In this document: in pieces, positions 1 to 63,636 of the stretch
Numbering within the stretch: the first letter of the stretch is position 1
Layout of the letters: every line of letters starts with the position of its first letter
Assembly: GCF_030528505.1 (NCBI RefSeq)
Contig: NZ_JAUMYS010000007.1
Coordinates: 1-63,636 of the forward strand
DNA from: Tannerella sp.
GTDB taxonomy: Bacteria > Bacteroidota > Bacteroidia > Bacteroidales > Tannerellaceae
Direction: 5' to 3'
DNA length: 63,636 nt
The notes under the pieces: generated by a model
The model's database searches: none
Seen by the model: only the letters and a program-made list of their open reading frames with translations
Told to the model about the DNA's origin: nothing
Position numbers and translations under genes: made by a program

Positions 1-43
1 GGTAGCCTAATCCCGGTTCGTCCGGTAGCCTAATACCGGTTCG
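1..43. repeat. Tandem 23-bp repeat at the left edge
   Basis: A 20-base unit starting GGTAGCCTAAT and ending CCGGTTCG occurs at 1-20 and again at 24-43. The copies differ at one base (unit position 12) and are separated by TCC, giving a period of 23. The array is cut by the window edge, so copy number is unknown. It lies just beyond the stop codon of the leftward gene at 46-780. Confidence 0.75.
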
Positions 44-45
44 AT

Positions 46-780
46 TTATACATTCAACATATACTCGAACTCACAGATACGGGGCTCTTTCAGCAGTTGC
101 TTATTCCCCGAAAACTGCGTCGTCAGGACGATACGGTAGTCACCGGGGGCGAGGGCGACGGGTACGATAAACGTGATCTTCGACGGATCGTTGACGAGAA
201 TCGACGTGGCAGGGATTTCCGTCTCGGCCGCCGTGCCGACGTTAACCAACTTCAGGCCTACCCCGGGCTTGTCGCCCTCGACACGTATTTTCGTGCCGGA
301 GATGTTCACGCCTCCGCCGGGTGTGAGTTTTCCGTTCTCTTCGCCCGAAGTGACATCGAGCAAGCTGTTGATCACCGTGCCGGAGTATGCCATGCCGCGT
401 ACGTTGACACCGGCCGAGCGTACGGCCGAGCGCAGCTCGACATTCGGCGATACGCGTACCGACAGGCTGTGTTTCGTACTGTCCCACTGCGCATTATCGC
501 CCACAAAGACTCCGTTGACCTTCAGACCGAAATAGCCCAGCCCGAACGATACGGAGGCACCGTTGCAGATTTCTTCGATCGCAATGTCTTTGAGGATATC
601 CAACGAGGCTTTGAGCGTCGTGGGGTTCAGATCGGTGCGACGTGAGACGGCCGTCTTCACCAGATCATCTTCATTGAGCGTTTTGCTCGTTATTACTCGA
701 CCGAAACGGTCATCTTTCCGGTCCGTGATGGAAAGGTCGTACAACTCCACCATTACTTTGTTTTTCTCGGTTGTTGCCAT
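46..780 (-). CDS. HU-like DNA-binding domain protein with C-terminal DUF4469
   Basis: This 244-residue protein matches the Bacteroidota family in which an HU/IHF-type DNA-binding domain (about residues 1-120, with the signature around VSFGLGYFGLKVNGVF) is followed by a beta-rich Ig-like C-terminal domain (about 130-244, containing LTPGGGVNISGTKIRVEG), known as DUF4469. Members are cytoplasmic and presumably nucleoid-associated or regulatory; no signal peptide is visible. The start ATG at 780 has an A/T-rich leader without a Shine-Dalgarno sequence, which is normal for the phylum. It stands alone, transcribed away from the susC gene. The precise function of the family is not established. Confidence 0.85.
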   Translation of the reverse strand: MATTEKNKVMVELYDLSITDRKDDRFGRVITSKTLNEDDLVKTAVSRRTDLNPTTLKASLDILKDIAIEEICNGASVSFGLGYFGLKVNGVFVGDNAQWDSTKHSLSVRVSPNVELRSAVRSAGVNVRGMAYSGTVINSLLDVTSGEENGKLTPGGGVNISGTKIRVEGDKPGVGLKLVNVGTAAETEIPATSILVNDPSKITFIVPVALAPGDYRIVLTTQFSGNKQLLKEPRICEFEYMLNV

Positions 781-821
781 GACAGTTAATTTTTTGGTAA
801 AACAGTTTTATTGATAAACAA

Positions 822-932
822 ATGAACGGTACAATAAGTTCACGAGGAGGAAATAATTTTTATGCCTTCAATTACAATCCTATATTAAGTATCAATACAA
901 AGCATATTGCTTTCATTCGTTCTCCTGAGTAA
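822..932 (+). CDS. Possible 36-residue ORF or coding remnant
   Basis: An ATG at 822 opens a 36-codon frame ending SPE at the TAA at 930-932. It is listed only because its last nine codons (encoding HIAFIRSPE) resemble a second intergenic sequence at 17753-17779 (encoding HITFVPSPE). Most of the base differences between the two fall in third codon positions, as expected of diverged coding DNA. No promoter or clear ribosome site precedes it. It may be a small gene or the tail of a decayed one. The rest of 781-1257 holds only the promoter region of the susC gene. Confidence 0.2.
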   Translation: MNGTISSRGGNNFYAFNYNPILSINTKHIAFIRSPE

Positions 933-1068
933 AAATACTTGTTATCAGGAATTTGAAAAGGTAAAAAAGATGGATTATCCCCTTCTGTTTACCCCTTAAT
1001 CTTCGTACGTAAAACTTTGTTTTTCTGAAATATTTTTCACAAAAGCGACTTAGCAGACAAAAAAAATG

Positions 1069-1076
1069 TATTTTTG
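1069..1076 (+). promoter_or_regulatory. -7 element upstream of susC-like gene
   Basis: TATTTTTG matches the Bacteroidota -7 consensus TAnnTTTG. No clear -33 TTG lies at the usual distance. Initiation near 1083 would give a leader of about 175 nt before the ATG at 1258, long enough for post-transcriptional control, although I see no strong fold in it. Confidence 0.55.
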
Positions 1077-1257
1077 CGGAAAGTAAGTTGGTACTGTGCC
1101 ACGGAAGAATTATGATTTATACATCATCAAAGAAACCGTCGATACGCAGACTTGATTATTAAAAAAGCTTTACAAACAATACGATGACAAATACGATAAC
1201 ACACGGTTCACAACAACCGTCCCCAAACAGGCAATACTCTTATAACTATATCTACGT

Positions 1258-4200
1258 ATGAACAGAAAAAGATTTTTTATTGGCTTCCTGTGCCTCTTGT
1301 TCACAGGAGTGGTTACTGCCCAGACGCTTATACAGATCAGGGGCAGTGTAGTAGACGAAACGGGCGAACCGATCATCGGAGCCAACATCCTTGTGAAAGG
1401 TACGACGCAAGGCACGACGAGCGATCTGGACGGGCAATTTTCGCTGCAAGTCGATCGCTCACCGGTCACATTGCAGGTCTCGTACATGGGTTACGCACGT
1501 GTAGAGGTAGAAGCCGTATCCGGAAAACCGGTCAAAGTACAGATGGCACCAGACACGCAGATGATGGAAGAAGTCGTAGTCACCGGCTACGGTACGTTTA
1601 AAAAGTCGGCCTATGCCGGCTCGGCTTCGAACGTAAAAGGCGAGAAAATGAAAGACATTCCCGCCGTAACGTTTAAAGACCTTCTGCAAGGCAATGCCGC
1701 AGGCGTTCAATTTGCTTCGTCATCGGGACAGCCGGGCGCCTCGTCGTCGCTCAACATTCGCGGCATGGGGTCGTTCAACGCCAGCAATGCCCCGCTTTAC
1801 GTAATCGACGGCGTGCCAATGCGTGCGGGATCGATCAACTCGATCGACTCGAAAGCAGGCCTCGACATCATGTCGACGCTCAACAGCTCCGATATCGAAA
1901 GCATCACCATCATCAAGGATGCCGCCGCCGCGTCGCTCTACGGTTCACGCGCAGCCAACGGGGTGGTGCTCATCACCACCAAGCGCGGCAAGGCCGGCAA
2001 ACCGTCTATCCAGTTCAAAGCCGACTGGGGACAGTCCGACTTTGCCATGGAATACCGCCCGATCATGAGTGGAGAAGAACGGAGGCAGCACATCTACGAC
2101 GGACTGGCGGCAGGGCAGATCAAAAAAGGGAAAAGCGAAGCCGAAGCTAAGGCCTATGCCAACAAGAAAATAGACGATTATGCCCCGGTTCCGTGGTGCG
2201 GATATGTGGACTGGGACGATGTGCTGCTTCAAAAAGGCAACCACCAGTCGTACGAAACATCGATCACCGGAGGTACGGAACGATTCAATTACTATTCGTC
2301 CCTCGCATACCTGAAGCAGGAAGGTCTCTCGCTACGATCCGGCCTGGAACGTATCAGCGGTCGTCTGAATGTGGACTACAACGCCACCGACAAACTGAAA
2401 ATCGGTGCGAACATTTTATTTGCCACCGTGAATCAGGAAGTGTATTCGGAAGGTACCTCCTATTCTTCTCCTTTTTATACTTCGCGAAACGCAGTCGTTC
2501 CCTCCGACCCCGTCTACAACGAAGACAACACATGGAATCGCGAACTGATCCGTATCGGCGACCGTAACCCCGCATTGGCGGCAGCTTACGACTTCCAGCG
2601 CGAATACGTGACACGTGCCTTCAATACTGTCTACGGCGAATATGAGCTTCTCAAAGACCTGAAATTCAAATCGACTTTCAGCTATGACTACGTGAATACG
2701 AAAGGACGGGAATGGTACGACCCACGCACCTCGAACGGCGAAGATAAAAACGGAGGCATGATCAAGAAGTTCTACGAATATAAAAAGATGGTATGGGCCA
2801 ATCAGCTCAGTTATAAAATAACCCTGGCCGAAAACCATCACGTCGATGCGCTGGCAGGCTATGAAATCGACGATCAATACCGCGATTTTTTATCCGGTTA
2901 TGCCACGAATTTCGCCACGCCCGACAAGAACGAGATCAGCAACGGGATGAAGACCGAGTCGGTCAGCGGCAACGATATCCGCACCCGGATGGTCTCCTAC
3001 ATTTCCCGCCTGAACTACGATTACAAGAACAAATATTATCTGGGTGGCAGTTTCCGTACCGATGGCAGTTCACGCTTCCACCGGAACAATCGCTGGGGTA
3101 GCTTCTGGTCGGTATCGGCCGCATGGCGCGCCATCGAAGAAGATTTCATCTCGCCGGCCAAAGACTGGCTAACCGACCTCAAGCTCCGCGCCTCGTACGG
3201 GGTGAACGGCACACTTCCCTCCGACTATTTCGGGTACATGGGACTGAGCAGCCTCACCAACGGATACCTCGAACAGCCCGGCATCGTCCGTTCTCAAATG
3301 ATGAACAAAGACTTGCAATGGGAAACAAACCATAACCTCAATCTCGGTTTAGACTTCGGCCTGTGGAACCGTCTTAATGTAACCTTGGAATACTATACCC
3401 GAATCACCCGCAACTTGCTCATGGATCGACCGATTTCCATGACGAGCGGCTTCGACAGCTACCTGATGAATATCGGTGAAGTGAAAAACCGGGGGATCGA
3501 ATTAGAGGTCAACTCGACGAATGTGCAGACGAAGAATTTCTTATGGAACACGACATTCAACATTTCGCATAACCGGAACGAAATCGTGACATTGGACGGT
3601 TTGCAGACGGAGATCATCAGCGGCAACCAGATCCGCAAAGTCGGAAAATCTTACCGTACCTTCTACCTCATCGAATTCGCGGGTATCAACCCTGAAACCG
3701 GCGCGCCGCAGTTCTACACCAACGAGAAAGACAAGGATGGAAACTATAAGAAAGAAATCACCGAATCGGTCGAGCAGGCACGCGCCATCGTACTGGATAA
3801 ACATGCCGAACCCGACGTGATCGGAGGGCTTTCCAACACGCTTCGTTACAAATGGTTCGACCTGAGTTTCATGTTCTCCTACCAGTTCGGAGGCTACTCG
3901 TACGACACGTGGGCGCAAAAAACGGAGCACGGCGGTAACGACCTGAAAGCAAACATCCCGACGTATTACCGCAACAGCTGGAAACGTCCGGGCGATGTCA
4001 CGAACTACGAACTGTTCTACGAAAATCCCGCCGTGGCGATGAATAAAATTTCGACGACGCGCAGGTTGCACAGCACGGACTTTATTCGTCTCAAGACACT
4101 GACCTTCGGTATCACCCTCCCAAAAGGATGGACTCAAAAGCTAAAAATCGATCGTCTGCGGTTCTATGCCTCAGCCAACAACCTCTGGACATGGGCGGCA

Positions 4201-4299
4201 TACGATTATTACGACCCGGAAGCCGTCAGCGGAGGTACCGCCATTTGGGGTACTCCCCCTTTACGGACGGTCACATTCGGATTCAACATGCATTTCTAA
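1258..4299 (+). CDS. SusC-family TonB-dependent outer-membrane receptor
   Basis: A 1013-residue SusC/RagA-type importer that would carry oligosaccharides or peptides across the outer membrane, powered by TonB-ExbBD. Visible in order: a signal peptide (about 1-21, ending TAQ); a carboxypeptidase-like regulatory domain (about 27-100, IRGSVVDETGEPIIGANI); a plug domain with EEVVVTGYGT near residue 106 and the SusC signature LNIRGMGSF; then a beta-barrel ending in aromatic FNMHF, typical of barrel C-termini. It is 20 bp upstream of the susD-like gene, forming the usual pair. No sigma/anti-sigma or hybrid two-component regulator is adjacent, so the substrate cannot be read from context; the nearby GH51-like lipoprotein hints at arabinose-containing glycans. 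Confidence 0.95.
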   Translation: MNRKRFFIGFLCLLFTGVVTAQTLIQIRGSVVDETGEPIIGANILVKGTTQGTTSDLDGQFSLQVDRSPVTLQVSYMGYARVEVEAVSGKPVKVQMAPDTQMMEEVVVTGYGTFKKSAYAGSASNVKGEKMKDIPAVTFKDLLQGNAAGVQFASSSGQPGASSSLNIRGMGSFNASNAPLYVIDGVPMRAGSINSIDSKAGLDIMSTLNSSDIESITIIKDAAAASLYGSRAANGVVLITTKRGKAGKPSIQFKADWGQSDFAMEYRPIMSGEERRQHIYDGLAAGQIKKGKSEAEAKAYANKKIDDYAPVPWCGYVDWDDVLLQKGNHQSYETSITGGTERFNYYSSLAYLKQEGLSLRSGLERISGRLNVDYNATDKLKIGANILFATVNQEVYSEGTSYSSPFYTSRNAVVPSDPVYNEDNTWNRELIRIGDRNPALAAAYDFQREYVTRAFNTVYGEYELLKDLKFKSTFSYDYVNTKGREWYDPRTSNGEDKNGGMIKKFYEYKKMVWANQLSYKITLAENHHVDALAGYEIDDQYRDFLSGYATNFATPDKNEISNGMKTESVSGNDIRTRMVSYISRLNYDYKNKYYLGGSFRTDGSSRFHRNNRWGSFWSVSAAWRAIEEDFISPAKDWLTDLKLRASYGVNGTLPSDYFGYMGLSSLTNGYLEQPGIVRSQMMNKDLQWETNHNLNLGLDFGLWNRLNVTLEYYTRITRNLLMDRPISMTSGFDSYLMNIGEVKNRGIELEVNSTNVQTKNFLWNTTFNISHNRNEIVTLDGLQTEIISGNQIRKVGKSYRTFYLIEFAGINPETGAPQFYTNEKDKDGNYKKEITESVEQARAIVLDKHAEPDVIGGLSNTLRYKWFDLSFMFSYQFGGYSYDTWAQKTEHGGNDLKANIPTYYRNSWKRPGDVTNYELFYENPAVAMNKISTTRRLHSTDFIRLKTLTFGITLPKGWTQKLKIDRLRFYASANNLWTWAAYDYYDPEAVSGGTAIWGTPPLRTVTFGFNMHF

Positions 4300-4319
4300 C
4301 TCGATAAAAATTCAACATC

Positions 4320-5771
4320 ATGAAACAATTCAAATACCTATGGATCATTTCCATCCTGTTCTCCATAACGTCGTGCGGTAACGACTGGTTAGACCTCGAA
4401 CCTTCCACCTCGATCGATACCGAAACCAGCATCCGGTCACTCAAAGACATCGAATTTACGCTGAACGGCATCTACAGCACCATGCAACATTCCGACGCCT
4501 ATTCGGGACGACTCGTTTACTATGGCGATGCGACAGGCGATGATATGCAAGCCGTCAGCTCTACGAAGCGCGTAGCGAACTATTACCGTTTCAATTTCAC
4601 GAAAGACAACGGCCCCTCCAGCCATTGGTCGTACCTCTATTTCATCATTCAAAATTGCAATCTGATTCTGCAAAACATCGACAAGATCACCGTCAATGAA
4701 AAAGAAAAGGCATATGCTAACGATCTGAAAGGACAAACATTAGCCATTCGAGGCATGGCACTGTTCGATCTGACGCGTATCTTCGGCTATCCGTACACGA
4801 AAGACAACGGGGCGTCGTTGGGCGTAGCGATCGTAGAAACCCTTCCGGACATCCACAGTAAGCCCGCGCGCAATACCGTAGCCGAGTGCTATGCCAAAGT
4901 CATCGACGACCTGACGACCTCCGTCGCGCTGCTGGGTAGCCAATTCAACAAAGGGAAAATCAATAAATGGGCGGCCATGACGCTCTTAAGCCGCGTCTAC
5001 CTATACAAGAACGAGAACGCTCTGGCGTTGAAAACAGCTGCGGAAGCCATCGAGGGCGCACAAAAGAACGGATATGCCTTGTGGACGAACGAAGCATACC
5101 CGACAGCATGGAGTCATGACGCATCGGCTGCCAATCCGGGCGAGGTGCTGTTCGAAATCGTGAACCTGACGACGGATACGCCAGGCAAAGAAAGCATGGG
5201 ATACCTCAGTTCGAAAGACGGCTACGACGACATTTGCATCACGTGCTCGTTTTATCACCTGCTCAAGGAAGATCCGAAAGACGTGCGTCTGAAACTGCTG
5301 AGTTTCGACAAAAAATACTATGCCTACGTCAACAAGTACCAGCCGCAACAGAATGAGGCGATTCAGGATGCGAATATTCCGCTGCTGCGCCTCTCCGAAA
5401 CGTACCTGAATGCAGCCGAAGCGGCCGTCAAGACGGGTGACAACAAGGCCGCCGTGAAATACCTTGACGCGATCGTCAAACGCGCCAATCCGGCCAACAC
5501 GGTCGAAGGGAAGAGCCTGACCGTCGAAGACGTCCTGAACGAACGGCGCAAAGAACTGGTCGGTGAGGGACATCGCATGTACGACGTGATTCGTAACGGA
5601 ATGAAGGTAAAACGTAAAGATGTAGAGGATCGTAACCTGAGCAGAACAAAGCATGATACACCCTACATGGAGTATGACTGGAATTTTTACATGATCGTAC
5701 TGCCCATCCCGAAGAAAGAAATGGATACGAACCCTAATATGCTGCAGAATCCGGGATACGGAAGTAACTAA
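4320..5771 (+). CDS. SusD-family surface nutrient-binding lipoprotein
   Basis: A 483-residue partner of the upstream SusC-like porin, forming the lid that binds substrate at the cell surface. It begins with a lipoprotein signal peptide whose lipobox is SITSC near residue 19, followed by the SusD start CGNDWLDLEPSTSI. The alpha-helical TPR-like core and the C-terminal ERRKELVGEGHRMYDVIRNG block (about 400-430) are family hallmarks. It lies 20 bp after susC and is very probably co-transcribed with it. Ligand specificity cannot be inferred from sequence. Confidence 0.94.
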   Translation: MKQFKYLWIISILFSITSCGNDWLDLEPSTSIDTETSIRSLKDIEFTLNGIYSTMQHSDAYSGRLVYYGDATGDDMQAVSSTKRVANYYRFNFTKDNGPSSHWSYLYFIIQNCNLILQNIDKITVNEKEKAYANDLKGQTLAIRGMALFDLTRIFGYPYTKDNGASLGVAIVETLPDIHSKPARNTVAECYAKVIDDLTTSVALLGSQFNKGKINKWAAMTLLSRVYLYKNENALALKTAAEAIEGAQKNGYALWTNEAYPTAWSHDASAANPGEVLFEIVNLTTDTPGKESMGYLSSKDGYDDICITCSFYHLLKEDPKDVRLKLLSFDKKYYAYVNKYQPQQNEAIQDANIPLLRLSETYLNAAEAAVKTGDNKAAVKYLDAIVKRANPANTVEGKSLTVEDVLNERRKELVGEGHRMYDVIRNGMKVKRKDVEDRNLSRTKHDTPYMEYDWNFYMIVLPIPKKEMDTNPNMLQNPGYGSN

Positions 5772-5828
5772 CGTTCCTCAGTCTCAATAGAACGGAAGGC
5801 TATCGTCGGCCGTTTTGGCGATCTGTTT

Positions 5829-5887
5829 GCCTCGTTTCTTATCTGTAAAGTTCCGCCCTTTGTGCCGGGATTGATAAGAAACGAGGC
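5829..5887. terminator. 15-bp inverted repeat between convergent genes
   Basis: GCCTCGTTTCTTATC at 5829-5843 is repeated as a perfect reverse complement at 5873-5887, with a 29-nt loop. It lies between the 3' ends of the susD-like gene and the GH51-like gene. Neither side has a clear U-run, so it may be a 3'-end stabilising stem rather than an intrinsic terminator. Confidence 0.5.
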
Positions 5888-5905
5888 TATAAGTGTTGCG
5901 GCTGT

Positions 5906-8326
5906 TCACTCCTTGACCTTCAGCCTGAGAATCGTTACCGAATTAGGAGGAAACCCGTAACGTATCGGGCGCTGCGTCCGAAAGCGTATCGTCTGTTTCA
6001 CGGGCATCACTGCATCGGGATATTTGAAGGTGTTACGGCTGTCGGGGCGTGCCGAAAGCCGGAGCAGCTCGGCCTCGTCTTCTACTTTCCGGCCTTTCAC
6101 ATCCAACGAAGTCCATTCTTCATGCATCGTCGTATTGACGACTTTCAGGATGATCGTATCCGTCTCCGGATCGTACGTGGCCACCGAGAGCAGGGACGGC
6201 ATAAGCGGCACCGTCGCTTCCGGCAGTTCAACCTGACCGATCCGGCACCGGATCGTCTCGTCCCGGCACTCGATCCGTACCATGCTCCACGCATCCTTCG
6301 AGAGCGAGAGGGGAACAGTTTCCGTAAGCGGTTGCCGCCATGTTCCGGCACAACGATACAGCACCGCGGTACTGTCGGTCAGTACGAGCGAGATTGCGTC
6401 GCGTCGCTCGTCGGTCAGACCGTTATCGCGTACTTGCAATCGCATGGTTGCCCCGTTTTTTAGCGGCCGGATACGAGCCGAGAAGGTATAATTAGACATC
6501 GTCGAGTCGCCGAATAACCGATATTTCGCTCCGTCGGACGGCTTCTCTTTTTCCGAGAAGATCGACTGTACCGCTTCATTCAGTGCTATTTCGCTTGTCT
6601 CAAATTCATCGCCCGAAAAAACGACCGATGCCCGGCCGCAAGTCACCAACGGTTTGCGATACGTATTCACTTCTGTTGCCAACACTTCTTTTCCGCGGTT
6701 TCGGGCAAACATTTGCAAGACATGGTATGAAGGTGTTTTGACCACACGCGACGCATCGAAGAGAATGGCCGGTGTACCGTTCAGAGGGAAACCGGCATGT
6801 CCCAACAACGGTGAATAGGAAACGCCGCAGATATGCGCCGGATTACGTTCTACACCGACGAGAAAAGCCGCCTCCCCTACCGCGGCACGCATGGTGCCGC
6901 CCTCACGTCCCCAAGCCGTGCCGAAAGCCCCCACGAACAGGCTCGCTCTACGCGATCCTCTGACCTTCGTTTCGAGACAGGAGCTGCTCGCGATCAAATG
7001 ATCGGCGCTCATCAGATAACGCATATTGATCCGGTCTTCACGAAAATCTCGAACCGCCGCCGAGTCACCGGCCATGACGGCCATCTGCGGAAACGTATCC
7101 CTGAGAGCGCGCCTCAGAAAACGATAGCGACGGACATATTCCTCTCCGTGATTCGCGTCGCCGAACGACACCGCCGATAATCCGAAGGGCGCGGCATGTC
7201 CATGAGCGGCACGGCGTGCTCCTCCTTGCGGGTCAGTGGCCGGTCCGTTCGCATACGCCACGGCCCCTGCCGCGCGGAGCGCCAACAGCCCCATATTCCT
7301 CATATCTTCGTAAAGGGAACGATAGCGCTGGTTCAGCACCCCGGCGTTCATTACATAGACCGGTCGGGCGTTGAGGTCTTCACACAGTTGAAGATACTCA
7401 TACAATCCGACACCGTTCGTCGTGCCGTAGCCCCAGATGCTCCAAAGAGGCTTACGCGACTCGATGGGGCCGACAGTCCCCTCCCAATCAGGAATCATGA
7501 CAGGCGTGTAGCTCTCGGCGAAAGCTCCTCCGGGGAACCGGACAAACGCCGGCGAAAGCTCCGCCACGGCCTCCATCAGATCGGCACGCAGACCGTTCGG
7601 ACGCTCTTTCCACGTCTTTTGGGGAAATAACGAAACCACGTCGAGGTGGAACGATACACCGCTGTCGGCTTCAAATACCAGCGTCGCATTCGGTGCGCTG
7701 TCCGTCGCCGTAAAGGTATGGCGAAAGCGCATCCACGCTTCCGGCATGTCGACGACATAAGGTTGGCTCAACAACCGGCCGGCCAATGTGTCGCGCAGCG
7801 CAACCGAGATCTTCCGCCCATATCTGCCGCGTAGATAGAAAGACAAGTCGTACCGCTCGCCCCCAACGATCGAAATACCGTGAAAACCTTCTGCCACAAC
7901 GCCTCCCGACCCTCCCGAAGAGGCGATTTGCACAAACAGCGAACGGCGGTTCTCTTCATTCAACGGATCACGCGTATCGATCATCAGCGAAGTATTGGAC
8001 GAAAGCGCTCGCCATCCCGGAAGGGCGCAGGGCGAAACGAAAGGAATCCGCCAACCGGCGGGCGTGACGATCACGTTCCGCGACGCATCGTACGAACAGC
8101 CGTAAGGCACAGCCCCATCCTCCAAACTGCGGTTACGGATCATCTCCGCATAAATTCCCCCCTCAACAGCGTGATTCATCTCCTCCAACGTCACACCATA
8201 CAGCGCTTCCTGCACCGGCTGCGAAGGTTTTTCCAAATCGATCATGACTGACGAAGTCACCGGCCTTTCCGGCCGGCAAGCCGTCAGCAACCACACTCCC
8301 ATCACCGCTATATCTCGTAATTTCAT
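5906..8326 (-). CDS. GH51 alpha-L-arabinofuranosidase-like lipoprotein, catalytic glutamates missing
   Basis: 806 residues with a lipoprotein signal (LLTAC, Cys17) and the fold signatures of GH51 arabinofuranosidases: TLEEMNHAVEGGIYAEMIRNRS (about 46-67, shown in family form), FVRFPGGAF (261-269), the WGYGTTNGVGLYEYLQLCEDL-type block (about 298-318) and a C-terminal beta-domain. In active members the acid/base is the Glu of GNE and the nucleophile the Glu of a later VGE(Y/F) motif. Here these read G389-D-A-N and V465-G-A-F: both glutamates are alanine (codons 7154-7156 and 6926-6928). The frame is otherwise intact, so I infer a non-hydrolytic, perhaps glycan-binding, surface lipoprotein. It converges on the susC/susD pair. 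Confidence 0.88.
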   Translation of the reverse strand: MKLRDIAVMGVWLLTACRPERPVTSSVMIDLEKPSQPVQEALYGVTLEEMNHAVEGGIYAEMIRNRSLEDGAVPYGCSYDASRNVIVTPAGWRIPFVSPCALPGWRALSSNTSLMIDTRDPLNEENRRSLFVQIASSGGSGGVVAEGFHGISIVGGERYDLSFYLRGRYGRKISVALRDTLAGRLLSQPYVVDMPEAWMRFRHTFTATDSAPNATLVFEADSGVSFHLDVVSLFPQKTWKERPNGLRADLMEAVAELSPAFVRFPGGAFAESYTPVMIPDWEGTVGPIESRKPLWSIWGYGTTNGVGLYEYLQLCEDLNARPVYVMNAGVLNQRYRSLYEDMRNMGLLALRAAGAVAYANGPATDPQGGARRAAHGHAAPFGLSAVSFGDANHGEEYVRRYRFLRRALRDTFPQMAVMAGDSAAVRDFREDRINMRYLMSADHLIASSSCLETKVRGSRRASLFVGAFGTAWGREGGTMRAAVGEAAFLVGVERNPAHICGVSYSPLLGHAGFPLNGTPAILFDASRVVKTPSYHVLQMFARNRGKEVLATEVNTYRKPLVTCGRASVVFSGDEFETSEIALNEAVQSIFSEKEKPSDGAKYRLFGDSTMSNYTFSARIRPLKNGATMRLQVRDNGLTDERRDAISLVLTDSTAVLYRCAGTWRQPLTETVPLSLSKDAWSMVRIECRDETIRCRIGQVELPEATVPLMPSLLSVATYDPETDTIILKVVNTTMHEEWTSLDVKGRKVEDEAELLRLSARPDSRNTFKYPDAVMPVKQTIRFRTQRPIRYGFPPNSVTILRLKVKE

Positions 8327-8414
8327 ATCATTATCCTGCTCAAAATAATACGTTCAGACGCATCATATCTTCGCGCAAACAAATGATGCCAAACGCTTTT
8401 CCGTATAAGTTGCG

Positions 8415-8422
8415 CAAAACTA
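8415..8422 (-). promoter_or_regulatory. -7 element for the GH51-like gene
   Basis: CAAAACTA on the plus strand reads TAGTTTTG on the minus strand, fitting TAnnTTTG, and would start transcription near 8408, about 80 nt before the ATG at 8326. No good -33 match was found. Confidence 0.4.
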
Positions 8423-8590
8423 CATAAAAAGTTTGTGATTTCGGACGTTGCTCTGCTGCAAAGCTGTTCTTATCTGTCCAAACGAACCACGTCATCATTT
8501 TTTTGAACCGACATTGCAACGTTTTTGCCCTTTTACACGTCAAGGTATAGAGATCATTTTAAAAAACGTTTTACAAAAAAATCGATTGAG

Positions 8591-9814
8591 ATGAAAACAC
8601 AATGGATTGGTATCGGGATCATGGCTTTAATGGGCGCCTGTACTTCCGATCATGAAACACCCAAGCCTCTGACCGAGGCCCAGCCCATCGTCTTGAAAAA
8701 GGCAGAGAAGGTAGAAAAAGACAACGCCTTCGCCTTCGATCTGCTACGAACGACGCGCAAGCACACGACCGAAGCGAATGTTTTTATCTCGCCGCTGAGC
8801 GTAAGCATGGCGCTGAACATGACGCTGAACGGCGCCGCCGGCACCACGGCCGATGAGATGAAAACCGCACTGCGCGAAACCGGTTATACGATGGAGGACA
8901 TCAACGAATACAGTCGTTCGCTACGGGAAGCACTCCTCAAAGTAGACCCTTCGACCACGATCGGGATGGCCAATTCGATCTGGTACAAACAGGAAGCATC
9001 GGTTAAAGAGCCGTTTATTCAGGCTAATCGCACGTACTACGACGCGGAGGTGAGAGCCGTCGATTTTTCATCGCCCGCCACTCTTCCGGCCATTAACGGC
9101 TGGTGTGCGAAAAAAACGAACAACAAAATCACCGAGGTGCTGGACAACATTCCGGAAAACGCTTTTATGTATCTGATCAATGCCGTTTATTTCAAAGGCA
9201 TCTGGATGACCCGGTTTAAAAAGAGCGATACCCAACGTGCTTCTTTCCGTAAAGCGGACGGTACCACACAGGAAGTCAGCATGATGGCGCAGACAAGCAC
9301 TCTTGGCTACACGACCGACGAACGGTGCCGGTACCTTGAGATGGACTACGGCAACAAGGCGTTCAGCATGATCGTGATGCTGCCGAACGAAGGCAAAACG
9401 ACGCGCGACGTGATCGAACAGCTCGACAACAAGCATTGGGATGTGATTACAAAAGGCATTCACCCAACGCAAATATCTCTGCGTATGCCGCGCTTCAAGA
9501 CGGAATGTAAATACCAGCTCGAGAAAAAGATTCTGCCGGAGATGGGAATGAACGTACCGTTTACAACATCCGCCGATTTTTCCGGTATCACCGATATCCC
9601 AATATTCATTTCGCGCGTGATCCATAAAACATTTGTGCAAGTCGACGAAGAAGGTACGGAAGCAGCGGCCGTAACCGTTGTAGAGACAAAAAATACATCC
9701 GTCGGTCCTTCCCCCGTTCCTTTCCATATTGATCGGCCGTTTGTTTTTGCCATACGCGAAAAGAGCACCGGCGTCATTCTGTTTATCGGAGAGATCGGAG
9801 AAGTCAAAGAATAA
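8591..9814 (+). CDS. Lipoprotein serpin (serine/cysteine protease inhibitor)
   Basis: From ATG 8591 this is a 407-residue serpin with a lipobox MGAC (Cys17), so it is probably an exposed lipoprotein that traps host or microbial proteases. Serpin hallmarks include [15 protein letters not shown] (about 63-77), [11 protein letters not shown] (195-205), the hinge [10 protein letters not shown] (353-362) and RPFVFAI after the reactive loop. Counting from P15 = Gly355 places P1 at Thr369 and P1' at Ser370, with Lys367 at P3. The frame can be opened at 8525, but that would bury the signal peptide, so 8591 is chosen. It recalls miropin of Tannerella forsythia (from memory). It is divergent from the GH51-like gene. 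Confidence 0.92.
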
Positions 9815-9834
9815 AACGCTCACCTGTCATACAT

Positions 9835-9861
9835 AAAAAAGCCGCGTGAAGCGGCTTTTTT
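9835..9861. terminator. Bidirectional intrinsic terminator
   Basis: A6 + GCCGC, loop GTGAA, GCGGC + T6: a compact symmetrical hairpin between the convergent serpin and DJ-1 genes. It overlaps the last codon region of the DJ-1 gene, whose TAA stop is complementary to 9860-9862. Confidence 0.9.
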
Positions 9862-10402
9862 ATTTCAATAATAAATCTTTGGCGACTTGTTCAGCCGACT
9901 CGAGCCCTTCAAGATGCTCCAAAATAGCCAATCCGAAATCGAAAACCAGCCCCGGTCCCCGACCCGTAATGATTGAGCCATCGGTGACTGTCGGCGCGTT
10001 CACTACGGTTGCTCCCTTCAGATACTCTTCAAACCCCGGATAACACGTCGCACGCTTCCCTTCAAGCAGTCCCAGCCCGCCGAAAACAAGCGGAGCTGCA
10101 CAAATAGCAGCCAACGGCTTGCCGGCCTCGTGATGACGGACGATTTCCTTCTTCAATGCCTCGTAATCGTTGAGCATCGGCCCTCCGCCGGGCAACACGA
10201 GCACATCGGCATCAGCATAGCTGAGATCTTCAAATAGCGCATCGGCAACGACAGGGATATCATGGCCTCCCTTAACCGTCAAGTTTCCGGTCATCGAAAC
10301 CGTTACAACGTGCATTCCTCCACGGCGCAGTACATCGACCGTACCGATGGCTTCGACTTCTTCAAAGCCGGTTGCTAAAAATACATAAGCCTTTTTCATC
10401 AT
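9860..10402 (-). CDS. DJ-1/PfpI family protein
   Basis: 180 residues of the DJ-1/ThiJ/PfpI superfamily, cytoplasmic proteins with deglycase, chaperone or oxidative-stress roles. The conserved Glu lies in GFEEVEAIG (about 12-20) and the nucleophile cysteine in the elbow AAICAAPLV (Cys near residue 100). The length is normal for the family. It is the last gene downstream of pdxJ-exbB-exbD-tonB, 32 bp after the tonB-like gene, and is probably co-transcribed. The exact biochemical activity is unassigned. Confidence 0.93.
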   Translation of the reverse strand: MMKKAYVFLATGFEEVEAIGTVDVLRRGGMHVVTVSMTGNLTVKGGHDIPVVADALFEDLSYADADVLVLPGGGPMLNDYEALKKEIVRHHEAGKPLAAICAAPLVFGGLGLLEGKRATCYPGFEEYLKGATVVNAPTVTDGSIITGRGPGLVFDFGLAILEHLEGLESAEQVAKDLLLK

Positions 10403-10434
10403 TTATAAGTTTTTGAATGGTTATTACATGTGTT

Positions 10435-11271
10435 TTATCTTAATGAATAGCGGTACGTAATCGTCCCGCTCTGATTATTCGTGCCCTGAATACTGTTAAA
10501 CTTCGCCTTCCGCGCAGCTTCGAGCGCACTCTTTCGCATTGTGGCATGGTCGATGTTCGTACCTTTACCGATCTCGGCCATGATCACGTTGCCCCGCGGG
10601 TCGACGGTGATATTGATCACGATCCGCCCCTCTTCCTGAATGGTATAGGCCGGTCTGGGCAAGCCTCCCGCACCAATGGAACGTCCGTTCAAGTTGAATG
10701 AACCGATACCGCCCACTCCTTCGTTCGCTCCGCTGTCGGAGTTGCCGAACGGGCTTCCCTGATTGCCGCTGCCGCTGGCCGCATCGCCCTGATTACTGTT
10801 CTCGCTGCCTCCGGTTGACCCGAAAGCACCGGCTACACGGTCACGGATTGCCTGTTCCTTACGCCGCTGTTCATCAGCCTGTTTCTTGCGTTCTGCTTCG
10901 GCCTTGCGCTGCTCCGCGTCCTTTCTACGAGCCTCGTCCTGTTCTTTCATTTCCTTCTTTTTCCGTTCTTCCTCCTTCTTCTTATTGGTGAGTGAGACGG
11001 ATTCTTCCATGTCCTGCGTGATCATTTCTTCGGCTGGCGTAGGAGGAGCAGGTTGTGGTGGAGGAGCGGCTGTCATATCGGACGAAGCAGGTTCACCGCG
11101 CGGCTCAAACCGTCCAGCTGCGAGGTCGATATTGCCGAAATTCACCATAACACCGCCATCTTCCTCCGGAACAATCGTTTTAAGTACCGTAAAATAGAGG
11201 AAAAGGAAGAGCGCCAAATGAAAGATAATCGAGCCGATCAGCGCTATGATATCGTTCTTTTCAAACTTCAT
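10435..11271 (-). CDS. TonB-like energy transducer
   Basis: 278 residues: short cytoplasmic N-terminus, one membrane helix (about 9-30), a Pro-rich stretch (67-80), a Lys/Glu/Arg-rich predicted coiled coil (about 95-145), a flexible Gly/Ser/Asn linker (150-195) and a C-terminal TonB-type domain (about 203-278, RPAYTIQEEGRIVINITVD). It would pass proton-motive force from ExbBD to outer-membrane receptors such as the SusC-like protein in this window. The start overlaps the exbD stop as ATGA, indicating translational coupling. A TolA-like role is possible because the charged coiled coil resembles TolA domain II. Confidence 0.85.
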   Translation of the reverse strand: MKFEKNDIIALIGSIIFHLALFLFLYFTVLKTIVPEEDGGVMVNFGNIDLAAGRFEPRGEPASSDMTAAPPPQPAPPTPAEEMITQDMEESVSLTNKKKEEERKKKEMKEQDEARRKDAEQRKAEAERKKQADEQRRKEQAIRDRVAGAFGSTGGSENSNQGDAASGSGNQGSPFGNSDSGANEGVGGIGSFNLNGRSIGAGGLPRPAYTIQEEGRIVINITVDPRGNVIMAEIGKGTNIDHATMRKSALEAARKAKFNSIQGTNNQSGTITYRYSLR

Positions 11272-11687
11272 GGCCTATGAGATGGAGGACGGGTGGCCAA
11301 TACGACTTTGAATTTATTTTCGTTCGCAATATCCAGCACCTTCACGATTTCTTTATAAGGAACGGTTTCATCGGCATATAATGCCACAAACATATCAGGC
11401 TCCTGAGCGTACTGCTCCTGAAGAAAAGGCGTGATTTCGTCGAATGTGACCATCCGCTCGCGCTGCTTCCCGGCCGCAACATAGTATTTCCCGGCCGCAT
11501 CGATGGTAACCCGTGTAAGCGGTTTCGCAGCCGTCTGCTTCTGAGCTTGAGGCAAAGTCAGTTTGATCGCGTTCGGTACTACCACCGTCGACGTAACCAT
11601 AAAAAAGATCAGTAACAGAAAGATGACATCCGTCATCGAAGCCATACTGAACGCCGCATTGATTTTTGTTTTTCGTTTCAACGCCAT
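11268..11687 (-). CDS. exbD: ExbD/TolR biopolymer transport protein
   Basis: 139 residues with one N-terminal membrane helix (about 19-38) carrying the proton-pathway aspartate, Asp20 in SMTDVIFLLLIFF, followed by a periplasmic domain. It forms the proton channel with ExbB. It is 5 bp downstream of exbB and overlaps the tonB-like start by four bases. TolR and ExbD cannot be separated securely by sequence; the TonB-like neighbour favours ExbD. Confidence 0.92.
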   Translation of the reverse strand: MALKRKTKINAAFSMASMTDVIFLLLIFFMVTSTVVVPNAIKLTLPQAQKQTAAKPLTRVTIDAAGKYYVAAGKQRERMVTFDEITPFLQEQYAQEPDMFVALYADETVPYKEIVKVLDIANENKFKVVLATRPPSHRP

Positions 11688-11692
11688 GATAC

Positions 11693-12406
11693 TCAGCTTG
11701 CCGGTTCGTTCAGTAAGTCCATAAACTCCATCGTACTGGCCTCTAACTGATTGACGACATTATCTACACGTGATACCAAATAGTTGTACGCAAAGAGAGC
11801 GATGATGCCTACCACCAGACCGCCTACCGTTGTAACCAGCGCTTCATAGATTCCACCCGAGAGCAACGATACATCGACATTCGTCCCGGCATTGGCCATA
11901 TCGTAAAAAGCATGTACCATCCCGGTCACCGTACCTAAAAAACCGATCATCGGAGCACCGGCTGCTGTCGTTGCAAGCACGGGAAAACCTTTCTCCAACT
12001 TGGCAATTTCGATATTTCCGGCATTCTCGATCGCCGCGAGCACATCGTTCGTGGGACGCCCCAAACGGATAATTCCTTTTTCGATCATACGGGCTGACGG
12101 CGTATGGGTGGTACGGCACAAGTTGAGCGCCGAATCGACTTTTCCTTCATATACATAATCCCGAATCCGGTTCATAAACGTTTCGTCACTCTTGGCCGCC
12201 TGACGGATCACCAAGACTCTTTGAATAAAGAAATAAATTGCGACTAAAGAGAGGACGAGGAGAACGCCCATCACCCATCCGCCTTTCAGTGCCAAATCAA
12301 TAATATTCAATTGCGCTTCCGTCGGGACGGTGCCCGTCGTCAGTTCCATCGGGGCTGTGTCGGCCGGAGTAGGTGTCACTTGTGCTAATACTGCTAAGAT
12401 GTTCAT
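11693..12406 (-). CDS. exbB: ExbB/TolQ/MotA-family proton channel protein
   Basis: 237 residues with three membrane helices (about 40-62, 143-165 and 185-210) and the family core LATTAAGAPMIGFLGTVTGMV plus GLVVGIIALFAYN. With ExbD it converts proton flow into motion of TonB. The N-terminus contains a Thr/Pro-rich periplasmic segment before the first helix, common in Bacteroidota versions. It follows pdxJ by 38 bp in an arrangement that recurs in Bacteroidales, as I recall. Confidence 0.92.
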   Translation of the reverse strand: MNILAVLAQVTPTPADTAPMELTTGTVPTEAQLNIIDLALKGGWVMGVLLVLSLVAIYFFIQRVLVIRQAAKSDETFMNRIRDYVYEGKVDSALNLCRTTHTPSARMIEKGIIRLGRPTNDVLAAIENAGNIEIAKLEKGFPVLATTAAGAPMIGFLGTVTGMVHAFYDMANAGTNVDVSLLSGGIYEALVTTVGGLVVGIIALFAYNYLVSRVDNVVNQLEASTMEFMDLLNEPAS

Positions 12407-12444
12407 ACGTTTTTCTGTTTTATGTTTTGTTTTTGTTCTTTTTT

Positions 12445-13164
12445 CTATGCCTGCTTCAGGCAGTTTTTATAGAGGCAGATCGTTTCTTTCAAACCGTAAT
12501 AGAGCGCGTCACAGATCAAAGCATGGCCGATGGACACTTCTTCGAGCCACGGCACGCGCGACACGAAGAAAGATAGATTCTGCAAGTTCAGATCATGGCC
12601 GGCATTGATACCGAGATCAAGCTCATGCGCATACTTGGCTGCTTCAACAAATGGGGCTACGGCAGCCTCCCTGTCCGTGTCATATCGCTGTGCATACGGT
12701 TCAGTATACAATTCGATACGGTCCGCCCCCGTTTGAGCTGCCCATTCGAGGTTCGGCAAATCCGTTTCGACAAATATAGATGTGCGGATGCGGTTTCGCT
12801 TGAATACCTCTGTTAACTCGCTCAACAATTCGAAATGCTCCCGTACGTTCCATCCCGCATTGGAGGTTAAGGCATCGGGAGCATCGGGTACCAGGGTAAC
12901 TTGTGTCGGCTTCACATCCAACACCAGGTCAATAAATGACGCACTGGGATATCCTTCGATATTCAGTTCGGTACGAATATTCGGCTTAATGGCATAAACG
13001 TCGCTGTACCGGATATGCCGGCCGTCGGGACGGGGATGAACAGTGATACCCTGAGCACCGAATGATTCACAGTCTTTGGCGATCTGTTCCACATCGGGCA
13101 TATTTCCACCTCGCGCATTACGCAGAGTAGCCGTCTTATTGATGTTCACACTTAAATTTACCAT
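12445..13164 (-). CDS. pdxJ: Pyridoxine 5'-phosphate synthase
   Basis: 239 residues, a full-length TIM-barrel PdxJ. It condenses 1-deoxyxylulose 5-phosphate with 3-amino-2-oxopropyl phosphate to give pyridoxine 5'-phosphate in the DXP-dependent vitamin B6 pathway. Visible motifs: [15 protein letters not shown] at the N-terminus, [12 protein letters not shown] (about 40-51), EINIEGYPS-type strand and [10 protein letters not shown] near 190. The NK pair where enterobacterial PdxJ has DH is, to my memory, usual in Bacteroidetes. It heads the exbB-exbD-tonB operon, transcribed from the palindromic divergent promoter. Confidence 0.96.
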
Positions 13165-13195
13165 GCAAGATATGTCTTATTTCGTTCACTTTCCT

Positions 13196-13215
13196 TATAT
13201 TTGTCGACAAATATA
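13196..13215. promoter_or_regulatory. Palindromic divergent promoter pdxJ/nadK
   Basis: TATATTTGTCGACAAATATA is a perfect 20-bp palindrome. Its left half is a -7 box (TAnnTTTG, 13196-13203) reading toward nadK, and its right half the same box (13208-13215) reading toward pdxJ. A further leftward candidate, CAAATGTA, lies at 13220-13227. Clear -33 motifs are absent in both directions. Confidence 0.7.
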
Positions 13216-13276
13216 CATGCAAATGTAGGATGAATTGGGGAATTATTAAAGAAATTCGGTGTAAAAGATTTATAAA

Positions 13277-14152
13277 ATGAAAGTTGGATTATTCGGTAGT
13301 GGACATCACACGGATAAATTGCCGTTGATTCGCAGATTATTCAAAAAGTTAGCCGTATTGAACGCGAGAGTTTATGTTTCACACGATTTCGACGCATTCC
13401 TGGCCGAGTTTCCCGAAGTATGCCCCACGATTAACGGCGTCCTTCAAGCCCCCCCGTTCGATCTGGATATCGCATTAAGTGTAGGAGGCGATGGGACATT
13501 TCTTCGCACGGCTGAGCAGATCAACAGGCAGAACATCCCGATTTTAGGCATCAATACGGGACGATTAGGTTTTCTGGCCGATATCGGGGCAGACCAGATT
13601 GAGGAAACACTCGACGAACTTTATCATAAACATTATAATATAGAAGAACGGATGCTGCTCCGTCTGGATATGGACAAGCATACGTTTGAAGGCTACAACT
13701 GCGCCCTTAACGAAGTGGCCATTTTGAAACGTGAGACCTCTTCGATGATCACGATCCACACAAGCCTGAACGACGAATACCTGACCTCCTATCAGGCCGA
13801 CGGGTTAGTCATTGCAACACCCACCGGCTCTACAGCTTATTCGATGAGTGTCAACGGTCCCATCATTTTGCCGCAGAGCGATAACATCGTATTGAGTCCT
13901 GTGGCACCGCACAGCCTAAATGTCCGCCCGCTCGTGGTGCCCGGATCGTATAAAATTTCGTTAAACATCGAAAGTCGGACCAATTCCTTTCTGATCTCCC
14001 TCGACGGGCGTTCGCAAAGCTGCCCCACAGATGTAAGACTTTCCGTTTCCAAAGCGGATTTTTCGATACATATTATAAACCGGTACAACCAGACTTTTTA
14101 TCAAACTTTACGTGATAAATTGATGTGGGGAGCCGACAAAAGAGTTAAATAA
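13277..14152 (+). CDS. nadK: NAD kinase
   Basis: 291 residues. It phosphorylates NAD to NADP with ATP or polyphosphate in the cytosol. The GGDGT motif (70-74), INTGRLGFLADI (about 91-102) and ATPTGSTAYSMSVNGPI (about 180-196) are the defining NAD kinase elements. Length is normal. It is a single gene, divergent from pdxJ, with a leader of about 65 nt after the palindromic promoter. No terminator hairpin lies right after it; the small RNA promoter follows within 60 bp. Confidence 0.97.
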   Translation: MKVGLFGSGHHTDKLPLIRRLFKKLAVLNARVYVSHDFDAFLAEFPEVCPTINGVLQAPPFDLDIALSVGGDGTFLRTAEQINRQNIPILGINTGRLGFLADIGADQIEETLDELYHKHYNIEERMLLRLDMDKHTFEGYNCALNEVAILKRETSSMITIHTSLNDEYLTSYQADGLVIATPTGSTAYSMSVNGPIILPQSDNIVLSPVAPHSLNVRPLVVPGSYKISLNIESRTNSFLISLDGRSQSCPTDVRLSVSKADFSIHIINRYNQTFYQTLRDKLMWGADKRVK

Positions 14153-14188
14153 AGCTAACACAATGCGTTTTTCTGCCGAAGAATTATG

Positions 14189-14216
14189 TTGGATAGCATA
14201 AAACGCCTTATCTTTG
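14189..14216 (+). promoter_or_regulatory. Promoter of candidate small RNA
   Basis: TTG at 14189-14191, 17 bp spacer, then TATCTTTG at 14209-14216: a good Bacteroidota -33/-7 pair. No protein start follows within the short transcript it would produce. Confidence 0.65.
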
Positions 14217-14221
14217 CATCG

Positions 14222-14295
14222 TGTTTTTCATGGTATTAGATTTAAGGTTAACAATGAAGATTGTGGTTGTCGTGAGACAACCATTTCTTTTTTAT
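14222..14295 (+). ncRNA. Candidate small RNA with its own promoter and terminator
   Basis: A transcript begun about six bases after the -7 box would run roughly 70 nt to a perfect intrinsic terminator: TGGTTGTC (14264-14271), loop GTGA, GACAACCA (14276-14283), then TTTCTTTTTT. The unpaired 5' part contains GGTATTAGATTTAAGGTTAAC. Transcription would stop well before secDF, which has its own promoter. I recall similar short sequences in other Bacteroidales intergenic regions but cannot verify this; function unknown. Confidence 0.55.
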
Positions 14296-14367
14296 AGAAG
14301 TTCCTAAATTTTGCCCCCAATTTCAATCCTCGTTTCCCTTCGCATAAAACAAGAATTAATTCCGTTT

Positions 14368-14400
14368 TTGTCATTAACTAATGAAAAAACGCTATATTTG
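14368..14400 (+). promoter_or_regulatory. Promoter of secDF
   Basis: TTG at 14368-14370 and TATATTTG at 14393-14400, spacing 22 bp. The expected start near 14407 gives a leader of about 47 nt before the ATG at 14454. Confidence 0.65.
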
Positions 14401-14453
14401 CACCCTAAAAAAAGAGGAATAAGAACAAATAACATATAAATCAAGAATTTCAA

Positions 14454-17400
14454 ATGCAAAACAAAGGATTTGTGAGAGTTTTTGCGATATTGCTCACGCT
14501 GGTTTGCCTCTATTATCTCTCTTTCTCATTTGTGACGAGAAAATATTATAAAGAGGCGGCTGAGTATGCAAACGGAAGCTCGTCGAAGGAGAGTTTTTAT
14601 CTAGACTCGTTAGCCAACAAAAAAGTTTGGTTTGGCGCTTATACGTTGAAACAGTGCCGGGAGATGGAAGTAACCTTAGGACTTGACCTGAAAGGTGGAA
14701 TGAACGTTGTATTGGAGCTCAACGTACCGGATGTCATCCGTTCGCTGGCCAACAACAATCAGGATGCCAATTTCAACAAAGCGTTGGAAGCTGCCTATGC
14801 CCGTCAGGCAACCAGCCAGAAAAACTTTGTCGATCTGTTCGCCGAAGAGTATAAGAAGCTGGATCCGGGTGCACATTTGTCAGCGCTTTTCAGCACGTTT
14901 GAATTGAAAGAAAAAATTAACCCGCAAAGTTCTGACGCTCATGTTGTTTCCGTACTTAAAGAAGAGCTGCAAAGCGCCATCGACAACTCCTTTAATGTAT
15001 TACGTACGCGTATAGACCGCTTTGGGGTTGTTTCGCCCAATATCCAGCGTCTCGAAACTGCCGGACGTATTTTGGTCGAATTGCCGGGTGTAAAAGAGCC
15101 GGCACGTGTGCGCAAACTTTTGCAGGGAAGTGCCAACCTCGAATTCTGGGAAACGTATAACCTGACGGAGATCAATCAGCAACTGATGGCAGCCGACCAA
15201 GTACTGGCACGCATTCTGACACCGGTATCGGCGGCGCCAGCCGACACGACTGCTGCATCCGTGACGACTCCCGAATCGGCGGCGCCAGCCGACACGACGG
15301 CCTCACAAGCCACCGACTCGCTGATCGCACAGTTGGGAAGTGAGGAGCAGCAAACGCCCGAAGCCAACATGTCGCTCGAAGAATATGCCAAACAACATCC
15401 GCTGTTTGCTTTGTTGCAACTGAACGTAGACCCAACCGGACGTTACCTGATCCCCGGACCGGTAGTAGGCTATGCGAGAAAAACAGATATGGATAAGATT
15501 TCAGAATATCTGAATATGTCACAGGTCAAAGCCGTGTTGCCGAACAACGTTATCTTCCGTTGGGGCGTCAAAGCAATGGATGAGAACGACCAGTTCTACC
15601 AGTTGTATGCGCTGAAAGTAACAAACCGCGACGGCACGCCGGCCATGAGTGGCGACGTCGTGACGAATGCCGTGGCCGACTTCGCACAACAGCAGATCGG
15701 ACGTTCGCAGTATCAGGTGAGCATGACGATGAATGCCGAAGGAGCACGTGAATGGGCGCGTCTGACGAAAGAAAATATTAAACGAAGCATCGCGATCGTG
15801 CTGGATGGAATGGTTTATTCTGCCCCGACCGTTCAGACGGAAATTACCGGCGGACAATCGCAGATTACGGGCGACTTTACGCAGGATGAAGGAAAAGACT
15901 TGGCCAACGTACTGAAATCAGGTAAGATGGCTGCTTCGGTGAATATCGTACAGGAAGATATCGTAGGGCCTTCGCTCGGTCATGAAGCTATTCAGGCGGG
16001 AGTTATCTCGTTCGTGCTGGCTCTGATTATTTTGATGATATACATGTGCGCCATCTACGGTCTTGTACCGGGTATGATTGCCAACGGTGCATTGGTGCTG
16101 AACATTTTCTTCACCATGGGTATTCTCGCATCGTTCCAAGCTGTATTGACGCTGCCGGGTATCGCCGGTATGGTGCTTACACTGGGTATGGCCGTCGATG
16201 CCAACGTGTTGATTTACGAACGCACAAAAGAAGAACTGCGTAGCGGCAAACAACTGGCTAAAGCCATTGCTGACGGTTACTCAAACGCTTTCTCGGCAAT
16301 TTTCGATGCGAACCTGACAACTGTCATCACAGGTATCGTATTATTCGTGTTCGGAACAGGCCCAATCCGCGGATTCGCCACGACCTTGATTATCGGTCTG
16401 ATCGCATCATTCCTCACGGCTGTCTTCCTGACCCGTCTCGTATACGAAGCGTTATTGGCGAAAGATAAGATCAAGAATCTGACCTTCACGACTTCGCTGT
16501 CAAAAAATATTCTGACTAATCCGAAAGTGAACTTCCTCGGAAAGCGTAAAATCGGTTATCTGATTCCGCTGAGCATCATTATCCTCGGTACGGTTTCGAT
16601 GTTCACCGTAGGCTTGAATAACGGTATCGACTTTACGGGAGGACGTAACTATGTGATTCGCTTCGACAAAGATGTGCGAACGGACGAAATCCGTTCGGCA
16701 CTCGAACCGCAATTGCAAGGTGGGTCAGTCGGTGTCATTACCATTGGTTCACAGAACCAGGTACGTGTATCGACAAACTATCGAATTGACGACAACGCCA
16801 CGGATGTAGACGATGATATTACGGCCAAACTGTATGCGGGTCTGCAATCGTTCTTGCCGCAAGGTACGACGTTCGAACAGTTTACCTCTGACCATATTCA
16901 GAGTTCGCAGAAGGTAGGACCGAGCATGGCTGATGACATTAAGAACAGTGCATTCATGGCCGTAATTTTTGCCATGTTCTGTATGGCGCTGTATATCCTC
17001 GTTCGGTTCCGCGACGTAGCCTTCTCAGTCGGCGTATTCGTATCCGTAGCAGTAACGACATTGTGTATCATAGCACTCTACACGTTGCTGTGGAAGATCA
17101 TGCCATTCTCGATGGAGGTAGACCAGACGTTTATTGCAGCCATTCTAACCGTGATCGGATACTCGATCAACGATACGGTGGTTGTCTTCGACCGTATCCG
17201 CGAAACGATTCAAACGTATCCCAAACGCGACCGTTATCAGGTGATCAACGATGCATTGAACTCAACGCTTGCACGTACCTTCAGTACGTCACTCTCGACC
17301 TTTATCGTTGTCTTGATCATCTTCCTGCTGGGTGGTTCTACGATTCAGAGTTTTACATTTGCTATCCTGTTGGGGGTAATCGTCGGAACCTATTCGACGC

Positions 17401-17486
17401 TGTTCGTAGCCACGCCAATCGCATATGAAATTCAGAAACGTAAATTTAAAACGACAGAGCATGCTTCGGCAGTAGCTACCGCGTAA
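14454..17486 (+). CDS. secDF: Fused protein translocase subunit SecDF
   Basis: 1010 residues. SecD (about 1-660) and SecF (about 690-1000) are joined in one chain, as is usual in Bacteroidota. It uses proton-motive force to aid late stages of Sec-dependent export. Motifs: LGLDLKGGMNVVLEL (about 75-89), GMAVDANVLIYERTKEEL in SecD, FTGGRNYVIRF and GYSINDTVVVFDRIRE in SecF; about twelve membrane helices. The SecD periplasmic part carries an Ala/Pro/Asp/Thr-rich insertion built from a 48-bp direct duplication. It is monocistronic, with a strong terminator directly downstream. Confidence 0.97.
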   Translation: MQNKGFVRVFAILLTLVCLYYLSFSFVTRKYYKEAAEYANGSSSKESFYLDSLANKKVWFGAYTLKQCREMEVTLGLDLKGGMNVVLELNVPDVIRSLANNNQDANFNKALEAAYARQATSQKNFVDLFAEEYKKLDPGAHLSALFSTFELKEKINPQSSDAHVVSVLKEELQSAIDNSFNVLRTRIDRFGVVSPNIQRLETAGRILVELPGVKEPARVRKLLQGSANLEFWETYNLTEINQQLMAADQVLARILTPVSAAPADTTAASVTTPESAAPADTTASQATDSLIAQLGSEEQQTPEANMSLEEYAKQHPLFALLQLNVDPTGRYLIPGPVVGYARKTDMDKISEYLNMSQVKAVLPNNVIFRWGVKAMDENDQFYQLYALKVTNRDGTPAMSGDVVTNAVADFAQQQIGRSQYQVSMTMNAEGAREWARLTKENIKRSIAIVLDGMVYSAPTVQTEITGGQSQITGDFTQDEGKDLANVLKSGKMAASVNIVQEDIVGPSLGHEAIQAGVISFVLALIILMIYMCAIYGLVPGMIANGALVLNIFFTMGILASFQAVLTLPGIAGMVLTLGMAVDANVLIYERTKEELRSGKQLAKAIADGYSNAFSAIFDANLTTVITGIVLFVFGTGPIRGFATTLIIGLIASFLTAVFLTRLVYEALLAKDKIKNLTFTTSLSKNILTNPKVNFLGKRKIGYLIPLSIIILGTVSMFTVGLNNGIDFTGGRNYVIRFDKDVRTDEIRSALEPQLQGGSVGVITIGSQNQVRVSTNYRIDDNATDVDDDITAKLYAGLQSFLPQGTTFEQFTSDHIQSSQKVGPSMADDIKNSAFMAVIFAMFCMALYILVRFRDVAFSVGVFVSVAVTTLCIIALYTLLWKIMPFSMEVDQTFIAAILTVIGYSINDTVVVFDRIRETIQTYPKRDRYQVINDALNSTLARTFSTSLSTFIVVLIIFLLGGSTIQSFTFAILLGVIVGTYSTLFVATPIAYEIQKRKFKTTEHASAVATA
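15227..15298 (+). repeat. In-frame 48-bp-period repeat inside secDF
   Basis: A 24-base sequence starting ATCGGCGGCGCC is present identically at 15227-15250 and 15275-15298, a period of 48 bases (16 codons). It encodes SAAPADTT twice within a low-complexity periplasmic linker of SecD. Confidence 0.9.
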
Positions 17487-17505
17487 TTCTGTTTTACATA
17501 GCTTG

Positions 17506-17559
17506 AAAGAGGCAGCTTCTCATCATCAACGATGAGGCTCTGCCTCTTTTGTATTTTTC
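17506..17559 (+). terminator. Intrinsic terminator of secDF
   Basis: AAAGAGGCAG (17506-17515) pairs with CTGCCTCTTT (17540-17549), with an inner CTCATC/GATGAG stem, followed by TGTATTTTT. It begins 20 bp after the secDF stop. Confidence 0.88.
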
Positions 17560-17632
17560 CCCAATTATTTTCCCTTGTAAATTCATTTCTAACTGCCCCC
17601 CTAATTTTTATCGGACAACTACTCCTATTGCC

Positions 17633-18164
17633 ATGCAAAAAAGATTTGGAAACGAAGGAAATGGACTATTCAGACAACGCATATACTGACCTCGAAGATG
17701 TTTTTTCAGACTTTCCAATTATTTATCCGATGCTAATAATTGAATAACAAAGCATATCACCTTCGTCCCTTCACCTGAAAGAAATTCCTATTTTTAGGGA
17801 TCAATCGAAATAAAACATCTTTTTCTTTTCACCAAGAATATAAAAATTTCTCATATAAAAAAATTAAATCAAGAATACAAAACCTTTTTACCGAAAAAGA
17901 ACATTTCCTTATGTCGGATGTATTGCAAGAGCTGTCTCTCCTCCACAGGGTTTCTGCTCCGAGAACATGTTTAAAGATTTCAATACGTCTCCGGAAAGAA
18001 AAGTGGAAGTTATAGAGCTGAAAAGTATAGCCAATGAAGACGAGAAAGAGAAATATCTCGTTCAATTACTAAATGTTTTAGTTCCTAAAATAGCATGCTT
18101 CAAAATCGAACCGGAAAAATACAGGGACCGTACAATTCGCGATATCTGTACAATAAGAATATAA
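17633..18164 (+). pseudogene. Decayed coding remnants, unidentified
   Basis: No intact gene of normal size is present here, but protein-like stretches appear in shifting frames. These include MDYSDNAYTDLEDVFSDF from 17661 (28 codons, preceded by GAAGGA), TKHITFVPSPERNSYF at 17747-17794 in another frame, and a frame open from 17868 to 18164 containing KVEVIELKSIANEDEKEKYL. Base composition is more A/T-rich than the neighbours. The pattern suggests one or more genes broken by small indels and stops. I recognise no family, and the alternative that part is simply noncoding cannot be excluded. Confidence 0.35.
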
Positions 18165-18168
18165 AACA

Positions 18169-18527
18169 ATGAAGACAAAATCTTTTTTATTTTATTGACT
18201 ATGGCAGCATGTTGTATACTTGTTTCATGCTCCAACAACGACGATGAATATACGGTCGTCGTTGAAAAAGTTTTCAGCAACACTCCTTACTAGGCAATAA
18301 TCATCAATGACGTAACGAGAACGGAACACGATATCCGAGGATTAATCGTCAGAGATAAGTGGGAAACCAAGTAGACGGTAAAACATCCAAAAGGCAAAAA
18401 AGTCTGGTTAAATGCTCGTTACGATGAAGATAAGACTGTATTGCTGCGTGTCGAGATTTGGGTAAACAAGAAATTACACGGCAAAGACGAAGGTCACGGC
18501 TCTGCAACCGTAGAAGTAGAATTATAG
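18169..18527 (+). pseudogene. Small lipoprotein pseudogene (frameshift plus two internal TAG stops)
   Basis: The ATG at 18169 starts MKTKSF and hits TGA at 18196. Shifting frame within the T-rich run at 18184-18193 gives a continuous lipoprotein-like product: ILLTMAACCILVSC (lipobox VSC), SNNDDEYTVVVEKVFS, then a TAG at 18291, AIIINDVTRTEHDIRGLIVR, a TAG at 18372, VKHPKGKKVWLNARYDEDK, and a final TAG at 18525. About 118 codons in all. The C-terminal half looks like a small beta-rich secreted domain. One frameshift and two stops indicate decay; the family is unknown. It precedes the convergent PFOR gene. Confidence 0.7.
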
Positions 18528-18540
18528 CTGGATATAAAAA

Positions 18541-18594
18541 GAAAAGAAGGATGTGCCCGAACTTTTTCGTTTTACGGACACATCCTCTTTCTCT
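18541..18594 (-). terminator. Intrinsic terminator of the PFOR gene
   Basis: GGATGTG (18549-18555) pairs with CACATCC (18579-18585), with additional CCG/CGG pairing inside. Read leftward from the PFOR gene the stem is followed by TTCTTTTCTTTTTAT, a good U-rich tail. Confidence 0.85.
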
Positions 18595-18614
18595 ATCGTT
18601 CAGTACCAAATTTC

Positions 18615-21600
18615 TTACTTGCTCCAGTCTTCCGACGCCATACGCTGATAGCTGCGATAACGCCATTTCGCATTTTCTTCGGCTGCGGCAAACAACTCGG
18701 CAGCTTCTTTCGGATACTGCTTGGCTACGGACGAGAAGCGTACTTCACCTTTCAGGAAGTCTTGGAAATCTTCCCATTTCGGCTCTTTACTGTCGAGCTG
18801 GAACGGATTCTTTCCTTCTTCTTCCAACTGCGGATTGTAGCGCCACAAGTGCCAGTAACCGCAATCCACAGCTCGCGCCTCTTCTTCCTGACTCTTACCC
18901 ATACCCGCACGGAGACCGTGACTGATACACGGAGCATAGGCTATGATCAGCGAAGGACCGGGATAAGCTTCCGCTTCGCGGATCGCTTTCAGCGTCTGCG
19001 CCTGATCGGCCCCCATAGCAATCTGAGCTACATAAACAAAGCCGTAAGTCGTAGCCATCAGACCGAGATCTTTCTTACGCACACGCTTTCCGGAAGCGGC
19101 AAACTTCGCAATAGCCCCTACCGGCGTAGCTTTCGACGACTGACCTCCCGTATTCGAATACACTTCCGTGTCGAGCACGAGGATATTCACGTCCTTACCT
19201 GAAGCAATCACGTGGTCAAGACCACCGTAACCGATATCGTAAGAGGCACCGTCGCCACCGATAATCCACTGGCTACGCTTGATCAGATAGTTTGAAAGCC
19301 CTTGCAGTTCTTTACATACCGGACAACCGGACTCGGCTCCCCCGTTGATCACGGCTTCCAACTGCGGTGCTAATTCCTTCGTCTTGTCGGCATCGTGCAT
19401 GTGGTCGATCCATTCCTGCATCAATCCCTTCGCATCGGCCGGCGTATGATCACTTTCAATAGCCTGAGTGAACAGCCGGACAATACGTCCACGCATCTGT
19501 TCGTTGGCCAATTCCATACCCAAACCGAATTCGCAGAAGTCTTCGAACAGCGAGTTCGCCCAGGCAGGACCGTGTCCCTTCTCATTTGTCGTATAAGGCG
19601 TCGACGGTACGGAACCGGAATAAATCGACGAACATCCCGTGGCATTAGCTACCATCTCACGATCGCCAAAGAGCTGCGTAATCAATTTCACATACGGTGT
19701 TTCACCGCAACCGGCGCATGCACCCGAAAACTCGAAGAGAGGCGTAGCAAACTGCGAGTTCTTTACATTGGCCTTAATATCTACCAAATGCTGTTTGCTC
19801 TTTACCTTGTCCGCACAATACGTCCAGTTTTCCGCCTGTGGCAACTGGCTCTCGATGGGTTTCATCGTCAATGCTTTTTCGCCTTTCTTGCCCGGACATA
19901 CATCGGCACAGTTGCCGCAACCCAGACAGTCGAGTACATCGACCTGTATGCGGAAGGTCATTCCGTCAAACATTTTACCGACAGCTTTCAGCTGCTCAAA
20001 ATTTGCGCCTTTCTGTTCTTCCTCGTCGAGTACGAACGGACGTATGGAGGCATGCGGACAAACATACGCACATTTGTTACACTGAATACAGTTTTCCGAA
20101 TTCCACTCGGGCACAAAAGGCGCCACACCGCGCTTCTCGTAATAAGCCGTACCTTGATCCCATGTTCCGTCTTCGCGTCCTTTGAAAACAGATACGGGCA
20201 ACAAATCGCCGTCCTGCGCATTGATCGGACGAACAACTTCGTTGATGAATGCCGGGTCGTTATTTTTCTCCTTTTCATCATCAGGAAGGTTAGCCCAAGC
20301 CGGGTCTACGGCAAGCTGACGGTATTCACCTCCGCGATCGACAGCTGCATAGTTCTTGTTCACCACATCTTCGCCCTTGTGGCCGTATGACTTAACGATG
20401 AATTTCTTCATCTCATCAACAGCCTGTTCCACCGGAATCACTTTCGTAATACGGAAGAAGGCCGATTGGAGGATCGTATTCGTACGGTTACCCAGCCCGA
20501 TTTCTCTCGCAATCTGCGTAGCATTAATGTAGTATACCGAAATATTATTCTTCGCAAAATATCTTTTCACCTTGTTCGGGAGATGTTTTGCGAGTGCATC
20601 ATCTTCCCAGATGGTGTTCAGCAGGAACGAACCGTTCTTCTGCAAACCGCGCGTCACATCGTACATATTCAGATAAACCTGAACATGGCAAGCCACGAAG
20701 TTGGGCGTATTTACCAGATACGTCGAACGAATGGGATGATCGCCAAAACGCAAATGTGAGCAGGTGAATCCTCCCGACTTCTTCGAGTCGTACGAGAAAT
20801 ACGCCTGACAGTATTTATCGGTATTGTCACCGATGATTTTGATCGAGTTCTTGTTGGCGCCCACGGTCCCGTCGGCTCCCAATCCGTAAAACTTGGCTTC
20901 GAACATTCCGTCTCCGCCCAACGCGATTTCTTCTTTCTGCGGAAGCGACGTAAACGTCACGTCGTCTACGATACCAATGGTAAAGTGATTCTTCGGCATT
21001 GGCAACGCCAGATTTTCGTACACAGCGAGAATCTGTGCCGGAGTTGTATCTTTCGAACTTAATCCGTAGCGTCCTCCGACAATCACCGGAGCATTTTCCT
21101 GTCCGTAGAAACAATCCTTTACATCGAGATACAACGGTTCGCCGTTCGCTCCCGGCTCTTTCGTACGGTCGAGCACGGCAATGCGTTTGGCCGTTTTAGG
21201 AACGGCAGCCAGAAAATGCTTGGCCGAGAACGGACGATACAGATGCACGGATACCAAACCGACTTTTTCGCCGTTAGCCATCAGATAGTCGATCGCTTCG
21301 CGCGCAGCTTCCGTTACCGACCCCATGGCGATGATTACGCGATCTGCATCTTCAGCACCATAATAATTGAACAATCCGTAATGACGTCCGGTAATTTTGT
21401 TGATCTCGTTCATGTATTCCTCTACGATCGCCGGCACAGCATCATAGAACGAATTAGACGACTCACGATGCTGGAAGAAATGGTCGGGGTTTTCGGCCAT
21501 ACCGCGTGCCACGGGCTTCATCGGGCTCAGTGCACGGGCACGGAAGTCGGCCAGCGCCTGCTGATCGATCAGCGGAGCCAGATCTTGCGCTTCAAGCATT

Positions 21601-22157
21601 TCGATCTTCTGAATTTCGTGCGACGTACGGAAGCCGTCGAAGAAGTTAACGAAAGGAACACGCGACTTAATCGTCGCGAGATGGGCTACGCCTGCCAAGT
21701 CCATCACTTCCTGTACGGAGCCTTCGGCCAGCATGGCAAACCCGGTCTGACGGGCAGCCATCACGTCCTGATGATCCCCGAAAATAGAAAGCGCGTGGGA
21801 TGCGATGGTACGTGCTGATACATGAAATACGCAAGGCAATAATTCGCCCGCAATCTTATACATATTCGGTATCATCAACAACAGACCTTGTGAAGCCGTA
21901 TAAGTGGTTGTCAGAGCACCGGCCTGTAAAGAGCCGTGCACTGCACCTGCAGCACCGCCTTCCGATTGCATTTCCTGCACCAGAACCGGTTCGCCGAAAA
22001 TATTCTTCCGTCCCGAGGCAGACCACTCATCTACGTATTCCGCCATGGTCGAAGAAGGGGTGATCGGATAAATCGCAGCCACTTCCGAAAACATATATGA
22101 AATATGCGCCGCGGCCTGATTTCCGTCACATGTCAAAAATTTCTTTTCTCTTGCCAT
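18615..22157 (-). CDS. nifJ: Pyruvate:ferredoxin (flavodoxin) oxidoreductase
   Basis: 1180 residues, a full-length single-chain PFOR. It oxidises pyruvate with CoA to acetyl-CoA and CO2, reducing ferredoxin or flavodoxin, the central anaerobic step after glycolysis. Visible: N-terminal pyrimidine-binding domain (EVAAIYPITPSSTMAEYVD), two 4Fe-4S motifs (CIQCNKCAYVCP and CLGCGNCADVCP), a proximal-cluster cysteine region (GACAGCGETPY) and the TPP-binding block GGDGASYDIGYGG near 980. Cytoplasmic and oxygen-sensitive. It stands alone, with the AAA ATPase gene ending 40 bp upstream of it on the same strand. Confidence 0.97.
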   Translation of the reverse strand: MAREKKFLTCDGNQAAAHISYMFSEVAAIYPITPSSTMAEYVDEWSASGRKNIFGEPVLVQEMQSEGGAAGAVHGSLQAGALTTTYTASQGLLLMIPNMYKIAGELLPCVFHVSARTIASHALSIFGDHQDVMAARQTGFAMLAEGSVQEVMDLAGVAHLATIKSRVPFVNFFDGFRTSHEIQKIEMLEAQDLAPLIDQQALADFRARALSPMKPVARGMAENPDHFFQHRESSNSFYDAVPAIVEEYMNEINKITGRHYGLFNYYGAEDADRVIIAMGSVTEAAREAIDYLMANGEKVGLVSVHLYRPFSAKHFLAAVPKTAKRIAVLDRTKEPGANGEPLYLDVKDCFYGQENAPVIVGGRYGLSSKDTTPAQILAVYENLALPMPKNHFTIGIVDDVTFTSLPQKEEIALGGDGMFEAKFYGLGADGTVGANKNSIKIIGDNTDKYCQAYFSYDSKKSGGFTCSHLRFGDHPIRSTYLVNTPNFVACHVQVYLNMYDVTRGLQKNGSFLLNTIWEDDALAKHLPNKVKRYFAKNNISVYYINATQIAREIGLGNRTNTILQSAFFRITKVIPVEQAVDEMKKFIVKSYGHKGEDVVNKNYAAVDRGGEYRQLAVDPAWANLPDDEKEKNNDPAFINEVVRPINAQDGDLLPVSVFKGREDGTWDQGTAYYEKRGVAPFVPEWNSENCIQCNKCAYVCPHASIRPFVLDEEEQKGANFEQLKAVGKMFDGMTFRIQVDVLDCLGCGNCADVCPGKKGEKALTMKPIESQLPQAENWTYCADKVKSKQHLVDIKANVKNSQFATPLFEFSGACAGCGETPYVKLITQLFGDREMVANATGCSSIYSGSVPSTPYTTNEKGHGPAWANSLFEDFCEFGLGMELANEQMRGRIVRLFTQAIESDHTPADAKGLMQEWIDHMHDADKTKELAPQLEAVINGGAESGCPVCKELQGLSNYLIKRSQWIIGGDGASYDIGYGGLDHVIASGKDVNILVLDTEVYSNTGGQSSKATPVGAIAKFAASGKRVRKKDLGLMATTYGFVYVAQIAMGADQAQTLKAIREAEAYPGPSLIIAYAPCISHGLRAGMGKSQEEEARAVDCGYWHLWRYNPQLEEEGKNPFQLDSKEPKWEDFQDFLKGEVRFSSVAKQYPKEAAELFAAAEENAKWRYRSYQRMASEDWSK

Positions 22158-22196
22158 AAATTTCTCAAATTAATATACATCTAAATTCTATTTATC

Positions 22197-23375
22197 TCAA
22201 TATAAAAATCCGAACAGCCATAAAGGGATCAGGTTTTCTCCTCCTGTTTCCATTTTATCGACGGCATAGTACATATCCGGATTAAATTTTCCTTTCGTGT
22301 CGGGAACAATCTGAAAATGATAATCCCCATTCACTAAAAAACGAGCGTTTTGGTTACTCTCGCTTAGGGTGTTGTCTTTAATCAGTTGATTACAAAAGAA
22401 GGTTTCGTTTACTGCCGTATCATCAGGTATCTGCTGATTCATCACGTACATCAGATTGGGATTGTACATATACGCCCGCACAGGTTTTTTAGGATATTCC
22501 TCCCCCGGTGCATAAAGCAGATTAATCATCCGTGCATCCTGCAGATATTTAATATAGTTCATTACCGTTGCCCGTGATGTCTCAATCAACTTACTCAACT
22601 GGCTCACGTTCGGCGTACAAGGCATATGAAGCGAAAGCAAATAGAGCAATTTGCGCAACTTCGTCAAGTAGCGCTGCTCGATCTGTTTGATGTATAAAAC
22701 GTCGACTTCGAGCGTCATATTCATCGTTTTAAGCAGATTTTCCGAATAGTTGCGCTTTTCGAGAAAGAACGGATAAAAACCGTGATGCAGATAATCGTGA
22801 AAATAAGCACGAGGCTTGATCGATGTACATACCTCACGAGCTATAGCTACGTGATTTTTCATTACCTCGTCGAACGAATAGACTGGAAAGTCCGTACCGG
22901 CCATTAAATTCAGATATTCGCGAAACGAGAAGCCTCGCAGATAATACGACGAAACTTTCCCTGCCAGATCGGGGTTTTCGTCTTTGAGACGCATGACGGA
23001 CGAACCAGTAAACACAATCCGTAAATCGGTGAAATGGTCGTGGCAATATCTCAACTCACGAGACCATTCGGGATATTTGAATACCTGATCGATAAGCAAT
23101 ACCTTTCCTCCCTGCGAACGAAATTCGCCGGCAAAGTCAATCAATGTACGCTCCGTAAAAAAGAAATGATTCAGATTGATATACAGACATTCCTTATTTT
23201 CCGGACCGAAAAACTCATTGGCATACAGCAGCAGAAACGTTGTTTTCCCTATTCCACGCGAGCCTTTGATGCCAATTAACCGTTGGCTCCAGTCGATTTC
23301 ATCCATCAGTCCACGCCGAACGGTCGAGCCGAGATGTGCCAATAGATATTGATGTGTTCGGTAAAAAGCCTCCAT
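22197..23375 (-). CDS. AAA-14/DUF4143-type ATPase with altered Walker B
   Basis: 392 residues of the AAA ATPase family common in Bacteroidales: N-terminal P-loop domain with GSRGIGKTT (38-46), sensor-like IVFTGSS (about 123-129), and a C-terminal winged-helix plus DUF4143 region (LYLLSLHMPCTPNVSQLSKLIETS-type segment near 245). Family members usually read (I/L)DE(V/I)xxYPNW at Walker B; here it is LLIDQVFKYPEW, so the catalytic Glu is Gln97 (codon 23085-23087, CAG). Cellular role is unknown for the family. A -7 box lies just upstream at 23396. Confidence 0.85.
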   Translation of the reverse strand: MEAFYRTHQYLLAHLGSTVRRGLMDEIDWSQRLIGIKGSRGIGKTTFLLLYANEFFGPENKECLYINLNHFFFTERTLIDFAGEFRSQGGKVLLIDQVFKYPEWSRELRYCHDHFTDLRIVFTGSSVMRLKDENPDLAGKVSSYYLRGFSFREYLNLMAGTDFPVYSFDEVMKNHVAIAREVCTSIKPRAYFHDYLHHGFYPFFLEKRNYSENLLKTMNMTLEVDVLYIKQIEQRYLTKLRKLLYLLSLHMPCTPNVSQLSKLIETSRATVMNYIKYLQDARMINLLYAPGEEYPKKPVRAYMYNPNLMYVMNQQIPDDTAVNETFFCNQLIKDNTLSESNQNARFLVNGDYHFQIVPDTKGKFNPDMYYAVDKMETGGENLIPLWLFGFLY

Positions 23376-23395
23376 GCCTTGTTAAAAATCGAAGG

Positions 23396-23403
23396 CAAAG
23401 ATA
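23396..23403 (-). promoter_or_regulatory. -7 element for the AAA ATPase gene
   Basis: CAAAGATA reads TATCTTTG on the minus strand, about 14 nt upstream of a start site that precedes the ATG at 23375. No -33 TTG is found at the standard spacing. Confidence 0.5.
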
Positions 23404-23436
23404 CGAAGATATTTGAAATTGTAATGTCGAGTTGGC

Positions 23437-23475
23437 AAAAAACCACAAAAACTGCCATTTGCTTCTGGCAGTTTT
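23437..23475 (-). terminator. Intrinsic terminator after the small lipoprotein gene
   Basis: AAAACTGCCA (23448-23457) pairs with TGGCAGTTTT (23466-23475) across an 8-nt loop. Read leftward it is followed by TGTGGTTTTTTG. It separates the lipoprotein gene from the ATPase gene. Confidence 0.8.
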
Positions 23476-23548
23476 CGTAGAAGGTCAAAGATCACATGAT
23501 ATGATCAAAAGAAAGAGCGATATTTTTTCGATTATATCAAATCATATA

Positions 23549-24052
23549 TCAGAAAGATAAATCATTTTTCATGGAAAGACTCAGAAAAATAACCGTATCG
23601 GTAGTCGCATGATGAGTAAACATGTAAGTGGTACCATCATTGATTCGTATCGTATAGGTTCCGTGCCTCAACGGTATTTCATATTTCAGATTATACGGAC
23701 AGAGACATCGCACGCTACTTTTCGAAACATCTTTCTCCTTCACCCAAAGTTGATCACCATTCTGGGTGACACGAACTTCCAGCTTCGCCGCACAATTATA
23801 AATCACGCTATCGTGAGCGATCTGCAACCGGCCCCCCTCAACGGCTTTCAGACGAAGCGTTTCATACAGATCGGAAAAAGCGGCCTCCGCTTCTTCCGAT
23901 CTGATATTCGATAAACAACCCGAATTGTAAATATTGTAGACCTTCAGCGAAGTACCGGCAGCCGTACTTTCCATATCTTCTTCATTACACCCCCATGCGA
24001 AAGCAAGGGCTGCCAATACCCCTATATACAGAAACATTCTCTTCGATTTCAT
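23549..24052 (-). CDS. Small lipoprotein of unknown function
   Basis: 167 residues with a signal peptide and lipobox AWGC (Cys22, followed by NEEDMES). The mature part has a central segment predicted helical (SEEAEAAFSDLYETLRL) and a C-terminal half rich in beta-strand patterns (AAKLEVRVTQNGDQLWV). Several cysteines (GCLSN, NCAAK, CLCPYN) could form disulphides in the periplasm or on the surface. I do not recognise a domain. It is 83 bp downstream of ilvE on the same strand; its own promoter is not obvious. Start ATG 24052 gives the intact signal peptide. Confidence 0.75.
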   Translation of the reverse strand: MKSKRMFLYIGVLAALAFAWGCNEEDMESTAAGTSLKVYNIYNSGCLSNIRSEEAEAAFSDLYETLRLKAVEGGRLQIAHDSVIYNCAAKLEVRVTQNGDQLWVKEKDVSKSSVRCLCPYNLKYEIPLRHGTYTIRINDGTTYMFTHHATTDTVIFLSLSMKNDLSF

Positions 24053-24135
24053 TGTACTCCGTTTTTTAACATTCTATACATATGACGCAAAACGGGAGCG
24101 AAATGTTGCATGTTTCTGTTATTTTTTTACTTTTT

Positions 24136-25155
24136 TTATTCAATCACCTTCACCCAGCCGTATTCGTCGGGTTCGTCACCGTATTGAATGGCACGCAACT
24201 TATGATACAAACGGGTACAAACAGGCCCTACTTTTCCATCTTTTGCAATGATGTACTGCTTCTCCTCATCCAGGTCGTCGATCTGAGAAATCGGGGCAAT
24301 TACGGCTGCCGTTCCGCATTCGGCCGCTTCGTCGAATGTCGCGATTTCTTCAAAAGGCACCGGACGACGCTCTACCGTCATGCCCATCTGCTCGGCAAGC
24401 TGCATCAGGCTCTTGTTCGTAATCGAGGGAAGAATAGATTCGGACGCAGGTGTGATGTACGTATTGCCGCGGATGCCGAAAAAGTTGGCAGGTCCGCATT
24501 CGTCGATGTACTTTTTCTCTTTCGGATCGAGGTAAAGTACGGCCGCGTATCCGCCCTTCCGCGCCTTTTCACCGGCCAAAAGACTGGCAGCATAATTCCC
24601 GCCGACCTTCACCATGCCCGTGCCATGAGGTGCTGCACGATCGTATCCGCGCATGATGCATACCTTCGACGGTTGGAAGCCATTCTTAAAGTAAGGACCT
24701 ACGGGTGTGACAAAAATGAGGAACAAATATTCGACAGCCGGTTTAACGCCCACCTGCGCTCCGGTTCCGATCAACAGCGGACGCAGATAGAGCGACGATC
24801 CGCTTTCGTAGGGAGGTATGAAACGTTGGTTCAACAAGACGACCTTGCGCACAGCCTCTTCAAATTTCTCTACTGGCAATTCCGGCATCAGGATTGCACG
24901 ACTTGACGATTGTAACCGTTTGGCGTTCTCGTCCATACGGAACACACGAATTTTACCGTCTTTACCCCGGAAAGCCTTCAGTCCTTCGAATGCTTCCTGA
25001 CCATAGTGCAAACACGTAGCGGCCATGTGGATATTAATCATTTCGGACGAAGATATTTCAATCTCGCCCCACTTGCCATCACGATAGCAGCATCTTACGT
25101 TATAATCCGTCTTCATGTATCCGAACGGAATTTCCGACCAATTGATATTTTCCAT
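24136..25155 (-). CDS. ilvE: Branched-chain amino acid aminotransferase
   Basis: 339 residues, class IV PLP-dependent transaminase interconverting Leu, Ile and Val with their 2-oxo acids using glutamate/2-oxoglutarate. The PLP lysine is Lys183 in GMVKVGGNYAASL. EAFEGLKAFRG (about 55-65), SLYLRPLLIGTG (121-132) and DECGPANFFG are further family motifs. Full length for the eukaryote-like/large BCAT subgroup. It is transcribed toward the lipoprotein gene; a -7-like CAAATGTA (minus strand, 25198-25205) lies about 43 bp upstream of the ATG. Confidence 0.96.
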   Translation of the reverse strand: MENINWSEIPFGYMKTDYNVRCCYRDGKWGEIEISSSEMINIHMAATCLHYGQEAFEGLKAFRGKDGKIRVFRMDENAKRLQSSSRAILMPELPVEKFEEAVRKVVLLNQRFIPPYESGSSLYLRPLLIGTGAQVGVKPAVEYLFLIFVTPVGPYFKNGFQPSKVCIMRGYDRAAPHGTGMVKVGGNYAASLLAGEKARKGGYAAVLYLDPKEKKYIDECGPANFFGIRGNTYITPASESILPSITNKSLMQLAEQMGMTVERRPVPFEEIATFDEAAECGTAAVIAPISQIDDLDEEKQYIIAKDGKVGPVCTRLYHKLRAIQYGDEPDEYGWVKVIE

Positions 25156-25197
25156 TTTGTTAGAGTTTAAAATTTACATAAAATAAAAATTGAACTG

Positions 25198-25205
25198 CAA
25201 ATGTA
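25198..25205 (-). promoter_or_regulatory. -7 element for ilvE
   Basis: CAAATGTA reads TACATTTG on the minus strand. Spacing to the ATG at 25155 is suitable, but a -33 TTG is not at the usual distance. Confidence 0.4.
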
Positions 25206-25342
25206 CATGATAATTTCTCAATTTCCACGCAGACCCACAAAAGTTTTACCATAAACCTGCGTTTAACGGCCGTGCGCCTTGTCTTTTGTTCTCATAAATA
25301 TAAAAATCCCTCCGAACGCTACAAACAACATTCGGGGGGATA

Positions 25343-25628
25343 CAGGGCAACCGCATCAAATTCCGGATCCGATGCCTATCGGATTGGCAACCGATGCTTA
25401 TCGGATTTTTTTTTATGCCTATCGGTTGGGAAACCGATGCCTGTCGGATTTCATTGTTTGGACCGACAGGCTGTCCTTTTTGTTTGACACCATGACCAAG
25501 GGTTACTTTTCAAGCATGTTAAGGTTCGTGAAAGCACGGTCTTTTCCGGCTCGGCCGGCATCTTGCCCGAAGGTGCCCGGCCGGATGTCGGTCGGGACAG
25601 TTCCTCGGAATTTGATGCGGTTGCCCTG
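25343..25628. mobile_element. MITE-like insertion with perfect 23-bp inverted repeats and 10-bp target duplication
   Basis: The outer ends are 25343-25365 (starting CAGGGCAACCGC) and 25606-25628, its exact 23-base reverse complement. Immediately outside, CGGGGGGATA occurs at 25333-25342 and again at 25629-25638 in direct orientation, the signature of a target-site duplication. The 286-bp element has no transposase or plausible gene. Inside lie the 22-bp-period palindromic units at 25369-25447 and a G/C-rich segment (25536-25600). It sits between the ilvE promoter region and the stop of the flotillin gene, 22 bp beyond the duplication. A non-autonomous element mobilised by a transposase elsewhere is inferred; the IS family is not identified. 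Confidence 0.85.
25369..25447. repeat. Array of four palindromic 14-mers, 22-bp period
   Basis: Units CCGATGCCTATCGG (25369), CCGATGCTTATCGG (25391), a degenerate copy (25412-25425) and CCGATGCCTGTCGG (25434) recur every 21-22 bp. The last pairs with CCGACAGG at 25463-25470. The second unit plus its T-run matches the repeat at 63503-63524 in reverse complement over about 22 bases. Confidence 0.85.
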
Positions 25629-25660
25629 CGGGGGGATAAAAGACTTTTTCTTCTCACACT

Positions 25661-27124
25661 TTACCTTTTCGTGGGCGGTTCTTTTCTTTCGGGAGCAGGC
25701 TCGGATTCCACAGGCTTCAGCGGAATCGTCGTCTTGTCGTCCTGTCCTTTGAGATACGACGGAAGATTCATTCCGGCCATGTTAAACAGATCGTTCAGCG
25801 GGGGAACGGATTTCATCAGCCCGGAAATAAAGTTGGCGGTCGAGGTCATTCCTTTGCCGTCTGCATTATTGCCATCCCAAACGGTAATCTTGTCAATCTT
25901 AATATTCTTGACGGCTTCCACCTGTGTTTTGACAAGCTCGGGCAATTTGTCGGTGATCAGCATCAGAACCGCCTTATCCGGATCGCTTCCGGCAGCACGC
26001 ACAAGACGATCGTACCCTTCGGCCTGCTTCGTAAGCACCTCGTAAATACCACGTGCTTCGGCATCCATCTTCGCAAAGATGGCATCGGCCTCACCTCGTG
26101 CTTTGCGACGCAGCTTCTCGGCCTCAGCTTCGGCATCGATGATCGCTTTTTCTTTCTCGATCTCTGCCGGAACAACCACGTTCGCCGTCTGCGTAGCCTT
26201 TTCACGTTCGGCACGCGTCAACTCGGCTTCGCGTTCCGACTGATAAGCTTCCTGCAACGCTTTTGCAGTCTGCACCTTTTCGGCTGCTACGGCTCGGCGT
26301 GCGGCTTCAGCCTCTTTCTCGCGACGCGTAGCATCGGAGTTCGCAATGGCAATCTTCGCGTTGTTCTCTCCTTCGACGGCCAATGCATTGGCTTCGGACG
26401 TACGGATACGCGTATCACGCAGGGTCTCTGCGATTCGGATGTCTTTGTCACGGTCGGCTTCGGCTTTACCGATTTCTCCGAAACGGTTCTGCTCGGCCAC
26501 ACTTTTCTTGGCTTCGTTGATTGCCTTGGCAGCAGCTTCTTTTCCGAGCGCTTCGATATAGCCTGATTCGTCACGAATATCGGTCACATTCACGTTAATC
26601 AACTTCAACCCAATCTTGCGAAGCTCGGCCTCGACGTTGGCACTGACGTTGGCCAGAAACTTGTCACGGTCGGCATTGATCTCCTCGATATCCATCGTGG
26701 CGATGACCAGACGAAGCTGTCCGAAAAGAATATCGGTCGCAATATTCTGGATATTGTGTGTATTTTGTCCCAGCAGACGTTCGGCCGCATTCGTCATGCT
26801 TTCCGGCTCGGTCGAAATACCGACGGTAAAGCGGCAAGGCACGTCTACACGGATGTTTTGCTTACTCAGTGCATTCGTCAGGTTGCACTCGATAGAAATC
26901 GGAGTCAAATCGAGAAACGCATAGTTTTGGAACACAGGCCATATAAAGGCGGCTCCTCCGTGAATACAGCGAGCGGAACTGACTCCCCCTTCCTTATTTC
27001 TACCCGTTTTTCCGTACACAACTAATATTTTGTCCGAAGGACAGCGTTTATAACGCGAAAGAATCGAAGCGAACGTCACAAACAAGACGGCTACGATGGC
27101 TACAATTAAATATAAACTTGGCAT
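25661..27124 (-). CDS. Flotillin/SPFH-domain membrane protein
   Basis: 487 residues: N-terminal membrane segment (about 3-22), SPFH domain (about 25-190), then long Ala/Glu/Lys-rich coiled-coil region (about 190-370, with AKKSVAEQNRFGEIGKAEAD-type repeats) and a C-terminal flotillin tail. Such proteins scaffold detergent-resistant membrane microdomains. The upstream gene encodes an NfeD-like OB-fold protein, the classic flotillin partner, only 35 bp away, supporting an operon. The final residues are Lys/Pro/Glu-rich. The 3' end lies just beside the MITE-like insertion. Confidence 0.92.
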   Translation of the reverse strand: MPSLYLIVAIVAVLFVTFASILSRYKRCPSDKILVVYGKTGRNKEGGVSSARCIHGGAAFIWPVFQNYAFLDLTPISIECNLTNALSKQNIRVDVPCRFTVGISTEPESMTNAAERLLGQNTHNIQNIATDILFGQLRLVIATMDIEEINADRDKFLANVSANVEAELRKIGLKLINVNVTDIRDESGYIEALGKEAAAKAINEAKKSVAEQNRFGEIGKAEADRDKDIRIAETLRDTRIRTSEANALAVEGENNAKIAIANSDATRREKEAEAARRAVAAEKVQTAKALQEAYQSEREAELTRAEREKATQTANVVVPAEIEKEKAIIDAEAEAEKLRRKARGEADAIFAKMDAEARGIYEVLTKQAEGYDRLVRAAGSDPDKAVLMLITDKLPELVKTQVEAVKNIKIDKITVWDGNNADGKGMTSTANFISGLMKSVPPLNDLFNMAGMNLPSYLKGQDDKTTIPLKPVESEPAPERKEPPTKR

Positions 27125-27159
27125 AATGTATAAATGATTAGAGTAATAACTTAGCTATC

Positions 27160-27741
27160 TCAAAGTCTTTCGACCAAGACCGTATGGCCGTTCAACACCT
27201 GTATGACCCGAATCGGCGTTTCGTTCATCAGCCGCTCGCCGTCGGTCAGCGCATCGTATTCGCGGATGGCGCCACGAACGGTGATTTGTACTTTTCCTTC
27301 GCCGCTCCGGTGCGGCGGAACCGTCAAATAAACGGAACCTTTACATCCAACAGCTTCGCTCATATCGATCGTGCCTGATTGCTGCATGCCGCTCATCCAT
27401 TTAAACAGGAACATGACGGCAGCCACAAGCAATACCCCCACAATCACCGAAGCGATCAAAATCGTCGCCGTACTTTCCGTAGAAGCACGCACGGCAATCG
27501 CCGTCCAGCTGAATCCCAACAGAAAGTTAATCAAGTTACGAAACGTAAAAAGCTGAAACGGGGTTGATTCCCCTCCGCCATCGACAGACATATCCCCCTC
27601 AAAGTCGGCTTCGAAATCGGTATTCGAGTCCATGCCGACGAACGTCATGACACTTTGAATAATAAAGACCAATGAGGCAAAAATTGCGATGCCCCAGAGT
27701 GTTTGCATAAATGGATCGAGCGATCCCCACCATGTTTCCAT
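27160..27741 (-). CDS. NfeD-like membrane protein (flotillin partner)
   Basis: 193 residues from ATG 27741 (METWWGSLDPF). Three membrane segments (about 14-36, 66-85 and 90-112) precede a C-terminal beta-rich OB-fold domain (about 125-193, including GCKGSVYLTVPPHRSGEGKVQITV). A longer frame from 27798 is excluded because it would begin upstream of the -7 promoter box at 27784-27791. The flotillin gene follows after 35 bp. It probably anchors or regulates flotillin assemblies; the exact function is not known. Confidence 0.86.
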   Translation of the reverse strand: METWWGSLDPFMQTLWGIAIFASLVFIIQSVMTFVGMDSNTDFEADFEGDMSVDGGGESTPFQLFTFRNLINFLLGFSWTAIAVRASTESTATILIASVIVGVLLVAAVMFLFKWMSGMQQSGTIDMSEAVGCKGSVYLTVPPHRSGEGKVQITVRGAIREYDALTDGERLMNETPIRVIQVLNGHTVLVERL

Positions 27742-27783
27742 AATTCTGTTGTGTTCTTTAGGTTGTTTGTACTTTTTTTCTGA

Positions 27784-27814
27784 CAAATGTAAATACAAAT
27801 CTTAAAATCGCCAA
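27784..27814 (-). promoter_or_regulatory. Promoter of the NfeD-like/flotillin operon
   Basis: On the minus strand TTG (27814-27812), 20-bp spacer, TACATTTG (27791-27784). Initiation near 27777 gives a 36-nt leader and fixes the start codon at 27741. Confidence 0.7.
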
Positions 27815-27832
27815 GCAATCCAATAAAAACAT

Positions 27833-30397
27833 TCAGAAAGAAAATTGCATTTTCATCCTTAGCCCACTATTGGACGTATGCGGATGATCCCGATAAGAAA
27901 GTCGCCAGACATAATCGAGCCGAATCAACTTGAAAATATTGTCAAGCCCGCAACTGATTTCCATATAAGGACGCTTCTCCATCAAATAGCTGTTTTCCGG
28001 AAAAACGTAAAGTCCTTCATTGCCCGGCTTCCATGGATTGTTCTTGTCGCTCAGATCGCCATACCATCCGCGAAAAGCAAAAACCTCACGCAGTTGCAAG
28101 CGTTTGATGAGCGGCAGACGATTCAGCAAAGCTCCGTTCATAAAATACGTGACTTCCCACGACGCATAACGGTCATTAATAAACTCCATCGGGTCCATCA
28201 AGGCGTATGTCTCCGGTTCGATGCTGTACGATAAGTTCGCATTCGGGATGATGAGCAACGGATAAGGAACTTTATCCCACACTTTGCCGGCTTGCGCGTA
28301 AAGATCGACATATCCGAACGGCGACATCCAGAAGCGCTTTCGGACACCGATCTCGGTACGGTTATAATGATGATCGGTACCCAAGATGCCTTTTCGGGCA
28401 AAAGTATGACTGAGCGTGATGATCGGTGCATCGAGCGTAATGGGATAGCGATAGTTACGCGACTGATAGAATTTCTCGTTCGGCGCCCAACGCAACTTCA
28501 CCTCCAACTGTGCCGATCGGTAATGATCGACCGGAAAAGACGTGACGCCGTCAGGACGAATTTGAGTAAACGGGACATAACGTGACGCCCACTCTGTCAG
28601 GTGACGAGCCGTAATGCCGTACCCGAGTCCGTTATAATGCTCATGATAATAGCTAAGCTCAGCCTTCTGCATATAGGTGATCAGGTTGTTTTTGCGTCGC
28701 TTAAGCATCATAAACACATTGTCCGCGTTCGTATAGAGGTAATGCTGCCCGATCTGATTGATATCGTAGCGATATTCGGCACGCACATAATGAAACGGAT
28801 ATTCCTTGCGAAAACTTTGTTTATTGTTAAACGAATATTCAACCAGCAAATCCCCTTTGAACTTTTTGTCGCCGGCACCGTAAGCCAGATAACCATCCAC
28901 AAAGAAACGTCGGCTAAGATTCGTCGTAGTCGTTCCGCCGAAGCGGTATCGTGCGCCTTCGAGCGCATTCCCGCTGATAAAGGTGTTCACCGGTCCAAAT
29001 TCGACGGGGCTGTTCGTTTCCCAAGGCTGCACATACCCGTTAATCAGAGCGCCCACGACCTTCTCCGTCCAGAAGAAAGCAGGCACGGCGCGCAGTTGCG
29101 CCATCATCTTCTCGACCGAGGTCTGCGTAATCTCTTTCTCGTTCTCCCGATGTCCCTGCCAATATTCATCCGAACGTTTTCGGGCATTTTCCGTCTCCAT
29201 CACCGGATTGTTCTCCCGAAAAACGGTCATATCTTCGGGAGGCTCGAACGAATGATCGCGGTAAAGACAAATGCGGCGTGCATATGTGCCTTTACTTTTA
29301 GCGCTCAGTTTAAATTCGACGGTAATATCGTTTTTCGTCATCAGCCGTGTGCCATCGTCCGTACGCATAAATTCTTGTTCGATCCGCATAAAATCCACAA
29401 AGTTCAGGTTAATGTGCCGCGGCACATTCAGCTTTACCCGTTTTACAAAATAAGCCGAATCGAGCGTAATATAAAGGTGTCCCGTAAAACCGAACGACTC
29501 CGAATTGAACGGCACGAAGGCCAGATCGACACACGGCTCACCGTCCACCAGCACCGTATCGGACAAGTAATACTTATAGTAAAGCGGGCCAAACGAAGCA
29601 AGCGGACTGACGAAACGATTCAGGAACAACGGAATATTATCCTGAAAAATATCCACTTCCCGAAAGACCTCTTCAATAAACTGTTTAACCCCGTCTTCCG
29701 AAAAGATTTCGATCAGTCCGGCACGTTTCACCCCCTGTACGACTTTACGTTCCGCAGTCGGTGACTTCCGATAATATACTTTCTCAATCAACTCTTCGTT
29801 GTAAAGCGGTAGAATCGGTTTGCCCGATACCCTGGACGTATCGATGTAGTTGAAAATAAAATCGATCTGTTTGTAGCGTTTTTTCTTACGTGCCTCCTCT
29901 TCGTTAAAGTCATTTTTGGCCAATATCTTCTGATCGTACGTACTATAATGATAGTAATCATGTTGGCAAGGATCATTGCTTGTGCGCCGATCGATCACCT
30001 TCTCAACAAGTTCTACCGCCGGATTCTTTTTTCTGGAATATTTCTCTTTCCCGGGTTTAACGACAATATCGAACAGTTCGTAAGATGTAGGCTTCAACCA
30101 GATCGTCACATTATTTTTAGCACTTGTTTTCAGCGGAAGTTCAACCTCCTCATAGCCCAGAAACGAAACACGCAATACATTTCCGGGAGAGGTGGCCTGT
30201 AAGGAAAAATGGCCTCTGTTGTCCGTGACCGTGCCGATCGTCGTTCCTTTCAGCATTACCGATACGGCAGGCATAGCTTCATGAGTTAATGAATCTTTGA
30301 TATATCCTTCTACATGGATCATATATTGCGCAAATCCTTCTCCTGCCCCCAAAAACAAGCATAACAAAAAGGTACATAACAGGCTTCTTAGTTTCAT
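27833..30397 (-). CDS. DUF5686 outer-membrane protein with carboxypeptidase-like regulatory domain
   Basis: 854 residues: signal peptide (about 1-23, ending FAQ), carboxypeptidase-regulatory-like domain (about 28-105, VEGYIKDSLTHEAMPAVSVMLKGTT-type strand pattern), a central region (about 110-450) and a C-terminal barrel-like half ending MKMQFSF, an aromatic terminus typical of outer-membrane beta-barrels. DUF5686 proteins are common in Bacteroidales; function is not established. A second member lies at 47375-50068. It is divergent from the AspT-type transporter gene. Confidence 0.88.
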   Translation of the reverse strand: MKLRSLLCTFLLCLFLGAGEGFAQYMIHVEGYIKDSLTHEAMPAVSVMLKGTTIGTVTDNRGHFSLQATSPGNVLRVSFLGYEEVELPLKTSAKNNVTIWLKPTSYELFDIVVKPGKEKYSRKKNPAVELVEKVIDRRTSNDPCQHDYYHYSTYDQKILAKNDFNEEEARKKKRYKQIDFIFNYIDTSRVSGKPILPLYNEELIEKVYYRKSPTAERKVVQGVKRAGLIEIFSEDGVKQFIEEVFREVDIFQDNIPLFLNRFVSPLASFGPLYYKYYLSDTVLVDGEPCVDLAFVPFNSESFGFTGHLYITLDSAYFVKRVKLNVPRHINLNFVDFMRIEQEFMRTDDGTRLMTKNDITVEFKLSAKSKGTYARRICLYRDHSFEPPEDMTVFRENNPVMETENARKRSDEYWQGHRENEKEITQTSVEKMMAQLRAVPAFFWTEKVVGALINGYVQPWETNSPVEFGPVNTFISGNALEGARYRFGGTTTTNLSRRFFVDGYLAYGAGDKKFKGDLLVEYSFNNKQSFRKEYPFHYVRAEYRYDINQIGQHYLYTNADNVFMMLKRRKNNLITYMQKAELSYYHEHYNGLGYGITARHLTEWASRYVPFTQIRPDGVTSFPVDHYRSAQLEVKLRWAPNEKFYQSRNYRYPITLDAPIITLSHTFARKGILGTDHHYNRTEIGVRKRFWMSPFGYVDLYAQAGKVWDKVPYPLLIIPNANLSYSIEPETYALMDPMEFINDRYASWEVTYFMNGALLNRLPLIKRLQLREVFAFRGWYGDLSDKNNPWKPGNEGLYVFPENSYLMEKRPYMEISCGLDNIFKLIRLDYVWRLSYRDHPHTSNSGLRMKMQFSF

Positions 30398-30529
30398 CTT
30401 ACCGTTCTAAATGATATGATTCATGCAAAAGTCGCCTTTTTCTTTTAAAAACAAAAGTCTATTTTACCTATATTCTGTTCATTCTACATTTTTTGTATCT
30501 CAGACTCCGCTTTCTCGCCATAACTGTTT

Positions 30530-30537
30530 TATCTTTG
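30530..30537 (+). promoter_or_regulatory. -7 element upstream of the transporter/lipid head-group cluster
   Basis: TATCTTTG fits the -7 consensus, 22 bp before the ATG at 30560. A -33 TTG at normal spacing is lacking. Confidence 0.55.
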
Positions 30538-30559
30538 TGCCTTCTTTTAATCGGTAAAG

Positions 30560-32224
30560 ATGGATTGGTTGAATGGTTTATTTGTAGAACACTCCGCCTT
30601 GCAAGCGGTGGTCGTGCTTTCGCTTATCGTCGCGATAGGGTTAGCATTGGGCAAAGTACATATAGGCGGAATATCTTTGGGGGTTACATTCGTTTTTTTT
30701 ACAGGTATTTTAGCCGGTCATATCGGGCTTTCCGTAGATGATAAGATGTTGGCTTATGCTGAAAGTTTCGGATTAGTCATCTTCATCTATTCTCTCGGTT
30801 TACAGGTCGGGCCGGGCTTTTTCAATTCGTTTCGAAAAGAAGGGATTACACTTAACATGCTATCGATGGCGCTTATCCTGATCGGGACCGGGTTGACCGT
30901 TCTGCTTTCGTATCTGACCGAAGTATCGTTACCGGATATGGTCGGTATTTTTTGCGGAGCCACCACAAACACTCCGGCCTTAGGAGCGGCACAGCAGACC
31001 TTGAAGCAGATCGGCCTGGATAGCAACATCCCTGCCTTAGGCTGCGCCGTAGCTTATCCTTTAGGGGTGGTCGGGGTGATTTTCGCGGTCTTACTTATTC
31101 GGAAAGTGCTCGTTCGTCAGGAATTACTGAACAAGGCCGAAAAAGAAGATTTAAAAAAAGTATATGTCGCCGCGTTTCAGGTGCATAATCCGGCAGTCTT
31201 TGAAAAAAGCGTTCAGGATATCGTCCGGATGAGCGATCTGAAATTTATCATCTCGCGTTTATGGAGAGACGGACATGTAAGTATTCCGACATCGGAGAAG
31301 ATCTTGAAAAAGAACGACAGGTTATTGGTTATCACATCGGAAAAAGATGTGCAAGCCTTAACGTTCCTGTTCGGGCAACAGGAAAATACGGACTGGAATA
31401 AGGAAGATATCGACTGGAATGCCATTGATACGGAGTTGGTTTCGAAACGTATTGTTGTGACTCGTGCGGCATTGAACGGCAAAAAATTAGGTTCTCTTCG
31501 TCTACGCAACCATTATGGGATCAATATCAGCCGTGTGTTTCGTTCGGGTGTGGAATTGCTTGCCACTCCCGAATTGGTGCTTCAGTTAGGAGACCGGTTA
31601 ACAGTCGTGGGCGAAGCTGCGGCGATCCGCAACGTAGAGCAAGTATTGGGGAATGCCGTCCAAGATTTGGAAGAGCCTAACCTGGTCGTGATTTTTATCG
31701 GCCTTGTTCTGGGATTGGCTTTAGGGTCCATACCCTTCTCTTTTCCGGGCATCGCGACACCAGTAAAATTAGGTTTAGCCGCAGGGCCGGTTGTTGTCGG
31801 CATTTTACTGGGCACATTCGGACCTCGCATACACATGATTACGTATACAACGCGCAGCGCCAATCTGATGCTTCGTGCGATCGGTCTTTCCATGTATCTA
31901 GCATGTCTGGGGCTGGATGCGGGCACGCATTTCTTCGAAACGGTGTTTCGTCCCGAAGGGCTTTTGTGGATCGCGATCGGAGCAGGACTGACCCTTATCC
32001 CCACCCTTGTTGTTGGGGTGATCGCTTTGAAAGTCATGAAGATCGATTTCGGAACGGTTTCGGGCATGTTGTGCGGAAGTATGGCTAATCCGATGGCATT
32101 AAGCTACGTCAATGAAACGATACCCGGAGATAATCCTTCGATCGCTTATGCGACTGTTTATCCGTTAGGTATGTTCACCCGGGTCATTATTGTGCAGGTG
32201 CTACTGATGTGCTTACTGGGATAG
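30560..32224 (+). CDS. AspT/YidE-type transporter with RCK_C domains
   Basis: 554 residues of the aspartate:alanine antiporter superfamily. Two copies of the five-helix YidE/YbjL duplication domain (about 10-175 and 385-554) flank two TrkA-C (RCK_C) regulatory domains (about 190-275 and 290-370, e.g. KRIVVTRAALNGKKLGSLRLR-type start). It is an inner-membrane transporter, substrate unknown; relatives exchange carboxylates or efflux small anions. The stop overlaps an upstream alternative frame of the following nucleotidyltransferase, and the 57-bp spacing suggests co-transcription. Confidence 0.9.
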   Translation: MDWLNGLFVEHSALQAVVVLSLIVAIGLALGKVHIGGISLGVTFVFFTGILAGHIGLSVDDKMLAYAESFGLVIFIYSLGLQVGPGFFNSFRKEGITLNMLSMALILIGTGLTVLLSYLTEVSLPDMVGIFCGATTNTPALGAAQQTLKQIGLDSNIPALGCAVAYPLGVVGVIFAVLLIRKVLVRQELLNKAEKEDLKKVYVAAFQVHNPAVFEKSVQDIVRMSDLKFIISRLWRDGHVSIPTSEKILKKNDRLLVITSEKDVQALTFLFGQQENTDWNKEDIDWNAIDTELVSKRIVVTRAALNGKKLGSLRLRNHYGINISRVFRSGVELLATPELVLQLGDRLTVVGEAAAIRNVEQVLGNAVQDLEEPNLVVIFIGLVLGLALGSIPFSFPGIATPVKLGLAAGPVVVGILLGTFGPRIHMITYTTRSANLMLRAIGLSMYLACLGLDAGTHFFETVFRPEGLLWIAIGAGLTLIPTLVVGVIALKVMKIDFGTVSGMLCGSMANPMALSYVNETIPGDNPSIAYATVYPLGMFTRVIIVQVLLMCLLG

Positions 32225-32280
32225 TTTCGTTATCTGAAGGAAAAGCGATACCTTTGCCCATCAAAAAAATAAACGCACTC

Positions 32281-32976
32281 ATGGATTATGCAATTATCGC
32301 TGCCGGTGAAGGTTCCCGCCTCGTTCAGGAAGGAATGAAAACGCCCAAACCCTTGATCCGTTTACACGGAGTCCCCTTGATTGACCGGCTGATTCATATT
32401 TTTTTGAGGCATCATGCCACGTCGATCAGTATCATCGTGAATGAAGAGATGACGGAAGTGCAGACGCATCTGAAAGCTCTTTCGCTGCCGGTACCGTTTC
32501 ATTTGTCGGTACAATCCACACCCAGTTCGATGCATAGCTTTCACGCGTTAAGCCGCTTTTTGACCGGCGATCGGTTTTGTCTGACTACTGTCGATACGAT
32601 TTTTCAGGAAGATGAATTTACACGATATATTCGCGCATTCGAGCAAGCATCGACTTTGGACGGCTTGATGGCCGTTACAAGCTTCGTGGACGATGAGAAG
32701 CCGCTTTACGTAAAGACAGACGATGACGGGAGAATCCAAGCTTTCCTCGATACGGCAGACGAGACGTGTCGTTATGTTTCGGGAGGTATCTATTGCCTGA
32801 AAAAAACAGCACTCCCGGTGTTGGAGCAGGCGATGACACAAGGAATCTCACGGATGCGCAACTATCAACGCCTGTTGGTGAGCGAAGGCTTGCATCTGAA
32901 AGCCTATCCGTTCGATAAAATTATCGACGTCGATCATATCCGTGATTTGGCTAAGGCAGAAACGTTTTTAACCTGA
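32281..32976 (+). CDS. Nucleotidyltransferase (NTP-transferase fold)
   Basis: 231 residues from ATG 32281 (MDYAIIAAGEGSRL). The Rossmann-like NTP-binding loop AAGEGSRLVQEGMKTPKPL (7-25) defines a sugar- or alcohol-phosphate nucleotidyltransferase; TTVDTIF (about 98-104) provides the metal-binding Asp. It would activate a phosphorylated alcohol with CTP or another NTP. A start at 32209 inside the transporter gene is possible but adds nonconserved residues. First gene of a compact set with ATP-grasp, CDP-alcohol phosphotransferase and HAD, suggesting it makes the CDP-alcohol donor. Confidence 0.88.
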   Translation: MDYAIIAAGEGSRLVQEGMKTPKPLIRLHGVPLIDRLIHIFLRHHATSISIIVNEEMTEVQTHLKALSLPVPFHLSVQSTPSSMHSFHALSRFLTGDRFCLTTVDTIFQEDEFTRYIRAFEQASTLDGLMAVTSFVDDEKPLYVKTDDDGRIQAFLDTADETCRYVSGGIYCLKKTALPVLEQAMTQGISRMRNYQRLLVSEGLHLKAYPFDKIIDVDHIRDLAKAETFLT

Positions 32977-33010
32977 TACATACCTGTCAGATTATTAATG
33001 ATCAATCAAT

Positions 33011-33868
33011 ATGAATACGCATAAAGTAGCCGGTATTCGTCGGGGGAACCGTTTTTCCCCGAATCATATAGGAAATGACGCCGCCATTTTTTCATTGACG
33101 GCCCTTCATCTGCGTCGTATGGGATGCACAGTAAACGAATACATCGAATCAGACTTGCTGGTTCGGGACATCGAAGCCGATATGGTTTTTAACATGGCGC
33201 GTGAACGACAGACCGTACGTAAACTACAACGTATGGAAGACGAAGGCTGCCGCGTCATCAATTCGGGCTACGGCATCGAAAACTGTACCCGTGAAAAAAT
33301 GACGCGTCTTTTACTCTCTGCCGGGATAGCCCATCCGAAAAGCCTGATACTTCAAACGGAAGACGATCCGACGGAGGCGCTCGAGGAGGCCGGCTTTCAT
33401 CATTGCTGGATCAAACGCGGAGATTTCCACGCCATCCATCGGGAAGACGTGACCTACGTCCGTCATGGCGAAGAGGCCAAAGGTATTTTTCATGAGTTTG
33501 CCGTGCGAGGGATCGAGTCGGCCGTCATCAACGAACATCTGATTGGCGATCTGGTCAAATTTTACGGTGTGTACGGAACCGATTTCTTCTATTGGTTTTA
33601 TCCGTTCGAGATGCATCACGGAAAGTTCGGACTTGAACAAATCAACGGTGCCGCCAAAGGCTTTCCCTTTGATCGGGAATATTTGAAGAAACTGTGCAAT
33701 CAGGCTGCCGAAGTGCTAAACGTCCATATTTATGGCGGCGACTGCATCGTATCGGAAGACGGCACGGTACGGCTGATCGACTTCAACGACTGGCCGAGCT
33801 TTGCGCCTTGCCGTGACGAAGCGGCTCCGCATATCGCCGAATGTATTTACCGTTTCATGAAACCATAA
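33011..33868 (+). CDS. ATP-grasp-like ligase
   Basis: 285 residues. The middle and C-terminal parts resemble an ATP-grasp fold of the D-Ala-D-Ala ligase type: NSGYGIENCTREKMTRLL (about 78-95), an ATP-binding lysine in HCWIKRGDFHAI (about 130-141), EHLIGDLVKFYGVYG, and the metal-binding DCIVSEDGTVRLIDFNDWPSF near the C-terminus. ATP-grasp enzymes join a carboxylate to an amine, thiol or hydroxyl. Its stop overlaps the next start (TAATG), indicating translational coupling. The substrate is unknown; it might add an amino acid or hydroxyacid to a head group (inference). Confidence 0.75.
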   Translation: MNTHKVAGIRRGNRFSPNHIGNDAAIFSLTALHLRRMGCTVNEYIESDLLVRDIEADMVFNMARERQTVRKLQRMEDEGCRVINSGYGIENCTREKMTRLLLSAGIAHPKSLILQTEDDPTEALEEAGFHHCWIKRGDFHAIHREDVTYVRHGEEAKGIFHEFAVRGIESAVINEHLIGDLVKFYGVYGTDFFYWFYPFEMHHGKFGLEQINGAAKGFPFDREYLKKLCNQAAEVLNVHIYGGDCIVSEDGTVRLIDFNDWPSFAPCRDEAAPHIAECIYRFMKP

Positions 33869-34788
33869 TGGCACGCAACACACCGAAAAAGGATTTGGAA
33901 TCCACGCTTAAGTCGCTGGATACGGAAGAGTTTATCGATATACATTTTTATCGTCCGCTGGGTTATCGATGGGCCTTGCTGTTCGAGCGGATGGGCATAT
34001 CGCCGAATGTCGTTACCGTGGCGGGAATCTTTATCGGGATTACCGCCGGTATCTGTTTTTACTACCCTTCACTGACAATCAACGTGATCGGGATGTTACT
34101 CCTTATCTGGGCCAATATGTACGACAGCGCCGACGGTCAGCTGGCGCGCATGACCGGACAAAAATCACCGTTGGGACGGATTCTCGACGGCTTCTGCGGC
34201 GATGTCTGGTTCTTCGTTATCTACGTCGCCATTTGTTTGCGACTCATGCCCGTCTGGGGCGGATGGATCTGGCTCATAGCCATCATTACGGGATTCTTTC
34301 ACGGCAAACAAGCTGCCATGGCCGATTACTACCGGAACATCCATCTCCTTTTTCTGAAAGGAAAAGCCGGCAGCGAGCTGTCCCACTCGCCGGTTGTAAA
34401 GGCTAATTTCGAGAAGATGACATGGAAGCACGATTTTATCTACAAACTCTTCGAGATGTTTTACCTGCGTTACACACGCGGACAAGAACAATGGACACCT
34501 CGATTTCAGGAGATGATGGACGTGATCCGGAACGATTATCACGGCGAAGCGCCGGAATGGTTTCGCAAAGCTTTCCGTACGAAAAGTCTACCGTTGATGA
34601 AATATACGAATATGCTTTCGTTCAACACCCGTGTTATCGCGTTATTCGTAAGCCTCTTGATCGATCAGCCATGGCTTTATTTCGTCTTCGAACTGACGGT
34701 GCTCAATGTCATGCTCGTTTACATGGTGACGAAGCATGAACGTATTTGCACCGACTTTACTCACTCATTAAAGAACCAACAACAATGA
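33868..34788 (+). CDS. CDP-alcohol phosphatidyltransferase family membrane enzyme
   Basis: 306 residues from ATG 33868. The signature D86xxD89G90xxA93R94, G103xxxD107 matches CDP-alcohol phosphotransferases, which join a CDP-activated alcohol or diacylglycerol to a second alcohol at the inner membrane. The canonical fourth Asp (position 111) is Gly, with Asp at 112 instead (DGFCGD). Helices near 48-68, 74-84, 112-145 and 235-295 surround a long cytosolic stretch. It overlaps both neighbours by one and four bases. Product unknown; inositol- or glycerol-type phospholipid synthesis is the nearest precedent. Confidence 0.88.
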   Translation: MARNTPKKDLESTLKSLDTEEFIDIHFYRPLGYRWALLFERMGISPNVVTVAGIFIGITAGICFYYPSLTINVIGMLLLIWANMYDSADGQLARMTGQKSPLGRILDGFCGDVWFFVIYVAICLRLMPVWGGWIWLIAIITGFFHGKQAAMADYYRNIHLLFLKGKAGSELSHSPVVKANFEKMTWKHDFIYKLFEMFYLRYTRGQEQWTPRFQEMMDVIRNDYHGEAPEWFRKAFRTKSLPLMKYTNMLSFNTRVIALFVSLLIDQPWLYFVFELTVLNVMLVYMVTKHERICTDFTHSLKNQQQ

Positions 34789-35516
34789 TCAATATAAAAG
34801 CTATTCAAGGGATTGTGTTCGACTACGGCGGTACGATCGACAGTAACGGGCTGCATTGGGCGGAAGTGATCTGGCAAGCTTATCAGGCGGAAACTGTCCC
34901 CGTCACGAAAGACGTTTTCCGGCAGGCTTACGTATATGCCGAGCGGACGATGGGGCAACTTCCTTTGGTGAAACCGGAGCATACGTTTGCCGATATGATG
35001 CGTATTAAGACCGATTTGCAGATCGAGTGGCTTCGTGAGAATCGGCATTTGTCGGACAAGGAAGCCTCACGCGAATTAAAACGGAGTCTGGCCGGGCGTT
35101 GCTATACGTTCGCTGCGCAGTCGACGGCTGCGGCGCGCCCTGTTATCGAGGCGCTGGCCGACAGCTATCCGCTGGCCATGGTCTCCAATTTTTACGGGAA
35201 CCTTCGGACGGTCTTGAAAGATTTCCGTCTCGACGCGTATTTCCCGCTCGTTATCGAGTCGGCGGTAGTGGGTGTTCGCAAACCCGATCCGGAGATATTC
35301 CAATTGGGAGTCAATGCCCTGAACATACCGGCTGCTCATATCGCGGTGATCGGCGACTCATACGATAAGGATATCGTTCCTGCCACCGCCATCGATTGCC
35401 GTACGGTCTGGCTCAAAAACATCGGTTGGCAAGCATATGCCGGCAACGAGACGGCCGACGTTGTGATTTCGGACTTTTCGGAGCTGAAAACGGTTTTTAA
35501 TTTGTCATCATCTTAA
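34785..35516 (+). CDS. HAD-superfamily hydrolase
   Basis: 243 residues from ATG 34785 (MINIKAIQGIVFDYGG), overlapping the previous stop as ATGA. HAD motif I is D13-Y-G-G-T: nucleophile Asp present, second Asp replaced by Gly, as also seen in other DFG-type HADs. Motif II lies in MVSNFYGN (about 136-143) and motif IV in VIGDSYDKDI (about 198-207); KPDPEIF is the motif III lysine region. It could dephosphorylate a lipid-phosphate or soluble intermediate in the cluster. Last gene of the set; the efflux operon promoter begins inside its 3' end. Confidence 0.88.
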   Translation: MINIKAIQGIVFDYGGTIDSNGLHWAEVIWQAYQAETVPVTKDVFRQAYVYAERTMGQLPLVKPEHTFADMMRIKTDLQIEWLRENRHLSDKEASRELKRSLAGRCYTFAAQSTAAARPVIEALADSYPLAMVSNFYGNLRTVLKDFRLDAYFPLVIESAVVGVRKPDPEIFQLGVNALNIPAAHIAVIGDSYDKDIVPATAIDCRTVWLKNIGWQAYAGNETADVVISDFSELKTVFNLSSS

Positions 35517-35532
35517 AAAACGTTTACCTTTG
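35502..35532 (+). promoter_or_regulatory. Promoter of the metal-efflux operon
   Basis: TTG at 35502-35504, 20-bp spacer, TACCTTTG at 35525-35532. The -33 box lies in the last codons of the HAD gene. Expected start near 35539, with ATG at 35555. Confidence 0.72.
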
Positions 35533-35554
35533 TCCTCCGGAAGAAGGCCATCGG

Positions 35555-35998
35555 ATGAAGCATAAACGACATATCATGCAATGGGTCGTATGGATAAGCA
35601 GCGTATTCTTCCTGTTTTCGGCGACGGCCCCCCATCATCATCACGATGGTGGGAAAGTTTGCTTTATGTCTTTTTGGGGAGATGGAGCCCAACATGCCTG
35701 TTGTCATACGTGCGGCGAAACTTCTCCGAACGATCCTCCTCATCACCATCCTTTACAGACATGCGATGATTGCGGAGCGACCGTGTCCGTCACCCTGACA
35801 CAGAATCATGACAACCAAACGGCTGTGACGCCTATACTCATTCCCATCTTCGTATTACTGAATTATCTCTATCCGGCCGAATTGGAACAAGCCGGTCTGT
35901 TTTTCTCCCGAAAACATCCTTCCTTCTATTACATCGAAGCACTCCACGATACGTGGATTATACGTGCTTCGGGACTGCGCGCTCCGCCTCTTTTTTAA
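35555..35998 (+). CDS. Small His/Cys-rich exported protein (DUF6769-like)
   Basis: 147 residues. An N-terminal hydrophobic signal or anchor (about 9-25) is followed by HHHHDGG, a Cys/His cluster (ACCHTCGE, PHHHPLQTCDDCG) within residues 27-75, and a second hydrophobic stretch (about 92-106, TPILIPIFVLLNYLYP). The composition is that of a periplasmic or membrane metal-binding protein. It is the first gene before the adaptor-pump-outer membrane efflux genes, 76 bp upstream, a position I recall for DUF6769 proteins in Bacteroidales. A role in metal sensing or delivery to the pump is inference. Confidence 0.8.
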   Translation: MKHKRHIMQWVVWISSVFFLFSATAPHHHHDGGKVCFMSFWGDGAQHACCHTCGETSPNDPPHHHPLQTCDDCGATVSVTLTQNHDNQTAVTPILIPIFVLLNYLYPAELEQAGLFFSRKHPSFYYIEALHDTWIIRASGLRAPPLF

Positions 35999-36074
35999 TG
36001 AACCGAAAATCATTTCAGGCTGATTGCAGACGTACTGCACTCAGCGATTCTTCATTCATTAAAAAAAGTCAATT

Positions 36075-37295
36075 ATGAAACATCGAACCTTTATTTTATT
36101 GTGGGCGGTTTGCGCCTGCATATTGGCCGGGTGTGGGGGCTCATCCACACAAAAAGACGAACATCCACACGCTCATGATGAACATTCACATCATGACCAT
36201 ACACATGACCATGATCATGACAGAGACGAGCATGATCACGACTGTGAAGAAGAGCCCCATGAAGCAGTGGATAACGAGATTATTTTCACAGCCGAACAGG
36301 CGAAGGCCGTAGGTTTGGAAGTCAGCACCGTAGCGCCCAGTCAGTTTTGTCAGGTGATCAAAGCCGGCGGACAAATCTTGTCGGCACAAGGCGACGAGGT
36401 GACGATTGCCGCGACATCGAACGGTATCCTTTCTTTTGCCGGCTCTGTAGTCGAGGGTGTGGCGGTACGGGCGGGCGAAGCAATCGCATCGATCTCGGCC
36501 AAAGATATTGCCAACGGCGATCCGGTGGCGCAGGCCCGGATTACGTATGAAACCGCTGAGAAAGAGTTTCGGCGTGCCGAAGAGCTGGTCAAAGATCAAA
36601 TCATCTCGACACAGGAATTCGAGCAGACCCGCCTCCGTTACGAAACGGCGAAGACATCCTATCAGGCGTTTGCCGGCAAAGCGGGAGCACACGGCGTAAG
36701 ACTCACGACGCCCATCGGCGGATACCTCAAAAACCGGTTTGTCAATCAGGGAGAGTTTGTGGCAGTCGGTCAGCCTGTCGCCACCGTTTCACAGAACCGG
36801 CGGTTACAATTGCGTGCCGAGGTTCCCGAAAAATATTTCAGAGACTTACAGCACATCGGCAGTGCGAATTTCAAGGTATCCTACAGTGACCGGATATACA
36901 AACTGAGCGAACTGAAAGGGCGGCTGCTGTCGTTCGGGAAATCGGCGGGACAAGCCTCGTTCTATGTCCCCGTCACTTTCGAGTTCGACAACATCGGCGA
37001 TATCATGCCCGGCGCTTACGCCGAAGTGTATCTGCTTTCCTCCCCGCGTCCCGATGTCATTACCTTGCCGATAAAGGCTGTAACCGAGGAGCAAGGACTT
37101 CACTTCGTTTACGTTCAACTCGACGAAGAGGGCTATCTGAAAAGAGAAGTGACGCTCGGAGCTAACGATGGCGAACGCGTGCAGATTCTTTCGGGGATAC
37201 ATGCGGGAGACCGTGTCGTGACGCAGGGCGTTTACCAGCTGAAGCTGGCGGCCAATGCCAGCGTGATTCCGGAAGGTCATAGTCACAGTCATTAA
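36075..37295 (+). CDS. Heavy-metal RND efflux periplasmic adaptor (CusB/CzcB-like)
   Basis: 406 residues, membrane-fusion (HlyD-type) lipoprotein with lipobox LAGC (Cys21). Residues about 30-62 form a His/Asp-rich region (HPHAHDEHSHHDHTHDHDHD) and the C-terminus ends GHSHSH, both likely metal ligands. The core includes barrel-sandwich (TSNGILSFAGSVVEGVAVRAGEAI), coiled-coil hairpin (about 165-205) and beta-barrel/MP domains. It links inner-membrane pump and outer-membrane channel encoded next, 13 bp downstream. Metal specificity (Cu, Zn, Ni or Co) cannot be read from sequence alone. Confidence 0.92.
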   Translation: MKHRTFILLWAVCACILAGCGGSSTQKDEHPHAHDEHSHHDHTHDHDHDRDEHDHDCEEEPHEAVDNEIIFTAEQAKAVGLEVSTVAPSQFCQVIKAGGQILSAQGDEVTIAATSNGILSFAGSVVEGVAVRAGEAIASISAKDIANGDPVAQARITYETAEKEFRRAEELVKDQIISTQEFEQTRLRYETAKTSYQAFAGKAGAHGVRLTTPIGGYLKNRFVNQGEFVAVGQPVATVSQNRRLQLRAEVPEKYFRDLQHIGSANFKVSYSDRIYKLSELKGRLLSFGKSAGQASFYVPVTFEFDNIGDIMPGAYAEVYLLSSPRPDVITLPIKAVTEEQGLHFVYVQLDEEGYLKREVTLGANDGERVQILSGIHAGDRVVTQGVYQLKLAANASVIPEGHSHSH

Positions 37296-37308
37296 AAACC
37301 GGACGGAT

Positions 37309-40300
37309 ATGCTGAATCATATTATACGATTTTCATTGAATAATCGGCTGATCGTGCTTGCCGCGGCCGTATTATTACTCTTTGCCGGCACGTATACGGC
37401 CATGCACATGGATGTGGACGTCTTCCCCGACCTGAATGCGCCGACCGTAGTCGTGATGACCGAAGCGAAAGGAATGGCACCCGAAGAAGTAGAGCGGTTA
37501 GTCACTTTTCCTGTAGAGACGGCGGTTAACGGAGCGACGGATGTGCGCCGCGTACGTTCATCATCGACAACCGGCTTCTCGGTCGTATGGGTCGAGTTTA
37601 ACTGGGGCACGGATATCTACCGTGCGCGCCAGATCGTATCGGAAAAGCTGGCCATGATCGGCGAATCGTTGCCTTCGAACGCCGGAAGACCGACGCTGGG
37701 CCCGCAATCGTCTATTCTCGGCGAGATGATGATTATCGGTCTGACGGCCGATACGACCTCGATGGAGGAACTGCGAACGATCGCCGACTGGACGATTCGT
37801 CCGCGCCTGTTGTCGACGGGCGGAGTAGCACAGGTGGCCGTATTGGGAGGCGACATCAGGGAATATCAGGTGTTGCTGAATCCCGAAAAGATGAAACATT
37901 ACGGAATCGGGCTGGACGAGGTGATGAAGGTCGTTCGCGACATGAATCAAAATGCCTCGGGCGGGGTATTATACGAATACGGAAACGAGTACATCATCCG
38001 TGGCGTGATCTCCACCAACGACGTCGATGCCTTGTCGAAAGCCGTATTGAAACGCGTGGGCGAGGTGCCGCTCTTGCTGGGCGATGTGGCCGACGTACGT
38101 ATCGGCGCGAAGATGCCGAAACTCGGCGTAGCGTCGCACCGCGCCAAGCCGGCCGTATTGCTGACGGTTACGAAACAGCCGCATACGAGCACGCTCGATC
38201 TGACGCGGAAACTCGACGCCTCCATCGCCGAATTGCAAAAAACGATGCCTCGCGATATACAGGTAGCGACCGACATCTTCCGGCAGTCGCGGTTTATCGA
38301 AAGTTCGATCGGCAACATTCAGCGGTCGCTGATCGAAGGAGCTGTTTTCGTCGTGATCATCCTCTTTATCTTCCTGATGAACGCACGGACGACGCTGATC
38401 TCGCTCGTCACCATTCCCCTGTCGCTGCTCGTTGCCATCGTCGTTCTGCGACTGATGGGACTGACGATTAACACGATGAGCATCGGAGGGATGGCCATTG
38501 CGATCGGCTCACTCGTCGACGATGCGATCGTCGACGTCGAAAACGTTTACAAACGTCTGCGTGAGAACCGAATGAAGCCGGAGGCCGAGCGGCGCGGAGT
38601 GATTGCCGTTGTCTTCGACGCCTCGCAGGAAGTGCGCATGCCGATCCTGAACTCTACCTTTATTATTGTAGTCAGCTTCGTGCCGTTATTCTTCCTGTCG
38701 GGTATGGAAGGACGGATGTTGGCGCCGTTGGGCGTTGCCTTTATTGTGGCGCTGTTTGCCTCTACGCTCGTAGCGCTGACGCTGACGCCTGTGTTATGCA
38801 GTTTTCTGCTCACGGCAGACCGTCAGACAAAGAAAAACAGAGAGCCGTTCGTGGTGCGTCATCTCAAGGCCGCTTACGAACGCGCCTTAGACCGAACGCT
38901 GGCCCATCGGAAGGCTTCGCTCGGCATTACGGGCGGGATCGCGCTCGTGGCGCTTGTCGCCTTTTTCATGTTGGGAAACAGTTTTCTGCCGTCGTTCAAC
39001 GAAGGTTCGTTTACGATTAACGTAAGCACGCTGCCGGGCATCTCGCTCGAAGAATCGGACAAGGTAGGCCGCCGGGCGGAAGAATTACTGCTCTCGATTC
39101 CGGAGATACGAACGGTGGCACGTAAGACCGGACGCGCCGAATTGGACGAACATGCGTTGGGGGTCAATGTTTCTGAAATCGAAGCGCCGTTCGAGCTTTC
39201 CGGACGGTCGAAAGAAGAGGTCGCTAAAGAAGTGCGCGAGAAACTGAAAACACTTTCGGGCGTAAATATTGAGATCGGGCAACCCATCTCGCACCGTATC
39301 GACGCGATGTTATCGGGCACCCAAGCCAATATTGCCATCAAGCTGTTCGGCACGGACCTGAACCGTATGTTCGCGCTCGGCAACCGGATTAAGACGAGTA
39401 TCGCCGATATCGAGGGGATTGCCGACCTGAACGTAGAACAGCAGATCGAACGTCCCCAGATCAAAATCGAGCCGAAACGCGAGATGCTCGCCAAATACGG
39501 TATCACCCCTTCCGAGTTCGGAGAGTATGTATCGGTCATGCTCGGTGGCGAGGTCGTTTCGCAGGTGTATGAAGGCAATCGTTCCTTCGATCTGACCGTA
39601 AGAGTCCATGACGACAGCCGGAGCGGCATCGGCCGGATCAGCGACCTGATTATCGATGCCGACGGGCGGAAAATACCGCTGAGCTACGTGGCCGACATTG
39701 TTTCGTCCGGCGGGCCGAATACGATCAGCCGCGAGAACGTCAGCCGCAAAATTGTCGTTTCGGCCAATGTGTCGGGAGGTGACCTGCGGGGTATCGTCCA
39801 CCGGATACGCGAGCGGATCGATGAGCAGATCGTGCTTCCCGAAGGGTATCACATCGAATACGGCGGACAGTTCGAGAGCGAGCAGGCCGCATCGCGCACG
39901 CTACTCATCGCCTCCATACTGTCTGTTTTCGTGATCTTCCTGCTGCTTTACAACCAGTTCAGGAGCATGAAGCAGTCGGCCGTCGTGCTGCTGAATCTTC
40001 CGTTGGCGCTGATCGGCGGCATCTTTGCCATCTTCTTTGCCGACCGAATCATCAGCATCCCCGCCATCATCGGCTTCATTTCGCTGTTCGGCATTGCCAC
40101 ACGTAACGGCATGTTGCTGATCGACCGTTACAACGACTTGAAACGTAGCGGTCTGCCACTGCTTGAAAGTGTACGAAAAGGCTCATCAGACCGGCTCAAC
40201 CCCATTCTGATGACGGCGCTTACCTCGGCGCTGGCGCTCGTTCCGCTGGCCTTGGGAGGCGATCTGCCGGGCAATGAAATTCAAAGCCCCATGGCCGTCG

Positions 40301-40392
40301 TGATTCTGGGCGGATTACTGACTTCTACGCTGTTGAACGGCTTTATCATCCCGATTATGTATCTGTTAATTCATAAAAAGCAAGACGTATGA
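37309..40392 (+). CDS. Heavy-metal RND efflux pump (CusA/CzcA family)
   Basis: 1027 residues, a complete HME-RND inner-membrane antiporter with twelve expected helices and two large periplasmic loops. Family features include DVFPDLNAPTVVVMTEAKGMAPEEVE-type N-terminus, AIGSLVDDAIVDVENVYKRL (TM4, about 400-420) carrying the proton-relay aspartates, and GIATRNGMLLIDRYNDL in TM11. The TM4 sequence GSLVDDAIVDVEN differs from the DFGxxVDGAVIIVEN of CzcA and GAMVDAAIVMIEN of CusA that I recall, suggesting another metal class. Its stop overlaps the next start by four bases. Confidence 0.94.
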   Translation: MLNHIIRFSLNNRLIVLAAAVLLLFAGTYTAMHMDVDVFPDLNAPTVVVMTEAKGMAPEEVERLVTFPVETAVNGATDVRRVRSSSTTGFSVVWVEFNWGTDIYRARQIVSEKLAMIGESLPSNAGRPTLGPQSSILGEMMIIGLTADTTSMEELRTIADWTIRPRLLSTGGVAQVAVLGGDIREYQVLLNPEKMKHYGIGLDEVMKVVRDMNQNASGGVLYEYGNEYIIRGVISTNDVDALSKAVLKRVGEVPLLLGDVADVRIGAKMPKLGVASHRAKPAVLLTVTKQPHTSTLDLTRKLDASIAELQKTMPRDIQVATDIFRQSRFIESSIGNIQRSLIEGAVFVVIILFIFLMNARTTLISLVTIPLSLLVAIVVLRLMGLTINTMSIGGMAIAIGSLVDDAIVDVENVYKRLRENRMKPEAERRGVIAVVFDASQEVRMPILNSTFIIVVSFVPLFFLSGMEGRMLAPLGVAFIVALFASTLVALTLTPVLCSFLLTADRQTKKNREPFVVRHLKAAYERALDRTLAHRKASLGITGGIALVALVAFFMLGNSFLPSFNEGSFTINVSTLPGISLEESDKVGRRAEELLLSIPEIRTVARKTGRAELDEHALGVNVSEIEAPFELSGRSKEEVAKEVREKLKTLSGVNIEIGQPISHRIDAMLSGTQANIAIKLFGTDLNRMFALGNRIKTSIADIEGIADLNVEQQIERPQIKIEPKREMLAKYGITPSEFGEYVSVMLGGEVVSQVYEGNRSFDLTVRVHDDSRSGIGRISDLIIDADGRKIPLSYVADIVSSGGPNTISRENVSRKIVVSANVSGGDLRGIVHRIRERIDEQIVLPEGYHIEYGGQFESEQAASRTLLIASILSVFVIFLLLYNQFRSMKQSAVVLLNLPLALIGGIFAIFFADRIISIPAIIGFISLFGIATRNGMLLIDRYNDLKRSGLPLLESVRKGSSDRLNPILMTALTSALALVPLALGGDLPGNEIQSPMAVVILGGLLTSTLLNGFIIPIMYLLIHKKQDV

Positions 40393-41570
40393 AAAAATAT
40401 ATGATGACAGGAATCGCCGTGCTGCTAACAGCTGCGGCACAGGCGCAGACGACGATGGACGACGTACTGCGTCAGGTAGAAACGAATAACCGCGAGTTGC
40501 AGACTGCCCGCCAATATTACGAGGTGCAGTTGCTCGAATCGAAAAGCGAGAACAACCTGCCCGATCCTTCGGTGAGTTATTCGCATCAATACGGCAATCG
40601 TACGGAGATGGGCGTACAGGGCGAGCTCGTCGCGTCGCAGTCGTTCGAGTTCCCGACAGTTTACCGACAACGCAGCAAACTGACGGCCGTTCGCCAACAA
40701 CTCTTTGCGTCGCAATACACCGGTGAGCGTCGTCAGGTATTGCTCAATGCCAAAGAGGTCTGCCTCGATTTAGTGTGGCTTAACCGGCGGCGACAGCTCC
40801 TTCGCGAGCGACGACGCGACGCCGAGCGGCTGGCCGAACTGTACGACGAGCGTCTGAAGAAAGGTAATGCCAATATATTGGAGACGAATAAAATCAAGCT
40901 CGAACTCTTAAACGTAAAGACGGAAGAACGGCTGAACGAGACGGAACGCGAAGGCAAGCTGCGCGAATTGGCCACGTTGAACGGCGGGCGCCCCATCACA
41001 TTCACCGATACGGTTTACCCCTCGCCTGCCGCCCCCCTCTCGTGGGACGCGCTGCGTGACGAGGCGCTGGCCTCCGATGCCACATTACAGGCGTTGCAAT
41101 ACCGGCAGGCCGAAGCGCAGCGGCAGATCGGCGTAAGCCGCGCTCAGGGGCTGCCCGGACTGGAGCTGGGCTATCGGCTGAACACGGCTACCGGCGGCGA
41201 TCGATACAACGGCTTCGTCGTGGGAATGAGCATTCCGCTCTTTTCAAACCGCCATCAGGTAAAGAAAGCGCACCGTCAGAGTCATGCTATAGCGTTGCAA
41301 CGCGAAAGCGCTACGGTACAAGCCGAGAATCGCCTCATGCAGCTCTATGACCGGTTGCAGGCGCTGCGCGCTTCGATGGACGAATTCGATACCGTGCTCA
41401 AGAGTCAGGACAACGTGACCCTGCTGAATAAAGCCTTGCAAGCGGGACAAATCTCCATGATCGAGTATTTTGTCAGTATCGGTACGCTCTATCAGAGCAC
41501 CGACTACCATCTGCAATTGCAAAACGAATACCACAAAGTGCTGGCCGCGATTTACAGCTATAAGCTTTGA
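40389..41570 (+). CDS. TolC/CusC-family outer-membrane efflux protein
   Basis: 393 residues with a signal peptide (about 1-20, ending AQA) and the two structural repeats of OEP proteins rich in coiled-coil heptads (e.g. LNRRRQLLRERRRDAERL and the VQAENRLMQLYDRLQALR region). It forms the exit duct of the tripartite pump. The start overlaps the pump stop (ATGA), so the three genes plus the upstream small protein form one operon ending at the 41690-41728 hairpin. Confidence 0.92.
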   Translation: MKKYMMTGIAVLLTAAAQAQTTMDDVLRQVETNNRELQTARQYYEVQLLESKSENNLPDPSVSYSHQYGNRTEMGVQGELVASQSFEFPTVYRQRSKLTAVRQQLFASQYTGERRQVLLNAKEVCLDLVWLNRRRQLLRERRRDAERLAELYDERLKKGNANILETNKIKLELLNVKTEERLNETEREGKLRELATLNGGRPITFTDTVYPSPAAPLSWDALRDEALASDATLQALQYRQAEAQRQIGVSRAQGLPGLELGYRLNTATGGDRYNGFVVGMSIPLFSNRHQVKKAHRQSHAIALQRESATVQAENRLMQLYDRLQALRASMDEFDTVLKSQDNVTLLNKALQAGQISMIEYFVSIGTLYQSTDYHLQLQNEYHKVLAAIYSYKL

Positions 41571-41689
41571 TAACAGCAAAGTAGAGCACAATACTCGGAG
41601 AAGGAGAAGAAGTGTCATTCATATCGACCGGATCGATAAACACGTATGCGACGCCCTCATAAGCACGTATCGAACGGGTGGATAAGAAA

Positions 41690-41728
41690 AGGCGGTTTGT
41701 CAAAACATTGCGTTATGACAAATCGCCT
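41690..41728. terminator. Bidirectional terminator between convergent operons
   Basis: AGGCGGTTTGTCA (41690-41702) pairs with TGACAAATCGCCT (41716-41728) with one G-U, loop 13 nt. Leftward the stem is followed by TTTTCTTATC, rightward by TCTGTTTGTG. Confidence 0.8.
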
Positions 41729-41756
41729 TCTGTTTGTGAATCCGAAAGAAAAAAAC

Positions 41757-42617
41757 TCAGGGAAACAGTTCTTCGACCGTCTGATGGAAATATTCGATAC
41801 ACTTCCGGATATCCGGCACCGAATTCTCCCAGTTGGCTTCGTACTCGATCGAGAAGACACCTTCAAACTGCTGACGTTTCAACTCTTCGAGCATACCTTT
41901 CATATCCAGACTGCCGGTGCCCCAGATCATATCATCCTGCCAGGCCACACCATCCTTTTTCGGTGCGACATCTTTGAAATGTAGCGACCGCACACGTCCC
42001 TGCAACATTTTCAAGCACTCGACCGGATCAAGCCCTTCGCGACGCCAATGACCGACATCGGCACAGGAACCGATGCGCGCATCACGCGTCGAGATCTGTT
42101 TCAACACGTTTTCGGGTGTCCAATAGTCCGACGGCTGCGGATGATTATGGACAGACACTTTCAAATCGTACTGTTTGGCCAGACCTTCTACCAGGTCCCA
42201 ATCTTTCGTTGCCGGTTCGCACGAGATAAATTCCATCTCCATATCCTTGGCCAGTCGGAACATCTTCTCCCATGTCGAGGCATCGTCGGTCATGTAGACC
42301 CCCGTACCCACGAAACGAATCTGCTTCGAGGCGGCAAGCGCTTTCAGTTCTTCGCGCGTTTGTGCGTCGAGGTCGTAGCCGAACACCCGATCGCCCCATC
42401 GTCCGCCCAGTTTATGACCGGGAAAGACTTCGATGTGGTGAACCCCCAGTTCCGCTACTTTGTCGAGCGCTTCTACGAGCGTAAACTTATGGAACGTATA
42501 CGATTGCACAGACAACCGCCAACCGTTTTTCTCTGCCTTGCTCTGTGCCGGACAAACGGTCGGTAAAAAGCTGCATAGAAGTGTAACGACCGCTCCCAGC
42601 CATATCGTTCTTTTCAT
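41757..42617 (-). CDS. Exported sugar isomerase/epimerase-type TIM-barrel protein
   Basis: 286 residues: signal peptide (about 1-25, ending PAQ) then an AP-endonuclease-2-like TIM barrel (WRLSVQSYTFHKFTLVEALDKV). Metal-binding Glu/His/Asp candidates lie in HHIEVFPGHKL, FISCEPATKDW, VHNHPQPSDYW, GSCADVGHWRREG and FSIEYEANWE. The cytosolic versions isomerise sugars; secreted Bacteroidetes versions with DUF1080 neighbours have been linked to 3-keto-glycoside lyase/hydratase chemistry (from memory). It follows the DUF1080 gene by 29 bp on the same strand, so a shared periplasmic glycoside pathway is likely. Confidence 0.87.
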   Translation of the reverse strand: MKRTIWLGAVVTLLCSFLPTVCPAQSKAEKNGWRLSVQSYTFHKFTLVEALDKVAELGVHHIEVFPGHKLGGRWGDRVFGYDLDAQTREELKALAASKQIRFVGTGVYMTDDASTWEKMFRLAKDMEMEFISCEPATKDWDLVEGLAKQYDLKVSVHNHPQPSDYWTPENVLKQISTRDARIGSCADVGHWRREGLDPVECLKMLQGRVRSLHFKDVAPKKDGVAWQDDMIWGTGSLDMKGMLEELKRQQFEGVFSIEYEANWENSVPDIRKCIEYFHQTVEELFP

Positions 42618-42646
42618 CTTCCGGATCGTTAATCGTAAGGGAATGA

Positions 42647-43915
42647 TTACAATGTTTTCACCCGGATGTTACGCCAAAGCACCTTAATGCCTCCTCCGTC
42701 ATGTATTTGCAGAGCGATACGGCCTTGACCGGCACCGATTTTCTCGTCCTGAATGTCGACCATCTGTTCGCCGTTCAACCAAGTGGTTACCTGATTGCCG
42801 ACCACGCGGATACGCATCGTGTTCCACTCTCTTTCTTTGAGGAAATGTTCGCGATCGTCCGGAATCTGGATCAGCCATCCACGTCCGTACGATTCGTAGA
42901 TACCGCCCGTATCGAATCCTTTCGGAGCCACTTCCACCTGCCAGCCGTTCACTTTCGCTCCTTCTTCTACGAACGAACGGATGAAGATACCCGAGTTGCC
43001 ATCGGCTTCCTGCTTGAAGTCGGCCGTCAACTCGAAATCGTTATAATATTTGCGTGTGGCCAGATAACCGTATTGCTTATCGGGACCGCTCTCGCAAACG
43101 AGCAAGCTGTCCTGTACATACCATTGCTCCGTTCCGTACGCATCCCAGCCCGTCAGGTCTTTGCCGTTGAATAATTCTTCTTCCTCCGTCTTGCGCGGTA
43201 ATTCACGGATTTTGATGTTGCGGAACCAAGCCGGATAACCGTGATCCTGCAAGCAGATCAGCCCTTTGCGTGCCAGACCGTATTCGGGCGCATTCTCCCA
43301 CTTGCCGCTGTTCTTACGTTCGAACCAATCGTCCGACCATGCTTCGAATTCGATCGTTTTCTGTCCGTTCATATAGTACTCTACATGTCCGTTGTCGAAG
43401 ACGATTTTCGAGGTATTCCATTCGCCGGCTGGACGTACGTTCATCGTCGCGAAATCGGGCAGATACATCGCATAATCCACACCGCAACGCTGCCAGTCCT
43501 CCAACGGTTCGGCAAACCCTTTGTCGTCGATCAACTGATATTCGGGACCGGTCACATACGGCACCTTGTACTGCGGACGTTCCACCACGTGATACAGCAA
43601 TCCGCTGTTACCGCCCTTCGAGATTTTCCAATCCCATTGCAACTCGAAATTTTCGTAGATACGATCATACACCATGTATCCGTTTTCATCGCTGCCGCCG
43701 CCATCGGCCTGAATAACCCCGTCGACCACCTCCCACGGACCGGTCAGGGTCTGGCCGTTGTAATCACGCCAGCCGTCAAGCGTCTGACCGTCGAACAACA
43801 ACTGCCATCCCGCGGCTTTTTCTTCCTCGGTCAACACATTTTGCGGTTTCTCGGAACATGCTGTGAATGCTCCGAATAAAACCATCACACATAAATAGTT
43901 CATGCACTTCATCAT
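42647..43915 (-). CDS. Lipoprotein with two DUF1080 (3-keto-disaccharide hydrolase-type) domains
   Basis: 422 residues from ATG 43915. Lipobox FTAC near residue 20, then two tandem DUF1080/LamG-like jelly-roll domains (about 35-220, beginning WQLLFDGQTLDGWRDYNG, and 235-420, beginning EELFNGKDLTGWDAYG). PF06439 members are named 3-keto-disaccharide hydrolases. Longer frames to 43960 would start upstream of the promoter's likely start site. Adjacent gene encodes the TIM-barrel partner. The two-domain layout may reflect catalysis plus binding, or two active domains; I cannot tell which. Confidence 0.87.
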   Translation of the reverse strand: MMKCMNYLCVMVLFGAFTACSEKPQNVLTEEEKAAGWQLLFDGQTLDGWRDYNGQTLTGPWEVVDGVIQADGGGSDENGYMVYDRIYENFELQWDWKISKGGNSGLLYHVVERPQYKVPYVTGPEYQLIDDKGFAEPLEDWQRCGVDYAMYLPDFATMNVRPAGEWNTSKIVFDNGHVEYYMNGQKTIEFEAWSDDWFERKNSGKWENAPEYGLARKGLICLQDHGYPAWFRNIKIRELPRKTEEEELFNGKDLTGWDAYGTEQWYVQDSLLVCESGPDKQYGYLATRKYYNDFELTADFKQEADGNSGIFIRSFVEEGAKVNGWQVEVAPKGFDTGGIYESYGRGWLIQIPDDREHFLKEREWNTMRIRVVGNQVTTWLNGEQMVDIQDEKIGAGQGRIALQIHDGGGIKVLWRNIRVKTL

Positions 43916-43947
43916 AAAAACAATTTTAAAATTTTCAAAAAACTCCA

Positions 43948-43983
43948 CAAAGATAGTCATTCTTTGTAAAATGATTATCTTTG
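43948..43983. promoter_or_regulatory. Divergent promoter pair between DUF1080 and thioredoxin-like genes
   Basis: CAAAGATA (43948-43955) is a leftward -7 box (TATCTTTG) for the DUF1080 gene; the identical TATCTTTG at 43976-43983 faces right. They form an 8-bp inverted repeat separated by 20 bp. The rightward start near 43990 rules out the GTG at 43988 as a leadered start and supports ATG 44003. Confidence 0.7.
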
Positions 43984-44002
43984 TCCGGTGAAATCAAAAA
44001 GA

Positions 44003-44530
44003 ATGAATCGTAAACGGATTATGCTGAGCGTCGTCTTGTTCTTCTCCGCTTTCTGCGGAGCGAAAGCCGAACATCAAACATGCGCCCCTCCGGTCAAAGC
44101 AGGCAATTTCACCTATACCTTGGGTGCAGGACAGAAGGATTCGCTATACGCGCTCACATCGGAATGGATCTTGCTCTATTTTTACGAGCCGACCTGCGAA
44201 GATTGCCGCTTACTCACCGAACAAATCGCCGGATCGGAAATCCTGAATCGTCTCTTTACCGAGAGGAAGTTGCAGGTGCTGGCCATCTATCCGGACAATG
44301 ACCGGGAGCTTTGGAAAAGCCATGCTTCGCACCTGCCGGAGCAGTGGATCAACGGATATGATGAACAGTTGTCGATCATTCCCCAAAGCAACTATCTGTT
44401 CCGGTCGCTACCGGCGCTTTATTTGCTGGATAAAGAGAAATATATTCGTCTGCACGAAACAACACTCGAAGCCATCGAGAAAGAAATAAGTAAAGTAAGA
44501 GGAATAAAGGAGGAATCGAACAATGGATAA
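44003..44530 (+). CDS. Thioredoxin-like exported protein
   Basis: 175 residues from ATG 44003 (MNRKRIMLSVVLFFS). Signal peptide about 1-22 (ending AKA), then a thioredoxin fold with the motif EPTCEDCRLL (CEDC redox pair, about residues 66-69) and a cis-Pro region SLPALYLLDKE. It likely acts in periplasmic thiol-disulphide exchange, perhaps related to TlpA/ResA-type proteins or the DUF5106 group. It overlaps the following nuclease gene by eight bases, an odd pairing of a periplasmic and a cytosolic protein. The GTG at 43988 is an alternative start, judged unlikely. Confidence 0.83.
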   Translation: MNRKRIMLSVVLFFSAFCGAKAEHQTCAPPVKAGNFTYTLGAGQKDSLYALTSEWILLYFYEPTCEDCRLLTEQIAGSEILNRLFTERKLQVLAIYPDNDRELWKSHASHLPEQWINGYDEQLSIIPQSNYLFRSLPALYLLDKEKYIRLHETTLEAIEKEISKVRGIKEESNNG

Positions 44531-45146
44531 GAAAATCAGATTAATGGTGCAGGGACTGACGAACAGTCAGGTCCAATCAGGGGCTTATGCGTTGATTTTG
44601 TCGGAGAGCGGGCCGCGCCGTCTGCCCGTCATCGTCGGTGTTTCGGAGGCGCAGTCGATCGCGATCGCGTTGGAAGAGCTAACCCCTCCCCGCCCCCTGA
44701 CGCACGACTTGTTCGTCGGCCTGATACAGTCGTTTAAACTCTTTCTTTCGGAAGTATTCATTTATAAATTCGAGGAAGGAGTGTTCTATTCGGAGCTTAT
44801 CTTCTCGGACGGAACGAACGAGGTGCGTATCGACTCGCGCACGTCGGATGCCGTAGCGATCGCCTTGCGGGTAAACTGCCCGATATACACGCTCGAATCG
44901 ATCATGCAGCAATGCGGTGTGGTGATTGATGAGGGAGCGGTCGAAAACGAAACACCGGTATTATCGAAAGACCTGAATCCCGAAGAGATTCACGATCCGG
45001 AAAAACTGCGCGAATGGCTCAATATGCTTCAACGCGGCGAGCTCGAAGAGCGAATGCAAAAGGCTATCGGCGAAGAAAATTACGAATCAGCCAAGATTTA
45101 CCGGGACGAGCTGAACCGTCGCGATCAGTTCGGCGATATACAATAA
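44523..45146 (+). CDS. Bifunctional nuclease-domain protein with UVR motif
   Basis: 207 residues. BFN/DUF151 domain (about 5-135, e.g. LPVIVGVSEAQSIAIALE and DSRTSDAVAIALR) plus a C-terminal UvrB/UvrC helix-hairpin (about 165-200, ERMQKAIGEENYESAKIYRDEL). Family members have reported DNase and RNase activity; some may be stress-related. Cytoplasmic. Translationally coupled to the upstream thioredoxin-like gene and 31 bp before rsmE. Confidence 0.92.
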   Translation: MDKKIRLMVQGLTNSQVQSGAYALILSESGPRRLPVIVGVSEAQSIAIALEELTPPRPLTHDLFVGLIQSFKLFLSEVFIYKFEEGVFYSELIFSDGTNEVRIDSRTSDAVAIALRVNCPIYTLESIMQQCGVVIDEGAVENETPVLSKDLNPEEIHDPEKLREWLNMLQRGELEERMQKAIGEENYESAKIYRDELNRRDQFGDIQ

Positions 45147-45177
45147 ACGACACCTTATATATACAGGTATCTCACGC

Positions 45178-45876
45178 ATGCAGCTTTTCTACGCTCCCGA
45201 CATTGTAACAAATCCGCTCTTACCCGAAGAAGAATCGAGGCATTGCACAAAGGTACTGCGTCTGACAGTAGACGATACCTTGATGCTGACCGACGGCAAA
45301 GGATCGTTTTACCGGGCTGTGATTGCCGAACTCCATCCGAAACATTGCCGGGTAACGGTTGTAGAACACCTACCGCAGGCGTCGTTATGGCCGTTCCGAA
45401 TCCATCTGGCCGTAGCGCCGACGAAGAATATCGACCGCATGGAATGGTTTCTCGAAAAAGCGACCGAAGTAGGCATCGATACCGTGACATGCCTCAACTG
45501 CCGTTTCTCGGAGCGTCGAGAAGTAAAGACCGAGCGGCTGGAAAAAATCCTAATTTCGGCCATGAAGCAATCACAGAAAGCACGCCTGCCTCAGCTTATC
45601 GGCATGAGTGACTTCAACGATTTCGTCGCCCGCCCGTTTGAAGGACGGAAAATGATTGCACATTGCCACACTCCGGATTTGCCCTTGATTCGTTCGGTAT
45701 ACCGTCCGGGCGAAGATGCGGTGATACTGATCGGCCCCGAAGGAGATTTCAGCAAGGAAGAAGTCGAGCTGGCCGAAGCGCACGGCTTCACAGGTATTTC
45801 GCTGGGAAAAAGCCGCCTGCGCACCGAGACAGCCGCCTTCACCGCCTGCCATACCCTCCATGTCCTGAATCAGTAA
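45178..45876 (+). CDS. rsmE: 16S rRNA m3U1498 methyltransferase
   Basis: 232 residues, SPOUT-class RNA methyltransferase using SAM to methylate N3 of U1498 of 16S rRNA. N-terminal PUA-like domain (about 1-75) and a C-terminal trefoil-knot domain with ILIGPEGDFSKEEVELA (about 184-200) and LGKSRLRTETAAF (about 209-221). Length typical. Same strand and probably same operon as the bifunctional nuclease gene. Confidence 0.96.
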   Translation: MQLFYAPDIVTNPLLPEEESRHCTKVLRLTVDDTLMLTDGKGSFYRAVIAELHPKHCRVTVVEHLPQASLWPFRIHLAVAPTKNIDRMEWFLEKATEVGIDTVTCLNCRFSERREVKTERLEKILISAMKQSQKARLPQLIGMSDFNDFVARPFEGRKMIAHCHTPDLPLIRSVYRPGEDAVILIGPEGDFSKEEVELAEAHGFTGISLGKSRLRTETAAFTACHTLHVLNQ

Positions 45877-46029
45877 GAGGTAATCTGCCGAGCCGATAAA
45901 CACCGTAAATTCAAGTATTAAATGCAACAAGGTTTTACAAAGATGCGAAAGATATCTTTTGGGAAGATTCACTGTGTTCTGCCCTGCTTTTTGAGGAAGT
46001 TCACGATACCTGAATCCGTTTTTTTCATG

Positions 46030-46037
46030 TACTTTTG
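46030..46037 (+). promoter_or_regulatory. -7 element upstream of the RsmI-like gene
   Basis: TACTTTTG matches TAnnTTTG. Initiation near 46044 argues for ATG 46066 rather than ATG 46051 as the start of the next gene. Confidence 0.5.
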
Positions 46038-46065
46038 TGCTTCGTAAAGAATGGTTGAGCGAAAC

Positions 46066-46770
46066 ATGAAAGCGGCTCTTTATCTGATCCCCGTCACGCT
46101 GGGTGAAACGGAACATCACAAGGTGTTGCCGGCGTATAATCGCGAGGTGATTCTTGGTATCCGCCATTTTGTGGTGGAGAACATACGCACGGCGCGCCGG
46201 TTTCTGAAGAAAACGGAACCGTCGCTGGTGATCGACGAATTGCATTTCTACGAGCTGAACAAGCACACGTCGCCCCATATGATCGCGGGGTATCTGACAC
46301 CACTGGCCTCGGGCGAATCGGTCGGGATGATCTCCGAAGCGGGCTGCCCGGCCGTGGCCGATCCCGGGGCTGATATCGTAGCCATCGCACAGCGCAAAGG
46401 ATATAAGGTCGTTCCCCTCGTTGGGCCTTCTTCTATTCTGCTGACAATCATGGGCTCCGGATTCAACGGACAGAGCTTCGCCTTTCACGGCTATCTGCCC
46501 ATCGATGCGGCGCAACGCACAGCGCGGATCAAAGCGTTGGAAGCGCGCATCTATTCCGAAGACCAGACGCAACTCTTTATCGAAACGCCTTACCGAAACG
46601 GCAAGCTGCTGGATGAGTTGGTGCGCACATGCAGGCCGTCGACCCGACTGTGCGTGGCCTCGAACCTCTCGTGCGAAGACGAAATGATACGCACGAAGCC
46701 CGTAAAAGAATGGGGCAAAAACACGCCCGACCTGAACAAAAAACCGACCGTTTTTGCGCTCTATAAGTAA
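46066..46770 (+). CDS. RsmI-like SAM-dependent methyltransferase (tetrapyrrole methylase fold)
   Basis: 234 residues from ATG 46066 (MKAALYLIPVTLGET). Contains the methylase signatures GMISEAGCPAVADPGADIVAIA (about 87-108) and VPLVGPSSILLTIMGSGFNGQ (about 118-138), characteristic of RsmI, which 2'-O-methylates C1402 of 16S rRNA. This short form, starting KAALYLIP, is the Bacteroidota side branch usually annotated only as SAM-dependent methyltransferase, so target identity is uncertain. The following hexapeptide acetyltransferase gene starts 23 bp downstream. Confidence 0.9.
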   Translation: MKAALYLIPVTLGETEHHKVLPAYNREVILGIRHFVVENIRTARRFLKKTEPSLVIDELHFYELNKHTSPHMIAGYLTPLASGESVGMISEAGCPAVADPGADIVAIAQRKGYKVVPLVGPSSILLTIMGSGFNGQSFAFHGYLPIDAAQRTARIKALEARIYSEDQTQLFIETPYRNGKLLDELVRTCRPSTRLCVASNLSCEDEMIRTKPVKEWGKNTPDLNKKPTVFALYK

Positions 46771-46793
46771 GCAACTTTTCTCACTCTCAAAAC

Positions 46794-47366
46794 ATGGAAT
46801 ATCAGGCACATGAAACAACCGTTATCGATGCGGGATGCAGCATCGGACAGGGAACGAAGATCTGGCATTTTTCGCACATTATGACCGGTTGCACGATCGG
46901 ACGTGATTGCACGATCGGGCAAAACGTCGTCATCTCGCCGGGAGTATGTCTGGGCAATGGGGTCAAGGTGCAGAACAACGTCTCGGTCTATACCGGCGTG
47001 ACGTGTGAAGACGACGTTTTTCTGGGGCCGAGCTGTGTGTTTACGAATGTCGTTAATCCGCGTAGTGCTGTCTCGCGCAAGCATGAATTCCGGCCGACAC
47101 GGGTAGAAAAAGGAGCGTCCATCGGGGCGAATGCGACCGTCATATGCGGATGTGTCATCGGCGCGTATGCGCTGATCGGGGCAGGCGCGGTGGTGACGAA
47201 AGATGTACCGCCGTATGCGCTGGTGGTAGGTAATCCGGCACGTCAGACGGGCTGGGTGAGCGAATACGGTCATCGTCTTCACTTCGATGCCGAGGGGCTG
47301 GCCGTCTGTCCCGAAAGTCATCAGACTTATCGGTTAACCGACGGAAACGTTAGGCGAGAAGCTTAA
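46794..47366 (+). CDS. Hexapeptide-repeat N-acetyltransferase (WbpD/FdtC-like)
   Basis: 190 residues of left-handed beta-helix hexapeptide repeats (IGQGTKIWHFSHIM, IGRDCTIGQNVVIS, IGANATVICGCVIG) with the conserved VFTNVVNPRS segment and GAGAVVTKDVPPYALVVGNPAR. Closest in pattern to enzymes that acetylate UDP-linked amino sugars, such as WbpD for UDP-3-amino-GlcNAcA or FdtC for dTDP-3-amino-sugars. It may serve glycan biosynthesis, but lies 5 kb from the exopolysaccharide locus. It converges on the DUF5686 gene with only 8 bp between stops. Confidence 0.9.
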   Translation: MEYQAHETTVIDAGCSIGQGTKIWHFSHIMTGCTIGRDCTIGQNVVISPGVCLGNGVKVQNNVSVYTGVTCEDDVFLGPSCVFTNVVNPRSAVSRKHEFRPTRVEKGASIGANATVICGCVIGAYALIGAGAVVTKDVPPYALVVGNPARQTGWVSEYGHRLHFDAEGLAVCPESHQTYRLTDGNVRREA

Positions 47367-47374
47367 CCCCCGTC

Positions 47375-50068
47375 CTACTTCACCCATTGCAGCAGAGGGA
47401 GGCTGACGGTAAAGCCTACGGCATCGTAACGTCCGTTATTAAATCCGGCAAAAATCCCGATCCGCCCAAGCCCCGAAAAGCCGACGGAATACCCTGCTTC
47501 GCTGTAATTTCGTCCCGGAATCCAGAGTGAATGCACGTGTAACGCTTCATCAAAAAGATAGTTTTGCATAAAGCGTATATGCTTAAGCAGCAAATAATCG
47601 GAAGAGTACATGAGATGCCCCTGCAACCATTTGTCGTTGGCCGCATAACGATAGTGATCAATCAAGTTGAAAGCCGTTTGCATCGGACGATCGATAACAT
47701 ACAGCTCACGGGTGATGAAATGCTTAAAATCGGGTAAATAGAGTCTCTTTGCTGACGGAAACATACCGGCCTCGACTCCATAGAAGAATCGATTAAAGAG
47801 ATTCAGTTTGACGGTCTGCATCACACCGGCCGAAAGCATCGTAAACGAGGCATTCTGTGTGCCTCCGAACGGGATACCTTGCCGATAGTGGACAGTAAAA
47901 GTCGGATAGTTGGAGTACGCGTAGATTTTCCGGCCCTCCTGAATCCGATAATAATAGCGCGGCGTATACCGCAACTGGATACCGGCAATCCATGCCGTAT
48001 GATCGGGCATCGGAACGGAAACATATCCGTGAGGGAAATTGGAGTTCGGAGTCTTTCCGAAGATATGATAGGATGTATGGTTCTCGAAGGTCGATCGCCG
48101 TTCGTAATGCATGGTTGCCGACAACTGCAATCCGTTCGCCACATCGATACGATGCGTAACGCCCGCAAACCGCATGCGATACAGCTTCGCCGTATTGGCG
48201 GCGAACAACAACGACGCAAAGGAGTTAATCAATCGGTTCGTACCGTTTTTACCCGCATAATCCTCTGTGATATCTCCGCCCGAGAGTTCAAGTTCTCCAT
48301 GCCGTATGGGATCGTAACGGAACGCCGTGTTCACTTGCCAAACAAGCGCTTTACGAGCGGTTGTATAATAAATCTCCGGTGAGAAGGTGATTGATCTATG
48401 GAGAGGGAGATCATTTGAAGAAGAAGAGATGACGACTTCGCCCGGAGCGCCCTTCGGCTTTTTTCGCGTAAAGTCTACCTCGAGAGCAAGGCGCTGTCCG
48501 ATCCAAAAGCCGTCGACAAAATTGTATTCCGGTACTGCCCGCAGCAAACCTCCGTATCCCATTCTTGCCTGCTTGCCCAACTTGATTTTTTCACCCATCA
48601 ACAATCCCGACATCCATTTCCCGAACGTTCGTCCTTTCAGCGAATCGCTTTGGCTCTCTTTCCGGATTTCGTTTTTCAGGCTGTCCTTCCATCGGTAGCT
48701 GAGGATTTCGTCTGTCTGCAACGGCTGCGTACGTATTTTCTTCCAATAATTGGTGTCGCGTAGCAAGATCAGCGAATCGCGTGTAATGCGAACCGTTGAA
48801 TCCCACGATTGTAGTTGCAGACTTTTTCTTTTTTCTTTGATTTCGGGTGTTTCGGCAGCGTCCTGCATCAATTGCGCCATCCGGTAAGCGTCGCGGGTCG
48901 TCAATTCTTCCTTGGCGGCCAACTCTTCGAGTTTTTTACGGGCTTTCAGCTGTTTCTTCGTCGCTTGCTTCTCTACGGGCAATACCGACTGTACCGGGAG
49001 CATTGCCCGGGCAGCCTGCGCTTGTTTCTCGTTCACATCGACCTGCCGGTATTGAACCGAAGAATAATATTTCCCTTCGACCTTTATGCCGAGCATACTG
49101 ATCTTCATGCTCATATCATAGGCTGTGGGCAACCACACATCGGGTTTGACTTCATGAAACGACACATGATTACGAAAACTCACCCCCATCCGACTAACGG
49201 TGAAATCGATATGTTGCAGATTCCAGGTACCGTCCAGAATATAAAGCCATCCGTTCACCAGCTGTGTATTGTTCTTCTTCGGTAAAACCCTGATCTTGTT
49301 GATCACCCGGCTCCCTTCGGTCGTGACGCCCTCCAACACGAATTTGTAGTACGTGAAAGCTCCGGGAGCTAATGGCGAAGTTACGCCGAACAGTTCAGGA
49401 TCGTACACGTTGCTGGTCACGACATTCATCGCCATTTTCTCATCGTCGAACTCGGCAGGAATAGACGAAGACAATGCGACGACCTTCTGGTCGTAGGTAC
49501 TCGGCGCTTTGAACTTTACCTCATTCTGCGACTCCATCAGAAAGAGCTTGTTCGAAAGGTTCTTTATTTTCGTCTTCTGATCTCCGATAAGGACAGAACC
49601 CAATGACGGCAGTTTGCCCGTTTTGAGGGTTCCTTTGATATAAACATCCGCCTGATAGGCTTTAACCTGAAAACGATAAAAAGGAGCATGTGCAATTGCC
49701 TTACGCATAATCGCGTATGCCGGATCCTCTCCTCTCCCATCGACAACCACTTCCCCCAACGAATACGCTTTCTGCTGCAACGTTATTCGCAGGGTCGTTT
49801 CGGTGTCGGAAATCGTAAACGGAAGAACTTGTTTTTCGTATCCGAGAGCCGAAAATTCCCCGACATAATGCCCTTGCTCGAGATGCGACACAAATTCGCC
49901 TTGCTCATTGGCAACAATGCCTAATGCAACCTCACGGATATAAACCGTTGCGTACGAGACAGGTCGCCCTTCACCATCGGTAATCGTTCCCTTTAAGCTT
50001 TGTGCTTGTGAAAGAACCGCCGAAAGACATAGTCCCCAGCAGAACAAGAGAAGCAGATATTTTCGCAT
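47375..50068 (-). CDS. DUF5686 outer-membrane protein with carboxypeptidase-like regulatory domain
   Basis: 897 residues. Signal peptide (about 1-22), carboxypeptidase-like regulatory domain (about 24-105, LKGTITDGEGRPVSYATVYI), a long DUF5686 region and a C-terminal barrel-like segment ending SLPLLQWVK. A Lys/Ala-rich helical insertion (about 355-410, TKKQLKARKKLEELAAKEEL) is notable. It is the second DUF5686 protein in the window and differs in length from the one at 27833-30397. It follows nadC by 23 bp on the same strand; the function of the family is unknown. Confidence 0.88.
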   Translation of the reverse strand: MRKYLLLLFCWGLCLSAVLSQAQSLKGTITDGEGRPVSYATVYIREVALGIVANEQGEFVSHLEQGHYVGEFSALGYEKQVLPFTISDTETTLRITLQQKAYSLGEVVVDGRGEDPAYAIMRKAIAHAPFYRFQVKAYQADVYIKGTLKTGKLPSLGSVLIGDQKTKIKNLSNKLFLMESQNEVKFKAPSTYDQKVVALSSSIPAEFDDEKMAMNVVTSNVYDPELFGVTSPLAPGAFTYYKFVLEGVTTEGSRVINKIRVLPKKNNTQLVNGWLYILDGTWNLQHIDFTVSRMGVSFRNHVSFHEVKPDVWLPTAYDMSMKISMLGIKVEGKYYSSVQYRQVDVNEKQAQAARAMLPVQSVLPVEKQATKKQLKARKKLEELAAKEELTTRDAYRMAQLMQDAAETPEIKEKRKSLQLQSWDSTVRITRDSLILLRDTNYWKKIRTQPLQTDEILSYRWKDSLKNEIRKESQSDSLKGRTFGKWMSGLLMGEKIKLGKQARMGYGGLLRAVPEYNFVDGFWIGQRLALEVDFTRKKPKGAPGEVVISSSSNDLPLHRSITFSPEIYYTTARKALVWQVNTAFRYDPIRHGELELSGGDITEDYAGKNGTNRLINSFASLLFAANTAKLYRMRFAGVTHRIDVANGLQLSATMHYERRSTFENHTSYHIFGKTPNSNFPHGYVSVPMPDHTAWIAGIQLRYTPRYYYRIQEGRKIYAYSNYPTFTVHYRQGIPFGGTQNASFTMLSAGVMQTVKLNLFNRFFYGVEAGMFPSAKRLYLPDFKHFITRELYVIDRPMQTAFNLIDHYRYAANDKWLQGHLMYSSDYLLLKHIRFMQNYLFDEALHVHSLWIPGRNYSEAGYSVGFSGLGRIGIFAGFNNGRYDAVGFTVSLPLLQWVK

Positions 50069-50091
50069 ATCACATGCCGGCCATTCGTTCT

Positions 50092-50940
50092 TTACACGGC
50101 CTTAAGACTCATGTCAAGACTTTTGATCGAATGAGTCAGAGCTCCTACCGAGATATAGTCTACTCCGCATTCGGCATAATCGCGTAGCGTATCGAATGTA
50201 ATTCCACCCGATGATTCCGTCTCATAACGCCCGTCAATACGCTGTACGGCCTCGCGGGTATCCGACGGACTGAAGTTATCGAGCATGATACGATCTACTC
50301 CCCCGACTTTCATCACTTCGTCCAGTTCTTTGAAGTTTCGGACTTCGATCTCGATCTTGAGTTGTTTTCCTTTTTCTTTCAGATAGTTCTGTGCCCGTGT
50401 AATGGCCTGCTCGATCCCTCCGGCGAAATCGACATGATTATCTTTCAGCAGAATCATATCGAACAGCCCGATGCGATGATTGACTCCCCCGCCGATGCGT
50501 ACAGCCTCTTTCTCAAGCATACGCATGCCCGGAGTCGTTTTACGTGTATCCAGCACCCTCGTCTTCGTGCCTTCGAGGGCTTTCACGTAACGGCGCGTCG
50601 TCGTTGCGATGCCGCTCATGCGTTGCATTACGTTCAACACCAGTCGTTCCGTTTGCAGAAGAGACTGCACCTTGCCTTCGACTGTAAACACAATATCTCC
50701 TTTGTTCACCTCGGCACCATCGCGAATAGAAATATCTATTCGCATATCGGGATCGAAATGCCTGAAGATACGTTGCGCCATGCCTACACCGGCCAGCACA
50801 CCGGCTTCTTTGATAATTAACTGGCTCTTACCCATCTCAGTCGATGGGATGCAACACAAGGTCGTATGGTCGCCATCGCCGATGTCTTCGGCGAAGGCGA
50901 GCGTAATCAGTTCGTCAATCAATTGGTCTACACTTTTCAT
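50092..50940 (-). CDS. nadC: Nicotinate-nucleotide pyrophosphorylase (quinolinate phosphoribosyltransferase)
   Basis: 282 residues from ATG 50940 (MKSVDQLIDELITLAFAEDIG). Converts quinolinate and PRPP to nicotinate mononucleotide in de novo NAD synthesis. Motifs: EDIGDGDHTT (about 18-27), LDTRKTTPGMR (about 129-139), GGVNHRIGLFDMILLKDNH (about 149-167). The frame stays open to a GTG at 50979 with ATG at 50970; these give an N-terminal extension and are alternatives. The DUF4783 gene ends just upstream. NAD metabolism is thus represented twice in the window, with nadK. Confidence 0.95.
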   Translation of the reverse strand: MKSVDQLIDELITLAFAEDIGDGDHTTLCCIPSTEMGKSQLIIKEAGVLAGVGMAQRIFRHFDPDMRIDISIRDGAEVNKGDIVFTVEGKVQSLLQTERLVLNVMQRMSGIATTTRRYVKALEGTKTRVLDTRKTTPGMRMLEKEAVRIGGGVNHRIGLFDMILLKDNHVDFAGGIEQAITRAQNYLKEKGKQLKIEIEVRNFKELDEVMKVGGVDRIMLDNFSPSDTREAVQRIDGRYETESSGGITFDTLRDYAECGVDYISVGALTHSIKSLDMSLKAV

Positions 50941-50979
50941 TTGAATGATTCTGTCATGAAGGGATACCATCTTCCGCAC

Positions 50980-51351
50980 TCATTCGATACGTATCGATTG
51001 AATGAGCAGTTTACCCTCTTTCACTATATACGTAATATTTACACGAAATTCTTTCGTCGATGTCTGCAACTTCCCGACAATAAAGCCGCAATCGCTTTTA
51101 TCGGCATGATGCGCCACGGTAAATCCGGACGGTTTATTGGATTGAAAAAACTGAGTAAGAACAGCCGTCGCATCAGCCCCGCTACCTTTTTGCGAAACAT
51201 TAGGGACCGCAATATCTACTTCCGAGTTCATATTATTCGCTAACATTATGGCATCACCATTCTTAAACGCATTAGATACCAGCGTAATGTCGACAGCTTG
51301 CATACTCAAAACAGAGAGAGCCCACACGAATATAAAAATCAATTTTCTCAT
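50980..51351 (-). CDS. Secreted DUF4783 protein
   Basis: 123 residues, signal peptide about 1-19 (ending MQAVD), then a compact NTF2/SnoaL-like alpha+beta domain (LVSNAFKNGDAIMLANNM; VKEGKLLIQSIRIE at the C-terminus). DUF4783 proteins are small periplasmic proteins of unknown function often found before nadC in Bacteroidales, as I recall. Unusually for this window it has a classical Shine-Dalgarno AAGGAGG (minus strand, 51366-51360) nine bases before the ATG. Confidence 0.88.
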   Translation of the reverse strand: MRKLIFIFVWALSVLSMQAVDITLVSNAFKNGDAIMLANNMNSEVDIAVPNVSQKGSGADATAVLTQFFQSNKPSGFTVAHHADKSDCGFIVGKLQTSTKEFRVNITYIVKEGKLLIQSIRIE

Positions 51352-51385
51352 TGCTGTTTCCTCCTTACTTTAATAATCTTAATGA

Positions 51386-51393
51386 CAAAGATA
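51386..51393 (-). promoter_or_regulatory. -7 element for the DUF4783-nadC-DUF5686 operon
   Basis: CAAAGATA reads TATCTTTG leftward; initiation near 51379 gives a leader of about 28 nt that contains the Shine-Dalgarno sequence. Confidence 0.55.
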
Positions 51394-51546
51394 TGTAGTA
51401 TTTTCAAAGTCAGGCGTTAAAAATAAAAAAAACGCCCCCAAAAGAAATTTAGACTGCTTTTTATCAGGAGGTTTCAACCAATTGTTTTTTTTTATCGCTC
51501 TACAAAAAAAATATATCTTATCTTTACTCTGTCAAATTAGAAACAT

Positions 51547-52020
51547 ATGAATATTGTACTTCTAACAGTCGGTAAAACGGATGCGACCTATTGGAAAGAT
51601 GCTTTGGCAGAGTATCAGCGGCGCTTGCAACATTATATCCCATTTGAAATGCAAGTGATCCCGGACATAAAAAACACAAAAAATCTGACGAAGTCTGAAC
51701 AAAAAATGCAGGAAGGTGTTTTAATACGGAAAGCATTGCAAGCAGGTGACTGGTGCGTGTTGTTGGACGAACAAGGGAAAGAATACACATCGATGCAGTT
51801 TGCAGCTTACTTAGAAAAGAAAATACAAATCGTATCGAGGCGTCTTGTTTTTGTCATCGGTGGACCGTATGGTTTCAGTGACGAGGTGTATGAAAGGGCA
51901 TCCGAGCGTTTATCGCTCAGTAAGATGACATTCTCGCATCAAATGATTCGTCCGATATTTGTTGAACAACTTTATCGAGCAATGACGATTCTCCGCGGTG
52001 AGCCGTATCATCATCCGTAG
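51547..52020 (+). CDS. rlmH: 23S rRNA pseudouridine1915 N3-methyltransferase
   Basis: 157 residues, SPOUT methyltransferase acting on helix 69 of 23S rRNA within assembled 70S ribosomes. VFVIGGPYGFSDEVYERA (about 101-118), LSLSKMTFSHQMIR (about 123-136) and the C-terminal RGEPYHH are diagnostic. Full length. A weak -7 element TATCTTTA lies at 51519-51526. The DUF1972 glycosyltransferase gene follows after 16 bp and may be co-transcribed. Confidence 0.97.
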   Translation: MNIVLLTVGKTDATYWKDALAEYQRRLQHYIPFEMQVIPDIKNTKNLTKSEQKMQEGVLIRKALQAGDWCVLLDEQGKEYTSMQFAAYLEKKIQIVSRRLVFVIGGPYGFSDEVYERASERLSLSKMTFSHQMIRPIFVEQLYRAMTILRGEPYHHP

Positions 52021-52036
52021 AGAACGGTAGAAAAAA

Positions 52037-53170
52037 ATGAAAATTGCAATTTTAGGAACTCGTGGAATCCCGAATAACTATGGAGGGTTCGAACAGTTCG
52101 CCGAATATTTATCTGTGGGATTGGTAGAAAAAGGTCATGAGGTGACAGTATATTCTCCGCACTTTCATGATTATAAGGAGTCTGTTTATAAAGGCGTGCG
52201 GATAAAGCATCTATATAGCCCCGAACACGTAATAGGCAGTTCTTTCGGAAGCTTCTTCTACGATTATGTCTGTTTGAAAGATGTCTTGAAAGGCAAAGAT
52301 AAGTTTGATATCTTATACGAGCTTGGGTACACAAGCGTTGTCCCTTCTTATATCTGGTTCAATGTAAAAAAAATAAAATCTCCCATCCTTATTACGAACA
52401 TGGATGGTTTGGAATACCTACGGCCGAAATTTAATCGATGGGTGCGTTGTTTCTTACGCTGGGAAGAGAAAATGGCTGTCCGATATAGCCCTCATATTGT
52501 TACAGATAACAAAGCCATCCACAACTACCATTTAGCGAAATACGGGAAAGAAAGTAAATTTCTAGCGTATGGCGCGTGTGTTCACACGAAACCTCGCGAA
52601 GAATTCCTTCATGAATTCAATTTGACCGCAGGGAATTATTTTCTGGTTATCGCGCGTATGGAGCCGGAAAACAATATTGAGATGGTGATCAAAGGGTATC
52701 TTGACAGTGAAATGAGAAATAAGCCGTTAATCATTGTGGGCAGGATCAAGACGTCTCACGGCAAGTATCTGTTCAATAAGTATCGTCAAACAGAAGGGAT
52801 CCGTTTTGTAAACGGCATATATGATTTTGAGAAACTATGTGCATTACGGCGATTCTCTTATGTTTATTTTCATGGACATAGTGTTGGCGGAACGAATCCG
52901 TCGTTATTGGAGGCTATGGCTTCGAGATGTTTAATCGCAGCACATGACAATGCATTTAATCGCTCGACGCTGGAAGAAAACGCGCTCTTTTTTCATCACG
53001 AGCGAGATGTTACTCGAATTTTGAACGGTATGTCAACATTAAACCCTGCGACAAAGGGTACGATTATCGCCAACAACTTTCAGGTGGCTCAAAATGGCTA
53101 TTCGTGGGAGAAATTGGTCAACGATTACGAAGCTTACTTCTTACAGCTACTATCAGAAAACGGCTTATAA
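52037..53170 (+). CDS. Glycosyltransferase with DUF1972 N-terminus (GT4-like)
   Basis: 377 residues, GT-B fold. The N-terminus MKIAILGTRGIPNNYGGFEQ with FAEYLSVGLVEKGHEVTVYS is the DUF1972 donor found in rhamnosyl- and galactosyltransferases of polysaccharide loci; the C-terminal GT4-like part includes VARMEPENNIEMVIKG-type and GGTNPSLLEAMASRCLIAAHDN segments (about 285-310). Cytoplasmic or peripheral membrane. It is the only rightward gene of the exopolysaccharide region and shares the TTATAA overlap with the convergent glycosyltransferase at its 3' end. Confidence 0.9.
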   Translation: MKIAILGTRGIPNNYGGFEQFAEYLSVGLVEKGHEVTVYSPHFHDYKESVYKGVRIKHLYSPEHVIGSSFGSFFYDYVCLKDVLKGKDKFDILYELGYTSVVPSYIWFNVKKIKSPILITNMDGLEYLRPKFNRWVRCFLRWEEKMAVRYSPHIVTDNKAIHNYHLAKYGKESKFLAYGACVHTKPREEFLHEFNLTAGNYFLVIARMEPENNIEMVIKGYLDSEMRNKPLIIVGRIKTSHGKYLFNKYRQTEGIRFVNGIYDFEKLCALRRFSYVYFHGHSVGGTNPSLLEAMASRCLIAAHDNAFNRSTLEENALFFHHERDVTRILNGMSTLNPATKGTIIANNFQVAQNGYSWEKLVNDYEAYFLQLLSENGL

Positions 53171-54508
53171 AGAACGGTATAAGGCTCTCATTCTATGGAT
53201 ATGCTCATCTAAAGAGAGATTGTTTTCCTTAGATACGATTGTTTTATTATACGCTGACAGAATCGACTCATCGCTTAAAATCCATTTGAGTTTACAGCTT
53301 AATTCATCGGGAGTGTGAAAAATGAACCTTTCGTCATATACCTTAACGATATCTTTCGCACCCACGGTTGCCGAAACCATCACCGGAACACCGAATGAGA
53401 GAGCTTCCAATACGACTAATCCAAACGTTTCATAACATAAAGACGGTACGATCAACATATCCATCTCGGAGAAAATCTCTGCCAATTGTTCTTGCTTGTA
53501 TGCCCCGCAATAGACAATACGCTCACAATCGGTATCGATACCTATACGGCTTCCCCAAGCACTTAATCTCCAATTATGGATATTTTTTTTCTGTAATGCC
53601 GTACATACCTCTTTCAGTAGGGGAAAGCCTTTGTAAGGGGACAAATTCCCAATAAAGCCCAATCGAATGAGGGAACGACTAAAAGATTTGATTACTTTCC
53701 GGTCAATGATTGTAGCATGAGAGATTGGAACGATGGCAAAGTTTCGAATTTCGGGCAGATAAGAATGATAAACGTTTTGAGAAACCGTGCTATTGAAATG
53801 AAACAAATCAATCAATTCATATATATATTGATAATAATCAAACATTTCAGAATAATCTTCCGTTTTAAGCATACCCCTTTGTGTGCGTACGGAAGCTTCT
53901 CTTTTTATTGCTGTGATTTGACTGTAAGAAAGATATTTTTTAATATAGGCTAGCCCTTTCAGATTTCGGATACGCAAGAAGAGATTGCTCGGAGCATCCT
54001 GGTTGCACGTCGCGCAAAGAGAAGGAGAATGACGGGTACACACCTTGCCGGAATGATCTACGAAATTTACTTTCGGACATAAGCCGAAATAATCGTGTGT
54101 TGATAATACGATTTTAACCCCTTTTCTTTTCAGAAAAAGAAGTAACTCATAAGGTAACCCCATCAACGTGTGAAGATGAAAAATCTCAGGTTGTGTTTGT
54201 GCGTAAAACCATGCTAATTTTTCATCAGACAATGTATTGGTATTTTGGGTAATGCTTGCCGGCGATTTAACCCCATGTAACAAAGGAACAATCGAAGGAT
54301 TCTTGATTTCATAGACCTTGACCTTACCATAAGAACGGCGCCTTACGATGTGCCTTTTCGTGTGGATAAGGCTGATATCGCCCGGATACAGTAAGCAAAT
54401 CTGATCTTTCGGGTTTTCGCTCTGGGCTTGCATCAGATCGGTGGTGTAGCGAGTCAACCCTCCAGTGCGATAAGGAAATAAGCCTAAGGTGTAGTGCAGG
54501 ATACGCAT
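53165..54508 (-). CDS. Glycosyltransferase family 4 protein
   Basis: 447 residues, GT-B glycosyltransferase with N-terminal MRILHYTLGLFPYRTGGLTR donor-loop start, an unusual Cys-bearing segment FGLCPKVNFVDHSGKVCTRHSPSLCATC (described by region, about 143-170, several Cys/His that could bind metal) and the nucleotide-sugar motif LIVPSLCYETFGLVVLEALSFGVPVMVS (EX7E, about 355-380). Last gene of the leftward exopolysaccharide operon; its start lies inside the acetyltransferase 3' end (25-bp overlap). Donor and acceptor sugars unknown. Confidence 0.9.
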   Translation of the reverse strand: MRILHYTLGLFPYRTGGLTRYTTDLMQAQSENPKDQICLLYPGDISLIHTKRHIVRRRSYGKVKVYEIKNPSIVPLLHGVKSPASITQNTNTLSDEKLAWFYAQTQPEIFHLHTLMGLPYELLLFLKRKGVKIVLSTHDYFGLCPKVNFVDHSGKVCTRHSPSLCATCNQDAPSNLFLRIRNLKGLAYIKKYLSYSQITAIKREASVRTQRGMLKTEDYSEMFDYYQYIYELIDLFHFNSTVSQNVYHSYLPEIRNFAIVPISHATIIDRKVIKSFSRSLIRLGFIGNLSPYKGFPLLKEVCTALQKKNIHNWRLSAWGSRIGIDTDCERIVYCGAYKQEQLAEIFSEMDMLIVPSLCYETFGLVVLEALSFGVPVMVSATVGAKDIVKVYDERFIFHTPDELSCKLKWILSDESILSAYNKTIVSKENNLSLDEHIHRMRALYRSL

Positions 54509-54960
54509 GTAGGCTCTCTATATTTTATGATTTTAGCAGGTACAACTCCAATGATACAATTCGCCGGAAATTGGGCTGTAACGACTGCCCCGGCAGCAAT
54601 TACACACCCATCCCCGATAGAAACACCGTATAATATAGCGACTTTCACGCCAATCCAACAATTCCGACCGATAGAAATTCCCGGATGCGTTACTCCTTGC
54701 GTTCTGATAGGAACTTCTCTATCTGAAAATACATGGTTCTCTGCGTGCAAGCCAACATAATTCCTGAATAAGACATCGATGTAACAATTCCTGTTAATGT
54801 TAATCCTCATGTTTACGCCAAAGAAAAAACGCTTTCTGCATTTGATTTTGCTCGAGTGATAGATAACAATTACTCTTTCTGAACAAGAACAGAAATCGTC
54901 CATAAAGAAAAGTACATATTGGACTAAATATAAAAGACAGCCATCATAAGAAAGCCTCAT
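54484..54960 (-). CDS. Short hexapeptide-repeat acetyltransferase (CapG/WcaF-like)
   Basis: 158 residues. Start ATG 54960 directly abuts the upstream stop (TAAATG). The C-terminal two-thirds are left-handed beta-helix acetyltransferase: HAENHVFSDREVPIRTQGV (about 77-95), ISIGRNCWIGVKVAIL, VSIGDGCVIAAGAVVTAQFP and a closing VPAKIIKYR. The segment before GLHAENH appears shorter than in usual O-acetyltransferases, seemingly lacking one or two coils, so function could be impaired. Part of the exopolysaccharide operon. Confidence 0.8.
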   Translation of the reverse strand: MRLSYDGCLLYLVQYVLFFMDDFCSCSERVIVIYHSSKIKCRKRFFFGVNMRININRNCYIDVLFRNYVGLHAENHVFSDREVPIRTQGVTHPGISIGRNCWIGVKVAILYGVSIGDGCVIAAGAVVTAQFPANCIIGVVPAKIIKYREPTCVSCTTP

Positions 54961-56241
54961 TTATTTAGAATGCTTAATATATTCATACGTAAGCATCATA
55001 TCATCATATAACGTATTGAATGTTTGAATCCGCTTATCCCATCTGAAATTTTGCGCACACCGGGTCACTCCTTCAGCCAATGCCTTGAGCTGTTCAGGAT
55101 GCTCCATGAAAAACATCATATACCGGCTGATATCCGAAACAATCTGTTTGGAAGAGTTTGTGGGGATTCGAATGCCACACTTTTCACAAATAACATCATG
55201 CATTCCGCAATGGTCTAATGACATCGTAGGAACACCGTACGACATAGCCTCCCATATTGTCGTAGGATTTCCTTCCGACAAGCTGGTAATAACATGTAAG
55301 TGTGACATATTAAACAAATCAAAGACTTTCTCCCGATCAATCTGTCCGTGCCATTTTAGAACATGCTGAATCTGCTTTTTTGAGGCAAATTTTTCCATCT
55401 TCTTTTTCAAGCAACCGTCGCCTACGATATGTACCATCAGAGGACTGTCGGAAGGCAGGCGAATCAAGGCTTTTAACAAGAGAATTAATGCTTTATTGGC
55501 ATCAATCCGACCAATCCAGATAACGTGCAATTTGGCACTGTTGAATTTGGTAGGATTAGCGTGATGAATTTTTCCCACAATTCCATTTTCAGGCAGCCAG
55601 TAACTTTCTACGTGATGAACCTTCCCTATCCTTTGTTGATTGGCCATCGTGGCCGTCAAGAGTACATCGCATCGTTTCAAAGCCTTTTTAACGCGTGGCG
55701 AGAAATGCAATTGCAACTGATTGGCCAAAGTACGAAACAGAAGCTTGGTTTTTCCTGAAATAGAACTTACGCTTCCCCATAACCGCAAAGGTATATCATT
55801 GGTTCCTCCGATAGGCCCCCAAATATAAGGGAGCTTTATCTTCCATAAATAACCGGGTTCCCGATAACCAATAGGGCTTACATAATGAATGAGATCGATC
55901 CGTCCTTCTTTTAATATTTCTTGCGCCTTCTTATATACAGATTTATGCCATTGTCTATATGCAAAATAAAAGGTGTATACGAAAATCCCTTTTTTATTGA
56001 GATAATTGATCCGGTTTGTCGATTTTGTGGCTTCGACAAAGATAAACCGAGTATTGGGCAAAGGGTTTTCCTGTATATAGGTCTCTAACTCCCCTCTATC
56101 TCCAAGATGATCTCCGGAAGTACCATACAGCACCGTGAGTTGATGATATTGGCTCATATGTGTTATATAATTCCACGCCACTGAATATTCAGACCCTCTT
56201 ATCGGCGAGATGGCATAAGCTAAAACTAAAACATGTCTCAT
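54961..56241 (-). CDS. Glycosyltransferase family 4 protein
   Basis: 426 residues from ATG 56241 (MRHVLVLAYAISPIRGSEYSVAWN), whose ATGA overlaps the stop of the GT2 gene. GT-B fold; HVIWIGRIDANKALILLLKAL (about 240-260) and the EX7E region ITSLSEGNPTTIWEAMSYGVPTMSLD (about 330-355) are typical. Sequence WGPIGGTND in the middle recalls enzymes acting on lipid-linked oligosaccharides. A start at 56286 is possible but would overlap the neighbour by about 50 bp. Specificity unknown. Confidence 0.9.
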   Translation of the reverse strand: MRHVLVLAYAISPIRGSEYSVAWNYITHMSQYHQLTVLYGTSGDHLGDRGELETYIQENPLPNTRFIFVEATKSTNRINYLNKKGIFVYTFYFAYRQWHKSVYKKAQEILKEGRIDLIHYVSPIGYREPGYLWKIKLPYIWGPIGGTNDIPLRLWGSVSSISGKTKLLFRTLANQLQLHFSPRVKKALKRCDVLLTATMANQQRIGKVHHVESYWLPENGIVGKIHHANPTKFNSAKLHVIWIGRIDANKALILLLKALIRLPSDSPLMVHIVGDGCLKKKMEKFASKKQIQHVLKWHGQIDREKVFDLFNMSHLHVITSLSEGNPTTIWEAMSYGVPTMSLDHCGMHDVICEKCGIRIPTNSSKQIVSDISRYMMFFMEHPEQLKALAEGVTRCAQNFRWDKRIQTFNTLYDDMMLTYEYIKHSK

Positions 56242-57095
56242 TTCCAGACGTGTAAATATGCAACACATTTCTCTTTCCAGGTCCAACGATTGAAAAAGAG
56301 CGTGAGCCGAAGTCCCCCCATCACAATTCTGAAGCCGAGTTTAGCTCCTCCTCTGTAATGCTTGGTAATGTAATGGTTAAAACTTTTTTGAGCGATCAGA
56401 AAGCGACTAAAAGTAAGCTTTTTTGAGGCAAAACTTCCTCCTTCCAAATGAATAATGCGCACCTCGGGCAATATAATTCGTTTCCATCCAAACGAATCCA
56501 TTCGTTTCTGCAAATCAACCTCTTCGTAGTACATAAAAAATACCGGATCAAATCCGTTCAATCGTTCAAATGTGGCTCTGGAAAGAAACAAATCAGCTCC
56601 GGAAATAAAATCGACTGAAACAGGTTGAGACGAAGGAAGAGGAATAGTCGGACGGCGGAACATTTTATTTAATACATATTTCAGTTCTGTTTGAGGAGAT
56701 GGAAATCGATTGTATGAGAAAGAAACTTGCCCTTGTTCATTCAACAATATTCCCCCAATCGCTCCGGCCTCCTTATCGCGTTCCATATAACTAAAAAAGG
56801 AATGAATTGCGTTATTTAACAGAAGAGTATCTGAATTAAGGAAAAAGAGATATTTTCCCCGAGCTTCCAATGCTCCCCTGTTATTGGCCTTCCCGAAACC
56901 CAGATTTTGATCGGAAACGATTACTCTAACCCACTCAAAATAAGATTTTATATAAGATACACTATCATCAGTCGACGCATTATCTACCACGATCACTTCA
57001 TAGTTGACGTCTTTTGTCTGCATCCGTATGGAATTCAGACAGTCACACGTCATCTGTCTCGTGTTGTAATTTACGATGATTACGGATACGTCCAT
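56238..57095 (-). CDS. Glycosyltransferase family 2 protein (rhamnosyltransferase-like)
   Basis: 285 residues from ATG 57095. GT-A fold with VSVIIVNYNTRQMTCDCLNSI at the N-terminus, the DxD-like FLNSDTLLL (about 90-98) and a C-terminal MYYEEVDLQKRMDSFGWK (acceptor/base region, about 190-207). Pattern fits WbbL-type rhamnosyltransferases. The TTG at 57098 precedes it but ATG is preferred. It overlaps the end of the Wzy-like gene by 53 bp and the next glycosyltransferase by four. Confidence 0.9.
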   Translation of the reverse strand: MDVSVIIVNYNTRQMTCDCLNSIRMQTKDVNYEVIVVDNASTDDSVSYIKSYFEWVRVIVSDQNLGFGKANNRGALEARGKYLFFLNSDTLLLNNAIHSFFSYMERDKEAGAIGGILLNEQGQVSFSYNRFPSPQTELKYVLNKMFRRPTIPLPSSQPVSVDFISGADLFLSRATFERLNGFDPVFFMYYEEVDLQKRMDSFGWKRIILPEVRIIHLEGGSFASKKLTFSRFLIAQKSFNHYITKHYRGGAKLGFRIVMGGLRLTLFFNRWTWKEKCVAYLHVWK

Positions 57096-58305
57096 CAAAA
57101 TCTAATTTATACTGCAGAGATAGTCCGCAGGAAATCCACAAAATGACGCTTTCAGGATTAAATATACCCGTAATCGAAATGTTCGTAAGGTATAAACCTA
57201 AAGCAGAAATGATCGGAAATGATTTCCAGAAAGAGAACGTGCCGTCATCTTGTGATAAATATCTACCTTTTCCTTTCAGAGATAAACGAAGAAGTAACAA
57301 GCCGAAAAGAATATAGACAACCATACCTATCCATCCGGTTTTTAGAAGAATATACGGATAACCGTTGTGCATAATGGGTATATGGCGTATATTCAGCGGG
57401 GTATAGGAGCCCATATCCACCGTGGCCCCAAAGCCTTGTCCTACCAGTCTCTCTTCGAAACATCCTTTTCTGATTGTTCTCATCGTCATGTAAGCTTCAT
57501 GCCCCCTGTAGTTTTCATTGATTTCAATTACATTTTCTGCCGGCTGGATTGTTATCTCTTCGGGTGCCTTCAATAAAGCCTCGGCAAAACGACTTTGGGG
57601 ATTCGATAAAAAGAAGACCGATAAGATAAATCCGAAAAATGAGAGATAAAGTAAAATATAATGTTTCCGATATTGAAATCTCACATATAGCATAACAGAC
57701 AGGCTGATAACAAAAACGAGCAGATCGGTTCGTGATGCGGAGACATATAACGATAACAGATTAATCAACAGGAGTCCCATCCACGTTCGAGCGTTCGGAA
57801 AAAGTGCAGTACCGAAGAATAACTTATCGCATAAAAGAATAATGGCAGCCACAGCAGTAGCTGCAAAACCTGTAACGGAGAGAGATTCACGAGCCTCTCT
57901 GGGATCTAAGAATGCAGCCATTCCATAATTGTTAAACATATAAAAGATAAGGTACAGAGAGCACACGCTTCCCGACAAAACAATGGCACGTAAAGCGTCC
58001 ATGCGATCATAACGTTTCGCGATGATACTTCCTAACAGCAGATATAAAATAGGATTCAGAAAATAATATATGTCCTTAAATACATCATAAAAGGCATACT
58101 GAAAAAGGCCTCCCATCGTTCCGATAATCACTGGAACAAGCAATAAATTAGATAATTTAATGATTCTTCGATCCGGCCGGATGTATAAAGAAAGAACGAA
58201 AATCGTGATTTGCATGGCAGTCAGCAAATTATTATTCTTTGCCAATGGTGTAAGACAAATCAGTAAGAGTATGACGGTTAGCCTTAGTTGCTTCGATTTA
58301 TGCAT
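57043..58305 (-). CDS. Wzy/O-antigen ligase-like polysaccharide polymerase
   Basis: 420 residues from ATG 58305 (MHKSKQLRLTVILLL). About ten to twelve hydrophobic helices with a large periplasmic loop (about 225-310, containing HEAYMTMRTIRKGCFEERLVGQGF), the topology of Wzy/WaaL proteins. Such proteins polymerise undecaprenyl-linked repeat units. The frame extends upstream to 58374, but this would deeply overlap the flippase gene; from 58305 the overlap is eight bases. Sequence conservation is low, so the family call rests on topology and context. Confidence 0.78.
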   Translation of the reverse strand: MHKSKQLRLTVILLLICLTPLAKNNNLLTAMQITIFVLSLYIRPDRRIIKLSNLLLVPVIIGTMGGLFQYAFYDVFKDIYYFLNPILYLLLGSIIAKRYDRMDALRAIVLSGSVCSLYLIFYMFNNYGMAAFLDPREARESLSVTGFAATAVAAIILLCDKLFFGTALFPNARTWMGLLLINLLSLYVSASRTDLLVFVISLSVMLYVRFQYRKHYILLYLSFFGFILSVFFLSNPQSRFAEALLKAPEEITIQPAENVIEINENYRGHEAYMTMRTIRKGCFEERLVGQGFGATVDMGSYTPLNIRHIPIMHNGYPYILLKTGWIGMVVYILFGLLLLRLSLKGKGRYLSQDDGTFSFWKSFPIISALGLYLTNISITGIFNPESVILWISCGLSLQYKLDFDGRIRNHRKLQHETDDV

Positions 58306-59728
58306 GAAAAGAGAAAAAAGAACGGCAGGCCTCTCTATGGCCAATCCGTATAAACTGCATCCAATTGACTCCAAATTCTTTTAATACCACCTGAGGCCAT
58401 TTCCAATTTTGGTATACCAGTTGTACGACTCCGGGAACGAGGATAAAGAAGAGGATACTGGTGCGAGAGCATAGAATCAGCAGTCCGTATCCGATTAGCG
58501 TGCACAGGCCGGAAAGCAATGCCGCATGAAAAAACGGAATATGATTCGCTGATGAGATAATGTTGGCAAAACAACTGTGATTCGCTTCCAACAATCTGAT
58601 CAAACAATAAGTAATCAGAATGTAAGAAGCCGGTAATACGGCATTCGATTGGATAACAGACAAAAGCTTCGGGGCTACCCATACAAGCAATACTGCCCCA
58701 ACGATAAACAAAGGATAAAAGAGTACCATCGAGGATGCAAATTTTTTGATTAATCCCTCCCTGTCACCCGTCACCCGATAAGAGGCAAAGGCAGGTGTCT
58801 GTATGGTGATAAGCGTACTGGAGACAATTACAACAACATTACTTAATTGAATCATTAGTCCATAAGAAGCAACTTCTTCGAGAGGAAGATATAAGCCGGA
58901 CAAGAACATGCCAAGTTGGGAAACCACGTATCCGGCAATCGTGATAAGGCTTAACTTACGAACATTAGGCCATGAAACGGATAAAACCGATTTGATTTCG
59001 GAAAAAGAAATGTCGTCTTGTATTTTTTCTTTCAATCCATCTCGGTAAAAATAGAAATGAGCCAAGAGACGTCCGATAACCGGTGCCAACAGATTCGCCA
59101 CCGCAATACTTATCAGGCCCAGATTACAATAGACTAAACCGATTGCGATGCACATATTCAGCACTTTGGTGAACACATATGCTTTCTGAGACTCTTTGAT
59201 AAATCCTCTGCCTATCAATAACGAATGATAATATAAGAGATAAATCGTACACAAAACAGACAGGCAAAAAAGCACCCAAATCCATAACATATTACTCACG
59301 GTAGAAAAACCGTCGGTTACGATATGCATGTACCATGTACCCACCGATAACAACAAAAGGCCCAACCCCAAAGCAAACCGTTTATACGTATATTGAGTCG
59401 CGCGGATAACGGACGATAAGAGTCTGTAATTAATGTTTTCTCCCGTATGCATGTGATCATACCCTTCTTTTTTTAAGACATTTGCCCCATTAAAAACATA
59501 CGTAATATTCCGCGTAAATTGAGGAGAAAAGCCCGCGTCCAACAAGGGAATAAAAGCGCTAATAGAAAGCAGGATATAATTTATTGCAATCTCCTGACTA
59601 CTCAACTTGTGCAAGATGGCCGGAAGAATAAGAATACCTGCTCCGATAGATAAGAATTGAGAGAGATAACTCCATAAAATATCTTTTTTGGAAATAGAAA
59701 CAAGCTTTATACGATTTTCCATTGTCAT
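58298..59728 (-). CDS. Wzx-type polysaccharide flippase (MOP superfamily)
   Basis: 476 residues from ATG 59728, overlapping the methyltransferase stop as ATGA. About twelve to fourteen helices, with N-terminal LVSISKKDILWSYLSQFLSIGAG typical of the PST/O-antigen transporter branch. It would flip undecaprenyl-PP-linked oligosaccharide across the inner membrane for Wzy-dependent polymerisation. A TTG at 59743 is an alternative start. Together with the Wzy-like gene it defines the locus as Wzx/Wzy-dependent. Confidence 0.88.
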   Translation of the reverse strand: MTMENRIKLVSISKKDILWSYLSQFLSIGAGILILPAILHKLSSQEIAINYILLSISAFIPLLDAGFSPQFTRNITYVFNGANVLKKEGYDHMHTGENINYRLLSSVIRATQYTYKRFALGLGLLLLSVGTWYMHIVTDGFSTVSNMLWIWVLFCLSVLCTIYLLYYHSLLIGRGFIKESQKAYVFTKVLNMCIAIGLVYCNLGLISIAVANLLAPVIGRLLAHFYFYRDGLKEKIQDDISFSEIKSVLSVSWPNVRKLSLITIAGYVVSQLGMFLSGLYLPLEEVASYGLMIQLSNVVVIVSSTLITIQTPAFASYRVTGDREGLIKKFASSMVLFYPLFIVGAVLLVWVAPKLLSVIQSNAVLPASYILITYCLIRLLEANHSCFANIISSANHIPFFHAALLSGLCTLIGYGLLILCSRTSILFFILVPGVVQLVYQNWKWPQVVLKEFGVNWMQFIRIGHREACRSFFSFHA

Positions 59729-60537
59729 TTCATTTGTTGCCAAAGACGCCGGATTCGTTTATTCTCTCTAAGATACTTACTCGAAAAAACGACTCGCCGC
59801 ATACCCTCCGACACAATAATTTTCAGATAGCGTACGAATGATATCTTATATGGTTTTCGCCGGTAGTATGTGTCATTGTTTTTCTCCCATCTGTCGACAA
59901 ACTGATAAACGGCACTGTCCGGCGTCTTTGCAATCGCCCATGATGCCTCGATATGCGAACTGTAATATTTATGAAATTCGGAAGATGAAGGATACATCAG
60001 TATCGTATCTTTATTATCCGTACAAGTTAATCCGCACTTACTCGCCATATCGACCAGACTTTTTCGTGTAAAAAAATGAATATGGGTATCATCCAGCAAT
60101 CCCATGTTTTGATATTCGAACTCCCCATCCAACAGAGACAGGATGATAGACGAATGCCCGATATTGGGAACAGATGTCAATATACAATCCCCATAGCGAA
60201 CAACTGTCTGCAAGGTACGAAGAGGGTTGCGGAGATGTTCCAGCACATCGGCAAAGATAATGTAATCGAAAGATTGGCCTTGCAGTTCCTGTTCCCAATT
60301 TCCGGTATCGATATCGGACACAATGACTTGCTCGGCATATAAAGCGATTGTTTCGGCCATAACGGGATTAATTTCGACTGCTACCACATGGCAATGAAGT
60401 TGTTCCTTCATGTATCGAGTCATATACCCCATACCCGGTCCGAATTCCAAAACGCGGGAGTTCGGCTTTATCCACGTTAATATCTGAGGAATATTGTTAG
60501 GGCTATAAACGATTTGATCCGTTCCGTATATTTTCAT
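59725..60537 (-). CDS. Class I SAM-dependent methyltransferase
   Basis: 270 residues from ATG 60537 (MKIYGTDQIVYSPNNIPQIL). SAM-binding motif I is VLEFGPGMGYMTRYM (about 28-42), acidic motif VAVEINPVMAETIA follows, and FDYIIFADVLEHLRNPLRTL (about 92-111) is the post-motif region of small-molecule methyltransferases. It likely methylates a sugar or glycan end. First gene of the leftward exopolysaccharide operon; upstream ATGs to 60579 lie within the leader and are not preferred. Confidence 0.88.
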   Translation of the reverse strand: MKIYGTDQIVYSPNNIPQILTWIKPNSRVLEFGPGMGYMTRYMKEQLHCHVVAVEINPVMAETIALYAEQVIVSDIDTGNWEQELQGQSFDYIIFADVLEHLRNPLRTLQTVVRYGDCILTSVPNIGHSSIILSLLDGEFEYQNMGLLDDTHIHFFTRKSLVDMASKCGLTCTDNKDTILMYPSSSEFHKYYSSHIEASWAIAKTPDSAVYQFVDRWEKNNDTYYRRKPYKISFVRYLKIIVSEGMRRVVFSSKYLRENKRIRRLWQQMK

Positions 60538-60630
60538 CTGACAACTAATTACACCAATCCTCGTCACTCCCATAAGCAATGAGGGAATAACCGTTTAAAC
60601 AGACTTTTGAATGGTCTCGTAATGATTGGG

Positions 60631-60660
60631 CAAAAATACAAAAGTTTCCTCTAAATCCAA
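60631..60660 (-). promoter_or_regulatory. Promoter of the exopolysaccharide operon
   Basis: On the minus strand TTG (60660-60658), 19-bp spacer, TATTTTTG (60638-60631): a near-ideal Bacteroidota promoter. Expected start near 60624, leader about 87 nt to ATG 60537. No UpxY/UpxZ-type antiterminator gene or invertible-promoter repeat is visible here. Confidence 0.75.
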
Positions 60661-60670
60661 GCCCCTGAGA

Positions 60671-60699
60671 TAAAAAACACAGGAGCTACTTTGCGCTCC
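60671..60699 (-). terminator. Leftward-reading terminator-like hairpin upstream of the exopolysaccharide promoter
   Basis: GGAGC (60682-60686) and GCTCC (60695-60699) form a stem that, read leftward, is followed by TGTGTTTTTTATC. No leftward gene lies to its right in the window. It may shield the promoter from antisense transcription. Confidence 0.5.
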
Positions 60700-60826
60700 C
60701 CATCGTTCTGATACAGTCTTTTTTCTACTTTTTACGACGCTAGCCTATGACCACTTTTGAATGGATTTTCTTTGCGAATATGGTCCAATGAATTCATCAA
60801 AAGAACGCCGATTGATAAATAAATCG

Positions 60827-60834
60827 TATTTTTG
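60827..60834 (+). promoter_or_regulatory. -7 element of the amylase gene
   Basis: TATTTTTG, 38 bp before the ATG at 60873; no -33 TTG at standard spacing. Apart from this, the leftward hairpin and a 12-base direct repeat (ACTTTTGAATGG near 60604 and 60753), the 60538-60872 gap shows only the exopolysaccharide promoter. Confidence 0.5.
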
Positions 60835-60872
60835 TCCTACCGATAACACTTTAGAATCCATTAATTTTTTAT

Positions 60873-63371
60873 ATGATGAAACGGTCTATTTCTTTATTCT
60901 TACTTCTCCTGACATCGTTCGTGACGATGGCGCAGGTGACGACCGATCCGGCCATAGTGACGGAGACCGGAACGGTGAAAATCATTTTCGATGCATCGAA
61001 AGGAAATGGCGGGCTGAAAGGATATGCCGGCCCGGTTTATGCGCATACAGGCGTCATAACGAACAAGAGCACGAGCGGGAGCGACTGGAAGTATGCTCCT
61101 TCGTGGGGAGACAATCAAGAGAAATACAAACTGACTTCGCTGGGGGGCGACCGCTGGCAGCTGACTCTTTCGCCGAATGTCCGTACGTATTACGGTGTGC
61201 CGGTGGACGAGAAGATTCTTAAACTTGCTTTCGTTTTCCGCAGCGGCGACAAACAGAAAGAGGGAAAAGGAGAGGGCAACACCGATATCTTTGTGACACT
61301 GAACGAACAGGCGTTTGTTCCTTCGGCACCCGAACGCAAACCTCGTCCGGAAGGCATAACAGACGGGATAACGTATCGTGAAGACGGCTCTGTCGTGCTT
61401 TCGCTCTATGCTCCCGGGAAGCAGCATGTCCATCTCCTGGGCGACTTTAACGACTGGACAAAGAGTAACGACTGGCAGATGTACCGTGACGGCGATCATT
61501 GGTGGAGAACGGTCAGCGGACTGAAGAAAGGTGAAGAATATGCGTTCCAGTATCTTATTGATAATGCATTCAAAATCGCGGATGCTTATGCCGAGAAAAT
61601 ACTCGATCCGTGGAATGACCGTGCTATTCCCGCGGCCGTCTATCCCGGACTGAAACCTTATCCGATGCAGACGGAAGGTATCGTATCGGTGATGCGTACG
61701 GGCGCAGAGCCGTATCGATGGCAGACGACCGGTTTCGAACCGACGCCTGCCGAGCAGCTGGTGGTCTACGAGTTGCTCGTTCGCGATTTCACGAAAGAAG
61801 GTACGATCACAGCGGCCATCGACAAACTGGATTATCTGAAAGCCATGGGCGTGAATGCCATCGAACTGATGCCCGTGCAGGAGTTCGAAGGAAACGACAG
61901 TTGGGGGTATAATCCCTCGTTCTATTTTGCGCCCGACAAGGCTTACGGTACCCCCGACGACTATAAACGCTTCATCGACGAGGCTCACGCACGGGGCATG
62001 TCGGTCATCCTCGACGTTGTCTTCAATCATGCGACGCTCTCGCATCCTTTCGCACGTCTCTACTGGGATGGTACGACCGGGAAGCCGGCGGCCGACAATC
62101 CGTGGTTCAACGTCGATGCTCCGCACCCTTACAACGTATTCTCCGACTTCAATCATGAATATTCCGGCACCCGTGATTTCTTCAAACGGGTATTGAGTCA
62201 CTGGCTGACAGTTTATCGAATTGACGGCTTCCGGTTCGACCTGACGAAAGGATTTACGCAAACAAAATCGACCGAGTCGACGGCTTCTCGTTATGACGCG
62301 TCGCGTATCGCGATTCTGAAAGATTACCATGCGCATGTCCGGAAAATCAATCCGAAAGCGTATACGATTCTCGAACATTTCTGCGAAAACAAAGAGGAAA
62401 AAGAACTGGCCGATGAGGGGATGATGCTCTGGAACAATATGAATCACGCCTATTGCCAGTCGGCCATGGGATACAAAGACGGCAGCGGCCTGAAGGATGG
62501 CAGCGCGACCTCGCGGGGCTGGAAAGAGCATCGCCTGATGACGTATCAGGAAAGCCACGACGAAGAACGCACAATGTACAAAGCGAAAACGTGGGGCATC
62601 CCGCCGGTTAAGAGCGACGAGGCGACACGTCTTCGTCGGGCGGCGCTTAATGCCGCCTTTCTGCTGTGCACGCCGGGGCCGAAAATGATCTGGCAATTCG
62701 GTGAGCTGGGCTACGATTATTCGATCGAGGAGAATGGTCGTACGGGACGCAAGCCGGTACGGTGGGACTATTATGAAGATTCGCACCGTCATCATCTGTT
62801 CGACACGCACGCCAAGCTGCTCGCTTTGCGCAAGAAGCATCCCGGGCTATTTGCTTCACCCACCTCGGAGATGATGCATACCGAGGCGTCGGATTGGGAG
62901 AACGGCCGGCGCATCGCACTGCAACATACGGTGGCCGACTTGCTGTTGTTAGGTAATTTCACCGATAAGCCCTTATCCGTCCCGGCACAGTTCCCGACGA
63001 CCGGAAGATGGAAAAACATTTTCAGTGATACCGAAACTTTTCTGGAGATCGGAGCGAACGATAAGAACCGGGAGGTACTGCTACAACCTCACGGCTTTCA
63101 TCTCTATTTGCGGGAGCCGGGATTGTCGGCCAACGAGAAAGTCGAGGCCGTTGAACCATGTGAAATTCGTTTGCATGACGGAACGATCGTCGTCCGATCT
63201 GCAGAAAAGATCAGCCGGATAAGCCTGTACTCGTTCGGAGGCTATCTGCTTCGCGCCGTCGATTATGCCGACAGACTGGCCGTCACAGCTATTCCGTCGG
63301 GTATTTATCTGGTCACGGTACGTACGGCAAGCGGCAAAGTCTACAGCGAAAAGATCATTATCAACCGGTAG
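60873..63371 (+). CDS. Secreted GH13 alpha-amylase-family protein with T9SS sorting domain
   Basis: 832 residues. Signal peptide (1-20, ending TMA); an N-terminal beta-domain (about 28-145) perhaps starch-binding; a CBM48/E-set-like domain (about 165-250, VHLLGDFNDWTKS); GH13 catalytic barrel (about 290-700) with DVVFNH (381-386), nucleophile Asp456 in GFRFD, acid/base Glu501 in TILEHF and Asp563 in ESHDEE; and a C-terminal domain ending in AIPSGIYLVTVRT then EKIIINR, the pattern of a type A type-IX-secretion sorting signal. It should cleave alpha-1,4 or alpha-1,6 glucans at or outside the cell surface. Monocistronic. Confidence 0.92.
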   Translation: MMKRSISLFLLLLTSFVTMAQVTTDPAIVTETGTVKIIFDASKGNGGLKGYAGPVYAHTGVITNKSTSGSDWKYAPSWGDNQEKYKLTSLGGDRWQLTLSPNVRTYYGVPVDEKILKLAFVFRSGDKQKEGKGEGNTDIFVTLNEQAFVPSAPERKPRPEGITDGITYREDGSVVLSLYAPGKQHVHLLGDFNDWTKSNDWQMYRDGDHWWRTVSGLKKGEEYAFQYLIDNAFKIADAYAEKILDPWNDRAIPAAVYPGLKPYPMQTEGIVSVMRTGAEPYRWQTTGFEPTPAEQLVVYELLVRDFTKEGTITAAIDKLDYLKAMGVNAIELMPVQEFEGNDSWGYNPSFYFAPDKAYGTPDDYKRFIDEAHARGMSVILDVVFNHATLSHPFARLYWDGTTGKPAADNPWFNVDAPHPYNVFSDFNHEYSGTRDFFKRVLSHWLTVYRIDGFRFDLTKGFTQTKSTESTASRYDASRIAILKDYHAHVRKINPKAYTILEHFCENKEEKELADEGMMLWNNMNHAYCQSAMGYKDGSGLKDGSATSRGWKEHRLMTYQESHDEERTMYKAKTWGIPPVKSDEATRLRRAALNAAFLLCTPGPKMIWQFGELGYDYSIEENGRTGRKPVRWDYYEDSHRHHLFDTHAKLLALRKKHPGLFASPTSEMMHTEASDWENGRRIALQHTVADLLLLGNFTDKPLSVPAQFPTTGRWKNIFSDTETFLEIGANDKNREVLLQPHGFHLYLREPGLSANEKVEAVEPCEIRLHDGTIVVRSAEKISRISLYSFGGYLLRAVDYADRLAVTAIPSGIYLVTVRTASGKVYSEKIIINR

Positions 63372-63477
63372 TTGTATATCGGTTTGCATCTCGGGAAATC
63401 AATAAAACCCTATGCAGCATATGTTTTGTTTTAATCGAAACTCGGGGCTATTGTAAAAGAATGATTTTTTTACGCGC

Positions 63478-63528
63478 AGGGCTTAAAATCCGATAAGCAT
63501 AGAAAAAAATCCGATAAGCATCGGATTT
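63478..63528. repeat. Intergenic palindromic repeat, two units of 21-bp period
   Basis: TCCGATAAGCAT occurs at 63489-63500 and 63510-63521. The second copy completes a hairpin, AAATCCGAT (63507-63515), AAGC, ATCGGATTT (63520-63528), that could terminate the amylase transcript. The 14-mer CCGATAAGCATCGG is the exact reverse complement of the unit at 25391 inside the MITE-like element. The sequence begins CAGGGC, as does that element's end. Confidence 0.75.
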
Positions 63529-63603
63529 AAAATCTCTGCCTACAGAAATTCAATCGACCGGGCATGCCATGTATCTTCAAACCGGATTCCGCAATAGAAA
63601 GTA

Positions 63604-63636
63604 TAAGAATGAATTTCATTCAGGCTTTCAGCCCTC
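63604..63636. repeat. REP-like palindromic fragment at the right edge
   Basis: GAATGAATTTCATTC is a near-perfect palindrome, directly followed by AGGCTTTCAGCCCT. Its complement AGGGCTGAAAGCCT resembles dispersed REP-type sequences of Bacteroidota (from memory). The window ends here, so completeness cannot be judged. Confidence 0.4.

Follow-up and report, generated by a model that had tools for sequence, protein, structure and literature searches.

Between the genes for flotillin and the branched-chain aminotransferase IlvE, a 286-bp segment with matching inverted ends lies in the window (the whole stretch of DNA analysed here, 63,636 nucleotides of a Tannerella sp. contig). What kind of element is this, which transposase family do its ends belong to, and what do its cargo and its site mean for the neighbouring genes? 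Comparisons among related genomes lead us to regard it, with high confidence, as a MITE of the ISAs1 type that recently transposed into the flotillin terminator. The kind of element is ordinary, and its minisatellite cargo is somewhat unusual.

Structure, empty site and insertion target

A repeat search of the window finds exact inverted repeats of 23 nt at the two termini, 100% complementary (Table 1). Even with up to three mismatches allowed, the window contains the 23-mer nowhere but at these termini, and none of 100 shuffles contains a match. The 10-bp direct repeat CGGGGGGATA, read from the sequence, flanks the element with 10 of 10 positions matching. Perfect 23-bp terminal inverted repeats, a 10-bp target-site duplication, a gene-free interior and a site beside the 3' end of the flotillin gene near ilvE had all been described in a first-pass annotation, and each holds: the element sits between flotillin and ilvE and has no supported ORF inside. 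The sole frame crossing it, a TTG-started frame of 157 amino acids on the + strand, extends into both flanks without support and is not a plausible gene. The element is thus short and without a transposase gene, and it combines terminal inverted repeats matching at 23 of 23 bp with a 10-bp duplication and an empty site, as is typical of a MITE. Two features go beyond the first-pass annotation, namely a tandem array of hairpin units inside the element and a duplicated target that is part of the flotillin terminator.

Table 1. Features of the element and its surroundings (positions in the window)
Feature	Position	Strand	Evidence
Target-site duplication, left copy CGGGGGGATA	25333..25342		Sequence read; single copy at the G014 empty site
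Left terminal inverted repeat, 23 bp	25343..25365	+	First 18-20 bp also terminate an ISAs1-family element of G030
Palindromic minisatellite, 3.8 units of ~21-22 bp, hairpin CCGATGCCTATCGG	25369..25450	+	TRF and direct-repeat search
Element core outside the array	25451..25605	+	Partly common to decayed copy G014:C188 (82%, query 59-243) and G000:C67
Right terminal inverted repeat, 23 bp	25606..25628	-	Inverted-repeat search
Target-site duplication, right copy CGGGGGGATA	25629..25638		Sequence read; G014 comparison
Flotillin/SPFH gene, upstream of the element	25661..27124	-	Pfam Band_7, 3.4e-28; NF058507, E 1.3e-52, below its cut-off
ilvE, branched-chain aminotransferase, downstream of the element	24136..25155	-	NF009897, 443.5 bits, cut-off 307
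Flotillin intrinsic terminator hairpin, T run after	25306..25341	-	Folding and terminator scan; 5' arm shares bases with the left duplication copy
TACATTTG motif upstream of ilvE	25198..25205	-	Motif search; untouched by the insertion

The flotillin protein was searched in 61 genomes, 15 of which have a match (G000 being the element's own genome). Apart from the own genome, the closest flotillin is that of G014, which matches query positions 1-487 with a printed identity of 100%. The flotillin-ilvE junction of G014 carries one TATCCCCCCG and no element. If the element and one 10-mer are removed from the window, the remainder aligns to G014 through the junction without a gap, and nearby the two sequences differ by single substitutions and, near ilvE, by one 5-base gap. 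This is the empty site that the first-pass annotation had proposed to look for; a site with one 10-mer indicates recent transposition of a non-autonomous element, as had been claimed, and the ends, the duplication and the lack of a gene support the same reading. The locus therefore offers a clean example of recent MITE transposition together with its empty site. The junction has no blastn match in G030, which has the next best flotillin and other sequence behind it, nor at three further loci tried (L019-L021), so there is no outgroup for this site. The element could in principle be ancestral and have been lost precisely in G014 along with one 10-mer, and the age of its core and array in the lineage, with a decayed copy in corresponding positions of G000:C88 and G014:C188, is compatible with such a history. 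We consider this very unlikely, since the ends and the duplication of the window copy are fully intact whereas the old copies have decayed, and since such a precise loss of both element and repeat happens less often than insertion.

The duplicated 10-mer belongs to the 5' arm of the terminator hairpin behind flotillin. The G014 stretch that spans the empty site has a folding energy of -22.7 kcal/mol (z -4.36); that of the terminator copy beside ilvE in the window, which the terminator scan finds too, is -20.7 (z -3.94). Because the duplicated 10-mer contains the 5' arm, a complete hairpin persists on the ilvE side, and the duplication thus rebuilds the terminator that the insertion struck. Little effect on ilvE is therefore predicted from the folding, and flotillin transcripts are expected to continue into the element and gain an extra tail. 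The TACATTTG sequence, which we take to be a Bacteroidota-type -7 motif, is ~50 bases upstream of the ilvE start codon, with ~140 bases separating it from the element; neither strand of the element contains a TAnnTTTG motif.

The element folds far better than its shuffles (z -9.84, pairing of the 23-bp ends included), and three terminator-like sites are found inside it on the + strand (four in the scanned region, versus 0.9 in shuffles). These features might suggest that it is primarily a structured RNA or a transcription-termination module whose mobility is secondary. However, the inverted ends and the palindromic units account for the strong folding, a terminator already existed at this site, and positions 25000-26000 yield no Rfam family (best E 0.23; 20.1 bits, gathering score 88). 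Such a primary role is accordingly unlikely, and we continue to treat the element as a MITE.

ISAs1-type ends and the missing parent

The parent's family had been left open in the first-pass annotation, with IS4-like elements suggested. The frames scanned between ends of this type (L041, L159 and L171, and G034 by search) instead encode ISAs1-family transposase, full-length and open in G034 and split in G030, L159 and L171. The G034 frame is stop-free over 382 amino acids, and covers positions 1-314 of the ISAs1-family model NF033564; window-type ends bound it, one matching perfectly over 18 bp and the other with 1 mismatch. In G030, a one-contig genome, the same 18-bp ends bound a 1145-bp element whose split ISAs1 frames match the model, which has a cut-off of 70 bits, with 134 bits (6.4e-39) and, short of that cut-off, 60.5 bits (1.5e-16). 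Locus L159, from a Bacteroidales MAG, is a 1343-bp element with ISAs1 frames and an exact 9-bp duplication. Since the same ends occur on ISAs1-family elements in the genus, we assign the ends of the window element to the ISAs1 type. ISAs1-family elements produce duplications of 8-10 bp, a range that includes both the 10 bp at the window element and the 9 bp at L159. Direct comparison reveals no match between the interior of the window element and the ISAs1 element of G030.

Both the ends and the transposase family are widespread. The 18-bp end is found with at most one mismatch in 25 of 41 genus genomes, in which a reversed control pattern has 0 matches. A scan of genome contigs with the 20-bp end detects 84 stretches, of which 82 carry Bacteroidota names as read from their titles; the other two are titled as Chloroflexi and Anaerolineae MAGs, an assignment given by record title alone. 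Matches to NF033564 are present in 27 of the 41 genus genomes (15 over the cut-off) versus 3 of 14 control genomes. ISAs1 elements with other or distantly similar ends also exist in the genus, as seen at several checked loci that include the best-scoring ones of G004 and G023.

Minisatellite-bearing MITEs of Porphyromonas have IS5-type ends according to PMC4596501, and it could be imagined that the window element likewise descends from an IS4- or IS5-family element and resembles ISAs1 elements by coincidence. We find this scarcely credible, because, where frames were scanned, identical ends of 18-20 bp bound ISAs1 frames in several genomes, and the P. gingivalis IS5-type ends printed in that paper (GAGACCTTTGCA and similar) differ from those in the window.

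The assembly that contains the window is 91.6% complete, in 113 contigs, and the first 20 bp of the end match it with up to three mismatches at the two element termini and at a solo end (two mismatches) on C85. It holds one intact MITE and two decayed relatives, at C67 and C88. By the first-pass annotation, the lack of a second genomic copy of the ends would count against its reading: intact copies are indeed lacking in this assembly, in which only decayed ones occur (C67, C88 and C85), but intact copies are present in other genomes of the genus. No ISAs1 copy with window-type ends is found in the assembly. Its two ISAs1 fragments (C38 and C63) are followed by TTTAATGCGTCAGCCCTG-type ends and belong to a group with other ends, so the direct parent is absent from this 91.6%-complete assembly. 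The closest relatives of the element's inner part are only 82-86% identical, and the donor is therefore not among them.

A plausible course of events starts with a DDE transposase of the ISAs1 family, produced elsewhere in the cell, that would recognise CAGGGCAACCGCATCAAA-type ends and move the 286-bp element. The 5' arm of the flotillin terminator would be cut with a 10-bp stagger and the element joined to the cut ends, and repair would then give the 10-bp duplication; the palindromic array, of a kind old in the lineage, would be carried along. We infer action in trans by such a transposase, this route and the recent date.

Two further elements have unusual arrangements of these ends. At L041 (G030:C1:2504178-2505495), an ISAs1 element is followed 173 bp beyond by a second right end, which places two right ends in tandem. 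L060 (G014:C208:6123-6433), of 311 bp, resembles an inner deletion of an ISAs1 element in which both termini are partly kept, and no duplication is found beside it. Inner deletion of the kind seen in L060 is a possible route by which such MITEs originate.

Distribution and age of the palindromic array

With up to two mismatches, the array unit CCGATGCCTATCGG matches the own genome 28 times, G014 21 times and G026 6 times. In the remaining three genomes of this search, 1 to 3 matches occur, compared with 1 to 2 for reversed-pattern controls. Nine further array loci are present in the own genome (C23, C43, C48-end, C62, C67, C74, C81, C86-start and C88), a count that omits lone two-mismatch matches at C26, C59 and C73. 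For six of these nine (C23, C43, C74, C81, C86-start and C88), G014 has an array at the corresponding site, where the flanking sequences are 85-96% identical, which shows the array to be old in this lineage. The window copy stands apart from the other array loci: its ends are perfect, and it is missing from G014.

At C67 and C88, parts of the core are still present, along with one end in a decayed state. End remnants as good as theirs arise in 0 of 200 shuffles for C67, 6 of 200 for C88 and 7 of 200 for G014:C188, which is at the same place as C88 (C86-start was left out of this test). The insertion at C67 is absent from G014 and G026 but lacks a clean duplication. We considered whether every dispersed array in the own genome could be a decayed MITE and rejected the idea, as six loci (C81, C62, C74, C43, C48-end and C23) have no end remnant. 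C48-end and C86-start are two loci with only ~99 bases around the array in common.

Similar arrays lie at both ends of the contig. It starts, at window positions 1-45, inside another palindromic array (CCGGTAGCCTAATACCGGTTCG, ~22-23 bp), whose 18-base unit has 8, 10, 4 and 0 matches with up to three mismatches in G000, G014, G026 and G030 (reversed controls 3, 6, 2 and 2); at 0-1 mismatch, matches are found in G000 and G014. Near the other end, positions 63486-63524 form a 21-bp hairpin array as in the element. G014:C113 (L049) shares this array together with the ~55 bases that follow, and the other flank of L049 matches G000:C86-start, so an array with a short neighbouring stretch occurs at two places. 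Also, a AGTAGAGTAGT-type simple repeat lies beside a hairpin array at ~1575-1690 of L045 (G014:C170), and none is present at the same place in G000:C81.

Minisatellite cargo in the genus and in published systems

Related elements were collected from genus loci as TIR-bounded segments of 60-800 bp, with pairs picked from among the matches listed. The sample so chosen comprises 22 distinct elements in 10 families, as defined by blastn clustering. Duplications of 9-10 bp flank 14 of the 22 (eight exact, six with one mismatch), and eight have none; left flanks compared with the right flanks of other elements reach an equal score in 1 of 462 pairs. The duplications measure 10 bp at the window element and at three MITEs of G030 (one of these three exact, two with one mismatch) and 9 bp at the other ten. 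Those three MITEs, of 352, 478 and 394 bp, share with the window element the first 19 bp of the ends, 10-bp duplications and an inner palindromic array, but their array unit is 42 bp long and the similarity is confined to the ends.

Tandem arrays (score at least 60, period at least 15) are present in 11 of the 22 elements, which are members of 5 of the 10 families. The periods are 22 bp in the window family, 42 bp in that of G030, 21 bp in G022, 23 bp in L108/L118 and 21/42 bp in L119, whose family mate L116 has no array. Blastn clustering yields no mutual link among the five array-bearing families, and the window and G030 elements, compared directly, have only their ends in common. The units, 21-23 or 42 bp long, are unrelated in sequence.

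Two stronger claims about these arrays did not hold. Periods of 21-23 bp are not special to these MITEs, as they also occur in 23 of 76 tandem-repeat rows outside the elements (period at least 10, score at least 50, overlapping rows counted; 581,395 bases of the window and loci L155-L234). Minisatellites of this period are thus common in these genomes, which calls for caution about a recurring minisatellite cargo. Nor is every unit a hairpin: as dimers, three of five units (window, G030 and L119) fold better than all 300 shuffles, whereas 58 of 300 shuffles fold as well as the G022 dimer and 249 of 300 as well as that of L108/L118. In this test, the window unit was the form written from the sequence and the other units were TRF consensus sequences.

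The ISAs1-type ends could be a mobile frame that repeatedly acquires and spreads minisatellites in the genus, with arrays that have a selected role, for example in binding a protein or, as a portable module, in terminating transcription from both directions. We think this rather doubtful. If it is true, a selected role of the array would explain why the same design occurs with IS5-type ends in Porphyromonas.

Short gene-less elements with these ends occur in several Bacteroidales. Parabacteroides sp. RGIG9024 has a 136-bp element, bounded by this type of end, at four places (L191, L219, L220 and L223), each with its own exact 9-bp duplication. Bacteroidales ISAs1 insertion sequences (NCBIfam NF033564) share with the window element 18-20 bp of end sequence and duplications of 9-10 bp, but they carry a transposase and the window element does not.

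No description of the window element was found in the parts of the open-licence literature consulted, PMC9862357 included, and its parent IS may already be named in ISfinder. The main text of a review of prokaryotic MITEs (PMC10969869), in the passages searched, does not contain "ISAs1", "tandem repeat" or "Bacteroid". Within the literature searched, the only described combination of MITE and minisatellite is that of P. gingivalis, where the ends are of the IS5 type. PMC4596501 presents BrickBuilt as an intergenic MITE with a 23-nt minisatellite, predicted stem-loops and irregular duplications, and MITE464/PgRS as one with an inner minisatellite of 41 nt; the ends of both match IS5-family ISPg elements. 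Like the window element, as described there, both are MITEs with a minisatellite inside. Their ends begin with GAGACC or GAGACT in the paper's table and, compared by eye, differ from those of the window element, which begin with CAGGGCAACC. The family of the window element is now assigned to ISAs1, and the point worth following is the minisatellite cargo that recurs in these elements.
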